The position numbers and the translations under genes are program-made. Below, one piece after another: positions 1-64,000 of a DNA stretch of 64,000 nucleotides. The notes below the pieces were generated by a model. The model was not told where the DNA came from, did no database searches, and worked only from the letters and a program-made list of their open reading frames with translations. Each line of letters begins with the position of its first letter. Position 1 is the first letter of the stretch. Source of the DNA: Henricia sp. BOLD:AAB3569 (lineage: Eukaryota; Echinodermata; Asteroidea; Spinulosida; Echinasteridae); the NCBI GenBank assembly GCA_037783545.1, contig JBBELK010000387.1, positions 124,001-188,000 of the forward strand, read 5' to 3'.

Positions 1-731
1 GTTGTGTCCTGCAGTGGTTTTAGATGTCCATGATTGGAAAATGATTGGAAAGAAATACTTACAACACCGTTTTTGAAGCCAAACGTTGCTCTCACATTCA
101 AACTCAACAGCAGTTCCTGTCGTGACCGTGTCGACCGTGTTCATAAATCTCGACGTGAAATCTCGCGAGAATGTACACTAGTTGGGCCTGCCCAATGCCC
201 AATTGCAGACAGACTGTATCAAGCCTTATCGTTAATCGGGCACAAATACATTTACACGTACGCAGTCCTTTCCGTGCCGCTAGCGCTGTACGCACTGAGG
301 AAATGACTTGGCTGCTCTTTCCGACGGCTGTTTCATTACTTAACACTTAATGTCAACCATGTCCACTTACTAAAATGTGGACAAAAGTGTTAAGTAATGA
401 AACAGCCGTCGGAAAGAGCAGCCAAGTCATTTCCTCAGTGCGTACAGCGCTAGCGGCACGGAAAGGACTGCGTACGTGTAAATGTATTTGTGCCCGATTA
501 ACGATAAGGCTTGATACAGTCTGTCTGCAATTGGGCATTGGGCAGGCCCAACTAGTGTACATTCTCGCGAGATTTCACGTCGAGATTTATGAACACGGTC
601 GACACGGTCACGACAGGAACTGCTGTTGAGTTTGAATGTGAGAGCAACGTTTGGCTTCAAAAACGGTGTTGTAAGTATTTCTTTCCAATCATTTTCCAAT
701 CATGGACATCTAAAGCCACTGCAGGACACAA
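1..731. mobile_element. Foldback element, arms about 350 bp, cut by the window edge
   Basis: 1-350 returns as its reverse complement at 370-731 with a spacer of about 20 bp (TCAACCATGTCCAC region). Arms are nearly identical, so the insertion or its homogenisation is recent. Sequence at 731-830 is related, inverted, to 20345-20440, so the element belongs to a larger dispersed family. No ORF is credible. Confidence 0.8.
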
Positions 732-1010
732 CTAGGAAGAATTTTTTGGGTGTGATTCTAATTTCCAGGCAAAATGACAACAATCCACTTGATGAAAGGA
801 AAGCTGACTGACTAGCCTACTCGGTCACTAATTTTGTCTTAAAATGATTTATTATACATCAATAAGTGCAAATCTAATGAAGAAACCAAAATTTGGAGAG
901 GAAAAAATATGAAGAATTTACTAGGAAAAACTTATAATATTTCTGAGTTGTCCCATAGGCTTAGTGCATGAGGGCTTATGTGACATCCAACTTGTAAATT
1001 CTTTCCCTAA

Positions 1011-1726
1011 GGCCATCGGAATGAAAGTCATAGAATACCGTCCTCCGCCCGCATGACCAAATGGCCGCCGCCGAAATTTTTCATTATTCAAAATGTTTTC
1101 ATTATTTCAAAAAATTTGGAACTTCAACGTACTTTCAATACTTGTTCATGAAAGAAATCGATATACATATGGCGCCAAACTGAGAAATTCCTACCAATCA
1201 ACCAGATTTTTCGAAATCAGACAGCAGACGATAGTCTTGAGTGCGAGATCCAAGTGCTGACACACAATTCCACTGTTCGTGTTTCGGTATAGCCACGCGA
1301 GACTGCAGCAAATCCGACTGAAGTCCCGGGGCGCGTTCAATAGCGCAATACCTGATACCGACAATACCTTCAACGGTGAAGGTATAGGAAAATACCCATA
1401 CCGGCGTATGTATGTATTGTGCTATTGAACGCGCCCCCGATCTCACTTCGGCAATCTTCGGACGTTCTGTACACGTATGTATTCCGTCATCCGTTTGGCT
1501 GTTGCCATCGCGACATCAAATTTTTGACAATGAAAAATTACGTCTCATCGGTGTCTGCCTGTCATGCAATGATGGCAGACGTGAAAACGATCTGAAGACA
1601 GAAGTGCACCTCTAGTACCCCTCGGGCACCCGTTTTACAAAATAATGAAAAATGAATAATGAAAAAAAGCCTCATGTGTTTTTGAAATCTTCCGGACGGT
1701 ATTCTATGACTTTCATTCCGATGGCC
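1011..1726. mobile_element. Foldback MITE with TAA target duplication (PIF/Harbinger-like)
   Basis: Terminal inverted repeat GGCCATCGGAATGAAAGTC... extends about 33 bp at both ends. The flanks are TAA at 1008-1010 and TAA at 1727-1729. Three-base TWA duplications are the mark of PIF/Harbinger elements. A second palindrome is nested inside at 1326-1438. Confidence 0.65.
1326..1438. repeat. Nested palindrome inside the 1011-1726 element
   Basis: GGGGCGCGTTCAATAGCRCAATAC reads outward in both directions around a centre near 1380. The arms are about 50 bp. Confidence 0.6.
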
Positions 1727-2024
1727 TAACCCGCGGCCGCACACAGCCAATAATTTGAAATATTGACAGTACAATTGTTCGATAACCAAATGTTGGTCGA
1801 TTTTTTTCGTTGATGTCTCATTTGAAAGAAAATAACTTTTATGTTTCTAGAAAAATATAAATTCAAGAAAAAACAAATTTTGTTGAGGTTCCACACCCAA
1901 AACGCACGGACAAACATATCTTTAAAAAGTTGGTCTAGATGTTTTTTATACACTGTCAATGATTCTCCACACACAAAATTTTGCAAACGTAGGCCTAACA
2001 GTATTTTTTCTGTAAAACGGTAAA

Positions 2025-2397
2025 CATTGAACAAAGATTCAAATGAAATTTCCTCCTAGAATGTAACATCGGAAATGTTACATTTCCGAGATAGGCCTAG
2101 GCCTAAATAAATGATAAAATTACTGCAAAAAGTAATGCACAGAATTATGGCGCAAGTGCTCCATGCATAAGTGCGACAATAGAGGGCGCTGCGTGTGCGC
2201 ATGAATGGTTATCTTTGCACTAATTCAGTAACTGAATCATTGCAATTTTTGAAGGAGAAATTGTGATTTTTTTAAAAGAAAAGCAACAAGTCATTTGTGA
2301 CAAAACTGCGCGTGGGAAGTAGGCCTAGATTATCTCTATCGATTCCAGGAGGTAATTTCATTCAAATCTCTGTTCAATATATACGGAAAAAATACCA
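2025..2397. mobile_element. MITE copy, CTTCCCACTTG family
   Basis: A palindromic element whose ends carry the GTATTTTTTTCGTATA-like terminus. Its inner arms contain the CTTCCCACTTG / CAAGTGGGAAG word and AGGGCGCTGCG. Related copies lie at 12415-12878 and 21370-21745, with a fragment at 19140-19240. Confidence 0.6.
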
Positions 2398-2429
2398 ACA
2401 CAGGCCGGCCTAACATTTATTTATTTTGT

Positions 2430-2535
2430 CGGAAATGCCGTGTACATGTACGTGTACGTACGTGTACAAAACAGTGCACGTGTACATGTGGATCGACATG
2501 TACACGTCGTGTTATGTTGTGCACAATGCTTTTCA
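2430..2535. repeat. ACGTGTAC-rich microsatellite-like tract
   Basis: Degenerate reiterations of GTACACGTGTACATG. Low complexity; explains the ORFs seen here. Confidence 0.5.
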
Positions 2536-2747
2536 TGTTCATCCATGCATTTATCTACACACGGATCTCCCCAAAATTACAAAACTGCATCAAATTCACA
2601 AGCCTCAAATACGTTATTCCTTTCACCAAATTTAACTCAAATTACGCTGGTAGCACAATCAAACCCCCATCTACCGTGTGCTATTTGGCTTGAGTAATTA
2701 AATAGTCTGCAGAAAGGTGAAAACATCGTGGATTTTTGAGGACTCAC

Positions 2748-2919
2748 CCAGGCTTGCGCTTCGGCGAGGCGGACTACTTGCTCCTTCGCGTGCGGTGGAT
2801 CCATGATCTGTTATGAGCCGATTAGGCATGAAACAAGACCCGTTTCCACCCCAGAAAAAGGCCCGTAATGACGGCAGAAGTTCCTCTGCAGACGGAAAAA
2901 CAGCCTCCAAATGATTCAT
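2748..2919 (-). CDS. Possible first coding exon of an unrecognised gene
   Basis: An ATG at 2917-2919 opens 57 codons without a stop that run straight into a consensus GTGAGT donor at 2742-2747. The peptide starts MNHLEAVFPSAEELLPSL and ends SPPRRSASL, including a basic RRSAS phospho-site-like motif. The surrounding 2750-3300 is non-repetitive and comparatively rich in CpG, as around a promoter. I do not recognise the family. Later exons would lie beyond the left edge of the window, because I see no convincing partner below 2748. It could be chance. Confidence 0.35.
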
Positions 2920-3650
2920 CGGCGCTCAAGTCTTAAAAAGGAGTCGTGCAGTCCGATTTACCTCGTGAGATTTGAACATCTGTATGGCTTTGTGCGACGC
3001 CCGGTCGGCTCAGCGGAAAGGGATTATGGATTAACGCACTGGACTCGCCTTGTACACATCCGCACACAAAATAGAACAAAGACGATACATCCGGCAATTT
3101 ATAGAGCAAATTACGTCAAAACTTGAATCAATCCCTGGTCGAAATTGGACGGGTAGTTTATCAGTACCCGAAGGAAGCGATAAAATCGTGCAGAATCAAC
3201 CTAGATTCGGTTTAAATATAGTGCGCATGAATATTGATAAGGGAGTCGTGTGCGTGCAGATGGGATTAGCGATAAATCCATGAGCGAGATGTCACGCGAC
3301 ATCGACAATGGATGGGTCGTCATTGCGCACACCCATTGGGAAAACACGAGGAATATGCGGGTAGTTGGCTAAATTTATCAATTTTTAAGTTGCATGCCGT
3401 TTCGAATTTTCTTCTTCGCTTGGACGGGTTGTAAAAATAGTAGCCCTCACAAAATGGTCAATCCACGTGTCATTTCCATGGTGATTTCCGCTGTTGCAAA
3501 CGGAAAACCTTCAACTTCAAGGTTTATTGTCATGTGCCCAGAGCTGATTTCAACTTGGAAAATTAATACAGGCGTCTGAATAAAAATATATTTATACTTG
3601 GTTTACCTAAGTTATCTTCTTTCGCATTCCCGCGTATTTTAAGTTTAATT
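2920..3650. other. Non-repetitive stretch, no gene recognised
   Basis: No copy elsewhere in the window and no convincing exon. It could be the promoter region of the candidate minus-strand exon at 2748-2919. Confidence 0.3.
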
Positions 3651-3654
3651 AAGA

Positions 3655-3755
3655 GATGTAAGACCATCTCTTGTGGCAAGGCCGACTGCACTGGTCAGCC
3701 TCCATAAGAGCCGCTGAGGCAGGGTGCGCCACTCTGCCTGAAATGAAAAACAAAT
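3655..3755 (-). pseudogene. Tc1/mariner transposase fragment
   Basis: The reverse complement matches the C-terminal transposase stretch found at 32270-32345 ([12 protein letters not shown]). It is short and broken. Confidence 0.5.
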
Positions 3756-3779
3756 ATTGACTGATGTTTATTCGGGTCA

Positions 3780-3905
3780 TGGTTAAGATTATAGGCCGTC
3801 GGTGAACTCGAAGCCATACTATGCCCCTCTGCTTCCGCTTCGGGGCATGTCGATCATGGCTTCGAGATCACCTTGGGCCTATAATCTTAACCATGCCCCT
3901 CGATC
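3780..3905. repeat. Short palindrome around 3835
   Basis: ATGGTTAAGATTATAGGCC and its complement flank a centre near 3835 (CTCGAAGCCAT / ATGGCTTCGAG). A small foldback MITE. Confidence 0.55.
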
Positions 3906-4014
3906 ATTGCAGTCAATATTTGTATAATATGAGGACGCGCAGATATGGTTCAATCAAGATGAAATCCCAACAAGATTGGTTTTCTGAGAGCCCTTGTGCA
4001 TGATTCTCCCAGAA

Positions 4015-4072
4015 ACAGGGAGTCTGCACGTTAAGCAGAAGGTCCGCGGTTCAAATCCCGGTGGAGCCAAGT
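4015..4072 (+). repeat. tRNA-derived SINE fragment (B-box part)
   Basis: CCGCGGTTCAAATCCCGGTGG is a T-arm with a pol III B box. The 5' part is too degraded to call a tRNA. Confidence 0.5.
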
Positions 4073-4139
4073 TGCTTTTCACTGCATCCAGACTTCCCAA
4101 ACTCATATGGACATTTGTCCACATTTGTATCGAATTCAT

Positions 4140-4500
4140 TAATAATAATAGCCAGTTCTTATATAGCGCATCCGACGGATCTCTCAATGCGCTTTCTGCA
4201 TTATTACCCCTGGTCATTGGGCTCAGTAATATCATTCATTAATCCTGCTCAGCTCCCTGGGGAGTATACAGCCCCAGCTGCCTAATAGGTGCTCAACAGC
4301 TAATCATACACATCAACTTTCGCTACCCTCTCAGGTACCCATTTTACTCCTGGGTGGAGAGAAGCAATGCGTGACAAAGTACCTTGCTCAAGGGTACACG
4401 CACCATGGATGGACCCACTACCTTTGGTTTTGAATACGATCCATAGACCGCTCCGCCACAGCAATTGATCTCTTAGAGGGGTGGTTATTTCCTGTAGGGC
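4140..4500. repeat. Dispersed repeat beginning (AAT)n-TATAGCGC
   Basis: AATAATAATAGCCAGTTCTTATATAGCGC followed by TTGCTCAAGGGTACACGC resembles the tails and bodies of LINE/SINE families of marine invertebrates. No ORF. Confidence 0.45.
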
Positions 4501-4589
4501 TTGCTAAGCTCACGTGATAGCCAATCCCAATATGAGGAACAACTCATGGAAGCGGAACGCACTTGAACGCGATTGGTCCGTATAAGGCC

Positions 4590-5128
4590 AAGAGACTTCT
4601 AAAATGTAACGTCAGTTGCCATGGTAATTGGGTCTAAACATTCGCTGGTTAGCGCCATACTGCACTCCCACACAAGGAGTATGCTTTACTGCAAGAGTTT
4701 TATGTTGAGGGCGGTATATACCGCATACATGTACTTTTAGTGGGTCCTATGTGAAACACAAACTGCTGAAGTGTGACGCCAGTTGCCGTGGTAACTCGGT
4801 CTAAACATTTGCTGGTAGTCTTCAGACAGCCGAAGTGTGACGTGTTGCCATGGTAATTGGCTCTAAGCATCATGGCCGTCGGAAAAAAGTACCATTGCAA
4901 AAGCACAGGGACACGGTTCAGTGATTTTTAGTGTAGAGCCTATATTTACTTCGGCGTCTACAGACCGTATCGAATAGACCACCAAAGTAAAAACGTCACC
5001 CTTTGTGTGTTGCCATGGTTTTTGGGTCCACACTAAAACCAGTGAACTGTTTCCCTGCGCTATACCAATGGACGTTTCAGATTACCAGGAATGTTTAGAC
5101 CCAATTACCATGGCAACGACGTCACACT
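4590..5128. repeat. Repeat with reiterated TTGCCATGGTAATTGG units
   Basis: ACGYCAGTTGCCATGGTAA followed by GGTCTAAACATT occurs at about 4610, 4780 and 4850 and inverted at 5090-5125. The region is a degenerate foldback. Confidence 0.55.
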
Positions 5129-5137
5129 TTAGTGGTC

Positions 5138-5267
5138 TATAGCCACCATTTCGTTGGGCACCTTTTGTTACTTATTCGTTCAACAATGGAAGCACAATAT
5201 GTGCAACCATGCATGTCCTCAACAAATAAACTGCCCCACGAAATGGCGGCTATTCGATTACGGTCTA
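5138..5267. mobile_element. TAGACCGTATCG MITE, copy 1
   Basis: Terminal inverted repeat TAGACCGTATCGAATAGCC...CATTTCGTGGGGC (left end diverged) around TCAACAATGGAAGCACAATA. Other copies are at 45069-45221 and 53513-53636. Confidence 0.65.
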
Positions 5268-5327
5268 TTGATGAAGCGCAGTTTTTTCATTGGTACTGTG
5301 CTGATATGATGTATACACATCCTTTAA

Positions 5328-5640
5328 AGGAGCGTGGCCATGTCACATTTTTGAACGCCCCTTTTTCCCATGGGTATCAATTGTCACATTTTTTTCATTC
5401 CGTATATTTTTAAGGATGTCATTAAAAAACCGCCGATGTTTTGTATACTAATTTATCTGGTTCCATAAAGCAGTGCAGTAATTAAATCAACCTTATTGCT
5501 TCCGGATCCAAATTAGAGATTGCAAATTTCCTGTTTTCTTCCCATGGATAGTATTTTGGGGAGGTATTTTACGACTCTTGGGTAAAAAAAAAACATTTAA
5601 AAAAAAAATCTGGAAAAATCCGAAACGTTTCTCTAATTCT
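5328..5640. mobile_element. TTAA|AGGAGCGTG MITE, copy 1
   Basis: Shares the internal landmarks TTTATCTGGTTCCATAAAGC and TTCTTCCCATGGATAGTA with copies at 24752, 27705, 33277, 48157, 50338 and 60745. Confidence 0.65.
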
Positions 5641-5649
5641 AAATGTGGT

Positions 5650-6380
5650 TATAGTTATACTAATATTTTTCTTTGTTTCAATATTGAAGGAAAACTGAAC
5701 CATTTCCTCTTTTCAATGGAATCAGGAAAAATGTCAGTGAGATTGTAAAATGTTTATTTGATCACAATAACACTAACTGGAGGGAAGACGTTTGTTTTTG
5801 TTACAAACACTAGGTGATCCGGCTAAATCACGAAAATGACAGGATTAGGTCATATTGATTCTGCACTTGTTTCAGCCGGAAGTTGAGGTCACACAGGGGT
5901 CATGTGAATGTATGATTAGTTCAGTTGATTGAGATCTATCATGCTGTGAAAGAACTATTCAAATATCTATCACGGTTTAAAGGATGTTTTAAAATAATAA
6001 ACCTTTTTTTTTTTTTTTGGGTAAAATGACACCTGATGACGTCATCGTGACGTCACACTTGTATGTACACCTTGGGATGGGGGTTGATACTCATACAAAG
6101 TTTCAAGTTGATAACTTGAACTGTTTTGAAGAAAAGCTCTGGAATCGTTTCAGTGGAAAAATAAAAAAACAGAAAAACACATGAAGGTCATAAAATAACA
6201 ACAAGACACAAAGTGAATCTGTTCGAAACAGACAAAGGTTTTTAATTGCCCCTTTTGATGTTATCGCATTTTCCATAAATATTTCTTCAAGAATTTCCAT
6301 TTTATAGAGAAAACAGCTAAATGGTGAACTTCATAATTGAGAAGTAAATATTTTTTGTAGAAACCACAACAAAAATTTTG
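5650..6380. other. AT-rich stretch, no gene recognised
   Basis: Only a poly-T tract near 6005-6019 and low-complexity DNA. No credible exon. Confidence 0.3.
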
Positions 6381-6384
6381 AAAA

Positions 6385-7160
6385 TTAAGCCTAGCGTACA
6401 TCGACCTTGCAACTGGAAGCAACTCAACTGATCAGTTGCTGTTGATGTGTGAGCAGCACGCTCATCGACAGCAACTGATTAGTTGCACAACTAGCGGCAA
6501 CTGGAAGCATCCAGCCATGTCTACATTTCCAGAGCGTGCACATCGACACAGCAACTCAGGTATTAAAAGCCTAGTGTACATCGACCTTGCAACTGGAACC
6601 AACTCAACTGATCAGTTGCTGTTGATGTGTGCGTAGCACGCTCATCGACGGCAACTGATCAGTTGCGCAACTAGCTGCAACCAGCCATGTCTACATTTCC
6701 AGAGCACTCACATCAACACTACAGCTCGGGTAAAGCCTAGCGTAGATCGACCTTGCAACTGGAAGCAACTCAACTGATCAGTTGCTGTCAATGTGCGCCC
6801 ACGTGATCAGATGCACTCGTGCAACTTACAGCAACTAGTTGCAAGTACGTGGACATCGACAAAACTGACCGCAAATGGATACATGCACAACTAGTTGCCA
6901 TAATTTTTCCAGTTGCCAGTCAGTGGCGGATCCAGCCTCATTAAAATACAGGAATACAATGTATTTCAGGTGGTCTGACCCCCTGAATTCCATTGTATTC
7001 CTGTATTTTAATGAGGCTGGATTCGCCTCTGCCAGTATCTGCAAGTGCGCGTACATCGACCTTTTTAAGCAACTGATCAGTTGCTCCCAGTTGCCGCGAG
7101 TTGCTTCCAGTTGCCGGAAACAATCAGTTGCCACTAGTTGCTTCCAGTTGCAATGTGTTA
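6385..7160. repeat. CAACTGATCAGTTG tandem/inverted repeat cluster
   Basis: A unit of about 170 bp starting CCTAGCGTACATCGACC occurs at about 6390, 6568 and 6737. Inverted sequence appears at 7040-7160. The units are filled with the self-complementary word CAACTGATCAGTTG and with GCAACTAGTTGC. A small CAG...CTG element at 6921-7031 is inserted in it. Confidence 0.7.
6921..7031. mobile_element. CAGTGGCGGATCCAG MITE with 5-bp target duplication
   Basis: The near-perfect palindrome begins CAGTGGCGGATCCAGC and ends GCTGGATTCGCCTCTG. CCAGT flanks it on both sides (6916-6920 and 7032-7036). The ends resemble the element at 15381-15992, which also has a 5-bp duplication. Confidence 0.65.
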
Positions 7161-7214
7161 ATTTTTTTCAACTGCAGTTTCGTGTATTGTTTTCTGTCCA
7201 CCGCTGTTGCATGT

Positions 7215-7347
7215 TTACTTCTTTCCGGGTTGTTCCTCGTCTTCTTTGATGAACGCTTTCATCATTTCGGAGCGTTTGGCCTGTTGGCGCTCTTCGCGAC
7301 GTTTGCGCGCCTCCTTGGTCTTGGTGCGTCGGGCTTCCGCTTGGTCT
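7215..7347 (-). CDS. RPL19: RPL19 exon 6, residues 157-199 and stop
   Basis: The acceptor is CAATCAG. The exon encodes [20 protein letters not shown] and a shorter acidic/basic end closing EEQPGKK, then TAA at 7215-7217. The last residues differ from vertebrates, as is usual for this family. Confidence 0.96.
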
Positions 7348-10300
7348 CTGATTGGTTGATTGAGTAAAAGAAAAAGAAAATTAGACAGAAATTAAATCAA
7401 ATCAAATTTTGCACAAACCTGTAAAATTTAGTAATCTTTTAGGAGGTTGTCCAAAGTTTTAACAGGTCTACAGAGTGTAGGAAGGGGAGGGGTGGGGGAT
7501 GGTGGGGGATGGTGGGGGAGGGGGGGTCTAGGGCTGCATACAAATTTACGTGCACTGAAAAATGTTGACATTTCACAGTACTGACAAAACAATTTTTACC
7601 CGAAGTAATTATTAACACCGTATACTCAGTGCTTTCCCCGAGACACTATGAAAAATTTCATAGCGTGCTCGGGTGGGACTCGAACCCACGACCTCCTGCA
7701 AAGAGGCAGACGTCTTAACCACTCGACCACCAAGCTAGCCGGTGTCGAATGGCCGGTTCAAATCATTTCGCAATGGGGATTGCAATTAATCAGAAATTGA
7801 TTTAGTTTGCGTCGGAGAAACTAAATGTTAATTAATTGCGATCCCCGTTGTAAAATTATTCGAACCAGCCATTCAACACCGGCTAGCTCGGTGGTCGAGT
7901 GGTTAAGACGTCTGCCTTGTTTTCAGTAGGTCGTGGGTTCGAGTCTCACCCGAGCATGCTATGAAGTTTCTCATAGTGTCTTGGGAAAGCACCGAGTATA
8001 CAGTGTTAATAATTACGTCGGGTAAGGGCAAAACAAACCTTAACTAACATTCAGTTTCCCCGACGCAAACTAAATCAATTTCTGATCTTGATACTGTGAT
8101 CAGGCTACTTAATCCTTTTTGACGTTATTGATTTTATTTTAATGTACAGTATTTCTCCCAAGGGAGGCTGAAATAAATCGAAATTGAAATTTCTGAAAGT
8201 AATTGTATATAAAGGCAGAGTCAAAATATGAACTTACTGCAGCAGTTTGGTTCGCATCTTTTCAGCTTTCTTCTTGTGGATGAATTCCATCAAGACGCGC
8301 TTGTTCTTGAAGACATTACCCTTAGCCTTCATGTACAGACTGTGGTACCTGAAAGATGACAAATGGGAAAATTAGCATAACACTAAGCTTTAAGGCTCGT
8401 CAATACACCACGAACAAATTCGTGCCACGAATTTAACCGGGCCCCATACCTTGCCCGAGTAGGGCAGCTGCTCTTACAATCTAAGAGGCTCATTATTTAT
8501 GCGAGCTCGCCACAGTGTTTATGCGTTGCTAGGCTAATTGAATCACGCGCGCGCGCTGGGTTGTGGTGTTGTTGTATGTCGTTCGTACCAAAAAGTTCTC
8601 ATATACGGTCAATTCAACCATCTATATGACACCTTCTTGAAGCAAATGTGACCATATCTGTAATATAATGTGAATATGGCTGAAACTAAATGTCATGAAT
8701 TTATTGGCGTTTGGGCGCAGTACGGTAAAGTGACAAATCAAAGAATATCGTTACAACGTTAAAACCTTATTGCCATTCCCAAACTGACCCGCCACGACAC
8801 GAGACTTACATGGTCTCTTGAGATTAAGTGTCTTGCCCAGGGACACAAACACCTAGGCTGCTACTCACAGGTGGCGGTCAATCTTCTTGGCTTCCCGATA
8901 TTTCTTGAGGAGTCGTCTTAGCACTCGCATTCGTCTGATCCAGATCACCTTTTGCGGCATACGGGCATTGGCCGTACCCTTCCTTTTACCTACGGTGACG
9001 AAAGGTAAATAATGGTGTTTTGAATGTTCGTTACTTTGCCCAGTTGCGCACCCATACAACACAGAGAAAAATCGGGCTTGTAAGGAAAATCTGAGGGAGG
9101 ATACCACTGTGCCTTATAGCTCAGTTGGTAGAGCATCTGCCTGGTGTGTCAGACGTCTTGGGGGAAACCCGAGGGAGAATACCACTGTGCCTTATAGCTC
9201 AGCTGGTGGAGCGTCTGCCCGGTGTGTCAGAGGTCTTGGGGAAAACCCGAGGGAGAATACCACTGTGCCTTATAGCTCAGTTGGTAGAGCATCTGCCTGG
9301 TGTGTCAGAGGTCTTGGGGGAAACCCGAGGGAGAATACCACTGTGCCTTATAGCTCAGTTGGTAGAGCATCTGCCTGGTGTGTCAGAGGTCTTGGGGGAA
9401 ACCCGAGGGAGAATACCACTGTGCCTTATAGCTCAGCTGGTGGAGCGTCTGCCCGGTGTGTCAGAGGTCTTGGGGAAAACCCGAGGGAGAATACCACTGT
9501 GCCTTATAGCTCAGTTGGTAGAGCATCTGCCTGGTGTGTCAGAGGTCTTGGGGGAAACCCGAGGGAGAATACCACTGTGCCTTATAGCTCAGTTGGTAGA
9601 GCATCTGCCTGGTGTGTCAGAGGTCTTGGGGGAAACCCGAGGGAGTATACCACTGTGCCTTATAGCTCAGTTGGTAGAGCATCTGCCTGGTGTGTCAGAG
9701 GTCTTGGGGGGAACCTGAGGGAGAATACCACTGTGCCTTATAGCTCAGCTGGTGGAGCGTCTGCCCGGTGTGTCAGAGGTCTTGGGGAAAACCTGAGGGA
9801 GAATACCACTGTGCCTTATAGCTCAGTTGGTAGAGCATCTGCCTGGTGTGTCAGAGGTCTTGGGGAAAACCTGAGGGAGTATACCACTGTGCCTCACAGC
9901 TCAGCTGGTAGAGTATCTGCCCGGTGTGTCAGAGGTCTTGGGGAAACATATGAAAAAAGATTCTGCAAAAACATGTTTAGTGTTGAATTGTTGTGGAAAA
10001 TGTACTGCAAATATATTTTCATGTGGGAAATGTCATAAATTTGGTTGGCATAGGAACAGCTGTAATGCGACTAACTGTAACGTTACTAACCAAGATTTTC
10101 CAAAAGTTCTTAAAACTGGTGGGAGTACATACGGTATACAAAAACACACGCCAGTAAACAAGCTACAAAACAAATATGATGGTTTGTTTCAGTTGTGTCC
10201 CATTTGAGTAAACTTTTAGTTTCAAGACATGCATTCTTCCACGTCTTTTTTGTTGTTGTAAAGTTACTAACCGAGATTAAATATTTATTGCAGTTCACAA

Positions 10301-13295
10301 AATCGGGCTAAATCATTTTAGTTATTACTGTCCAGTAGATGTTGGTGAGATGCATTGATGGCAGGCTTGCGTGTTGATATAAAAGAAGATAGAACTCCAG
10401 CTAAATACGTAACGATACTAACTGTGGAATTGGGCCCCCTCTCGCTCTCTTCCCCGCCCCCCTTCTGCCTAAATTTTGCTCAACTGACCTGTGCCGCTGT
10501 GTCGACCCTTCCTTCTGGCCAAGTTATTCTTGCGGACACGGGCCCTGGAATGGACGGCCACTGGCTTCCGGATGATTAAACCATCCTTGACGAGTTTGCG
10601 GATGTTCTGACCTGCAGGTGACAAAAAAACATATTACAACAGTAGTGATTTAGTTGTTTGACTGCCTCTGGCGTTCATGGGCTCTCTGAAACGAATCTGA
10701 CATGAACAAGTCGCCTGTGAACATCAGACTCATTATTCTCTTGAAACAGTGCCTCTTTAACGCACTCCCCTACTCATGCGTCTCGAGGCCCTGTTGAAAT
10801 CCGCCCTATTTCGCTGTTTCCACAGCGACAGATATCTTGTCGCCCAATCAGGACGCTTGGTAGATTGCGGGCTTTCAAATACACGCGCAAAGATTGTACA
10901 TGTAAGTTTACACAGGTACTAGCGCTGGGCGTGTACGTCCGCGTCGGCGATTGGCTGCTATTTAAAGCATACATGGGAATCCGTTCCATTCACGTTGGTC
11001 GGCATGCATCCTCATTATTAATTTGAAAAAACTGTGGAGTAAATGATGTCGTCAATGACAATGACAACCTCACCAAATTGTAATAAGCAAAGTTAATTGA
11101 GCTTACGTGAGTTTGCATTGGAGATCTCGTTGACCTCGTTGGGATCAAGCCACACCTTGTTCTTGCCGCAGCTTAGCACGCTCGCTGCTAAGCGCTTCTG
11201 CAGCCTCAGATTACTGCAAATTCAAAATAAGATTGACAATGACAGAAAATTTAGTTTATAAATCTCTCCACCAGGCTAAATGAGCACAAAGCCCACGGCA
11301 GACGGGGCGAATATGACAAGCCTGGCATCAACAAACATTCGCACGCTAAGGATCATGTCATACAATGGCAGGAAGCGGAACTCATCACCCCAATCGACCA
11401 CTGGCACACACGGCGAGTCAGAGAAGCCATTGAAATCTTCAAGCACGATACCGTACCGCAAGACATCGGAATCTCCATCAACGACATCTGACAGCCCATT
11501 CTTAAGACCAAGCCCTCCAGCCCCATGCCCCATTAGCAGCCTTCTGGGTCTTCTATACACATGGCACCCTGCCTGTAGACCCCCCTATAGTTTCAGTTTT
11601 CTCTACAGGTCCAAATTTTGTCTGGGCACGCTAAAGTCGCTAAGCGGGGAGTGGTGTTAGCGGTACCTGTAGCATGTTAGAGTCAATCAAGTGCATTCTT
11701 TTGTAAAGTACAAACTTGTGCTGTGCATTATTTTTAATTTTCTCATTTTATTTCATTTTACTACAGTTAGAATAAAAATGATATTTGTGACGGGCTCTAA
11801 GAAAATGAGTCACAAGTCGCGCTGGCTAGTATTCTTTTTGCGACCATAAAAAGAAATCCGCGGCAAATCCACGCTCAATAAAATACCAAAACACAATGGA
11901 AATTTCTGGCGGTGCCCAGATACCGCCTGGAATGTCTGTGTACTGTTCCCCCTGGAATGTCTGTGTTACGCCTGGAATTTCTTTTGTGTTTAGGTATTTT
12001 AATGAGCGTAGAGCGTTTTGTTTTTTTATCATGTTTATGGTCGCAAAAAGAATACTAGCCAGCGCGACTTGTGACTCGTTTTCCTAGAGCCCGTCACATT
12101 TGTCAAAAATCGCATCTTTCCTTTATGAAGAACGTTTAAGAAGATCACATGTCAATCGCTTCACAGAAATGAGAATAAAATCCATGAACATTGTCATGTC
12201 CCCAGAGCCCCATAGGTTTGTGTGAAAATTGCCAGCTTCACTTGTCATCCAATCCCATGATGCTTTGAGAACGTCGATAGGGTTTATTAACAAGGAAAAT
12301 CTTAGAATTTGAGAGTTGTCCTATACACCAATCTGAGACTAGCCGTGGACCTGTTCTCTGTACGCCTGCCATAACTGGGGGCCATCCAGTGCCATGAACC
12401 GTACGTTAGTCGTTACGGTATTTTTTTCGTATACATTCAACAAAGATTTTAAGGAAATTACCTCCTGGAATCAACACATAATGTAATTTTAAGATATACT
12501 TCCCACTTGCACTTTTGTCACAAATGTTGCTTTTCTGTAGAAAAATCACGTTTTCTTCTTCAAAAATTTCCTTCAGTTAGTGCACAAGATAACCATTCAC
12601 GCGTGCGCGCAGCGCCCTCTGTTGTCGCACTTATGCACAGACCGCTCGCCGCGTCATTTTGTGCATTACTTTATGTTGTCGCGCTTACGCACAGACCGCT
12701 CGCCGCGTCATTTTGTGCATTACTTTATGCAGTAATTTTATCATTTATTTGTCTCAGAAATGCAACATTTGCGACGGAAGTGTCAGTGGGAAGTATATCT
12801 TAGAATTGAATAAGCTATCGATTCCAATATATAAATTTACCCAAATCCGTGTTCAATGTATATGAAAAAAATACCGTCGTTACATTATCATTATGTTGGT
12901 CACTTCGAACAATTTGCACATTCTTTGTCTTCCTCCATGGTTGAAGGGGCGAGTCGGTCAGGGGGCGAGTTGGCGAGGGGGCGAGTTGGTAAGGGGTTAG
13001 TCAGCCAGAGGGCGAGTTGACGTGACGTTTTGTCCGACCCCCCTATTTTTAATATATTTTCAACAATATGACCTCAGAGGTCGAGTTGACTCCACAATCG
13101 AGTTGTCTGCTGCGCAATCGAATGCGATTTCTGAAACTCCAAAAACCAATTGAATCTAACACGCTTCTGAAGTAAACAGAAATTAGCAATTAATGTAAAA
13201 CGTAGCGCTCAATAGCCAACAGTGGTTTTGTGAATACATTTAAACTTTTTAAATTACTAGAATAGTAAATTTAAGGGAACATTTTTTTACCTCAT
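7215..13295 (-). CDS. RPL19: 60S ribosomal protein L19 (eL19), six coding exons
   Basis: Structural protein of the large ribosomal subunit. Coding exons in transcript order are 13291-13295, 11107-11213, 10489-10611, 8869-8989, 8238-8348 and 7215-7347. They sum to 600 nt, or 199 residues plus stop; the human protein has 196. Every border has GT/AG sites and the phases agree. Recognition rests on near-identity to the family: [12 protein letters not shown] at residues 4-15, KVWLDPNE at 21-28, [10 protein letters not shown] in exon 4, KKIDRH at the exon 4 end, and DQAEARR with [10 protein letters not shown] in the basic, probably helical C-terminal tail. The first exon holds only ATGAG, the same split start as human RPL19. 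Introns are loaded with repeats, including an 11-unit tRNA-like array in intron 3. No AATAAA follows the stop; an AATACA variant at about 7189-7194 could serve as the poly(A) signal. Identity is essentially certain. Confidence 0.97.
7460..7530 (+). repeat. G-rich tract (GGTGGGGGAT)n
   Basis: Runs of 4-7 guanines separated by one to three bases; G-quadruplex potential just beyond the RPL19 3' end. Confidence 0.5.
7590..8095. mobile_element. Head-to-head pair of tRNA-like SINEs in RPL19 intron 5
   Basis: A minus-strand tRNA-like head at about 7665-7745 and a plus-strand one at about 7873-7955 face outward in a 500-bp imperfect palindrome. Each has an A-box region (GGTCGAGTGGTTAAGACG) and an intact T-arm/B box (GTGGGTTCGAGTC). 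The plus copy also has near-complementary acceptor ends GCTCGGT and CCCGAGC. The shared SINE body ends near GCAAAACAAACC and recurs at 63205-63285. Confidence 0.7.
8238..8348 (-). CDS. RPL19: RPL19 exon 5, residues 120-155
   Basis: The acceptor is CTTTCAG and the donor GTAAGT. The exon encodes [20 protein letters not shown] and then a lysine-rich stretch ending KMRTKLL. This is the start of the long basic C-terminal tail. Confidence 0.96.
8400..8860. other. RPL19 intron 4, no further feature
   Basis: Unremarkable intron apart from a short CACGAACAAATTCGTG palindrome at about 8409. No snoRNA boxes were convincing. Confidence 0.3.
8869..8989 (-). CDS. RPL19: RPL19 exon 4, residues 80-118
   Basis: The exon follows an ACCGTAG acceptor and ends at a GTGAGT donor. 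It encodes [30 protein letters not shown] and AKKIDRH, the best conserved block of the family. Confidence 0.97.
9111..9950 (+). repeat. Tandem array, 11 x 78 bp, of a tRNA-like unit
   Basis: Each unit starts GCCTTATAGCTCAGTTGGTA (D-arm with pol III A box) and carries an anticodon-like arm. It ends in a T-arm-like stem TTGGG/CCCGA whose loop is GGAAA instead of TTCGANNN, so the B box is lost. Spacing is exactly 78 bp (9111, 9189, 9267, 9345...). Two unit types alternate: TTGGTAGAGCATCTGCCTGG and CTGGTGGAGCGTCTGCCCGG, in the order A B A A B A A A B A B'. Because 78 is divisible by three and lacks stops, the array is a spurious 309-codon ORF. It lies antisense in RPL19 intron 3. Confidence 0.88.
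10489..10611 (-). CDS. RPL19: RPL19 exon 3, residues 39-78
   Basis: The acceptor is CTGCAG and the donor GTCAGT. The exon encodes [22 protein letters not shown] and [11 protein letters not shown], the rRNA-binding globular part of eL19. The reading frame continues from exon 2 through the split Arg38 codon (C|GT). Confidence 0.96.
10738..11030. mobile_element. Dispersed element in RPL19 intron 2
   Basis: Landmarks CCAATCAGGACGCTTGG, GATTGGCTGCTATTTAAAGC and GCATGCATCC recur in the same orientation at 33605-33960 and inverted at 42755-43125. Confidence 0.65.
11107..11213 (-). CDS. RPL19: RPL19 exon 2, residues 3-37
   Basis: The acceptor TTTGCAG lies just upstream at 11214-11220 and the donor GTAAG at 11102-11106. 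The exon encodes the conserved N-terminal block from LRLQKRL to NEISNANS. It ends after the first base of the Arg38 codon. Confidence 0.96.
11259..11491 (+). pseudogene. 3' end of a GIY-YIG-type retroelement ORF (Penelope-like)
   Basis: One frame reads [19 protein letters not shown], then [15 protein letters not shown] and [16 protein letters not shown], and ends in TGA at 11489-11491. The H-x-I-x-W spacing followed by RRVREAIEI is typical of the C-terminal region after GIY-YIG endonucleases in Penelope-like and related retroelements. It is a 5'-truncated fragment antisense in RPL19 intron 1. Confidence 0.6.
11786..12108. mobile_element. Foldback MITE, GTGACGGGCTCTAAG ends
   Basis: Arms of about 80 bp (TGTGACGGGCTCTAAGAAAA; CGCGCTGGCTAGTATTC) face each other around a centre with AATAAAATACCAAAACACAATGG. 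The centre is similar to the 6921-7031 element. Confidence 0.7.
12415..12878. mobile_element. MITE copy, CTTCCCACTTG family (fullest copy)
   Basis: Both ends read CGGTATTTTTTTCGTATACA or its relative. Inside are CTTCCCACTTGCACTTTTGTC and a short tandem duplication of GCACAGACCGCTCGCCGCGT at about 12636 and 12690. Confidence 0.65.
12940..13025 (+). repeat. GGGCGAGTTGG short tandem repeat
   Basis: Six or so degenerate units of GGGGCGAGTTGGYRA in RPL19 intron 1. Confidence 0.55.
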
Positions 13296-13325
13296 TTTCG
13301 GAAAATGGCCGACACGAGGAGAAAG
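13291..13325 (-). CDS. RPL19: RPL19 exon 1 (30-nt 5'UTR plus ATGAG)
   Basis: The minus strand reads a TOP-like CTTTCTCC start at 13325, a 30-nt leader, the start codon at 13293-13295 and two bases of Ser2, then a GTAAAA donor. I chose this exon because the downstream exons need exactly five coding bases ending in AG, and because it lies behind a TATA-like box. It is about 2.1 kb upstream of exon 2. Confidence 0.85.
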
Positions 13326-13357
13326 ACCGATAAACAGCTTCGCAATCCAAATATACC
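13325..13357 (-). promoter_or_regulatory. RPL19 core promoter: TATA-like box and TOP initiator
   Basis: On the minus strand a TATATTT word lies at 13349-13355 (inside GGTATATTTGG). It is 24-30 bases upstream of a C followed by TTTCTCC at 13325. That matches TATA-to-start spacing, and the polypyrimidine start is the 5'-TOP signature by which mTOR/LARP1 control ribosomal-protein mRNA translation. The start site is inferred, not measured. Confidence 0.65.
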
Positions 13358-13359
13358 TC

Positions 13360-13795
13360 CGCTGGCCTGGACTACTTTTTCGAACAAAATACAAAATCTA
13401 ACAAAATACAAAATATTATAAGCACTTTGACTACAAAATTACATTTTTTGATGAGATAATAAATGAGATAATAAATGAAAATTTTACAGCAGTATAATAG
13501 TTTCGAGCGGAATAATATTGCTGAAAGTCAATGTTAACTTGTAAACGGCTGTTTTATGCATAGTGTTTTATGCAACCTTTACGAAACAGAGCTAGAGGCT
13601 TCGTTTAAGGGGCGGCCATTTTGAAGCCTCATACATGTACGAAATGCAGGCTCTGGGCTAGATATGAACGAAGCCTACTGAAACGTGGCAACGCTGCTGC
13701 TCGGCTAGATGACGTCAGCAGTTCTGAAAGAGGAAACTTTTGGCAAATGAAAAAAATGACGATGATGGACGATGATTAATTTCAGCTGCAAATTG
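13360..13795. other. Upstream region of RPL19, no gene recognised
   Basis: The first 100 bases beyond the TATA box may hold promoter elements. The rest is AT-rich without an exon. Confidence 0.3.
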
Positions 13796-13805
13796 CATCT
13801 GGGCG

Positions 13806-13907
13806 TAGGAGGTGGGGGAGGGGAGGTGGGGGAGGGGAGGGGGGGGGGGGTGCAGGGGGGGGGGGGGGGGGGGGGGTGGGGGGGGGGGGGGGGGGGTGCG
13901 CCCCCAC
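13806..13907 (+). repeat. Poly-G tract of about 100 bp
   Basis: Runs of up to 18 G interrupted by single T, A or C, preceded by (GGTGGGGGAGGG)n. Strong G-quadruplex potential and a likely assembly or length-error site. Confidence 0.8.
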
Positions 13908-14034
13908 TTTCAAAAGTGGGGGCAGGGGCTGCAAATACGTCGATTTGCCTACCAACTTTTTTGCCTCCCATATAGGACGTACAGACTCGTGCTTTTTGAT
14001 TGGTGACAAGTTTTTCATCAGCTTTAGGGGCGTT

Positions 14035-14317
14035 TGAGAGGCTTAAAGGGCCTGAAATTGTGTTTTTATTAATGAAATATGTGCTATAGAACTAGTCCAT
14101 TAATTTACAATCATAAAAACCCTACTTGGAAGTGGTTTGGGTGGTTAAAATCAAGGTTTTTGATTTTTATGCTGATGAAAATTTACATATGCATGAGCAA
14201 AGTGGTGATGTCACATTAGGAAAACACAGGAAAATCTCATTCAACTGTGCAAAAAAGTTTCCACAGTTTTCTCCAACTTTTCTCCAGTCGCACAGGTTTG
14301 CCCAAAGATATCTATCT
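14035..14317 (+). repeat. Dispersed repeat, copy 1
   Basis: Matches 36540-36800 (landmarks AAACACAGGAAAATCTCATT, TTTTTATGCTGATG and GTGATGTCAC). Non-coding. Confidence 0.6.
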
Positions 14318-14323
14318 GGTTTG

Positions 14324-14803
14324 TACGAAGACCCAGAGGGGACATTTAAGTATTTTCCTTTTTTATTTTTTTAATACGTACGTACGTGATAATACTACGT
14401 ACGTACGTGATAATAGTACGTTTGTTCGTGATAATTTAATACGTACGTACGTGATAATTTATCACGTACGTACGTGATAATTTAATACGTACGTACGTGA
14501 TAATATTAAGTATGTACGTAGTATTATCACGTACGTACGTGATAATAATACGTACGTACGTATTATTATCACGTACGTACGTATTATTACCACGTACGTA
14601 CGTAGTATTATCACGTACGTACGTAATAAATTATCACGTACGTACGTAGTATTATCACGTACGTACGTATTGTTATCACGTACGTACGTGATAATAGTAC
14701 GTACGTACTTATTATTATCACGTACGTACGTACTATTATCACGTACGTACGTATTAAAAATAAAAAAAGCATAATACTTAAATGTCCCTTCTGGGTCTTC
14801 GTA
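14324..14803. mobile_element. Element built of an (ACGT)n hairpin array, 6-bp target duplication
   Basis: Terminal inverted repeats of about 55 bp (TACGAAGACCCAGARGGGAC...) enclose about 370 bp. The interior is some 17 units of ACGTACGTACGT joined by GATAAT or ATTATC spacers in varying orientation. GGTTTG flanks the element on both sides (14318-14323 and 14804-14809). No coding capacity. Confidence 0.8.
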
Positions 14804-15103
14804 GGTTTGCCACACTTTATATGTGGAATACTCAATACAGGGCGCCCTCTATTAATACTTTAGTACATAAATTCTGCACACAAAAAAGATATTAAGTCAT
14901 AAAGGCAGGTTAATTGCAAAATATTGGCAAGAAGTTTACACTTACAACCGGACAGTAATGCAGGGGTGCAATTTATTTCAACATATCGACGGTCTTGCTC
15001 CCAGAATCGTCATATCGTTATCGCAGTGCATTTGGATTTTCTACAAAAAACACGCAGACTAGATAGCACGATATCACGCCATCGTATACACAAGACGTCA
15101 TAC

Positions 15104-15207
15104 ATGGGCGATAAACAATCGTCAAAAATAGTTGGCCTGCACGGAAATTGTAGGCCTAGTAATAGTATTGATGACGTCGGAGTGGACAACGTAAACTTTT
15201 TGTCAGA
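15104..15207 (+). CDS. Possible first coding exon, unrecognised
   Basis: An ATG at 15104 gives 34 codons (MGDKQSSKIVGLHGNC...) ending at a GTACGT donor at 15208. It sits in a non-repetitive gap between two transposons. Composition looks protein-like (SIDDVGVDNVNFLSE), but no family is recognised and no second exon was found, so support is weak. Confidence 0.2.
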
Positions 15208-15380
15208 GTACGTCTGAAATATCACAGAAAAGTCAGACTGTTGAAGGTGATTGTCGTCCGTCGTGTTCTAGTTCAAGTTCGACTTTTCAAGTTCAAGGAA
15301 GGAGGGAGGTGAGCAAACACTTGTTTCCGGTCTAGCTAAGATAATCTCAGCTCTTTTTTTATCATTTTTCATTGGGATGT

Positions 15381-15992
15381 CAGGCGCGGATCCAGGGGGT
15401 TGGGGGCCGAGGGGGCACGTGCCCCCCGGGCAAATTGAGTCAAAAAAAAAAAAAAAATGGGCGGAAAGGAAAGGAGGTAAAAGAAAAAAGGGGGGAGGGC
15501 AAGTAGTTGAGTCAAAAAAAAAAAGTGGGGGAAAGGAAAGGCCGTAAAAAAAAGAGAGAAATCGGAGGGCAATCTTCTTTAAAAAAATACCGATGCCGAT
15601 ATTTAACATCTAAAACCAAGAAAAAATCCGGAAAATAAGAAATGATGATGGGTAAAAACTGCATATTAAATGCCAAATTGGGGAGGGAGAAACTTTATAG
15701 ATTTTTGTCAACTTAACCGGGCGAAAATAATGGCTAAAAATAATGGCGAAAATAATTTTTCATACACACAATTCTCAAAACACACAACAATCTTCAAAAC
15801 CTTTGCTTAAAAAATCAGTTAAAAGTGGCAAGGAATCGCCTTAGATTGCACCACAGAGCATCTAGAATCCAAAATTTCCAGGGGCCCTTAAGCGGGCCCC
15901 GGACCCAACGCCGTAAGGGCTTCAAGCTACGCGCTCGCATTTGTCCCTTTTTTTTGTGCCCCCCGTCTACAAAATTCCTGGATCCGCGCCTG
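15381..15992. mobile_element. CAGGCGCGGATCCAGG element, 5-bp target duplication
   Basis: Termini CAGGCGCGGATCCAGG and CCTGGATCCGCGCCTG; GATGT is duplicated at 15376-15380 and 15993-15997. It contains poly-A and G-rich stretches and no intact ORF. CAG...CTG ends with a short duplication suggest a hAT-related non-autonomous element. Confidence 0.75.
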
Positions 15993-15999
15993 GATGTGG

Positions 16000-17092
16000 C
16001 AGGGCTGCCAACATTGAGTAAAAGTTCAGAGTGAGATTTTGTGAGTGAGTGCGCGGGGGCCGAGGGACAATCGCGACCGAGGGAAGGATGGAGGGTTTGG
16101 GAGGGGGGTTTCGACGATACGGAGCTTTTGCATTTTGTAGGTAGAAATGGTCCAATCTGGCGCATAAAAGTGCCTCTGGCATAGATATTTTTATCCCTCT
16201 AGTTCCATTGGTTCAGTCTCAATCCCAAAGGTTTTCATTCACCAAAACCCAATTCCATTTTCAGCTCAGGTGAATCTTCTTGAAGGTGAATCAAAGTGTT
16301 ATGGGTAAGAATTGAGATATTAAGTTGACCATTAGCTTTTCTCACCGAAAATGTCTTTCACTTTTATCAGTGCACTGAGTGCAGATTTGATAGGAAACAC
16401 CAAATTTACGTGAACTTTCTTTTTTTTAGACTTAAAAAATACTTATTTTCAGCAGGGATATATCGTCAAAATATATCGTCAGTACTCCTAAATCCACGCG
16501 GTCCTATTTCTACGCACTCGCATTATGTTTGCCGGCCAATGCGCGCGCGTACATCAGCGTTAGGTGCGCAGATTATGGAGGATCGAGGATACACCAAAAC
16601 TTTTCTCAACTCTTTTTGTTTGCCCACTACTTTTCCGACGTTGTCCACTTACACCTCAAATGTTTCCTTTGCAATTAATCCCTGCCGCGATCATTGCAAT
16701 GCACAACTGAATATTTTTTGCGATGAAAAAAAATGACAACTCCGACCATAGATCGAGCGCGCGATGCATGAACGATGGCATTAACATTTCTTCCGTTCGG
16801 ATTGATGACTAAAATGAGTTGGGTACCCATACTCCCTTCCAGAGAAGCCATACTGATTGCGCGAAAAGAAAAGCACCCGACCACATGATCAGTTGGAGCT
16901 GTCAACAGAGGGCGCCCTTACTTGCATCAATACTAGCGGATACGATTTAAAAAAAGATCGATTGCCGTTATTTCTTTTTTTTTGAGAGGGTAATTTTTTT
17001 AAGCGTGAGAAAATGTCATGCGTGCGTGAGAGCGTGAGGATGAAGTCAAATGCGTGAGTCTCACGCTCAATGCGTGAGTGTTGGCAGCCCTG
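16000..17092. mobile_element. CAGGGCTGCCAACA element, about 6-bp target duplication
   Basis: Termini CAGGGCTGCCAACA and TGTTGGCAGCCCTG. The flanks are ATGTGG (15994-15999) and ATGTAG (17093-17098), one mismatch. The 3' half is rich in GCGTGAG words. The interior includes a minus-strand reading frame at 16675-16857 with an ILVINPNG-like start. Confidence 0.7.
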
Positions 17093-17831
17093 ATGTAGTC
17101 TTTTAGCAGTAGAGCTGAGAGAAGTTATGAACATGAACCCGCCATCGCAAAACAACAAAAAAGTCAAATGTGTCATTTTCTCACCGTGACACACTAATTC
17201 CCCCTAAAACTCACCTAAACCTTGCCAGGCATAACCACTACGCAGGTCCTTGAGGGAAATAACCAGCCACGATGATTATTTTGCAAACAATTCTAGCGAA
17301 ACAAACCGGTATGCTCACAGCCTACCGGTAGCCGTTTTTGTCTTGTTCAAAAACAACCAAGTGTCTAGTCTGTGTACAAAGGAATACCAATGCGCATTGG
17401 TTACCAGACTTGACCTTCACGTCTGGACGTGAAGGTCAAGTCTGGTAACCATTGCGCATTGGTATTCCTTTGTACACAGACTAGACACTTGGTTGTTTTT
17501 GAACAAGACAAAAACGGCTAGGCTGTGAGCATACCGGTTTGTTTCGCTAGAATTGTTTGCAAAATAATCATCGTGGCTGGTTATTTCCCTCAAGGACCTG
17601 CGTAGTGGTTATGCCTGGCAAGGTTTGGGTGAGTTTTAGGGGGAATTAGTGTGTCACGGTGAGAAAATGACACATTTGACTTTTTTGTTTGTTTTGCGAT
17701 GGCGGGTTCATGTTTATAACTTCTCTCAGCTCTACTGCTAAAAGACCACATCCCAATGAAAAATGATAAAAAAAGAGCTGAGATTATCTTAGCTATTTCC
17801 GGTCCACATCATCCCACAGGCACACCACAGG

Positions 17832-18260
17832 CTACTTTTAGAAGGCTAAAAGTGTTGTTTTAGACGTTTATATTGGGACGTTATCATTTTCTGTATAACA
17901 CTTTTAGCCCCTTAACATTTTAACCCCCTTCGTCGTGTGGACCATTCTTACACGCCCTCAAGAGTCGAAATACACATGTGTAAATCCTTACCGTAAATTC
18001 CAAATCAGACATTTAAAAGCACACCATGAAGGTCCTTGTAATCTCAAGACTTCTGTACCCTTGTCGTTCATTGTCCATGATGACTCAAACATCAAAAAAG
18101 GATAACAGGGAGCAAAATTATGAGTAAAATCAAGAATTTTCAGCAAGCATGGTACCACAGATTCGTGTTCTGGCATTGTCTCGCCGCGTCAAAAGGAAAA
18201 TAGTTCCGCCAACGCGGATGAATTCTGTTGACCGTAGCACCTCAGCTGAAAATGTAGATC
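17832..18260. repeat. Dispersed repeat, copy 1 (TTGGGACGTTATCATTTTCT)
   Basis: Matches 19405-19795 over about 400 bp. Landmarks are ACTTTTAGAAGGCTAAAAGT, GCACGCCCTCAAGAGTC-like and CCGCCAACGCGGATGAATT. It lacks the right-hand arm present in copy 2. Confidence 0.65.
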
Positions 18261-18411
18261 ACGGCTTTACACGTTCCCCCTATAGAGCACCCTCTACACC
18301 AAGTTTAAAATATCCTCAAGACCAACGTTCGCCTTGATGTTTGTACATGTACTTTTATTTTAATATAACAGCCGTCGGTATATCCTTTCACTTTTTCTTG
18401 TTTAATCGGGG

Positions 18412-18560
18412 GCCAATTTCATGGCACTGCTAAGCACAAAAATTTGCTTAGCACAGGATTTCTTTGCTTTATTTTGCAAAAATATATTGCCAGCCAAAAT
18501 CGTTAGTGATGTGTATCGAAAGGTATTCTCCTATTCTTGCTAAGAACACAAGTTGGGGAA
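18412..18560. mobile_element. GGGGCCAATTTCATGGC MITE, partial copy
   Basis: Same end and interior as the complete foldback at 25427-25667 (CTAAGCACAAAAMTTTGCTTAGCAC). Confidence 0.55.
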
Positions 18561-18890
18561 TATATTTGGTTTGTAATCCATTTTATAATCCATTAAAATG
18601 TTATCAGTTAACCAAGTTATCTTGAAATCTGTGTCTTATTCAGTAAAGAAATGGCTTCACCAATAACCACTTGACCTTTGACCTTTCTGTACATTATACA
18701 ATAAATGGATTTCTACAAACAATGGATTTCTACAATATCTCCGGAACGGATACAGATATTTTAATTCTGTAAACTGCTCTGTGATGCTTGCTTCAAGACC
18801 TTTCATATGAGACTAATATCAATGCAACGGTGTCATTATTTAAATTTGGTCTGATATGCCTAACATTGGTAATTTGTGTCATTTGGGTAT
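18560..18890. other. AT-rich stretch, no gene recognised
   Basis: No repeat partner and no exon seen. Confidence 0.25.
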
Positions 18891-18904
18891 TTTTTTCGGA
18901 AATT

Positions 18905-19112
18905 TATAAAACCCGGAGGTCGGAGGTGGTCGGAGGTACCCAAAGGTACCCGGAGGTAGATTGTTTTTGCTAATGTGTAGTTGGTGCGTTGACGGTGGCC
19001 CGGAGCTACGCAGTATTAAAATAACAAGCCGGAGGTAGGTTGTAGCATGTACTACACGGTCACAACAAATTCTACCTCCGGGTTACCTCCGACCTCCGGG
19101 TTTCAACGACAC
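18905..19112. mobile_element. AAACCCGGAGGTCGGAGGT foldback
   Basis: Ends AAACCCGGAGGTCGGAGGT and its complement, with internal GGAGGTACCC reiterations. It appears inserted in a fragment of the CTTCCCACTTG-type MITE, whose remnants lie on both sides. Confidence 0.55.
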
Positions 19113-19404
19113 CCATTTTTTTGGGGTATTTTTTAAAGTTTATGCTATGCCTGCAACTCGAATTTAAGGAAAATAATTATTGGAATCGATAGCTTGGACG
19201 ATTTTATAATACCTTTTCCATTGGCATTTCTGTCACAAATGTTGCGTTTCCATGAAAATTCTGTGTTTTTGTCACACCCGCCTCCATACAAAAGTGTGTG
19301 AAACTGGTGCCGGCCGAGGCAGTGACAGTGTGTGAAGCGCGTGAAGAAAGAGGGCGTGCGCGTGATGATCCGTTTGGTTTCTGGCCGGCCGTTTTGCGTG
19401 CAAT

Positions 19405-20130
19405 CATATTACTTTTAGAAGGCTAAAAGTGTTGTTTTTTACGTTTATATTGGGACGTTATCATTTTCTAAGAAACACTTTTAGCCCCTTAACATTCTAA
19501 CCCCATTCGCTATCGTGAATTTTGCTGCACGCCCTCAAGAGTCCAAATACCGGTGTGAAAATTCTTACCGTAAATTCCAAATCAGACATTTAAAAGCACA
19601 CCATGGAGGTCCTTGTAATCTCAAGACTTCTGTACCCTTGTCGTTCTTTGTCCATGATGACTCAAACATCAAAAAAGGATAAAAGGGAGCAAAATTTGGA
19701 GTAAAATCGAAAAAATTTAGCCAGCGTGGTACCACAGACTTCATGCTAGGCCGCGTCAAGAGAAAAGTAGTTCCGCCAACGCGGATGAATTTTGTTTACA
19801 CTATTTTAAGCCTAAACTGGTATATGAGCGAGAGTAGCGTAGCGCACATAGACAGGGGACCAGTTTAGGCTTAACATAGTGTAAACAAAATCCATCCGCG
19901 TTAGTGGGACTACTTTCCTTTTGACGCGATGTAGTAGCGAAGATCAAGGCCCCCGTATGTTCCAGATTTGTCGATTTTACTCCAAATTTTGCTCCCTTTT
20001 ATCCTTTCTTGATGTTTGAGTCATCATGGACAAAGAACGACAAGGGTACAGAAGTCTTGAGATTACAAGGACCTCCATGGTGTGCTTTTAAATGTCTGAT
20101 TTGGAATTTACGGTAAGAATTTACTTTCGT
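19405..20130. mobile_element. Foldback element, copy 2 of the TTGGGACGTTATC family
   Basis: Left arm 19560-19800 and right arm 19865-20130 are inverted copies (CAAGGGTACAGAAGTCTTGA). They meet at a tight hairpin with TTACACTATTTTAAGCC stems at 19795-19870. Confidence 0.7.
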
Positions 20131-20186
20131 CAAATTCCAGTTGTGACATAAACTAAAAAAATACCGAAATTACCTAATGGAATCAG

Positions 20187-21369
20187 TCCGGGAAAACTCC
20201 GAATAATATAACGTTGCCAAATAATGAAACCTTGAGTTGGCCGAGTCGTATAATGAGTCATTGCCGAATATAAATGAAACCTTAGAGTTTCACTTAGTAT
20301 AAGTATAAGGTAGACAGAATGATTCTGTCCCTACGGGATTTCCAGTAGGGACAGAAGGAACCCCTTTCATAAAGTGGATTGTTGTCATTTTGCCTCGAAA
20401 TTAGAATCACACCCAAAAATTTCCTCCTAGTTGTGTCCTGCAGTGGTTTGAGATATCCATGATTAGAAAATATTTGAAAAGAAATACTTACAACACCGTT
20501 TTTGAATCCAAAATGTTCTTCTACGTTCAAACTCAACAGTAGTTTTTGTCGTTGCAGTTTAAATAATTCTGGACGTGTGAGAGGGCGCTCTCCGCAGTGT
20601 AAATAAGGTACAGTTGCGCACATTGGGTGATGCGCTATGATGGGCAAGTACGAGGAGCTACACGAGCTAGCTATGTACATTGTAGGCCTACCGGTAGGAG
20701 GCGGCCCAAAACTCTGTTTTGACACTTTATTGAATTGGAGCATACATGATGCAGGCCACGAAAGTTCAGCTAGGCTTTGCTGTAATTGGATACTTTCGAG
20801 AAGTCACTCAAACCCAAAGTCAGCAACCAATGAGAGAATGGAATCAATAACAGTTCCAACACAACTACAATTGTCGGCTCCACAGTGTTTACCGCCCTAC
20901 TTTGAATTCAACTTGCAAAATGAAACCGAAAACCATCAGTAAAATCGCTTCCGCCCTCGAACGCAACTGTACATGTACATCTTCGGCTTGAAACCACAAA
21001 GGTTACCGACCGTTGGGCTCATCACAGCGGTATGCTGCCTGATTCTTTCAGAACAAAACTGCACTGCCTATTTATAAATTTTTGGCGGCGCAAAACAGCC
21101 GTTAGATCTTTGAAAAAGGGAGGATCGTTTTTTCACAAGTTGGTTTCGGATATCCGTTTAGCATTTTTCTAAACGGATAGTTACATTTCGGTCGTTTAAA
21201 CGTTTAAACGTTTACACTGTCTCAGCACTACCGGTACTCCCAAACAAAACCTAATCATGATGTTTTTATTAGTGTAATATCGCCTTATAAGCCTTATCAG
21301 CTTATGCACATTTTACACCGGAAGTTTCATTATTTGGCGACGTTTCCTTATTCGGAGTTTTCCCGGACT
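20187..21369. mobile_element. Foldback with GTCCGGGAAAACTCCGAATA ends, inserted in a MITE
   Basis: GTCCGGGAAAACTCCGAATAA at the left recurs inverted at 21343-21369. The left flank (AAATACCGAAATTACC...GGAATCA) and right flank (AGAATCAACAGATC...) look like the two halves of a CTTCCCACTTG-family MITE. Internal 20345-20535 is a diverged copy of the foldback at window position 1-830. Confidence 0.55.
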
Positions 21370-21745
21370 AGAATCAACAGATCATCTAATTCTAAGATAT
21401 ACTTCCCACTTGCACTTCTGTCGGAAATGTTGCTTTTCTGAGATAAATTGGCTAAATGATACATGTAAAATTACTGCATAAAGTAAAGCACAAAAATACG
21501 GCACATGCCACAAGCGGTCTGTGCATGAGCGTGACAACAGAGGGCGCTGCGCATGTGCGTGAATGCTTATCTTGTGCACTAACTAAAGGCAATGTTTGAA
21601 GGAGAAAATGTGATTTTTCTACAGAAAAGCAACGTTTGCGACAAAAGTGCAAGTGGGAAGTATATCTTAAAATTAGATTATCTGTTGATTCCAGGACGTA
21701 ATTCCCTTTAAATTTTTGTTCAATGTATACGAAAAAAATACCTAG
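21370..21745. mobile_element. MITE copy, CTTCCCACTTG family
   Basis: AGATATACTTCCCACTTGCA and its complement face each other over 290 bp, ending GTATACGAAAAAAATACC. It lies just upstream of SMPD1 exon 1. Confidence 0.65.
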
Positions 21746-21976
21746 AATTATTTCCGATTTTACTTTTTTAGCACTGAGAAAATTTCAAGTTTTTCTTTGA
21801 AAACAGGAGTTTTATTTCATGCCCCTTAGACTTATTGCATGGGGTCTCAACTGGCGAACGTGTACGGTATTTTTTCCCAAATTCCTTAAAATGAAGTTGT
21901 GACCAACTTTGGAAAAAAACAACATAAAAATGTATTTTTAATACATTTTTTACATTTTTGTTCCCAGGTTGCCAGC

Positions 21977-22270
21977 ATGTTTCGTTTACTTTCAATTGTC
22001 TGTGCATGCCTGCTGATGTCATGGCTTGCCCAGTCCCGGCCGTACTGGGCATACAAGAGCCCAACCAATGGACACCAGTGGCAGAGTAACTGGTTGCCGT
22101 CCTTTGGTGGCTTGGAGTGCGATACTTGCAAGGTTATCGTAGACATAGTGGACGTGATGCTTACACGGGGAAGCGCCGAAGACGATATTGTTGACGTCAT
22201 TATTGACATTTGCGAGGACGTAAAAATTGAAACTCGGAGAGTTTGCATATCCATAGTGGCAGAATTCAAG
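21977..22270 (+). CDS. SMPD1: SMPD1 exon 1: signal peptide and first half of saposin domain (residues 1-98)
   Basis: [20 protein letters not shown] is a typical signal peptide. Saposin cysteines C48, C51, C79 and C90 follow. The donor is AAG|GTAGTG. A cag|GTTGCCAGC junction immediately precedes the ATG. A hAT-like element begins 30 bp downstream of the donor. Confidence 0.93.
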
Positions 22271-25200
22271 GTAGTGTATGGAAAGAATAAACCCTGACCC
22301 AGTGTTGTAGTCAAGTCACCAATACCGAGTCCGTGTCTCGAGTCACTAGCCTCGGGCCCGAGTCCGATTCTCGAGTCATTAGCCTCAAGTCCGAGTCGCG
22401 AGTCGCTTTCCTCGAGTCCGAGTCACGAGTCACCCAATTGTTCGCCAAATTAAAAACTGAATCTTCTTCGTTCACACAATAATTTTGTGAGATGATGACG
22501 TACTCATGTGCTCCTTGCCGGCCTGGTATGGCAGTGTACATATGTACATATTCATGCAACAGACTGTTTTTCCACAAGAATCCTGCATTAAAGGCCCAGT
22601 GTATCATTTGCCATGACCCCAAAAAGTAATCGACGAGTTTACAGGGGAAAAGTTCTGAAAGTAAAGATTGATAGCAACTACCAAAAGAAAGGTTTCCGCT
22701 CAAAATGATATAATTTTACAAGAAAATAAGCCTTAAAGATGAATTTATTTAGATCGTTTGCAAACGATTTACTTATTTTTGGTTCGCATCTACGCGGTCC
22801 AAAATGCATGGGCGCTGTGTACTGCTTGTGTGTGTTCAAACGCGATGCATTTTTATGGATCGCGCGCACACGCAGTATATGATGTGCGCCACAGAGTGAA
22901 TGACGCAAGCCACATACCGGTAGTACCCGATCAACTGAGAACGAATATTTGAAACACCCCGCCAAGACCAGGAAAACGCATATAGATTTTCTTTTTTTTT
23001 TAAACGTGGTACATTTGATTTATAATGGTTTTATTCGCAGAATCGCTCAAAAACAGATCATCTACAGGGTCTTTAAGCGGGCAAATATAGCTTCTTTTTT
23101 TTTAAATATGTGACTCGTGAGTCACGAGTTACCATGTTTGAGTCCGAGTCATCATGGTCGAGTCCAAGTCATCATGGTCGAGTCCGAGTCATTTTCCAAT
23201 GTGACTCGAGTCGAATCCGAGTCACGAAAATTGTTTACTTGAGTCGGACTCGAGTACTACAACACTGCATTGACCCTGTTATTGCTAGACTTGGGCGACT
23301 CCAGCATTTTCGGAACTCTAATTCCATCTTTCACGGGAAACATTACATGTTCTACATTTAGTGTTTAAAACCTAGTTTCCATAATCGTAACACACACACG
23401 CAGACACAGTATGCGCGCATTACATACGCACTGTGGATGTTCTTTGTATTCGTGTACTTAAGAAAATTGGTCGGAAAATCGTTTTCTCCAAATTCTTCCC
23501 TCATCCACCCTAATTTTTTCCTAATCCATGTTTTTAAACTTTACTCCTGAACCCTAACCTTTTTTTTTAACCCTCCACCCCCACCCTAACCCCTTTTCCC
23601 AAGTTTGGTCAACCTGACTGTGGACTTGAGCGAACGAGTGCAAGTCCACAATCCGTAACTTTTTCCCGCAAATTGTGGACTTGAATGGGTTTCGAGTCCA
23701 CAGTGCGAACGCAATGCCCGTACACACATACACCGTTACCACATACACTCGCTTTGTACTCGTGCACTGTAGGAAATTTGGCCAAACATTTTTTTAAACT
23801 CAAAAACGAAACGCAGGATTTCGCCCTAACTCCCCAAATCGTTTAGGGGAATCGTTACACTCCTTATATATTTTGTTGAACCCTTCTCCCACTTCCCTTA
23901 TCCTTTTTTAAATGCTGAGACAACTCGTCTGCGAACCTGTGTAAGTCCACACAGTTACGGTGCTACCTGGTTTATGCGGACCTCGAATGTGTGCGGGTTC
24001 GTATAGTGTACTACACGCTCGTACATGCATACTTGTATTTTCCGTGGACCTTACTGTAAGGAAGAATTTCTTTAATGACACCTAACTAAATTTTACCTTA
24101 TACTGTAGGGAAGAATTTCTTTAATGACACCTAACTTCATTTTACCTAAAGCTAGAGAGATGAAATTTAAACGTAAATGGTTTGTGACCTAACCTATAAT
24201 GGTTTGTGACCTAACCAAAATCGAAACGCAGGATTTCGCCCTAACTTTACAATTAGTTTAAGGGCATCGTTACACACCTTATCATTTTTTTTGAACCCCG
24301 ACTTTGTCGGAGAAATGGGCCAATAGCAGATTAGAATGCCTGTCACGTTATAGGCAGCAACCAACTGCAGTCGAGATATGTTGAAACGTGTTGGTTCGCG
24401 CGGTCGAGCGCATCCATGTACCGCCCAACAAGTTCCAACTTCATGTTGGTCCTTGTTGGCCAACAAATGTTGGCTTGTGTAGACGGGCCTTTACTCAGTA
24501 AAAATTGAAAGAATAATTTACATATTTTTGTTTTTGTTGTAATATTAGGACGAATTGTTCGGCGTATTGCTCGGCCACTACGCAACGTCCACCGAGATCT
24601 GTGGGTCACTATTGGGTAGTTCGTGTGGCAAACCGTACAATCCAAACTCGCCGTGGAACGTAACATTCCCCAAAACTCCGAAACCACTAGTAACCGTTCC
24701 AAAACCACCCAAGGTATGTGTGAAAACTCAAATCTTGATGAGGCCTTAAAGGAGCGTGACCAGAGTTTCTGGAAAATAGTTTTCGATGTAACTTACCAAT
24801 ATTATCAAGTAACTCCCATACACACCTCCCATGTCCCAAAAACCCGAAAACATTCGCAATTTCCAGTAAAAAATTGAACAAAACTATCGAGTCGGCTTTC
24901 AGCGGATAAACGTTGATACTGGAAAATTAGTTTACAAATAATCGGTAGATTTTCGACGATATCCTCGGAAATATGCGGCCTAGAAGCGCGGGAGTTTCAG
25001 TTTCGTAATCAGAAAAATATAACGGATGTTACGATATAAAAATCTCATGACCCATAAGGTAAGTCCCGGGGAGTTATGGGTAAAAAAATGTTATCTGGTC
25101 ACACTCCTTTAAGATTTTTCTCTTATTTCAAGTTTGGTTTTGAAGCGGATTTATATTTTTATTTATTTATTCATCATTTGTTTAGGCTGGTACCCCTAAC

Positions 25201-28200
25201 TTGACGATTCTCCACTTGAGCGACCTACACTGGGATAGGCTTTATCAGGAAGGGGCTGAAGTTGACTGTGGGGAACCACTCTGTTGCCGAGCCAACGATA
25301 AAAAGCCAGGTACTAAATTGATCCAAGGATTTGTTTGACGAAACTTGCACAATGAATGACTTTCCACGGAATAAAATATATATATAACGCCCAAGTAGAT
25401 CCCTGTCATTTGATTGGACGATAGCAGGGGCCAATTTCATGGCGCTGCTAAGCACAAAACTTTGCTTAGCACAGGATTTATTTGCTTTATAAAATATATT
25501 ACAAGCCAACAATATTCGCCAACAATATTCGCCAACTTGTGTTCTTTGCAAGAGTAGGAGAATACCTTTCAATACACATCACTTACAATCCATTTTTGCA
25601 AAATAAAGCAAACAAATCCTGTGCTAAACAAATTTGTTGTGCTTAGCAGCGCCATGAAATTGGTCCCAGGTCACATGGCGTTAAATAATTTAACCATTTA
25701 ATGCTACGTCACCAATCGTGCATTTTTGTTCAATACGATTTTTTCCATTGCACGGCACGCCCGTTTCCATTGCACAGCACACAACTGCATGCATTTTTAC
25801 TGCAAGTTTGTGTACGCGCGTGACATTGCACGACGCTGAAGCAGACGCTTTTGTGGAAGACACACATGCGGTAGATGATTCGGATTCAGTCATTGTGATG
25901 TGAGGGATGTCAGGGACTAGGGTCTTAAGTACTTTTTCATATTCTCAGGCTGTCAGATGTTCTCTAATCAAATGACAATGATCTCTTTGAATGTTTTTCA
26001 TTCGTTCAATGAAACAAACATTTTCAATACCTCTCAATACCTTGAACAAGTTGACAAAATCAATGTTTTCTGGAATGTTTGCGTTATTTGTGTAAAATTT
26101 TCTTACATTGATTTTTAATTTTCAGCTAAGAACAAGCCAGCAGCCGGTAAATGGGGCGACTATCGAGGGTGCGACACACCGACTAGAGTCTTTGAAAATT
26201 TACTGCAGACTGTCGCGAAAAAACACAAGGTATGCATCTATTACAAAAAGGGGAAACAAATTGAATCCTAAAATGTAACACAAGTGTCCGTCCCGGTTAC
26301 GAGCGTATATTCGTAATTTGTACACAGGGTTTTTAGAAAGGCATGTTGTCACACTATTTGTAACTTTCTTGGGCCTAAGTTATCTCTTCAGAACAACTGA
26401 AACTTATTTCTTTAATTTTTAGAACAGACAAAGGTATTTCCTGGAAAATATGGTCTGTGTTGCCAAAATGCCCCCTTTACTGTGGAAAGACCCAATTACA
26501 AGTACACATTTTCTTGAAAAACATGAACATTTATTTTTTTACTTGAACTAAGATCGTCTTAAAATAAGTTTTAATACGTCATCTCAAACCTGGAATTTTA
26601 TATCAAAACTTGATTTCAAAAGAATAAATCTGATCCTTTGATAAATTTAAACAACTAACAAAACCTTTAAATTTCAGCATTTTGTCACAAATGTTCATTT
26701 CATTGTCTTTTTAGATTGATTTCATCTACTTCACTGGCGATTTGCCTGCCCATGATGTCTGGAGCCAGACTCGGGAAAACCAAACGAGCATTATCAATCA
26801 AACTACAGCTTTACTGAAGAAATACCTGCCCGGGGTACCAGTCTATATGTCCGTCGGTAACCATGAGAGTGCACCGGTGAACAGGTAATGGGCCCATAAA
26901 GTATGTTTGTCTTTCCACAGTAAAGGGGGCATTTTGGCAACACAGACTATATTTTCCAGAAAATACCTTTGTCTGGTCTCAAAATAAAAGAAATTAGTTT
27001 CAGTTGTTCTGAAGAGATAACTTAGGCCCAAAAAGGGTTACAAATAGTGTGACAACATGCCTTTCTAAAAACCCTGTGTACAAATTTCCAATATACGCTC
27101 GTAACTGGGACGGCCTAAGATGTAACACAAGTGTCTGTCCCGGTTACGAGCGTATAGGGATTAAAAGTGGGTTCGAGTGGTCTTAAACATACGTTTGAAA
27201 CCGGATAGGGGCCTGGACGCTGATAATGGCCCAAGCCGGTTTCTGAATTAACTGTAAATTCCCATCCCAAATGTAAATGCAGCAAATTTTCAAAATTGCA
27301 GTCGCAATAAAAAAGCAGTCTCTGTATCCACCTTTGTCATTTCGAGTGTCAACGCAGTTTATGTCACGAGTACATCCTTATGATACTAGATTTCTTGGAT
27401 TACAACCAAATGACTAAAAACAAATATTGACAAGTAACTGATAAAATGACAATATTTCAAAAGCAATACTTATGATTTAAAGGTCAATTTTGGCACGCCA
27501 AGTACTGAGGAATCTGTACGGTCAAAGGCCAGAAACAAGTATACTGTAAAACTCGAAAGATGTCAACTGTGTATTTGTTGATCATATACAGATTAACTGC
27601 ATATACATGTACTTTGTGTACTAGTAATTGTAATGAAATTAAACACATACATGTACTATTGAAGCCAAAGGTTATGGTCTCGTGATCTTCGGGGACAAAA
27701 ATCGTTAATGGAGTTGGTCAGATTTTTCCAGAAAATGTATTTCATTCTAACCCAACAATCCCCAAAATATTATTCATGAGAAGAAAACGGGAAATTTTCA
27801 ATATTTTCGATCTTCAATTTGGATGTGGAAGCAAAAAGGTTGGTGTAATCACTGCACTGCTTTATGTAACCAGATAAATTAATTTACAAAACATCGGTGG
27901 TTTTTTGACGATATCCTTGAAAATGTATGGATTGAGATCGCGAAATTTCAGAATGGTAATGAGAAAAATATGACGAATTATATGGTATCAAAATCTCAAC
28001 ACCCATGGGAAAAATGGGTGGCTCAAAAATGTGATCTGGACACGCTCCTTTAAAAGGAGTACAAAACGTGAGGGACGGAAATCAAGCGTGAGGGACGGAA
28101 ATCAAGAGACAAATGCCTTTCCTTAGTCAATACAACAAATGAAAACTAAAGTGAACCTGTTTGTTTACCTTCTACTGATGTTAATACACACACCCAGTTT

Positions 28201-31200
28201 ATCATATGTTGAAATTGACTTTACAGTTTTATGCGGCGTTTTATGCGTAAGGGAAAGATAATCAATACAATTGACAAAAAAAAGGCCGTTTTTTACACGC
28301 ATTTTCAACTATTTCTTGAAAATGTGATGGCACAGTGTGCCCAGTCAAATTTATTCTGTTAATTTTTGTAATTTGATTGTAAAATATGGACATTTCTTCA
28401 CAGATCGAGGTATTATTTTGATTAATTTAAGAAATTTTGAAATATTCATCCAGTGTTTACCAGTTTTGGATCACGCTCTACATGTATATATACAATCACA
28501 AAAAAATGACTCCAACGAAATTTCCCCAAAATTTTAGGGGTGTTTTTTGTACAATGATATAAGGCATATCTGATGAGTTTATTATCACCCAAAACATAAA
28601 ATTATTTAAACAAAATAATACAATTTTTTTGAACAGTGTGTAGCTTATAAAAGTCCAAGCGACAAAAGAAACACAAAATTTCAGTTTAATCAAAATTTGA
28701 AAATTTCTTTTGTAATTAAGTTGACATCGAAATCTCCACATAACAGCTTCATTATGCATGACTGCATAAAGCTTATGTGTGCGAAAATTCTAACCCATCG
28801 GATTGACTGCCTTTTTCAATAAAAAAAGTGGAGACAATTTTCGGGTTTCTGTTTTTACTCGGTATACCGGTACTTGCACCCAAGTAAAATTTCTTTTCTA
28901 TACTGAAACGCAAAAGAAACTTTTGTTTAAAATGTAATAAAATTGTTACAGTTCAAAATAAAACAAACCAACAATTGCTAATTGAAACATTGGCATTTTA
29001 TTGATGACATGTCAAGTTTTTGACCAAGATACACCATCTCATCAGTTTGTTCTACAGTAAAGAACAGAAGAGGGTGCAATGTCAGTCCCCTTTCAATAGC
29101 CGCGTGTGTGGCCACCATTGATTTGGATACAGGCAGTGCATCGTCGGCGCATACTGCCTACCAGTCTTGGCATGTTGCTTGAAATGCCCATTTTGCACTG
29201 GCCTTTTTAAAGCCAACATCAAGACATCACGTGCAGCTCATTACAATCATCCCATACCCCTTGGCTAATCACTGACAGTCATGAAGTGACCATTGAAGGT
29301 TCAAGTGAACTTCAGACACCGTTTGGTCCGACAGTGAGGACACTATTGTCCACAAATAAGTTCACACATTACTACACGCAGTGTTATTGTTGCTATTTAA
29401 AGGTTTAAAAGGTGGTAAGTTTCTTGTGCGTTTCAGTATATTATGTTTTCTTTCCATTTTCCACACAGTTTCCCACCACCTTACATAAAGGGCAAGAATG
29501 CCATCACATGGCTGTACCAGGCTATGGTGGACTCGTGGGTGACTGACGCTAAATGGCTTCCCAAAAACGTCACGTCAACGATGATAAAGTAAGGATAAAA
29601 GGTTTATAAATAAATCATAAACTAGCATTTAACATGCTGTTATAACCAAAACAGAAAGTCCAATGTTACAGGTCATCTACTTGTTTGGTAATTACCCTCC
29701 ACAAGATTTCTGAATTATTATCTAAAATCTTACTTGTTATCAAGATGGTAATGGTAGTAATCATCCTGTGAAATTATGTTGTCTGAAGTGCCCCCAAAAT
29801 GACAACTATTTGAATCTCCAAAGATCGCCTGTAGGCGATCTCTGGAGCCATTCATTCATGGACAAAACTGTAAATTGGATTTTTAAAAAGTTTTCTGAAG
29901 TATTACTGCATCTATGTGGCTGAAATTTCTACAAGGTAGTTTTCTCGACATACATGTAGGCTTTCAATTACCAGTGGAAATCATGCCGTTTTTAACACTT
30001 TACCAAACAAGTATACTACCTTTAAAGGCAGTATACATCATTGATAATCTCGAAAATCAGAAATTTTCACAGATTTACGCCTAACTTACACAATATAAAC
30101 ATGATGACCGTAGAAAACTTTTCCTGAAATGGTTTTGTCTGAAGTGCTATAGTCTTTGAGAAATGAGTAAAACAATTAGTTTTCATCTCATGAGACACAA
30201 ATTCAATTCGCCCCAAAACCATTTCGCCCGAGTGCCATTTCGCCCCAAATTACTCCGTCCAAACACAACATCGCCCAAATGCCACTTCGCCCCAAAACCA
30301 CTTCGTGCACAGGCTGTGGTTCAGGGCGAAAGGGTTCAGGGCGAAGTGGTTTTGGGGCGAAATGACTGCAAACCCTTTTTTAACTGTTTTCTCAAAAGTT
30401 AGACAAAGTACGGAGCTGATTTTTGCTCAGGTTGGTTTTAATCATGCATATCTTCAATCACACAGGGGGATAAAACTATTTGTAACAGTTTACCAATCAT
30501 GTATAACTGTCAGTTATTTCACCAGTTTTTTTAAATATCTTGTATGTTGGGCTTTTCCAAGCTTATGTGCACCCACAAATTTCATTCTAGAAATTTCGTT
30601 TTGGAAGTAAATGTACATATGTATCCTATGCGTAACACTTTTCGCATCAACAAGAGAATGTGCCATGCATAACACCAATTTTGCTGAGTTGTCATTTTGA
30701 TATCTATTTGAAGAAAAACAAACCGATGACCCTGATGAAAAATAATTAAAACATACTTCCCAGAATATTTAGTGTAAGTTTGTTTAAAATCTGTAGAGAT
30801 ATGGTTATTTTAAAGTCAATTAAAAAAAAATTAATTCTCGTTGACAGATATTTTACGTTAATTTGGAACCCCTCCCCCTACTCCCCCAAAAAAGTTTTAA
30901 ACAGTTATTTTAGCACGTCAGATATCCTTAAGCTTCGAAACTTTGAAAACACACTTCGGGAAAATTTGTACCAGAATTTCTATGAAGTTTGCTTGTGTGG
31001 GCAATAAAAATGTTATTTGTTGTCATTTTTCCCTTAGGGGCGGGTACTACAGCATTCGACTATTTGAAGGACTCATACTTGTGTCACTGAACGTAAACAT
31101 GTGCAACGATCAAAATTGGTAAGCAAAAATGGCATTAACACGAATAATGCATAGAATTTTTTTTTAAATGTTTACATAAACTTGTTCTTACTTAACATTG

Positions 31201-34200
31201 CGCAGCAAAACTTTAAAAAGTGTGGCTAACTTTTTCAAGTTTTGTCGCCGGGTTTTGCATATCTTATTCAATCTTTGCCATCCCTTATAAATCTTCAGTA
31301 ATTTTGGCAGTGGTGTACTTGTCAACGTCCAGGATGTCCTGATGCATTACTTTTTACCCGGAATCGCACTGTTTGCCATATTTTTAAGCCGCCAAACATC
31401 GACATCACCGGGTGTGCGGCCGTCGTTAAAAAGAGAGTTTTTTTTATCCCATCAAAAAACTCGACAAAACATGACAGAAACGGCATCGAATGATATGAAT
31501 AACATGGTTGGATACAGCAATTTGTTTAACCTTGTTTTCCCCAACAAAACTGACATGCTTATTTGGTCCTGACAGCAATTTTACACCATACCTTCTGTCC
31601 TTGGAAAGACACAGTGGCCGCCACCGCTGTACGATTTTGTTTTCCAGACATTGATCACGCAATCGCGCGCGCGATGCCAAATTGAACAAATGCACGCACA
31701 CGATGTACAATGTAGTTGGATTCTGCGTATTGTGAACACTCATGAACGAACACAGTGCCCATGCGGCACGTGCTAAGTACACGATGTACACAACTATAGC
31801 ACACGCACCAATGGCGTTGTGTAACGAAATTGCACTACATTCATCTGAGCCTGCACGTATGTCAAAATATGAAAGGATTTGGCGCATACACAAACCGTGA
31901 CATAGCCCCTTTAATGACTGATATCATATCCTCTTCCAAAAACGAAACTGAATTTTTTCAAAATATCTATTCTTGATCGGAACAGAAGTTTGTTGAATAC
32001 AATGAACTTGTGGATAACAAGGCACTGATCGACCAATCACTTTGGAATCGCTTTCAAGACTGTTCCGCTTCAGTGATTTCCTCCAGGTCCAAGAGGACCC
32101 GTTTGAACAAAGTGATTTCCACAGTAAATGTGACATTTCCTGTTTCTGGGAGAATCCTGCAATTTTGTTGGCTTATTAACCTGATTGAACATGCCTGGGA
32201 TGAGCTGACATCTGGGGCCACATGTCTCCCAAACAGCCCTAGAAGTGCAGGAGCTCAGGGAAGCACTTCAGGCAGAGTGGCGCACACTGCCTCAACGGCT
32301 CTTATGGATACCGGTGCAGTCAGCCTTGCCGCAAGAGGTGGTCATACACATTACTGACTGATAGAATAAGCTACACATATCAACAACCTCTATCTTTCGG
32401 TCAAAGCATTATTTGTTTACGTTATTTTTTGGAAGAGTATACCCAAGCTTAAAGGAACTTATTAAAGGGACACACTGGCCTACTGTTTACATAATGTAGC
32501 AATCTAGCATTATTGACAATAATATTTCGATGGTCGTTGTGAAAAGAAATTATCAAAATGTCACGTAATTAACTAGAAATGTTTTAAAATATTAAAAGAG
32601 ACAATACGCTTTACCAGCCGTCGCGATGTATTATGTATCATTTGTTTAATTGTAAATAAAGGTGGCGTTCGATATGGGTCGACACGTGTTTAACCTCGAT
32701 TTCTTTTTTTTTCCTGACTCATCACACCTTGCATGTTCCCTCAGGTCAGCGCTGACTCGAGGAAGCACATCGAACGCAACGTTTTGGTGTCTTTAGTGCC
32801 CTCAATAAGCCTATGCTGTTTTTTCTTCGGATATTATTTATCGCCGCGAACGCGAAGCGAAGACACGAAAATCAGAGAAATTCTCTCGTCCATATCAACA
32901 CCCAGAAACCCTTCTTATGAAATCTGTTGGCAGATTTGTGTACATATTGGAAAATACGGTATGTATACATCGTGTTCGTAGGACATTATTTTCCAACAAG
33001 AAGAGAAACCAACTGCGAATGACAAAAGCAACTCGCACTTCGCGCTGGTTTCTACGGCTGGAAATACAACTAACTCACAAGACGACGTGACTTTTCGGAA
33101 CAAAAATCTGGTTCTGAAAAGTCACATGACCTTGAATTTTTGAAAAATGCTCAAAAACAGCCAAATTTGACAGCGTCTTTTCAGGATATATCTAATTTAC
33201 TCTGGAAAGCGCTTCAGAATAATGTATGGGTCTATTTCGAGCCCAAAATTGCCTAACAAAGCCGGTGTGTCCCTTTAAGATTTTTCCAGAAAATTGATGT
33301 TGTTCTAACCTAACAATCATATAAAAAACCTCCCCAAAATACTATCCATGGGAAGAAAACGGGAAATTTGCAATCTCCAATTTGGATGTGGAAGCAAAAA
33401 GGTTGGTGTAATCAATGCACTGCTTTATGGAACCGGATAAATTAGTTTACAAAACATCTGTTGTTTTTTGACGATATCCTTGAAAATATACAGATTGAGA
33501 GCGCAAAATTTCAGAATGGTAATGAGAAAAATATGACATGATATGGTATCAAAATCTCAACACCCACGGAAAAAAAGGGGGGCCTAAAAAATGTGATCTG
33601 GATCATCCTCTTGCAACAGTGCCCCTTTAACGCACTCCCTAACTCCTGCGTACAGTGGCCCTGTTGAAACAGGCCCCATTTCGCGGTGGAACAAGCGACA
33701 GAAATCTTGTCGCCTCTGCTGGACCAATCAGGACGCTTGGCAGTGCATTGCAGCATGATTGCAGGCATTCAATTGTAACGCGCGCAAATTGTAAACACCG
33801 TGCATGCATGTGATACATGTACTCGGTAATGCTGGCCGCTGTCCGCGTCAGCGATTGGCTGCTATTTAAAGCATACCGGGGAATCCGTTTCATTACATTC
33901 GTCAGCATGCATCCCTGTTATTAATTTGAAAAACTGCTGAGTAAATTAAGATCGTCGTTTGAAAGTTTGGTAGGAATGGGACAGTCATAAGGAACGGAAC
34001 CCAATACAGGAAAGTATAAAAATCGTTTCTTTTCAGCATAAAATGACCGAATTAATTAAATTACATCAAAATAAGTTGGCTCAAGACAACAGCCGGCTCA
34101 CTCCACAGATTTGCGTGGATTTCCTCAGGGTATTGTTACGTCGCTTTGCAGAGTAGAAATTCCCTGAGATCTCAGGATGGATCTGGATACGCTCCTTTAA

Positions 34201-37200
34201 ATTATAAAAAAAAATAATGACAGGTCCTTTCATGTTATTTTCCCTTAAGGTGGCTTCTTGAGAATGAGGTTGACCCAGCCGGCGAGCTCCAGTGGTTAAT
34301 CGGCGTTTTGCAACAGGCCGAGGATAACCATGATCACGTTCACATTCTGGGCCATATTCCCACGGGAATCGTCGATTGTCTACCTCACTGGAGCGAGAAT
34401 TATAACAAAATCGTCACTAGGTGAGATAATTGTTAACGTGGTCTTTTAGTACAGCAGATAAGTGCAACAATCCTTCAAAACTGGATACAAGCACCAAATT
34501 TTGCATGTGCATCCCTCTTGAGCCACTTTTTTGGAAAAGCCCGTTAGCCATTTGAAAATTCAAAATGGCCGCCATTTTTTAAGATGGCCGCTATTTTTCA
34601 AGATGGCCGCCATATCCTTATGACATGACCTCATAAAATGCCAGAGAATTGTCCGATTTAAATGATCTTGGAATCCAATTATATGTTTTTGATCCTCTAG
34701 AAGCTGAATTTATAACTCTAAATTTACTTAGGGGCTTCTGTCTATCATTTTTGGTTGATTAACTTATGTTATTTAGACCCTGTTCGCACTAGAGAAATCG
34801 CTTCATCTGACGAAGATTCGACGATGATTTGACGAAGAGATTTATTGACGAAGATTATAATTTTCGCGATTTCTGAAACGCTTATTAGGTATTAATGATA
34901 TCCGCGTGACCCTGTGACGCAATCCTGAGAAACACAGATAAACATGGTCGGCAGTTCCATACGTTTACACGCAAAAAAACTTGGAAAACCGTCTCTGTTC
35001 AATGGTGTTTTTTAAAGAATTTCTCGTGCAAAAAGCCAGAGATGTGCCCAGTAGTTGTGTAGTTGTATGCTTCACCAGACACCATGACAAAAAATGAGCA
35101 GAAAGATTTTCGTTTTTATTACCAAGAGAGAGAAAAATAAGTAGCTCGTTCGAACTTGTACCGGCCGATGTGCATACCGTGTTGTGCCAATTTCAAACAC
35201 GTGGGAACTACGGCCCGTAGGAACTGTTCCCACTTCTGTACACAGACTGTTGTGTATGTCGTTCGTTCCATGACAAAACCACGGTCGCAATGCACAAGTA
35301 TTTACTTAAAAAGAGCTTCATTGTGAGCCACAATTTCACTGTTTTTTCACAAAAAGATAATAGAAAATTGTCATCATATTACAGAAAGTATTTTTCACGT
35401 TTGTAATTTGAATTACAAGGACAAAACAGGCCTGATGAACATACACTCCGTATATATTCCATTCAATACTACACAGGCCGTTTTGTGTTCTTCTCAGGAT
35501 GACGTCAAAACCTTGTTTGTAAACCAAGTGACCTCGAGCGTTCATAATTTTGGGTGAAGAGGGTCGGAACTGAATTGCATTTTAAACAAAAGACTGTCGC
35601 TTTTTTTGGCAGAAATCACATTGTTATCGAGTTGTAGAAACACACTTCCATGATAAACAGGAAAACTAAAAAAATGTGGATGGGGGTGAGGGGGAGATAC
35701 TAGCTGTTTAAAGTGCAATACCCATAATTTTCTTTTTTCTAGATACGAAAGCACAATCCGAGGACAGTTTTTCGGCCACACTCACAAAGATTCCTTTGAG
35801 ATTTTCTTCGAACCTCGAACCAAACGTCCGACAAACATGCTCTACAACGGGGGGAGTATAACCACGTACTCTGGAGTTAATCCGAACTACAGAATTTACA
35901 CAGTGGACGGCAACTATAAAAGCAGCACATGGGTAAGATTTTATTTTCCATGTTTTTTTCCCTACCAACGGGCAATTTTTTGTACCGAGCATAAAAAGAG
36001 CGCCCTCAATTCGTTAATTTCGGGAAGCAAACTTGTACAAGTCTAGACGTCTCATGAGACGAAAATTCAATTTGCCCCCAAACCATTTGCCCAAACCACT
36101 TCGTCCAAATACTACATCGCCCAAATGCTTCTTCGCCCCAAAACCACTTCGTGCACAGGCCGTGGTTCAGGGCGAAATGGTTCAGGGCGAAGTGGTTTTT
36201 GGGCGAAATGACTGCAAACCCTTTTTTGACCGTTTTCTCAAAAGTTAGACCAAGTACGGAGCTGGTTTTTGCTCAGGTTGGTTTTTATCATGAATATCTT
36301 CAATCACACAAGGGGATAAAACTATTTGTAACAGTTTACCAATCATGTATACTATCTTTAAAACTTTTGACATTGCACAATGATGGTGTTAATTTAAGAT
36401 GATCCCAAAAGTTGAAGCACTCGTAATCTGTAACGCATCCCATAGCCGCGCCCCTTCTGATTTTTTTAAAATTCTCAGCTCGCACCTCTGTTTATGAAAT
36501 TGGTCCCAGGTTACATCCCTTCTGAAGTAAGGAGCAAAGTGTGTTCAAAGGGCCCCTTATTTAGGATTTTTATCAATAAAATCTATGCTTTAAAACCACT
36601 TTACTCAGTTAAAGTCATAAAAATCCTATTTGGAGCTTGCTTTGGGGGTTAAAACAAAGGTTTTTAGTTTTTATGCTAATGCAAATATGCATATTCATGA
36701 CCAAGGTCACGACGTCACAAGAGGCAAACACAGGAAAATCACATTGAACTGTGCACAAAAGATTCCCCTTTTTCCTCAATTTTCCTGAAACTTTTGTAAT
36801 CCATGGCTGTTTAAGTTTGTTTTACATGTTGCCTGCTGTAAGCCATGACAAAACTATGGGGCGCCGTTCGTCAACTAATTATTTAGGCGAATTATAGCAT
36901 GTTTTTTCCATGGTTTATCTTAATTCTGTGTAAATAATGCATTTGTGTCAAAGGCCGTTTATGGTTTACAAACAACTCGATTCTTTACAAAACAGGAAAT
37001 ATACTTGTAGCTGTGCAAATTCATTATTTACAAATAATGAAAATTACCTCGGCGTTCCATACTTTATTAATGAAACCGACCAGTGTACATTTCAATGGTT
37101 TACAAACAAGAGAATTGTATCGTTCATAGACAATTCCATGGTTTATAAATAATGAATACTGCACATTGCTGCACGTTTTTCTGGTTTACAAATAATACAA

Positions 37201-40200
37201 AACTATCCAGTGCGCAATTACATGGTTTATAAACCAAGAAACTTGCACCGGGGTCTGATTTTCTATGGTTTATAAATAATGAAAATTGGTTAGTGGACGT
37301 ACAATTCCATGGTTTATAAACAATCTAAACTGCGCCGTTCTAATCAATTTTGTGGATTCTGTGGTTTGTAAACAATTACAAATAGTCAATAGGCGTGCAT
37401 TTTGATGGTTTGTAAATAATTGAAAGTGATCGTTGGCTCACAATTTCATGGTTTATAAATAATGAAAATGAACTAGTTAGTGTGTCGCAAAATTTCATGG
37501 TTTACAAACAGAAAAAAATAAAGCTTTATACACTTGTCTGTCGTTTGTAAAGGTTGACTATCGATAAAATAAGAAGTATTATGCACTCGGTACATCTCAA
37601 AATACGATCATTGACGAAAAATTGAAGGGTTTGTAAATAATGAAAATGGACTAGTTAGTGTGTCGCAAAATTTCATGGTTTACAAACAGAGAAAATTAAA
37701 GCTTTATACACGTTTCTGTCGTTTGTAAAGGTTGACTATCGATAAAAAGAGAAGTATTATGCACTCGGTACATCTCAAAATACGATCATTGACGAAAAAT
37801 TGAAGGGTTTGTAAACCATGAAAAACACGCTTCATAAACGTTTATTATAATCCAGTAACGTTGCGAGAGCAATGGGTGCGTTCAATTAGCTATCATCGAG
37901 TCATAGGGGTGCTCGTTCATAGTGTGAACAGTCCGGCAGACCATGGCAACAAAGGTATTTATGTGTACAGCTCATCGAACGCCACGGCACAGCCTTCAGC
38001 GCGCGCGCGGGAAATTCCAGGTTCATTAGCTGACTAAACCTAGCCGCGTATTGGGCCCGAAATCCAGCAGCGGTCTCAGCAGCGGTTTCAGCCGCGGTCG
38101 TAAAATCTCAAACGGATGTAGTAAAAGGTGATAAAATAATAATAATAATAACACATGCATTTGTAAAGCGCCATCTATCTATGTAAACATATTCTTATTT
38201 TTTATTACACGAGTTCTGAGACTCTGGCAAAGAAATTGTTAAAATTCTCAAAGAAATGTATTTCGTTTCACGGTGTTACCTAACTTAGTCATCTACCGGG
38301 CTGATTAAATTTTAAATGGTAATTTTAATTAATTAATTTTTAATTAATTTTAATTAATGAGGAGTGTCCATTTTTTACCCCAAAAGTGCCAAAAACTTAA
38401 AAGAAAACGTACACCACATAGTTTTAAAAATTAGCATTTGTATTACATACTAGTAATCCATTTAATCCGTTCATGGGGCAGATCAAATTTTGGAGGAAGC
38501 CAAATCGGTACACTAATTAGTGCTTAATTAAAGGGATAATAAGGAGTCTGGTTTCCACTAAAAAAGTGCCGAAAACTTAATACTGCTGACAAAATGGTCC
38601 CTTTAAAATAAAATGTACACCACATAGTTTGAAAAATTTGCATTTTTATTACATAATCCGTTTGAAACTATGTAGTGTACATTTTCTTTTAAAGGGACCA
38701 TTTTGTCAGCAGTATTCAGTTTTCGGCACTTTTGGGGTGGAAAATGGAGACTTCTCATTAGCCCTTTAATTAAGCACTAATTTGTGGACCGATTTGGCTT
38801 CCTCCAAAATTTGATCTGCCCCATGGACGGAACAAACAGATTATGTAATAAAAATGCTAATTTTTGAAACTATGTGGTGTACATTTTCTTTTAAAGGGAC
38901 CATTTTGTCGGCAGTATTAAGTTTTCGGCACTTTTGGGGTGGAAAATGGAGACTCCTCATTAATTAAAATTAATTAAAAATTAATAAATTAAAATTACTA
39001 TTTAAAATTTAATCAGCCCGGTAGATGACTGAGTTAGGTAACACCGTGAAAAGAAATACATTTCTATGAGAATTTTAACAATTTCATTGCCAGAGTCTTC
39101 GTTCAATGAATAGTGTGTTACTGACTCCGGGAAATGTTAAATGTAAAGTTTCATTAGGCGATTGTGCTTTTCAGACCGCTGCCCCTAAACTATGGTCCAA
39201 ACTTCCAGGTCACATCAGAAATCTTAGGAGTCTTGAGAAGTTTAAAACTGAAGTTAAAACATATCTTTTTAAACTTGCCTTTGATTTATGATTTTTAATC
39301 TTAATTAAGTAACGATGATGTGATTAGTTTCGTTTTTAAAATGTGCAGCGCACATGAACATATTTATATGGAATGCGCGCTATATAAATGTAAATACTAT
39401 GAATTGTAGGATAGGGCGACAAATCGTGTTTAAAAAAGCTATATTAGGGCGACCTGCTCAATAGGGCGACATTTTGGTGTCGCCCTAATATTTTTGAGTT
39501 TAAAATTAATTTTTTTAGGTCAAAAACCATTTTTTTTAGGTCGAGAACCATTTTTATGGGGACTGGAGTCGTTTCTCTTCGGTCTGCGACCATCTCCGGA
39601 AGCTTTGGGTAAAAAAATAAGGTGTCATTTTGAGTGACTCTTGCCGAAATTTCGGTGGTCTCCGGCGAGAGTCTTGCCGAAGTGTCGCCCTATTGCGGCA
39701 TCCAGCGTTGTTTAAATTATTATTATTATTATTTAACTCGTGTAATAAAAAATAAGATTTTATCACCTTTTACTACATCCGTTTGAGATTTTAAGACCGC
39801 GGCTGGATTTTGGGCCCAATACGCGGCTAGGTTTAGTCGGGTAATGAACCTGGAATTTCCCGCGCGCGCGCTGAAGGCTGTGCCGTGGCGTTCGATGAGC
39901 TGTACACATAAATACCTTTGTTGCCATGGTCTGCCGGACTGTTCACACTATGAACGAGCACCCTATGACTCGATGATAGCTAATTGAACGCACCCATTGC
40001 TCTCGCAACGTTACTGGATTATAATAAACGTTTATGAAGCGTGTTTTTCATGGTTTACAAACCCTTCAATTTTTCGTCAATGATCGTATTTTGAGATGTA
40101 CCGAGTGCATAATACTTCTTATTTTATCGATAGTCAACCTTTACAAACGACAGAAACGTGTATAAAGCTTTAATTTTCTCTGTTTGTAAACCATGAAATT

Positions 40201-42534
40201 TTGCGACACACTAACTAGTCCATTTTCATTATTTACAAACCCTTCAATTTTTCGTCAATGATCGTATTTTGAGATGTACCGAGTGCATAATACTTCTTAT
40301 TTTATCGATAGTCAACCTTTACAAACGACAGACAAGTGTATAAAGCTTAATTTTTTTCTGTTTGTAAACCATGAAATTTTGCGACACACTAACTAGTTCA
40401 TTTTCATTATTTATAAACCATGAAATTGTGAGCCAACGATCACTTTCAATTATTTACAAACCATCAAAGTGCACGCCTATTGACTATTTGTAATTGTTTA
40501 CAAACCACAGAATCCACAAAATTGATTAGAACGGCGCAGTTTAGATTGTTTATAAACCATGGAATTGTACGTCCACTAACCAATTTTCATTATTTATAAA
40601 CCATAGAAAATCAGACCCCGGTGCAAGTTTCTTGGTTTATAAACCATGTAATTGCGCACTGGATAGTTTTGTATTATTTGTAAACCAGAAAAACGTGCAG
40701 CAATGTGCAGTATTCATTATTTATAAACCATGGAATTGTCTATGAACGATACAATTCTCTTGTTTGTAAACCATTGAAATGTACACTGGTCGGTTTCATT
40801 AATAAAGTATGGAACGCCGAGGTAATTTTCATTATTTGTAAATAATGAATTTGCACAGCTACAAGTATATTTCCTGTTTTGTAAAGAATCGAGTTGTTTG
40901 TAAACCATAAACGGCCTTTGACACAAATGCATTATTTACACAGAATTAAGATAAACCATGGAAAAAACATGCTATAATTCGCCTAAATAATTAGTTGACG
41001 AACGGCGCCCCATACAAAACTGGGGGTAGAAACTGCAGCAATTTGCCACAAGTCCAACTTGAAGTCTTATTTTTTTTTTTATAACTTTTGCCTTTTGTCT
41101 TCCTTTTGTGATGCACTCAAAACAGCGCCCTCTGTCTGTGATTTATTGCAATGAAATCTTCAAAGTTGAAAAATGCCACTTTTTATTGATTTTACATCCA
41201 AACGAACAATAGTATGTCTTGCTGAACAAGTAATCCGTCATTATGAAGCAAAGCTTAGGCACAAAGTTGTTTAGCATGTCACAGGCCCTTTAAGTGCCTA
41301 ACTCAAGGGCACTGGTACCACGGCCAGGTATCGAACCCGCAACCCAAAGTTTTCACCTGAGTATTGTGAGTCAACGACCCAAACCACTCAGCCACAGCAC
41401 CCCACATTAAAGCTATTTTTATTTTTGCCAACAGGCCGTTTTGGATCATGCAACTTACATAATGAACGTTACCGACGCAAACCTCAGAGACGACCCCAAA
41501 TGGACACTAGAGTATACTGCTAAGGTACGTCACACACTTTCTAAACTGTCCACAATGCATAGTTCCGACGTGTCAATCAAGCCGAACCCCAACCAATCAC
41601 AACAGAGCTAGCAGACGGCGCCCACATAGGTCAAAGTGATGCAATCATCACACAAAATTATCACACGATTTTCTGCCCATACAGTTTGTATGATGTATGT
41701 GCCAGTGACCGGGTAAATTTTGGTTTCAATGTCAGGCGATTCGCTGTTCAAAGTTAGGAAAGCGCATTTTTATAAATATGTCATCCCTGCATTACTAGCC
41801 CTTCGCTCAGTGTGTGCTACGGTAACTGTCGACCCTAAAACATAAATACCTTTGAGTTTTCTCCAATAAATCTGTGCTTTCCATGCCGAGTCCCGTAGCT
41901 TTGTACGTAGTGTCGCCATTTTTTGCGATGGCTTGTGAGCACATAGCAACAATATCTAAGGGGCGGGGTTAACTGGGCAATCACGGAACTATGCATTGGT
42001 AGCAGTTTGTGTTAGTTTGTTGCTTGTATTAGACTGATGATCGATCGGCCATCGAATATTCAAATAGCATTTTATCAAATCGAATATTCGGTATGTGTTT
42101 TTTCCAATCCAAACCAAACATATCTTTCAACTAGGAAGAAGTAAAAAACCTTGTTCCTTTGCCGAAACGGCCACTTTGATGTCGTGGCCTTTTTCCAAAT
42201 CTCGACTTGGGCTCAGGCTCAGGCTCCATGTAAACCACATGGAGACGGAGCCTGAGCCCAAGTTGAGATTTAGAAAAAGACCCTTATTTGCGTCCAACCA
42301 CGAGTCCAGTGTACAACATTCTGAGATATCAGGGAATTTCCACGCTGCAAAGCGACGCAACAATACCCTGAGGAAATCCTCGCAAATCTGTGGAGCGAGC
42401 CGGCTGTTGTCTTGAGCCAACTCACGCCCGAGTCATTTTGATGTATTTTAATCAATTCGGTCATGTTATGCCGAAAAGAAATGATTTCTATACTTTCCAG
42501 AAATTGTATTGGGTTCCGTTCCTTATGACTGTCC

Positions 42535-42566
<32 letters not shown>

Positions 42567-44749
42567 GCATCATTTATATAGCGCCTCTTCCAAGGGTAGC
42601 AAAGCGCTTCGAAAACCTCACTGACAGTTTATAATGCCACAGAACTGTGCAAATTTAGCTAGAAAATAAGTAGGTTTTGAGTGAAGATTTAAACAACTGT
42701 ATGGAGTTAGATTGTCTAATTGTTTGTGGAATGCAGTTCCAGATTCCCATTCCTACCAAACTTTCAAACGACGATCTTAATTTACTCCGCAGTTTTTCAA
42801 ATTAATAACAGGGATGCATGCTGACGAATGTAATGGAACGGATTCCCCAGTATCCTTTAAATAGCAGCCAATAACAGCCAGCATTACCGAGTACATGTAT
42901 CACATGCATGCACGGTGTTTACAATCAGCGCGCATTACATTTGAATGCCTGCAATCATGCTGCAATGCACTGCCAAGCGTCCTGATTGGTCCAGCAGAGG
43001 CGACAAGATTTCTGTCGCTTGTTCCACCGCGAAATGGGGCCTGTTTCAACAGGGCCACTGTACGCAGGAGTTAGAGAGTGCGTTAAAGGGGCACTGTTGC
43101 AAGAGGATGGTGTACAAGGGCCGACGATAATTTCTGCAAAAAACTCTTGAGAGACTGCTATGCAAGTTCCAACATTTTTTTTTTTTGAGGCGGCAAATTC
43201 GGCAATAAAAAGGCTGCTGTAACTTCCTGTGAGCTGAGCTGTGAGTTCGGATGTGCCAAAATAAATTAATTTAATGGCAAATGTTTTTGTCAAAATCTTG
43301 GGGAAAAAATTTACGCATTGAATATCGAATATTCGATCGAAAATATAACCGATTATTCGAATAGTAAGTTATTCGAAAATGCACATGCCTAAATGTGCAG
43401 CACATTACAGACCATTCCACGTTAGTGGACACCAACGATATATAGCTTGGCAAAAATGATTGTTTTCGTTTTGAACCAATGAAGACTTTGTGTGATTTCA
43501 GCCTGTGCATGTATAAATATATTTAAACGTGCTTCAAATTTTACTTTATGTTGTCAGAATGCTTACGGCTTAAATGCACTACAAGCAGTCGATTGGAGTG
43601 CACTTGTGGGCAACATGGCAGCTAAAAACAGCACGCTTTTTGACAAGTTTTATCGGTAAGTTACAACACAACTTATCTCGAATTAAAGTGTGTGTTAATG
43701 CTTGCTTTTCACTAGCAAGGCCTTAGTTACCAGACTTTTTGGACTGGCCTTAGGGCAGACAGTAGCAGGATATTAGGCTTGATGGCCTGGGCCAGGCTAG
43801 GCTTTTCATTGGCAGGCCTTACCAGACCTTTTGGACTGGCCTTGGGGCAGACAGTAACAAGATATCAGGCCTGATGGCCTGGGCTTTTCACTGGCAGGGC
43901 CTTACCATACCTTTTGGACTGGCCTTAGGGCAGACAGTAGCAAGATATCAGGCCTGATGGCCTGGGCTTTTCACTGGCAGGGCCTTAGCAGACCTTTTGG
44001 ACTGGCCTTAGGGCAGACAGTAGCAAGATATCAGGGCTGATGGCCTGGGCCAGGCTGGGCTTTTCACTGGCAGGGCCTTACCAGACCTTTTGGACTGGTC
44101 TTGGGGCAGACAGTAGCAAAATATCAGGCCTGATGGCCTGGGCCAGGCTGGGCTTTTCACTGGCAGGGCCTTACCAGACCTTTTGGAATGGTCTTGGGGC
44201 AGACAGTAGCAAGATATCAGGCCATATGGCCTGGGTCAGGCTGGGCTTTTCACTGGCAGCGCCTTAATTACCAGTCCTTTTAGACTGGCCTTAGGGCAGA
44301 CAGGAGCAATATATCAGGCCTGATGGCCTGAGCCAGGCTGGGCTTTTCACTGGCAGGGCCTTATCAGACCTTTTGGACTGGCCTTAGGGCAGACAGTTGC
44401 AAGATATCAGGCCTGATGGTCTGGGCTTTTCACTGGCAGGGGCCTTACCAGACCGATTGGACTGGCCTTGGGGCAGACAGTAGCAAGATATCAGGCCTGA
44501 TTGCCTGGGCTTTTCACTGACAGGGCCTTACCCGACCTTTTGGACTGGCCACTTAAATCGATACGATGTCATTTTGGTGAAAACATTTATTATTTATAAC
44601 AAACATTTTATTTGTTCTTTTTTCCCACCAGGTATTTCTTCAAAAGTCAACCTCAACAGGCCTCCAATGCCAAATGCGATGCCAAATGCAAAGCAGGATT
44701 CATTTGCGATCTTAGAACGGCCAACTCTGGAAGCCATGAATTCTGCTAA
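21977..44749 (+). CDS. SMPD1: Acid sphingomyelinase (sphingomyelin phosphodiesterase 1-like), twelve coding exons
   Basis: Lysosomal or secreted zinc phosphodiesterase that hydrolyses sphingomyelin to ceramide and phosphocholine. Exons are 21977-22270, 24549-24713, 25186-25309, 26126-26229, 26715-26884, 29469-29588, 31038-31118, 34250-34420, 35743-35932, 41435-41524, 43558-43655 and 44632-44749. They join in frame to 1725 nt, 574 residues. Residues 1-20 are a signal peptide. Residues 48-124 hold the six saposin B cysteines (48, 51, 79, 90, 116, 124). The dinuclear metal site is complete: D166 and H168 (SDLHWD), D238 (GDLPAHD), N278 (GNHE), H388 (LGHIP), H422 and H424 (GHTHKD). H242 and H279 sit where the human catalytic histidines are. 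Spacing is close to human ASM (629-631 residues). The protein ends in Cys574. A CAG acceptor 9 nt before the ATG suggests an upstream 5'UTR exon that I could not place. The enzyme family is certain; orthology to SMPD1 rather than an invertebrate paralogue is inferred. Confidence 0.96.
22300..23267. mobile_element. hAT-like element with GAGTCCGAGTC subterminal repeats
   Basis: Ends CAGTGTTGTAGTCAAGTC and GAGTACTACAACACTG. The flanking octamers CCCTGACC and CATTGACC match at six of eight positions, as for an aged 8-bp hAT duplication. Both subterminal zones (22315-22435 and 23110-23245) are clusters of GAGTCCGAGTCAYGAGTC. It sits in SMPD1 intron 1. Confidence 0.7.
23270..24548. other. Rest of SMPD1 intron 1
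   Basis: Contains two local direct duplications: GGAAGAATTTCTTTAATGAC at about 24060 and 24111, and GGTTTGTGACCTAACC at about 24179 and 24200. CCCTAACTCC-like sequence recurs at 23825 and 24239. No exon. Confidence 0.4.
24549..24713 (+). CDS. SMPD1: SMPD1 exon 2: end of saposin domain and proline linker (residues 99-153)
   Basis: The acceptor is AATATTAG and the donor GTATGT. Cysteines C116 and C124 close the saposin fold. The linker up to residue 153 is rich in Pro and Lys ([14 protein letters not shown]), as in other acid sphingomyelinases. Confidence 0.94.
24752..25113. mobile_element. TTAA|AGGAGCGTG MITE, copy 2
   Basis: TTAAAGGAGCGTGACCAG at the left and CACACTCCTTTAA at the right, flanked by TTAA on both sides. 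In SMPD1 intron 2. Confidence 0.7.
25186..25309 (+). CDS. SMPD1: SMPD1 exon 3: metallophosphatase motif I (residues 154-194)
   Basis: The exon encodes [12 protein letters not shown], with metal ligands D166 and H168, then a cysteine-bearing loop (CGEPLCCR). The acceptor is TTTAG and the donor G|GTACT. Confidence 0.96.
25427..25667. mobile_element. GGGGCCAATTTCATGGC foldback MITE, complete copy
   Basis: GGGGCCAATTTCATGGCGCTG at the left and CAGCGCCATGAAATTGGTCCC at the right, with AAGCACAAAACTTTGCTTAGC inside. In SMPD1 intron 3. A terminal fragment is at about 36495-36510. Confidence 0.75.
26126..26229 (+). CDS. SMPD1: SMPD1 exon 4 (residues 195-229)
   Basis: The exon encodes [14 protein letters not shown] and [14 protein letters not shown], conserved between motifs I and II of the family. 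The acceptor is TTTTCAG and the donor GTATGC. A 210-bp sequence that recurs inverted after exon 5 starts about 60 bp downstream. Confidence 0.95.
26290..26498. repeat. Left arm of inverted repeat around SMPD1 exon 5
   Basis: About 210 bp (ACAGGGTTTTTAGAAAGGC, AACAACTGAAACTTATTTC, GCCCCCTTTACTGTGG) that returns inverted at 26903-27113. It lies in intron 4, 216 bp upstream of exon 5. Confidence 0.85.
26715..26884 (+). CDS. SMPD1: SMPD1 exon 5: motifs II and III (residues 230-285)
   Basis: The exon carries FTGDLPAHD (D238, H242) and SVGNHE (N278, H279), so four catalytic or metal-binding residues sit on one exon. It also has two N-X-T sequons. At 170 nt it is not a multiple of three, so skipping it would shift the frame. 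Inverted repeats flank it at 26290-26498 and 26903-27113. Confidence 0.97.
26903..27158. repeat. Right arm of inverted repeat around SMPD1 exon 5, plus a direct copy of its outer end
   Basis: 26903-27113 is the reverse complement of the left arm and starts only about 20 bp after the exon 5 donor. 27117-27158 repeats, in direct orientation, the 40 bases at the outer end of the left arm (TAACACAAGTGTCYGTCCCG). Confidence 0.85.
27705..28052. mobile_element. TTAA|AGGAGCGTG MITE, copy 3 (inverted)
   Basis: Ends TCTGGACACGCTCCTTTAA. The interior has TTATGTAACCAGATAAATTA and GACGATATCCTTGAAAAT. In SMPD1 intron 5. Confidence 0.65.
28060..28900. other. SMPD1 intron 5, AT-rich, no gene
   Basis: A short direct duplication of GTGAGGGACGGAAATCAAG at 28068-28105. 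Otherwise low-complexity AT-rich DNA. Confidence 0.3.
28903..29436 (-). mobile_element. Tc1-like transposon remnant with TA duplication
   Basis: Ends CTGAAACGCA and TGCGTTTCAG with TA on each side (28901-28902 and 29437-29438). The minus strand preserves a transposase C-terminus reading [20 protein letters not shown], a Tc1-type ending; upstream it is degraded and largely deleted. It lies 30 bp upstream of SMPD1 exon 6. Confidence 0.75.
29469..29588 (+). CDS. SMPD1: SMPD1 exon 6 (residues 286-325)
   Basis: The exon encodes [19 protein letters not shown] and [10 protein letters not shown], with one sequon. The acceptor CCACACAG lies only about 30 bp after the right end of a Tc1-like remnant. 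The donor is GTAAGG. Confidence 0.95.
29880..30510. repeat. TTCGCCC-rich dispersed element, copy 1
   Basis: A block of TTCGCCCCAAAACCA and TTCRTSCA variants that folds back onto GGGCGAAGTGGTTTTGGGGC. It is preceded by CTCATGAGAC and followed by GACTGCAAACCCTTTTTT and ACGGAGCTGATTTTTGCTCA. Copies at 36040-36350 and 62035-62690. Confidence 0.7.
30510..31030. other. SMPD1 intron 6 remainder, no gene
   Basis: AT-rich; no repeat partner or exon seen. Confidence 0.25.
31038..31118 (+). CDS. SMPD1: SMPD1 exon 7 (residues 326-352)
   Basis: The exon encodes [20 protein letters not shown], the family's conserved strand that ends in a short Asn/Cys loop. The acceptor is CCCTTAG and the donor GTAAGC. 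Confidence 0.95.
31570..31920. repeat. Probable transposon fragment in SMPD1 intron 7
   Basis: CpG-rich GCGCGCGATGCCAAATTG and GCACGTGCTAAGTACACGATG, ending GTGACATAGCCCCTTTAA. That end is similar to the CATGTCACAGGCCCTTTAA end at 41275. No intact ORF. Confidence 0.35.
32150..32360 (+). pseudogene. Tc1/mariner transposase C-terminal fragment, frameshifted
   Basis: LIEHAWDEL corresponds to the NPIEHLWDEL block that contains the last catalytic acidic residue. After a frame change [20 protein letters not shown] follows. The other frame ends AARGGHTHY and stop, the usual Tc1 ending. The rest of the transposase is missing. Confidence 0.75.
32467..33278. mobile_element. TTAA|AGGGACACACTGGC element, copy 1
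   Basis: Ends TTAAAGGGACACACTGGC and GCCGGTGTGTCCCTTTAA. It includes AAAGGTGGCGTTCGATATGG and CTCGCACTTCGCGCTGG. A second copy in the same orientation is at 54655-55214. In SMPD1 intron 7. Confidence 0.7.
33277..33602. mobile_element. TTAA|AGGAGCGTG MITE, copy 4, right end lost
   Basis: Same interior as copy 3 (TTATGGAACCGGATAAATTA). The right end breaks off where the next element starts at 33605. Confidence 0.6.
33605..34198. mobile_element. Element of the GATTGGCTGCTATTTAAAGC family (direct copy)
   Basis: Matches 42300-43125 in inverted orientation and 10738-11030 in part. It continues through GGTAGGAATGGGACAGTCAT and ACAGCCGGCTCACTCCACAG. It ends in TACGCTCCTTTAA 50 bp before SMPD1 exon 8. 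Confidence 0.65.
34250..34420 (+). CDS. SMPD1: SMPD1 exon 8: motif IV (residues 353-409)
   Basis: The exon encodes [13 protein letters not shown] and [10 protein letters not shown], with metal ligand H388, then [13 protein letters not shown]. The acceptor is CCCTTAAG and the donor GTGAGA. Confidence 0.96.
34421..35742. other. SMPD1 intron 8
   Basis: Holds three AAGATGGCCGCYAT units at 34563-34612 and an imperfect repeat of TGACGAAGATTMGACGA at 34808-34858. No exon of another gene is seen. Confidence 0.3.
35743..35932 (+). CDS. SMPD1: SMPD1 exon 9: motif V (residues 410-473)
   Basis: The exon encodes [15 protein letters not shown], with metal ligands H422 and H424, then [17 protein letters not shown], the strands that close the catalytic domain. 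The acceptor is TTTTCTAG and the donor GTAAGA. Confidence 0.96.
36040..36350. repeat. TTCGCCC-rich dispersed element, copy 2
   Basis: Begins with the palindromic GTCTCATGAGACG. Same body as copy 1 (GTGCACAGGCCGTGGTTCAG; GACTGCAAACCCTTTTTT). In SMPD1 intron 9. Confidence 0.7.
36540..36800 (+). repeat. Dispersed repeat, copy 2
   Basis: Partner of 14035-14317 (AAACACAGGAAAATCACATT). Confidence 0.6.
38215..39096. mobile_element. Second inverted repeat nested in the palindrome centre
   Basis: GACTCTGGCAAAGAAATTGT at the left returns inverted at 39070-39096. The inner arms share GGGCTGATTAAATTTTAAAT and TTTTCGGCACTTTTGGGGTG. Tandem and inverted copies of AAACTATGTRGTGTACATTT occur at 38655 and 38865. 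Confidence 0.7.
39097..39410 (+). pseudogene. 5'-truncated non-LTR retrotransposon tail (reverse transcriptase C-terminus)
   Basis: [20 protein letters not shown] and [18 protein letters not shown] are the standard last residues of CR1/L2-group LINE ORF2 proteins. They are followed by GCGCGCTATATAAATG. Only about 60 residues remain. A (TTA)n tail at 39715-39735 may belong to it. Confidence 0.75.
41323..41402 (-). repeat. tRNA-like SINE head
   Basis: The minus strand reads GTGGCTGAGTGGTTTGGGTC (A-box region) and GCGGGTTCGATACCTGG (B box), about 80 bp in all. It may carry a variable arm, as in Ser-type tRNAs. In SMPD1 intron 9, 33 bp before exon 10. Confidence 0.55.
41435..41524 (+). CDS. SMPD1: SMPD1 exon 10 (residues 474-503)
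   Basis: The exon encodes [16 protein letters not shown] and WTLEYTAK, the C-terminal domain that follows the phosphatase fold. The acceptor is CAACAG and the donor GTACGT. It is separated from exon 9 by 5.5 kb containing the 4.16-kb palindrome. Confidence 0.95.
41549..41996. mobile_element. AATGCATAGTTCCG element, copy 1
   Basis: Ends AATGCATAGTTCCG and CGGAACTATGCATT. The body matches 53914-54352 in inverted orientation (GTAACTGTCGACCCTAAAAC). In SMPD1 intron 10. Confidence 0.7.
42195..42276. repeat. Hairpin, TTGGGCTCAGGCTC stem
   Basis: AAATCTCGACTTGGGCTCAG and its near-complement flank ACATGGAG. The stem is about 38 bp. Confidence 0.6.
42300..43125. mobile_element. Element of the GATTGGCTGCTATTTAAAGC family (inverted copy), split by a LINE tail
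   Basis: Reverse complement of 33605-34198. The sequence GACTGTCCCATTCCTACC, continuous in the other copy, is opened here by 42537-42745. In SMPD1 intron 10. Confidence 0.65.
42537..42745 (-). pseudogene. LINE tail inserted in the 42300-43125 element
   Basis: The minus strand encodes [20 protein letters not shown] and LKTYLF before a stop. GGCGCTATATAAATGATGC and a (TTA)n tail follow. TCCCATT is present on both sides as a target duplication. Confidence 0.75.
43558..43655 (+). CDS. SMPD1: SMPD1 exon 11 (residues 504-535)
   Basis: The exon encodes [13 protein letters not shown] and STLFDKFYR, a conserved helical region of acid sphingomyelinases. The acceptor is TTGTCAG and the donor GTAAGT. 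The following intron is almost wholly minisatellite. Confidence 0.94.
43703..44550 (+). repeat. Minisatellite array A (GGCAGACAGTAGCAAGATATC)
   Basis: About ten units of 75-95 bp: CAGGGCCTTACCAGACCTTT, GGACTGGCCTTAGGGCAGAC, AGTAGCAAGATATCAGGCC, TGATGGCCTGGGC. It fills most of SMPD1 intron 11. The same unit occurs inverted at 48608-49874. Confidence 0.88.
44632..44749 (+). CDS. SMPD1: SMPD1 exon 12 and stop (residues 536-574)
   Basis: The exon encodes YFFKSQPQ followed by a Cys-rich tail (C551, C555, C561, C574) and TAA at 44747-44749. The last residue is a cysteine, recalling the C-terminal regulatory cysteine of human ASM. No AATAAA is obvious in the next 200 bases. Confidence 0.94.
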
Positions 44750-44839
44750 GTAAAAGTGTTCTGAATTTCTGAACTGCTAAGCGCGTTACAATCCTCTAAG
44801 GAAATACCAAAGTTTGAGGCTGTTACACTTAGAGAACAC

Positions 44840-45062
44840 ACACACGAGTCATTTTGATGCAGTTTAATCAATTTGGTCACGTTATGCTGAAAAGAAAAAA
44901 TTTCGATATTTTTCCCAAATTTGATGAGTTTTTGTTCTTTATGACTGTCCCTTCCTACCGACAATTTTGGCGACGCTTTTCTTTACTCTGCAGTTTTTTT
45001 CTTCTCAAAATTAATAAGAGGGATGCGGAATGCCAAACGAAATGGAAACTGTATACCCCTGT
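44840..45062. repeat. Fragment of the GATTGGCTGC family end
   Basis: Shares CGAGTCATTTTGATGYA and TTTATGACTGTCCCTTCCTACC with 42430-42760. It begins within about 90 bp of the SMPD1 stop, so it may supply part of the 3'UTR. Confidence 0.5.
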
Positions 45063-45068
45063 TAGGCC

Positions 45069-45221
45069 TCAAATAGACCGTATCGAATAGCCGCCATTTC
45101 GTGGGGCACCTTTTAATACTTAAACCGTTCAACAATGGAAGCACAATATGTGCAACCATGCATGTCCTCAAGGAACAAAGAAACTGCCCACGAAATGGCA
45201 GCTATTTGATACGGTCTATAG
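45069..45221. mobile_element. TAGACCGTATCG MITE, copy 2
   Basis: TAGACCGTATCGAATAGCCG at the left, CTATTTGATACGGTCTA at the right, same interior as the other copies. Confidence 0.75.
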
Positions 45222-45277
45222 CACTGTGGTTACAATCTGTGCACGTGTTGTGAAATTTGAACGCCCAATGTCCTGCA

Positions 45278-45880
45278 ACCGATTTCACGAAACATTGCGC
45301 AACTTGCGCCATGGCGTAAGACTTACGCCATAACTTTATGGCATAGCTGCGCAATAAACCCAAGAACGATTTCACGAAACTCTTCTTAGTTGTGCAACAT
45401 TAATTTGTTCACTTTAGCACTAGTTTTATCAACGACTATTTGATGTTTGCGCTTGATAAAATAGTCCTACATAAAACATACGTCGTTGTTTTTCAAAAAT
45501 TTTGCACTGTCATCATGGTTGCCATCGCTCATGTCGCTCGCTCATCATGCATCGTGTCGCGTCACAGATTTTACTGATGATAAAAGGCCGTTTTCTACTA
45601 ACGGAAGGCTGGGGTTCAGTTCGTTGACGATGCGGTAAATAAGCACGTGTAGCTAGCTGCATTATCGCCATTTTTCACTGTCCTACGACACATTTTTCCA
45701 ACTTACGCCACCAAAAACCATTGCGCAAGTTACGCCACATTTTATGGCGTAAGTTGGCGAGTTGCGCCATATCCAAATGTGGCGCAACTTTCAGGAAACG
45801 CATCGCAACTTATTGCGCAAGTAGCGCAATAATTTATGGCGTAATTGGACTTGCGTATAGTTTCGTGAAATTGGCTGCTG
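45278..45880. mobile_element. Foldback rich in TTGCGCAA / TGGCGTAAG
   Basis: Ends CGATTTCACGAAAC and GTTTCGTGAAATTGG. Subterminal zones repeat TTGCGCAACTTGCGCCA and ATTTATGGCGTAAGTT. No ORF. Confidence 0.65.
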
Positions 45881-45987
45881 ATTGGCCCCAGAGCGGCGAC
45901 CACATTTCTGTCGCTGCTTTCGCAACGAAATAAAGTGAATTTCATCATAGGTGTGTTAAAGAGGCCCTCTTGCAAGAGGAAAACTTA

Positions 45988-46535
45988 GGCCCGCTTCAAA
46001 CGTCGCGCTTATGCCATGTCAAATTAAATTCAACTTGGTACGACGTTGGCACGACGTTAGCACGGCAGTGGCTTCAAATGTCGAACTTAATTGCAAACTC
46101 CCAGTCGAGCTTAAATACATCCAACATGACGGATAAGTATTGTGCACGTCATGGACGTTGTACACGTGCGTTTTCCATTCTGCCATTGTACGTCGCCATA
46201 TTTATTATTTTTATGCACTTGTTTGTTGGTTATTTCTTTACTCACATACACGCTGCGAGCATGCGCATTCCTAGTTGTGAACAAAATTGCGGACCAACTT
46301 TGAACTGGAATTAAATTCGACACGGCAGAAGCACGACGTTTGAAGCCAAGCCGTGCTAGTGCCGCACTAAATTGAGTTAGCACGGCAGACCCTGTCGAGC
46401 TAAATTTTTCTGCCGTGCCGAATTCATTTTGCCGAGCCAAATGGCTTCAAACGTCGTGCTTGTGCCGTGTCGAATTTAAAAAAATCAAGTTGAATTTAAT
46501 TTGACACGGCATAAGCGCGACGTTTGAAGCGGGCC
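45988..46535. mobile_element. GGCCCGCTTCAAACGTCG foldback
   Basis: GGCCCGCTTCAAACGTCGCG at the left and CGCGACGTTTGAAGCGGGCC at the right, each beside a TA. Inner zones repeat the word around CACGGCA and GACACGG. Confidence 0.75.
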
Positions 46536-46828
46536 TAATATTGGACACACTAATGGTATGTGAAAAAAATAAAAATTATTTATCACTTATTAATTTTTAC
46601 TGAAATATTGCAGCAGCCACTTAATTATAACTTGTTAAAAAAATGAAATGAAATTGTTTAAAAAAAATTTGCAGCACACATCATCAATGGAAGAAAAATT
46701 AACCAATCATATTGCACGTTTCCCATCATGTTTATGCAGATAGCATGAATATTTATATTCTCTACATAGCGCCCTCATGGAGTTGTCAGGATAAAAGTAA
46801 GAAAATTGATCATGGAGTTTTTGAAGTT

Positions 46829-46891
46829 GCCAGGCAGCCTAGTGGTAAAGACGTAGGACTGTCAAGCTTAGAGTTGCGAGTTCAATTCTGC
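46829..46891 (+). repeat. tRNA-like SINE head fragment
   Basis: GGCAGCCTAGTGGTAAAGACG (A-box-like) and GCGAGTTCAATTCTGC (B-box-like). It is followed by half of the GGCTCGTCAGCAATGCGCGC MITE. Confidence 0.5.
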
Positions 46892-47290
46892 TTTAAAATC
46901 ACAGGCTCGTCAGCAATGCGCGCGCTCCATAGCAAAGGCATGGAACTGCGTATTTCGTGGCACGAATTTGGCGTGCGCGCCTCTGCCTTTAAGTCATTTT
47001 TGTGTGTGGAGAGTGAGGGTTATGTTAAGGTAACGTTATCGAGAAAACTTATGAGTATGCAACATAGGCATGGGGTTAGACCAATCGGAAGCAATGTCCC
47101 CTCTGCCATTGACGATGTGTACTGCAGAAATGGAAAAAAAAAAAATCGCTTTTGGATGAGGTGAAACTAGGCGGCCATTTTTTGATTAAGCCGGCTACCT
47201 AGCGTCTTCTATTGAATCTTATGTAATTTCATGTCACAGCCGAAGTCTGAGCTTTGTTCCGCTTACCCAAATGTTACTAACATTTGTAAC

Positions 47291-47465
47291 CAGTGGCGTA
47301 ACTACGGGGGTGCACGTGGCCCCCTAGCTGAGGGCCGTGCCCCCCGGGTGACCCCCCATTTGAAATTCGGAAATGGGTATTTTTCACAATTCTACAACGT
47401 TTTACATGCTTCCCTGGAAAAATGTGTGCAAACCCCTTGGATGTCTCACCCTAGTTACGCCACTG
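47291..47465. mobile_element. CAGTGGCGTAACTAC MITE, exact 8-bp duplication (hAT-type)
   Basis: Ends CAGTGGCGTAACTAC and TAGTTACGCCACTG. TTTGTAAC is duplicated at 47283-47290 and 47466-47473. It contains a CCCCCCGGG-rich middle. Confidence 0.85.
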
Positions 47466-47482
47466 TTTGTAACGTTGGCCAA

Positions 47483-47954
47483 TAGACCTTTATCACGGTG
47501 CGTCCATCTTTGTCTGGTTCCCCACTGCCTACGTGTACGTGTCGGGCATGATCAGTGCGTGTGCGTGTGTCTGCGCGATATCGCGTGCAGTCTTCCGTTG
47601 TTGTTTTGAGAGAATCAATGTCCGCGCTGCGCGTTTTCTTGATCGCACCGCGCGCATGTCATTGTGATGCACACAATGAACATTTTCAACACGGTGCCAA
47701 ACTATTTTATTTCGGCAAGCCTCGCTTTCGTTACGTTCAATACAACAGCCATGGCGCAACAACATAATTAAAGCTATTTCAAGCAACAGAGGTAAGTGCA
47801 ACCAATGCGCTTTTCTTGCTCTTTTTCCCGGTTATTACTCGAGCCACGTGGGTCAAGAAAAATGCCCACCAAAATGGTGGATGGAAGAGGTGACGTCTCC
47901 GGAAAGCAATCAATAGGGGAAAAGGGAAGATGGCCGCACCGTGATAAAGGTCTA
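47483..47954. mobile_element. TAGACCTTTATCACGGTGCG foldback
   Basis: TAGACCTTTATCACGGTGCG at the left, CGCACCGTGATAAAGGTCTA at the right, about 470 bp, no ORF. It starts 10 bp after the duplication of the preceding MITE. Confidence 0.75.
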
Positions 47955-48156
47955 TAGCTGGTACTTGGGTTTACATTTAACAAGTGCTTTACATAATATT
48001 GTCGGCAACGTTCGCGTAAGTGGAACACTGCTAATGTCAGTGACTTGGAAGATTTGTATTACCGTATATGATATCCATGCAGTTGATACCAACATATATT
48101 AAGCTTGTATTTATAATTATTGTATATTTTTGAATTTTGCATCAATTGTTAAAGGA

Positions 48157-48458
48157 GCATGTCCAGATCACATGTTTAAACCTCTCCCGCTATTTTTCCC
48201 GATGGGTGTTGAGATTTTTCTCATTACCATTCTGAAATATATTTTCAAGGATATCGTCAAAAAACCATTGATGTTTTGTAAACTAATTTATCCGGTTCCA
48301 TAAAGCAGTGCAGTAATTACAACAACCTTTTTGCTTTCACATCCAAATTGAAGATTGCGAATTTCCTGTTTTCTTTCCATGGATGGGGAGGTACTTTATA
48401 TGATTCTTAGGTTAAAAATGAAAACCATTTTCTGGAAAAATCTGAACACGCTCCTTTA
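48157..48458. mobile_element. TTAA|AGGAGCGTG MITE, copy 5
   Basis: AGGAGCATGTCCAGATCAC and GAACACGCTCCT, with TTAA on each side. Confidence 0.75.
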
Positions 48459-48607
48459 ATAGTCGTAAGTCCTTATAAATTGAAAAGGTTCTTTTTTTGA
48501 GTACTAATCAGAGGCTGATATGTAATAATTTTGAAAAACATAACTTAATAGTCATAATCAGGACACTGACGAGATTGTCTTTTTGGGGTACGAGGCAAGT
48601 TCAAGGG

Positions 48608-49874
48608 CCTAATATATTGCTACTGTCTGCCCTAAGGCCAGTCCAAAAAGTCTGGTAAGGCTCTGCCAGTGAAAGGTTCAGGCCATGATCAGGCCTGATA
48701 TCTTGCTACTGTCTGCCATAAGGCCAGTCCAAAAGGTCTGATAAGGCCCTGCCAGTGAAAAGCCCAGGCCATCAGGCCTGATATCTTGCTACTGTCTGCC
48801 CTAAGGCCAGTTCAAAAGATCTGGTAAGGCCCTGCCAGTGAAAAGCCCAGGCCATCAGACCTGATAGCTTGCTACTGTCTGCCCTAAGGCCAGTCCAAAA
48901 GGTCTGGTAAGGCCCACCCAGTGACAAGCCCAGTCTGGCCCAGGCCATCGGGCCTGATATCTTACTAGTGTCCGCCCTAAGGCTAGTCCAAAAGGTCTGG
49001 TATAGTCCTGCCAGTGAAGAGCCTAGCCTGGCCCAGGCCATCAGGCCTGATACCTTGCTACTGTATGTCCAAAATATCTGCTAAGGCCCAGCAAGATAAA
49101 AGCCCAGCCTGACATGACCCAGGCCATCAGGCCTGATATCCTGCTACTGTCCAAAAGGTATGGTAAGGCCCTGCAAGTGAAAAGCCCAACCTGACATGAC
49201 CCAGGCCATCAGGCCTGATTTCCTGCTACTGTCCGCCCTATGGCCAGTCCAAAAGGTCTGGCAAGGCCCTGCCAGTGAAAAGCCCAGCCTAGCCCAGGCC
49301 ATCAGGCCTGATATCTTGCTACTGTCTGCCCTAAGGCCAGTCCAAAAGGTCTGGTAAGGCCCTGCCAGTGAAAAGCCCAGCGTGGCCCAGGCCATCAGGC
49401 CTGATATCTTGCTACTGTCTGTCCTAAGGCTAGTCCAAAAGGTCTGGTAAGGTCCTGCCAGTGAAGAGCCTAGCCCAGGCCATCAGACCTGATACCTTGC
49501 TACTGTCTGTCCAAAAGATCTGGTAAGGCCCTGCAAGTAGAAAGCCCAGCCTGACATGACCCATATCATCAGGCCTGATATCCTGCTACTGTCTGCCCTA
49601 AAGTCAATCCAAAAGGTCTGGTAATTACAAGGCCCTGCCAGTGAAAAGCCAACCTGGCCCAGGCCATCGGGCCTGATATCTTGCTACTGTCTGCCCTAAG
49701 GCCAATCCAAAAGGTCTGGTAAGGCCCTGCCAGTAAAAAGCCCAGCCTGGCCTAGGCCATCAGTCCTGATATCTTGCTACTGTCTGCCCTAAGGCCAGCC
49801 CAAAAGGTCTTGTAAGGCCCTGCCAGTGAAAAGCCCAGCCTGGCTTAGGCCAATAGGTCTGATATCTTGCTACA
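48608..49874 (-). repeat. Minisatellite array B, inverted relative to array A
   Basis: About fourteen units: GATATCTTGCTACTGTCTGC, CCTAAGGCCAGTCCAAAAGG, TCTGGTAAGGCCCTGCCAGT, GAAAAGCCCAGCCTGGC. This is the reverse complement of the array at 43703-44550, 4.06 kb away. Confidence 0.88.
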
Positions 49875-50335
49875 AAATTTAAACTGACCCACCGTCGTAA
49901 GTGTTAAATTAGTCAATATCTCAATATTGTTAAGACGGGTCACTGTATAAAGTTTTGTAAATTTTTGATAACTACATGTGTATTTGTATTGATAACCAAG
50001 TGAATTTCATAAACAATGCATATTGAACAGCACAAGAGTGATAATTTCCTTAAATTGAACTTGTTAAACCGCACAAATTCAAACTGATTGACTTTATTGA
50101 TTGAGTTTATGACTGTTTTTATTTTGGAATTGTTCATACAAGTTATAATTAAATTCTTCTTTCTAAAGTATTTTCTTTGTTCGTGATGTTTATTTGTTTA
50201 GGATTGTGTCAATGGCGCCCCTTGGACGTGGGTAACGCGCGCGACGCTCCTATTTCGGGACACATAAACAAGTCGCGCATGGGTCAACAGTTGACATGAT
50301 AACACCAGACAGAAGAGAAATGTGCATGTGATTAA
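49875..50335. other. No gene recognised
   Basis: AT-rich, then a short CpG-rich part (GTAACGCGCGCGACG). Confidence 0.25.
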
Positions 50336-50337
50336 AG

Positions 50338-50630
50338 GAGCTTTTCCAGAAATTGGATTTCGTTCTAAACTAACAATCATATGAAATACCTCCTCCAAGT
50401 ACTATCCATGGGAAGAAAACGGGAAATTTGCAACTCAATTTGCATGTGGACGCAAAAAGGTTGGTGTAATCCCTGCATTGCTTTATGTAACCAGATAAAT
50501 TAGTTTACCAAACATCGCTGGTTTGTTTTGGCAATATCCTTTAAAATATGCGGATCGAGATGTCGAAATTTCAGAATGGTAATGAGATGATCGGTGATAT
50601 GGTATCAACATCTCAGCACCCACAGTCACG
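50338..50630. mobile_element. TTAA|AGGAGC MITE, copy 6, right end lost
   Basis: TTAAAGGAGCTTTTCCAG at the left, with GGTTGGTGTAATC and AATTTCAGAATGGTAATGAG inside. Confidence 0.65.
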
Positions 50631-50755
50631 GCATTCCAACTTTAATTCAATCTCCCGTGGGGAAATCTCGCAAATTGCGGCGGCGAAATCGAGAGCCGGG
50701 GATGCGAGTCGCTGAACCCGGGAGTAAATTCACTAATGCAACCTATCAATTATTG

Positions 50756-50776
50756 TTTCCCCCACCCCTCCCCCCC

Positions 50777-50814
<38 letters not shown>

Positions 50815-50815
50815 C
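50756..50815 (+). repeat. Poly-C tract of about 50 bp
   Basis: CCCACCCCTCCCCCC then an uninterrupted C run. It is followed by CCCAGGGTGGGG and GGGTGGGGATTTTTGTCAC reiterations to about 51030. G-quadruplex or i-motif potential. Confidence 0.8.
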
Positions 50816-51219
50816 GCTGCCCCACCCGCCTATATGGGGTTTGGTCACGTTTTTCATGCCCCAGGGTGGGGCATTTGACCCATTTTCTGTGCATTTTTTG
50901 CGCATGTTTTGTACCCGAGGGTGGGGATTTTTGTCACCTAAATGTTGCCCCAAGGGTGGGGATTTTGTCACGCAAAAAGTGACAATCCCTACTCTTAGGT
51001 GGGGTAGCCCGGGGGGAGGGGTGGGGGAAACAATTGGTAAGTGTCGCTCCTGCTGCAGACGTGTAGCTAATCTACGTGCAAAATTGCCTCCTGGTGTTAA
51101 ATTGATAACGGCAGATAAACACGGACGATCCGAAATCTGCCGTAGATTATTTTGCCTGATCTCGCATTCAAGTAGATGGATAGTAAGGCCCCATACATCA
51201 ATGATCCAGATTTTACTTC

Positions 51220-51286
51220 ATGAGTTGACAAGAAAAACCCGAGTAAAGGTGAACACTTTTAGTCGGGTTTTTCTTGTCAACTCATG
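51220..51286. repeat. Hairpin, ATGAGTTGACAAGAAAAACC stem
   Basis: The stem of about 27 bp is nearly perfect around GGTGAACACTT. The same word occurs at 61868-61885. Confidence 0.65.
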
Positions 51287-51639
51287 TGTTTTGGGGAAAG
51301 GTATGAGATCCTCTGTGTAGGTAACTTTGGAAATCTCTGTCCTGGGAGCCGGAGAGAGGAAAATCTTGCCTAAAGTATGTAGCAAATTCGCTACAAAAAA
51401 GTCCGGTCGCTGGGGAAGGTCGACCGCTCTGGCTGTCACACATGAGATGTGTGCGGCTAGAGAGGCATTCGGGCTATCGTGCATTATACGTGTTAGACTT
51501 GATGTCAAGTCTGTAACTAGACTGGTTGTTTCGTAAACGGCAGCAGCGTAGTCGCGAATGGACTGGAAACAAGTCTAATCGACCTCTAGGTACAGACTTG
51601 AGAAACCTGTTTCCGTTTTGTACACGGTCTATGGAGATT

Positions 51640-52350
51640 GCTACCAGAATTGGACGTAGAGAGCTGATTGGTCGAAACGCGGGGCTACATTAATATTCAT
51701 GGTACTCCTTTAAATGGATGTGTTTTTGTGAATTTTGAATAGGGTTTCATCTCCATCGTAATATAACGCATGCAGCAAGCTTGAAGTGCAATTTTTTTAG
51801 GCTACGTACATGTAAGCCTATTCGACTTGATCAGTTTTTGCGAATTTGGGATTATCGATGGTTTTTGTTTAAAATATAATCGCAAACGCTGATGATTGCA
51901 TGATTGCAGATCGTGGTTTTGGAGAAAGATAGAGCTGAAATTTTGAACAGTGCTGTCAAGCATGGGCGCTAAAGAATGGGGTTGTCGGCCTCGTTGAAAC
52001 CGAAGCTAGGGATTTGGAAATCTGTGACATCGTCAGCCACACAGTCGTGACACTATTTTTGATATCTGTTGCAACTTGTCTGTTGTGTGAAAATGGTTCT
52101 AATGGGGCAGTTTTAATGTGCTTTTCAAGCTTTCGGTCAAATATGTCACCTTCTCAACATTTGCCAGTTTTGTATGACAAGGACGCAGATCTTCGATGGT
52201 GAGGAAAGATTTGTTTGCAGGACTTTTTCTAATCTGGAGCGAAGATCTGATTTATCAAGACTGTAATATTTCTTGCAGGATAGCTAGTAAAGTCGTGTTA
52301 CAAACTAAGCACGCACGCCACTTGTAGGTATTATGCCGACTATTTTAGCC
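51640..52350. other. Non-repetitive stretch, weak coding signal only
   Basis: An open frame covers about 51930-52198 and runs to a GTGAGG donor, with a hydrophobic VVTLFLISVATCLLC part, but it has no ATG. It could be an internal exon of an unknown gene, or chance. Confidence 0.2.
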
Positions 52351-52358
52351 ACCAGCAA

Positions 52359-52468
52359 TAGCTAAGATAATCTCAGCTCTTGTTTTATCATTTTTCATTG
52401 GGATGTGGTCTTTTTAGACCACATCCCAATGAAAAATGAAAAAACAAGAGCTGAGATTATCTTAGCTA
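52359..52468. mobile_element. Short foldback, 9-bp target duplication, sister of 15333-17795
   Basis: Perfectly palindromic ends TAGCTAAGATAATCTCAGCT. The total is 110 bp with a centre at GGTCTTTTTAGACC. CACCAGCAA is repeated exactly at 52350-52358 and 52469-52477. Its whole length corresponds to the outer arms of the long copy. Confidence 0.88.
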
Positions 52469-52477
52469 CACCAGCAA

Positions 52478-53510
52478 CACGGTTTTGAAAATCAACTAGT
52501 CGAAGAAGAATATTACAAACAAAAACCAAAATCCAATTTGTAGTAAAAAAAAAAAAAAAAACCGGGCAAAATTACTGACCCGCCAGCTCGAGTTTGGAAA
52601 GTTGGCAGTGCGCTCGATCCCTTTCAATTTTACATAAAGCGCATCTTAGTCTGTGGTGCGTTAACTGGACTGCAGTGCCACAACAGTTGGAAAACGATAA
52701 AGCAACAGAAGGTAAACATAGTTTTAATACATTCTGCTCAGCTTCATTTGTTTTCTGCGACGTGGTAAAGGGCTGTGCAGTTTAATTTATCGATGTATTT
52801 AGCCCTTGACGTGAAACAAGTAATTGGCGCAATCACATCTAAAGGGACTGATACCGAGTTAATACTTGAATATGATACTGTTAGAACACATTCATCAAAA
52901 GAAGCTGATACAAGATCTCCCATAATCATTATAGGGGAGATCTTGTTAATGAATATTGTTGTACATTTATTTGTACATCATAAATGCTCTTGACTGTAAC
53001 TTAACATACTACATTTCACTGAACGCTTAACACAGTTTCTCTAAATAACAATATTGAAGTTTTAAAACACGCATTAACCGAATCAGATAACATTACATCC
53101 CCTCTGGTAGAAGTGGACGTTACCACGGCACGATGGCCGAAATGTTATTGGCTGGTTCTATGGCAACAGCGTGATTATATATTACGCGCCATGAAGCATT
53201 AATATTGGCGCGAAAACAGGTTTCTCAAGTCTCTAGACAGGTACTATTCATAACAACGACTGTTGCGTGTGGGGATTATAGGCGTCAGACGGACCAAATA
53301 CGACTGTCTAGAGACTTGACCTCAAGTCTATATACGTGTAGGCCTATCGGCGGGTATACCCTCCCCTTCCATTGTCTCAAACATCCAAAGAATTTTAAAG
53401 GAATTCCTTTCTGGTTGTAGTTCGTGCGTTTATTACGACATGGAAGAGTGTTTTGAGGTATATGGGTAGTAAGGAAGTCCCTCTGTCACATTCACATATC
53501 GTGCTGGGTA
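52478..53510. other. No gene recognised
   Basis: A short palindrome lies at 52909-52947 (CAAGATCTCCC / GGGAGATCTTG). The words GACTTGAGG and CTCTAGACA repeat near 53220-53330. No convincing exon. Confidence 0.3.
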
Positions 53511-53512
53511 TA

Positions 53513-53636
53513 TAGACCGTGTCGAATAGCCGCCATCTCGTGGGGCGTTCAACAATGGAAGCACAATATGTGCAACCATGCATGTCATCAAGGAACAAAG
53601 AAACTGCCCCACGAAATGGCGGCTATTCGATACGGT
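53513..53636. mobile_element. TAGACCGTATCG MITE, copy 3
   Basis: TAGACCGTGTCGAATAGCCG and CGGCTATTCGATACGGTATA around TCAACAATGGAAGCACAATA. Confidence 0.75.
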
Positions 53637-53739
53637 ATACACTATGAGCAAGAACATGTACATGTTCATTGTAACCCCATTGTTAGTAACAATGGTGTGT
53701 ACCAATTCCCATTGTTAGATGTTTATAGTGATAGATGGT

Positions 53740-53860
53740 AGAAAACCCACAAGTACGGATTGGAAACCCATACACGTATACGTCCAGGAATCGAACCCGG
53801 GATGCCAGAGCATGGCGGGGAAAGAACCACTACGTCAACCCGTGGAGCCATGGTCAACCG
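53740..53860 (-). repeat. tRNA-like SINE fragment
   Basis: The minus strand has CCGGGTTCGATTCCTGG (B box) downstream of GGCTCCACGGGTTGACGTAG. The body GTAGAAAACCCACAAG resembles that at 55672-55760. Confidence 0.5.
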
Positions 53861-53913
53861 CTCCCGCCCAATGCAGTGCCTTCCGGTTCGCCCAACAACG
53901 TGTGAGATAAAAT

Positions 53914-54352
53914 GCATAGTTCCGAGATTGCACAGTTAACCCCGCCCCTTAGATATTGTTGCTATGTGCTCACAAGCCATCGCAAAAAAATGGCGAGACT
54001 ACGTACAAAGTAACGGGACTCGGCATGGAAAGCACAGATTCATTGGAGAAAACCCAAAGGTATTTATGTTTTAGGGTCGACAGTTACCGTAGCACACACT
54101 GAGCGAAGGGCTAGTAATGCAGGGATGACATATATTCATAAAAATGCGCTTTCCTACCTTTGAACAGCGAATCGCCCGACATTGAAACCAAAATTCACCC
54201 GGTCAATGGCGCATACAACATACAAACTGTATGGGCAGAACATCGCGGATTGTTTGTGATGATTGCATCACTTTGACCTTTGTGGGCGATGTCTGCTAGC
54301 TCTGTTGTGATTGGTCGCGGGTTCGGCTTGATTGACAGGTCGGAACTATGCA
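53914..54352. mobile_element. AATGCATAGTTCCG element, copy 2
   Basis: Inverted relative to 41549-41996, with the same terminal repeats and GTTTTAGGGTCGACAGTTAC. Confidence 0.7.
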
Positions 54353-54654
54353 TTGCGTGGCGGATTTTCGGAACTCCAATGATATCAACGGGCTGTGACA
54401 GGTGCGTATTAATCTTTCCGATGTCGGATCAACTTCTTGGAATGCTTGAGCTAGATTGGTATCACGCTGTTCAAGGTTTGATGACATTGCCAGGCCGTTG
54501 CCAGGATGACATCATTTGATCCCCGGCAGAGTGGGGTAGGTATTCTTACTTTTTCTTTTTTTTTACTCTAAAGAGATGGAATGTAAAGATAGCCCATTTT
54601 TTTTAAACGTAGAAGGAAGATTGAACTTTTTTGGGTTAATCTACCGTGTTGTGC

Positions 54655-55214
54655 GGTAGAATTATACAATTAAAGGGAAAACCGGCTTAATGTTTAGATA
54701 ATGTAGCGATCTAGCATCCTTGACAATAATTTATCGATGGTCGTTGTGAAACAAAATTATCAAAATGTCACGTAATTAACTAGAAATGTTTATAATTAAC
54801 AAAAGAGACAAATGTTGGGCTATACGCTTTACCAGCCGTCGCGCGATGTATTATGTATATGTGTTTGTAAATAAAGGTGGCGTTCGATATGGGTCGACAC
54901 GTGTTTAACCTCGTTTTCTTGTTTTCCCTGATTCATCGAGGAAGCAACTCGAACGCAACTTGTTGGTGTCTGTAGCGCCCTCAATTGGCCTAGGCTAAGC
55001 AACTCGCACTTCGCGCTGGTTTCTACGGCTGGAAATAAAACTAACTCCATGACCACGTGATTTATCCGAACCAGAATCTGGTTCCGATAAATCAAGTGAC
55101 CTTGATTTTGTGAAAAATGCTCAGGTTCTCTTCAGTCTATTTCGGAAAGGCTTTCAGGATCATGTAGGCCTATGGGTCTATTTCGAGCCCAACAAAGCTG
55201 GTATGTCCCTTTAA
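54655..55214. mobile_element. TTAA|AGGGACACACTGGC element, copy 2 (shorter)
   Basis: Left end TTAAAGGGAAAACCGGC, right end GCTGGTATGTCCCTTTAA. About 250 bp shorter than copy 1, with the same body. Confidence 0.65.
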
Positions 55215-55257
55215 GTACATGTAAAATGGAGACACACGGAGAACTATAGCGTCTCTA

Positions 55258-55482
55258 AAGCCGGCCGTACACCTTGCGTTCCGACTCCGTTGCGATTGCA
55301 CACACGCCAAATTTCGAGCATGCTCGAAATCCTGCGATTGCGTTGCGACGGTCACGTACACAAAATCGTGACCACATCGCCATCGGAACGCATCGCAAAA
55401 CCCGTACACCTTGTGATGCGACTGCACAACATGCGCTATCGTGATCGGATCACGGACGAAACGCAAGGTGTACGGCCGGCTT
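55258..55482. mobile_element. AAGCCGGCCGTACACCTTGCG foldback
   Basis: AAGCCGGCCGTACACCTTGC and its complement at the ends. Inner parts repeat GCGATTGC and CGTTGCGA. No ORF. Confidence 0.75.
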
Positions 55483-55659
55483 ACTAACACAGTTGACATA
55501 CAACTTTGGCCGGTAACCCATTTTACAAAGCTAAGTGTTGTTGTTGTTGTATATTTTATGGCATCTTCGGCAACTAAGGCCTTAGTTTATGCCATCAACT
55601 ATACGGTTTTAGCTTTAACTATACTATATTATGAACTTGAGATGACGAAGAAGGAGTTG

Positions 55660-55830
55660 CAGTTTTAGAAGTGGGAGGAAAACCCCCAGAGAAATGCCCC
55701 AGGGGAAAACCCACGCGGTCAAGTAGGGACTGCAAACCCAATCCACATACACGCCCCGGATTCGAACCCGGGACCCCAGAGGTGAAAGGCGAGGAAATAA
55801 TCCGTACGCCAACCCGACCAAATGTTTGTG
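55660..55830 (-). repeat. tRNA-like SINE
   Basis: The minus strand has GGGTTGGCGTACGGATTA, then CCCGGGTTCGAATCCGGGGC (B box). The body ends TTTTCCTCCCAC. Relative of 53740-53860. Confidence 0.55.
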
Positions 55831-56428
55831 CTTATATAGCAGCGCCGTCAAATTGGCCCAGAACAGTTTGGCAAGAAGCCAAGCCATGGAATTCCCAACG
55901 GGACAGATTTCATCACGCGTATGTTCCTAGAAACACACTTCGCCGTGTGTCGCATAATGTATGTCAATGCCTTTTTCATTACGGATAATATATACACGAT
56001 CCACTGGAGCAAGACTTTCCCCTACTACTCCATTAATCATTACCTCAATATGTCACGAAATTTCTCTCAATCTCTGCAATTCATTACGCCAGATGAGCAT
56101 TCCATTAGCGGAGCAATAAAGGTTGATAAAAGGCACGATGAGAAATAAATATCAGCTTCAGTCGTTCTGTACTGCACGGTCATGAACACTGACAAGTGTA
56201 ATTCTTTAGTGGAACAATTACCCTTGAGGCCGGAAATTAGCTTTACCGCGCGTGATTAGAATGTCATTCAGAGTCATTTGTACTTAATTGAATAAGTATT
56301 GAAAAGCCATTATTATGTCGTTGTTAATATAACGACTGGGCGAGATTATGGTCCAGCTTTTCATTACATGGACTAGCTAGCAGCATTGCCACTCCTCCTG
56401 GATGGGATGCAACTCCATCGCAGGTTTC

Positions 56429-57030
56429 TGGGCCCATGTGCATAAAAGGCTACTAGTTTAGCTGCCAACTAGTGCTTAGTAAGATTATAAATTCCCTAGT
56501 TTATACCCTAGTTTATACCTGCTGGCAACTAATTTGTGTTGCATAAAACCTCACTAGGCACATTGCTTACTAGTTGCATACTAGGACAATTTGGTTTGTA
56601 ACTGATTTGGGTGCTATGGCCTTGGAGAGGAGGTGATTATGTCAGATACAATAGGCTTGTAGACAAGTTTATTGTGTTTGAGCTTCGAACCACATTCCAA
56701 CTGAGCATAACTCATTTCTAAGGGTCTTTGTAACATTGCATTACTGCCCAGTACTTACAAGTAATCCGTCATTGTGAAGCAAAGCTTAGGCACAGAGTTG
56801 TTTAGCTCCATGATTCTACGAGCCATGTTGTCCAAAGGCAGACTGATTAGTTGTCATCTAGTGACTTAGAGGTACCCCAGATCAACTCTAACTTTTGCCA
56901 GAATTTTAGAATGTTACTATATCTAGTTGGGTTTTATGCATCACAATTAGTAATCAACTAGGCTTAGTAAGCAACTTAAGTCCATTTTAGTTGCCAACTA
57001 GGCCTAGTAGCCTTTTATGCACATGGGCCC
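56429..57030. mobile_element. GGGCCCATGTGCATAAAAGG foldback inserted in the first array unit
   Basis: GGGCCCATGTGCATAAAAGG at the left, CCTTTTATGCACATGGGCCC at the right. Inner arms alternate CAACTAG and CTAGTTG words. The satellite-like unit continues on both sides. Confidence 0.75.
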
Positions 57031-57034
57031 TGGT

Positions 57035-59026
57035 CGTCAGTTTCCATAGCATGGAGTGACTATGAGCATTGCTACTCTCCATGGATGGGGTGCCAGTCCA
57101 TCGAAGGTTTATCCCCAGCATGCAGTTAGTTGGGTTCCCCAACATGCAGGTTGTTAGTTTTCATGGCATGGAGTGACTAGGATCATTGCTACTCCCCCTG
57201 GATGGGATGCCAGTCCATCGAAGGTTTACCCCCAGCATGAAGTTAGTTGGGTTTACCCAGCAGGTTTTTCCCCAACATGCAGGTTGTTAGTTTTCATGGC
57301 ATGGAGTGACTAGGATCATTGCTACTCCCCCTGGATGGGATGCCAGTCCATCGAAGGTTTACCCCATGCAGCATGAAGTTAGTTGGGTTTCCCCAGCAGG
57401 TTTTTCCCCAACATGCAGGTTGTTAGTTTTCATGGCATGGAGTGACTAGGATCATTGCTACTCCCCCTGGATGGGATGCCAGTCCATCGAAGGTTTACCC
57501 CCAGCATGAAGTTAGTTGGGTTTCCCCAGCAGGTTTTCCCCCAACATGCAGGTTGTTAGTTTTCATGGCATGGAGTGACTAGGATCATTGCTACTCCCCC
57601 TGGATGGGATGCCAGTCCATCGAAGGTTTACCCCATGCAGCATGAAGTTAGTTGGGTTTCCCCAGCAGGTTTTTCCCCAACATGCAGGTTGTTAGTTTTC
57701 ATGGCATGGAGTGACTAGGATCATTGCTACTCCCCCTGGATGGGATGCCAGTCCATCGAAGGTTTACCCCATGCAGCATGAAGTTAGTTGGGTTTCCCCA
57801 GCAGGTTTTTCCCCAACATGCAGGTTGTTAGTTTTCATGGCATGGAGTGACTAGGATCATTGCTACTCCCCCTGGATGGGATGCCAGTCCATCACAGGTT
57901 TACCCCAAGCAGCTAGTTGGGTTTTCCCCAACAGGTTGTTAGTTTCCATGGCATGGAGTGATTAGGAGCATTGCTACTTCCCCTGGATGGGATGCCAGTC
58001 CATTACAGGTTTACCCCCAGCAGTTAGTTGGGTTTCCCCCAACAGGTTGTTAGTTTCCATGGCATGGAGTGACTAGGAGCATTGCTACTCCCCCTGGATG
58101 GGATGCCAGTCCATTGCAGGTTTACTCCCAGCAGTTAGTTGGGTTTCCCCAACAGGTTGTTAGTTTCCATGGCATGGAGTGACTAGGAGCATTGCTACTC
58201 CCCCTGGATGGGATGCCAGTCCATTGCAGGTTTACTCCCAGCAGTTAGTTGGGTTTCCCCAACAGGTTGTTAGTTTCCATGGCATGGAGTGACTAGGAGC
58301 ATTGCTACTCCCCCTGGATGGGATGCCAGTCCATCACAGGTTTACCCCCAGCAGTTAGTTGGGTTTCCCCCAACAGGTTGTTAGTTTGCATGGCATGGAG
58401 TGACTAGGAGCATTGCTACTCCCCCTGGATGGGATGCCAGTCCATCACAGGTTTACCCCCAGCAGTTAGTTGGGTTTCCCCCAGCAGGTTGTTAGTTTCC
58501 ATGGCATGGAGTGACTAGGAGCATTGCTACTCCCCCTGGATGGGATGCCAGTCCATCACAGGTTTACCCCTAGCAGTTAGTTGGGTTTCCCCATCAGGTT
58601 GTTAGTTTCCATGGCATGGAGTGACTAGGAGCATTGCTACTCCCCCTGGATGGGATGCTAGTCCGTCACAGGTTTACCTCAAGCAGTTAGTTGGGTTTCC
58701 CCAACAGGTTGTTAGTTTCCATGGCATGGAGTGACTGGGAGCATTGCTACTCCCCCTGGATGGGATGCTAGTCCGTCACAGGTTTACCTCAAGCAGTTAG
58801 TTGGGTTTCCCTAACAGGTTGTTAGTTTCCATGGCATGGAGTGACTGGGAGCATTGCTACTCCCCCTGGATGGGATATGCCAGTCCGTCACAGGTTTACC
58901 CCAAGCAGTTAATTGGTTTCCCCAACAGGTTGTTAGTTTCCATAGCATGGAGTGACTGGGATTATTGATACTCCCCCTGGATGGGATGCCAGTCCATCAC
59001 AGGTTTACCCCAGCAGTTAGTTGGGA
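57035..59026 (+). repeat. Satellite-like array of about 17 units
   Basis: The unit is about 105-140 bp: GTTAGTTTYCATGGCATGG, AGTGACTAGGAKCATTGCTA, CTCCCCCTGGATGGGATGCC, AGTCCATCRCAGGTTTACCC, AGTTAGTTGGGTTTCCCC. Left units are longer (extra CATGCAGG and CCCCAGCAGG) than right units, showing two amplification phases. A decayed unit lies at 56375-56428. Confidence 0.9.
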
Positions 59027-59029
59027 ACA

Positions 59030-59590
59030 ATTTTTGTGGATTTTCACAGTTTTCTTTTAAACCAAAAAGACTGGGTATGTGGTAGTGAACGAAGGTAAAT
59101 TTCCGCGAAATTATTCACATTTGTCCTTGATGATGTTCTAGGAATTGGTTTAAATTTTGTTTGCAAATGATGAAATTGCTTTTAAAGGCATTACGGATGG
59201 ACACGCATTATCGACCAACTTTCATTAATTTATCAACTCAAATTGCGGTCCGCGTATCCGTAACGGTCATGCGCCATGTATCCTACGCCTACGGAAGCTT
59301 CAAATGACCATCCAGGTTACTGTCTTATTTCGTAAATTAACATTGAATTATTTCGATGCTGAAAATATTCTCGAGTCGGAATTTAATTATGATTCATGGT
59401 CAAAAACATGGAATGCTACACGAATTGCGCAAAATCGCATATTAATCATGTCGAGTTGTGGAAATGTGGACAAAATTATCGCAATGTTACTTTGAATCTA
59501 ACTTTTCCACACTGGCTGCAGGCAATTACTAATAATTACATGTAGGCTATATCACAAGGCCACATCCTAGCCTACATGTAATTTAGTAGC
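59030..59590. other. No gene recognised
   Basis: AT-rich and non-repetitive within the window. A 63-codon frame at 59304-59495 has no distinguishing features. Confidence 0.25.
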
Positions 59591-59594
59591 CTAA

Positions 59595-59738
59595 TAGACC
59601 TTATGCACGGCGGCCATGATAGAGGGCAGTCACATTGTCACAGTGCGTCATGCACGAGTAGGCACTTTGTGGGTTTATTGTCACATCATTTGAATATGAA
59701 AACCTGCCCTCTGTCATGGCCGCCATGCATAAGGTCTA
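59595..59738. mobile_element. TAGACCTTATGCACGGCGG foldback MITE
   Basis: TAGACCTTATGCACGGCGGC and GCCGCCATGCATAAGGTCTA with AGAGGGCAG inside. Its ends recall the TAGACC ends of 47483-47954 and the TAGACCGTATCG MITEs. Confidence 0.75.
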
Positions 59739-59987
59739 TTGCCTGCAGACAGGTAACATTTTGGCATCCAGCTCACATCCCTGTCATCTGCCATCTCATT
59801 TATACCAAGTGAATTTCTCTTCACGAAGAGATTGCACTGCATGCACATGATGTGGGCCTAACCCGTCTTGGAGATGTGCAATATACAGACGCGATAGTTT
59901 CAGATTTCCTCTAAATACTTCGTTAATGCCCCATATCTTAAAAATGCATTGAACACAGATGGAAAAATGTTATGTGCGAAACTAAAC

Positions 59988-60345
59988 TCCTGAAAAAAAA
60001 GTTAGGAAAGTCAAGTTTAACTGACGATTTCTCTCTTGTTGCAAAATAATTTTCCTTGAATTTTATATCATTGGAAAGCCCTGTTATTCATCTTTACGAT
60101 GATGTGTCATTTGTTAAAGGGGAATGCACTACATGACAATAGCAGTGAATTTTGTGACATTTCACTTTCCACCCACCCCTGTATTCCGCTATACTGCACA
60201 TCCCCCAATTGATTAATCATAACAAATGACAAATCACTGTAAAAAGGAATAACAGGGCTTTCCAATGATATTAAATTAGTAACAAGAGAGAAATCGAGAG
60301 AAAACGTGAATTTCCGAACTTTTTTTTGAGGAGTTTACAATAATT
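59988..60345. mobile_element. AAACTCCTGAAAAAA foldback, copy 1
   Basis: AACTCCTGAAAAAAAAGTTA and TTTTTTTTGAGGAGTTTA at the ends. AAGCCCTGTTATTC and GAATAACAGGGCTT lie inside. Copy 2 is at 60884-61350. Confidence 0.7.
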
Positions 60346-60547
60346 TAGGCATAGCATCAAATGCACTGGCCCCAAGCTTCATATTGATACCACCCTTTAT
60401 GTATGAGTGAGTATTTTGAATAGGGTGGGGCGAAAATGACAATGATTATTCAGTCATGCAGAAAATGATCGATTGCACAATGAAGCTTAAACCCTAGAGC
60501 ATTTTATAACAAATGCACCTAAAATAAACCTTGAACAAAGTACTGCA

Positions 60548-60590
60548 CACCCCCCCCCCCCCCCCCCCCACCCCCCACTCGCCCCCGTAA
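60548..60590 (+). repeat. Poly-C tract
   Basis: Twenty consecutive C, then ACCCCCC. Confidence 0.75.
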
Positions 60591-60744
60591 ATAACTGCGT
60601 TGATTAGTGCGATGAATATATGCATGCCGCCATGCCCGGAAATCCATTAGCCCATACCAATCTATTATGCATTAATGAGCAGCATTTCAAGGTGTAAAAG
60701 ATATGAACTGGAATTAATCGGCACTGCACCAACATGAATTACTT

Positions 60745-61423
60745 TGTCCATTTCACTTTACACCGATGTTTTGTAAACTATGATTTTTCCTGTTACATAA
60801 AGCAGCGCAGTGATCACACCAACCTTTTTGCTTCCACATCCAAATTGGAGATTTCAAATTTCCCGTTTTCTTCCCATGGATAGTAAACTCCTCAAAACAA
60901 GTTTAGAAAGTCAAGTTTGACTGACGATTTATCTCTTGTTGCAAAATAATTTGTCTTGAATTGTATATCATTGGAAAGCCCTGTTATTCCTCTTACGATG
61001 ATGTGTCATTTGTTATGATTAAGCAATTGGGGGATGTGCAGCACAGCTGAATACGGGCCCGGGGTGGGTGTAAAGTGAAATGTCACAAAATGCATTATTG
61101 CTATTGTCAAAAAATGCATTGACACATTCCCATCCTCCAAGCAAAAGGGAAATGCACTGCATGACAATAGCAGTGACTTTTGTGACATTTCACTTTCCAC
61201 CCACCCCTGTATTCCGCTATACTGCACATTTATTGATTAATCTTAACAAATGACACATCACTGTAAAGAGGAATAACAGGGCTTTCCAATGATACCAAAT
61301 TCAAGGGAAATGATTTAGTAACAAGAAAGAGATCGTCAGTCATTTTGAAGAGGTATTTTACATGATTGTTAGGTTAGAACGAAATCCATTTGCTGGAAAG
61401 ATCTGGACGAGATTCTTTAATCC
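60745..61423. mobile_element. TTAA|AGGAGCGTG MITE, copy 7, interrupted by another foldback
   Basis: 60745-60883 and 61351-61423 are the two halves of the MITE (CTTCCCATGGATAGTA | GAGGTATTTTACATG). 60884-61350 is a second copy of the 59988-60345 foldback. Confidence 0.65.
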
Positions 61424-61685
61424 ACAGCACACGGTTTTGTTAGGCCTCCGTAGTGAGGTGTTCTGCAAGGCGTAACACAGTGATGCTGTGATGCAGTATT
61501 TGTCGTGACCCCCACCCCCCTCCCCCTGCACCGCCACGAAGATGATAAATAGCTCGCGTCGCGGACTCTCCTGCTTAATTTGGATTCTGCTGCTCGGAAG
61601 AAAATGTCTGTAGTTCTTATTTCCACTGGGCAATCAAGTCGGACTCTCAATTTGTGATTTTTAAAAATATAAACCGAACTACGAG

Positions 61686-61821
61686 ATGGAACGACGCATG
61701 ATACACGCTGTAAGACGTAGGCCTATATTGATGTTGCAGTTTTGCACCGTCGTTTTACTGGTTTCGCAGGGAGGCAGAACTAGTGTTCAGGCTAGATCGA
61801 CTATCCATCGGAGAAATGCAG
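61686..61821 (+). CDS. Possible first exon of a secreted or membrane protein
   Basis: An ATG at 61686 opens 45 codons that run into a CAG|GTAATT donor. The peptide begins MERRMIHAVRRRP and continues ILMLQFCTVVLLVSQGG, a basic n-region and hydrophobic core that fit a signal peptide. The exon stands in a short non-repetitive stretch and no further exon is recognisable before 64000. Function unknown; the gene would continue beyond the right edge. Confidence 0.35.
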
Positions 61822-62034
61822 GTAATTTTCACCAAATAAATATATTTAGTTACCCAAATTTTTACTTCACGAGTTGACAAGGAAAACCGTCTACAAGTGT
61901 TGATAACAATGGTAACAAAAGCCACATGATTTTATTTTTCGCGTAAAATTATTGGACGAAATTGCCAACCGAAGGCGCTTTTGTTTTTAAAGTTGTCTAC
62001 CATTTATTCATACACAAATAATATACATAAATTT

Positions 62035-62690
62035 GTCAGGTTTTCTGAAGTATCACTGCATCAATGTGGCTGAAATTTCTACAAGGCAGTTTTCTCGACA
62101 TATAGGCTTTTAATTACGAGTGGAATAAACGCCGTTTTTAACAGTTTATCAATCATGTAGGCCTACTCTATCTTTAAAGGCAGTACTTATTGGTATCTCA
62201 AAAATCCGAAATGTTCACAAATTTATGCCTAACTTACACAATATAAGCATGATGACCGTAGAAAACCTCCCCTGAAATGGTTTTGTCTGAAGTGCTATAG
62301 TCTTTGAGAAATGAGTAAAACAATTATTCTTCGTCTCATGAGACGAAAATTCAATTCGCCCCAAAACCATTTCGCCCAAGTGCCATTTCGCCCCCAAACC
62401 ACTTCGCCCGAGTGCCTTTTCGCCCCAAATCACTTCGTCCAAACACTACATCGCCTGAACGCTACATCGCCCCAAAACCACTTCGTGCACAGGCCGTGGT
62501 TCAGGGCGAAATGGTTCAGGGCGAAGTGGTTTTGGGGCGAAATGACTGCAAACCCTTTTTTGACTGTTTTCTCAAAAGTTAGACAAAGTACGGAGCTGGT
62601 TTTTGCTCAGGTTGGTTTTAATCATGCATATCTTCAATCACACAGGGGGATAAAACTATTTGTAACAGTTTACCAATCATGTATACTATC
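62035..62690. repeat. TTCGCCC-rich dispersed element, copy 3
   Basis: Closest to copy 1 at 29880-30510 over its whole length, including TTTTCTGAAGTATYACTGCA and CTCATGAGACGAAAATTC. Confidence 0.75.
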
Positions 62691-62799
62691 TTTAACAATA
62701 GGAACAATAGGGTCCGCGATTGCCAAGGATGGCCGCGATTTTGAATCGTTAGAGCAGTCGCCAAAAAAAAAAAACTAAGTCCAAACAAAAGAGGAACAC

Positions 62800-63200
62800 T
62801 GGCCTTGTTCAGACACAGTACTAAAAGCGGACTAACTTCGGTTCAACTGAAAACGGTCTATCTCAGTTGTGTCTGAAAGGGGAGGCGGTCTACGTAGACC
62901 ATTTTCGGTTTAACTCAAGTTAGACCCTCTAGTACCGTGTTGGGACAGTTGAACATCCGGTTTAAGTCGCCGCCGTGCCCGTGACCCACCTCATTCAAGC
63001 GCGCAAACGTGCGGCATGTATTCTTGGTGTTCATAGCGGAAGTCAGGATGCAGCTGTGTGACCCGAGATAGACCGTTTTCGGTCTAACTCGGTCATGTCT
63101 GAACGCTCAGTTTTTAGGCCAGGAAAAGTCCCCCGCACTTGGGCCCGCAGCGACCGCGGAATGTACGTTAGACCTTTTTAGGCTCCGTAGTCCCATGTCT
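62800..63200. mobile_element. Foldback with TTCAGACAC / GTGTCTGAA words
   Basis: GCCTTGTTCAGACA at the left and TGTCTGAACATAGCC at the right. Inner GGTCTAACTCGG and CTCAAGTTAGACC recur. Confidence 0.5.
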
Positions 63201-63204
63201 GAAC

Positions 63205-63290
63205 ATAGCCATAGTGTCTTGGGGAAGCACTGCATGACCATACAGTGCTAACCAAGTTACGTCGGGTAATTAAGGCCAAAACAAACCCTG
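63205..63290 (+). repeat. SINE body fragment (no tRNA head)
   Basis: CATAGTGTCTTGGGGAAGCA, TACAGTGCTAA, TTACGTCGGGTAA and AAAACAAACC match the 3' part of the SINE at 7965-8040. Confidence 0.6.
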
Positions 63291-63430
63291 TGATAGACAT
63301 ACAAGGTATCTTATTGCATTGGACGGTGAAATTATTGCATTGGACGGTTGGAACTACTTCTATCTTCCATCTTAAGTTACGTTTTCTGTGAAATGGTAGA
63401 TTACAAAATTGGGACATTGCAAATCCGACA

Positions 63431-63572
63431 TTAAAGGCACAGGCTCGTCAGCAATGCGCGCCCGCCAAATGTGTGCCACGCAATACGCAGCTCCATAGCA
63501 AAGGCATGGAGCTGCGTGTTTCGAAAACGAATTTGGCGGGCGCGCATTGCTGACGAGCCTGTGCCTTTAAGC
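63431..63572. mobile_element. TTAA|AGGCACAGGCTCGTC foldback MITE
   Basis: A nearly perfect palindrome of about 134 bp flanked by TTAA, beginning AGGCACAGGCTCGTCAGCAA, with GCGCGCCCGCCAAAT arms. A half copy is at 46901-46985. Confidence 0.8.
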
Positions 63573-64000
63573 GATTGCAGTATCGCATTAATGAACGAAC
63601 CGCTGCGTGCAATTTGCTTCATGTTTTTCAACACATCATTGAACATCGCCGCATCATTGATCCAGCAATTTATAAACACAACTCATCGTGGTTGGCGTGC
63701 CACTGGCTCAAAATCCATCTAAATTATAATACGGCCTAAGCTTATGAAATTTTAATACAATTAGGAATTTGGCCAAGGATGACGCGGCGAGATGTAGATC
63801 CACGCTTCGGTTGCACGGTCAACGCTTCTTATAATGTCGATATCGGCAGACCAAAATGAGCCACGACACTTCAGTACAAAATGAGAAAAAAAAATAATTG
63901 AAGGAACTTTTGCGCGAGAAAATTTATAACTAAAAGGTCTGAAAGCTTGAAGCTACTTGGCGAGGATACTTGATAAAGTTGCATTTTTCTTATCTTTATT
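63573..64000. other. No gene recognised
   Basis: Nothing supported to the window edge. Confidence 0.25.

What the first reader, a model, noticed from the sequence alone, without database searches (positions are those of the whole stretch)
36856..41013. Giant 4.16-kb palindrome made of repeated GGTTTAYAAAYAATG words inside an SMPD1 intron
The element has exact 8-bp duplications (ACAAAACT) and almost identical arms of about 1.3 kb. Each arm carries some 17 iterations of a GGTTTAYAAA(Y/C)AATGAAA word spaced 35-90 bp. Such regular subterminal words look like clustered binding sites for a transposase or host factor. A pre-mRNA crossing it would form a very long duplex between exons 9 and 10. I know of no named family matching the terminus ATGGGGCGCCGTTCGTCAAC.
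Basis: partly seen in the sequence, partly recalled or inferred. Interest (0 to 1): 0.8.

Follow-up and report, generated by a model that had tools for sequence, protein, structure and literature searches.

The report
Foldback jumping gene, probably IS3EU-like
A 4.16-kb mirror-image stretch in an intron of what is probably an echinoderm genome is one copy of a young, apparently non-coding "foldback" transposon family whose ends and 6-base target duplication match those reported for the little-studied IS3EU transposons.

Summary
The palindrome is real. Arms of about 1.28 kb are near-identical, and each carries a ~1-kb array of 18 TTTRYAAA words, mostly about 43 bp apart. It lies between two adjacent coding blocks of an acid-sphingomyelinase-like gene.

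It is not an assembly artefact. The host genome (740 Mb; echinoderm or hemichordate by mitochondrial code) holds 320 exact copies of the 21-bp terminus, 0 in the reversed control. Of the 100 places listed, 82 form 41 convergent pairs.

T precedes ATGGGG and A follows CCCCAT in 36 of 36 end pairs. A 6-bp duplication is exact in 30 of 36, an 8-bp one in 3 of 36. So the element is TATGGGG...CCCCATA with duplication CAAAAC. This matches IS3EU: TA..TA ends and usually 6 bp (PMC10045372), TAYGG..CCRTA in fungal IS3EU families (PMC12730594).

Best reading: a young, non-autonomous IS3EU-like foldback family. Its arms probably act as a multi-site platform for a transposase supplied elsewhere, as found for the unrelated Galileo (PMC3688188). 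No transposase gene with these ends was found, so the assignment rests on ends and duplication length.

The parts
36849..36854 (+). left copy of the 6-bp target-site duplication, CAAAAC
   Evidence: the adjoining A (36848) and element T (36855) make it look like 8 bp
41015..41020 (+). right copy of the 6-bp target-site duplication, CAAAAC
36855..41014 (.). whole element, 4160 bp, TATGGGGCGCCGTTCGTCAAC ... GTTGACGAACGGCGCCCCATA
   Evidence: terminus found 157+163 times genome-wide, 0 in control
36855..38137 (+). left arm (about 1.28 kb): 21-bp end, spacer, word array, inner flank
39757..41014 (-). right arm, near-identical inverted copy of the left arm (a further 23 bp, 39735-39757, pairs with 38193-38215)
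36965..37824 (+). word array of the left arm: 18 TTTRYAAA cores, imperfect ~20-bp palindromes, spacing mostly 41-44 bp
40045..40904 (-). word array of the right arm (18 cores)
37450..37824 (+). 2.1 tandem copies of a 178-bp unit inside the left array; unit count varies 1-3 between family members
40045..40419 (-). 2.1 tandem copies of the 178-bp unit inside the right array
38219..39098 (.). middle domain: second, more diverged palindrome (83.9% between halves), shared by other copies in several length classes
39099..39735 (+). 637-bp segment missing from at least 14 of 33 copies; its first part (ORF 39079-39291) reads like the C-terminal tail of a LINE reverse transcriptase (recognised by eye, not searched)
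35705..35935 (+). acid sphingomyelinase-like coding block upstream of the intron (extent of the match)
41432..41539 (+). next acid sphingomyelinase-like coding block downstream (extent of the 5i81_A match; weak)

Best explanation
This is one copy of a young, non-autonomous cut-and-paste DNA transposon family of foldback architecture, in a genome that is echinoderm (or hemichordate) by its mitochondrial code. By its ends and target duplication it belongs with the IS3EU superfamily. Shown here: multicopy, TATGGGG..CCCCATA ends in every end pair examined, 6-bp target duplications in most, near-identity among the copies compared, no long ORF in them, ~1-kb word arrays in both arms. Inferred: a DDD/E (integrase-type) transposase made elsewhere cuts at the 21-bp ends; dimers of it, or of a host factor, sit on the ~20-bp palindromic words every ~43 bp (about four helical turns) and help pair the two ends. 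The arrays grow and shrink in 178-bp units, probably by unequal exchange. The sphingomyelinase intron is simply where this copy landed.
For: Terminus: 157 forward + 163 reverse exact 21-mers, 0/0 in the reversed-pattern control; 82 of the 100 listed ends form 41 convergent pairs under 20 kb, against 1 divergent neighbour pair. T/A outside the 20-mer in 36 of 36 pairs and exact 6-bp duplications in 30 of 36. IS3EU in the passages read: complete families always have TA..TA termini and usually 6-bp TSDs (PMC10045372); a set of fungal IS3EU families makes 6-bp TSDs, has TIRs over 30 bp and ends with TAYGG..CCRTA (PMC12730594); Styx, linked to IS3EU by its transposase, was searched with a 36-bp TIR and 6-bp TSD (PMC10853768). 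Symmetric target preference around 30 duplications: C at -2 in 16/30 and G at +2 in 16/30 (p 9e-5 each), G/C at -3 in 23/30 and at +3 in 24/30 (positions picked after looking at 20). Scored arm matches 98-100% identical; between-copy left-arm identity median 99.39%. Longest ATG ORF in 33 copies: 122 aa. Across 13 word units the 24-bp core is 70% pairwise identical, linkers 36%, background 28%. 178-bp unit count 1-3, unequal between arms in 7 of 33 copies. Precedent for array function: the Galileo transposase THAP domain binds several sites in its long arms (PMC3688188, abstract and passages).
Against: No copy with these ends that codes a transposase was found. The copies were judged by ORF length only, so an intron-split gene could be missed, and 320 ends could not all be listed. 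The TAYGG..CCRTA form is documented, in what I read, for fungal IS3EU families only. The rva_4 integrase gene nearest to a listed end (10.8 kb, C122) was not shown to lie in a copy, and that end belongs to an ordinary word-array arm. Around one other rva_4 gene no TAYG..CRTA pair with a near-exact 6-bp duplication was found within 4.6 kb. That rva_4 integrases are the IS3EU transposase is my guess, from no call. The core-versus-linker contrast is partly built in, because units were picked by an 8-bp key. Shared variants avoid the cores only weakly (0 core, 6 other, p 0.04), and a diverged copy shows no bias (5 core, 8 other). Three single-pair loci (L014, L027, L029) lack a 6-bp duplication. 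Copies were fetched as the best matches to this window's arm, not at random.
Confidence: 0.7

Rival explanations
1. A foldback element of another superfamily (MULE, P/Galileo-like or hAT), moved by that superfamily's transposase, that only resembles IS3EU at its ends.
For: [quoted passage not shown] No IS3EU transposase is tied to these ends. A hAT lineage with 6-bp duplications exists (hAT6, PMC12730594), and PMC10045372 gives 4-10 bp for IS256 and MuDR together, so TSD length alone excludes neither.
Against: The 6-bp duplication in 30 of 36 pairs does not fit the 7-8 bp of Galileo nor the usual 8 bp of hAT. T..A is invariant in 36 of 36 pairs and the TAYGG..CCRTA form is met.
Confidence: 0.18
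2. The word arrays are not transposase sites but landing sites for a host protein (for example a homeodomain, forkhead or chromatin factor; suggestion recalled, no motif search made), or are inert relics of an old 43-bp tandem repeat; the arms are carried along because the 21-bp ends alone suffice.
For: Linkers between words are more alike than shuffled ones (0 of 300 shuffles reach the observed score), so an ancestral ~43-bp tandem repeat is likely. The diverged copy shows no core-sparing. The first core lies about 110 bp from the end, so the terminus itself lacks the word.
Against: Cores are better kept than linkers across units (70% against 36%; partly built in by the choice of units). Arrays of 13-21 words are present in both arms of all 33 copies compared, although the middles differ.
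Confidence: 0.35
3. Assembly artefact or a local inverted duplication of the intron.
For: Foldback artefacts occur in long reads (PMC12870357, abstract start in the listing).
Against: Flanks differ on the two sides and sit between adjacent coding blocks; arms differ at several sites and in their inserts; 30 loci, this one included, have their own exact 6-bp duplications.
Confidence: 0.01

Closest known systems
IS3EU (IS3EU/GingerRoot) superfamily
   Same: TA..TA ends and 6-bp duplications (PMC10045372); TAYGG..CCRTA ends and TIR over 30 bp as in fungal IS3EU families (PMC12730594; passages of both read). Non-autonomous families are common there (45 families in Repbase, 17 autonomous, as PMC10045372 states)
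   Different: Arms of ~1.28 kb with phased word arrays; no transposase seen. No foldback IS3EU among the 20 papers listed (of 77) in the search
Galileo (P superfamily, Drosophila)
   Same: Foldback form, TIRs of 0.5-1.2 kb with internal tandem repeats, multiple transposase sites in the arms, mostly non-autonomous copies (PMC3688188, PMC4168063, passages)
   Different: 7- or 8-bp duplications (consensus GTATTAC in D. willistoni); its transposase is of the P type
Tetris / DAIBAM (Drosophila virilis)
   Same: Foldback, tandem repeats inside the arms, variable non-coding middle, autonomous partner unknown (PMC4079207, passages)
   Different: ~220-bp repeats, 8-9 bp duplications
TU elements of the sea urchin Strongylocentrotus purpuratus (Liebermann 1983; Hoffman-Liebermann 1985)
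   Same: Echinoderm foldback transposons with repeated short units in the outer arm, an inner arm domain and variable middles (recalled; the 1985 paper is not held under the DOI I recalled)
   Different: Recalled as making 8-bp duplications; TU sequence not available here, so kinship is untested

Membership tests
IS3EU superfamily | 6-bp target-site duplication (usual, PMC10045372) | tested here: met
   30 of 36 end pairs exact; 30 of 33 loci with a single pair
IS3EU superfamily | TA..TA termini (PMC10045372); TAYGG..CCRTA in fungal families (PMC12730594) | tested here: met
   TATGGGG..CCCCATA in 36 of 36 pairs
IS3EU superfamily | terminal inverted repeats over 30 bp (fungal families, PMC12730594) | tested here: met
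   ~1.28-kb arms
IS3EU superfamily | DDD/E IS3EU transposase encoded by the element or by a partner with the same ends | tested here: inconclusive
   No ATG ORF over 122 aa in 33 copies, no HMM scan of them. 53 rva_4 integrase matches in the genome, none tied to these ends.
Foldback-type elements (structural class) | very long inverted arms with internal repeats and a variable middle | tested here: met
P superfamily / Galileo | 7-8 bp duplication | tested here: not met
   6 bp; 7 or 8 bp for Galileo from PMC4168063
hAT superfamily | usually 8-bp duplication (6 bp only in the hAT6 lineage, PMC12730594) | tested here: inconclusive
   8 bp exact in 3 of 36 pairs; hAT6 cannot be excluded on length alone
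Mutator-like (MULE) foldbacks | 8-10 bp duplication (recalled; PMC10045372 gives 4-10 bp for IS256 and MuDR together) | tested here: inconclusive
   6 bp is outside the recalled range but inside the quoted one
Sea urchin TU elements | sequence identity of the arm repeats and ends | not testable with these tools
   no TU sequence held; paper not held

The most novel reading that the evidence does not exclude
IS3EU-type integrase transposases can drive foldback transposons whose kilobase arms are phased arrays of palindromic, dimer-sized words. This would be a multi-site end complex new for this DDD/E branch, and the classic unclassified sea urchin TU foldbacks would be explained as members of the same group.
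Probability: 0.25. Interest if true: 0.62.

Novelty: new variant of a known kind. Interest (0 to 1): 0.42.

Why it matters
In the papers I saw, foldback transposons are tied mainly to Mutator-like and P-type transposases (PMC4079207, PMC4168063). An IS3EU-like foldback family would show the form arising in the integrase-like branch too. A young family with many near-identical copies gives a clean system to test why kilobase arms full of repeated words persist. It also offers a testable lead on the sea urchin TU foldbacks. For genome readers it shows how a chance match can turn a 6-bp duplication into an apparent 8-bp one and mislead classification.

Tried and rejected
Rejected: an 8-bp duplication, once copies were compared. 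Rejected: assembly artefact. No support found for a middle that disperses without arms: of the 40 best-scored middle matches (of 204 candidates) I placed 32 by coordinates in arm-bearing copies; the other 8 lie on contigs whose ends were not listed, and 164 candidates were not scored.

Led nowhere: Pfam scan of 10 long ORFs of the window (hits in 1 of 10, both implausible bacterial families). Terminus in viral contigs (0). L046, 5.5 kb of the interior of a 7.9-kb pair: LINE-like ORFs by eye, nothing that I recognised as a transposase. The C122 rva_4 gene. L049 around another rva_4 gene. Pattern TATGGGGCGCCGTTCH: 0 matches. Pattern TATGGGGCGCCGV for diverged ends did not complete. I compared the 53 rva_4 places with the listed ends and fetched copies by eye and found none inside a copy. 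The 14 control genomes that rang 0 are, as far as named, prokaryotes, so that control says little.

What the counts hold: duplication counts use all 36 end pairs; L023 supplies three because its left end is multiple, and L022, L028, L030 gave no pair. Arm comparisons use 33 copies, without L022, L023, L028, L030. One search shows only blast hits above 85% identity. One search uses the first 640 bases of 66 arms plus L048. The within-copy arm identity ranges from 88.28 to 100%; the lowest values are copies with unequal 178-bp unit counts.
Full report
Observation. The inverted arms are real: 36855-37908 and 39961-41014 are complementary over 1054 nt, with four mismatches by my reading of the alignment. 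The similarity runs on to about 1.28 kb at 97.4% including gaps (8 mismatches, 2 gap openings). The element has 37 TTTRYAAA cores (8.9/kb against 0.46 and 0.35/kb in the flanks). In one arm there are 18 cores; 10 of 17 spacings are 41-44 bp and two are 86 bp. Tandem 178-bp units inside the array mean that not all these spacings are independent. Many words are imperfect palindromes of about 20 bp (4 to 10 of the 12 nearest positions pair).

Gene context. A coding block at 35705-35935 matches residues 385-464, and one at 41432-41539 matches residues 463-499, of the solved sphingomyelin phosphodiesterase 5i81_A (the second hit is weak, E 0.0065). The GNHE and GHIP motif exons lie upstream on the same strand. 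The element therefore sits in the intron between adjacent coding blocks.

A family. The own genome (740.7 Mb, 2104 contigs) gave 41 matches to the left arm, from the 40 best-scored of 1034 candidates, 98-100% identical. The exact 21-bp terminus occurs 157 + 163 times and never in the reversed control, so there may be about 160 copies with intact ends (inference). Of the 100 places listed, 82 form 41 convergent pairs under 20 kb, median 3992 bp.

The duplication is 6 bp. I fetched 36 stretches, chosen as the best arm matches, and paired exact termini. With the window there are 36 end pairs from 34 loci (L023 gives three; L022, L028 and L030 give none). The base before ATGGGG is T and the base after CCCCAT is A in all 36. 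The next six bases repeat exactly in 30 of 36, while an 8-bp repeat directly abutting ATGGGG occurs in 3 of 36. The exceptions are L014, the three pairs of L023, and L027 and L029, whose flanks are reverse complements and so look like one site on two contigs. In this window an A before and a T after make CAAAAC look like ACAAAACT. Around 30 duplications the target shows a symmetric preference: C at -2 and G at +2 in 16 of 30 each, G/C at -3 and +3 in 23 and 24 of 30 (positions picked after looking).

Which superfamily. [quoted passage not shown] The end features that I could test are met. The 33 copies have no ATG ORF over 122 aa; I ran no HMM scan on them, so a gene split by introns could escape. 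The genome has 53 matches to the rva_4 integrase core, but I could not tie one to these ends. The listed end nearest an rva_4 gene (C122) is an ordinary, somewhat diverged word-array arm, and one other rva_4 locus showed no flanking signature within 4.6 kb. That rva_4 proteins are the IS3EU transposase is a guess, not a result.

Age and anatomy. Left and right arms of one copy are about as alike (median 99.48%, range 88.28-100) as left arms of different copies (median 99.39%), and only 6 of 33 copies have their own other arm as closest relative. Near-identity of the arms thus reflects a recent burst rather than copy-specific correction. The 178-bp unit varies from 1 to 3 copies and differs between arms in 7 of 33. 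The middle is a second palindrome, 83.9% between halves, present in several length classes. Of the 40 best-scored middle matches (of 204 candidates), 32 fall in arm-bearing copies I already knew and the other 8 could not be checked. A 637-bp segment (39099-39735) is missing from at least 14 of 33 copies, which join element positions 2243 and 2880 (my reading).

Function of the words. Across 13 units the 24-bp core is 70% pairwise identical, linkers 36%, background 28%. Linkers are still more alike than shuffled ones (0 of 300 shuffles reach the observed score), so an ancestral tandem repeat is likely. Because units were chosen by an 8-bp key, this is support, not proof, of selection. Variants shared by at least 3 arms fall outside cores at 6 of 6 sites (p 0.04), singletons are evenly spread (24 core, 33 other; 41% core expected), and the diverged L048 shows no bias (5 core, 8 other). 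The Galileo precedent, several transposase sites in long foldback arms, is experimental (PMC3688188). I take the arrays as an end-pairing platform with moderate confidence; a host-factor or relic role remains open.

Hairpin RNA. The whole element is predicted to fold at -3023 kcal/mol with 1253 arm-to-arm pairs; one mononucleotide shuffle gave -952. No consequence was tested.

Host. Mitochondrial COX1 occurs as three copies 16,221 bp apart on C955 and once on C2104. In a 236-base piece AAA stands at both conserved Asn positions of INFITTIINMR and TGA is Trp, the echinoderm (or hemichordate) code. That a 16.2-kb mitochondrial genome suggests a sea star or sea cucumber is recalled.

Literature. 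Eight papers were read in passages. A search for IS3EU with foldback, palindrom- or long TIR (77 papers, 20 listed) showed no foldback IS3EU; the one listed paper holding both IS3EU and foldback, on the oyster satellitome, uses them separately. The 57 unlisted papers were not seen. The sea urchin TU paper I asked for is not held. What I say of TU is recalled, apart from the mention of sea urchin foldbacks (Lieberman et al. 1983) in PMC4079207 and of sea urchin TU in PMC7986276.

Noticed in passing
1-732: Another palindrome: arms 1-348 and 385-732, 100% complementary, 36-nt loop, possibly running off the window; parts recur near 20363-20552.
   Followed up: no
17149-17694 and 19559-20122: Two shorter near-perfect inverted repeats (97% and 99%), MITE-like; ends printed but no target duplication analysis done.
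   Followed up: no
9093-9947: 11 tandem copies of a 78-bp unit that reads like a tRNA-derived SINE fragment (nature judged by eye).
   Followed up: no
43704-44550 and 48606-49873: Two arrays of the same satellite-like sequence (period about 83-93 bp) in opposite orientation.
   Followed up: no
L023:435-634: Three copies of the left terminus within 200 bp: it looks like a copy inserted 157 bp into another, with a 41-bp stub between.
   Followed up: partly
L030:3295-3296: The right end of one copy abuts position ~308 of another copy's arm, apparently a nested self-insertion.
   Followed up: partly
G000:C92:682475-716756: Three reverse-strand termini about 17 kb apart without listed forward partners; possible tandem duplication.
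   Followed up: no
G000:C955: The 48.6-kb contig holds COX1 three times 16,221 bp apart, so it looks like a concatemer of the mitochondrial genome.
   Followed up: no
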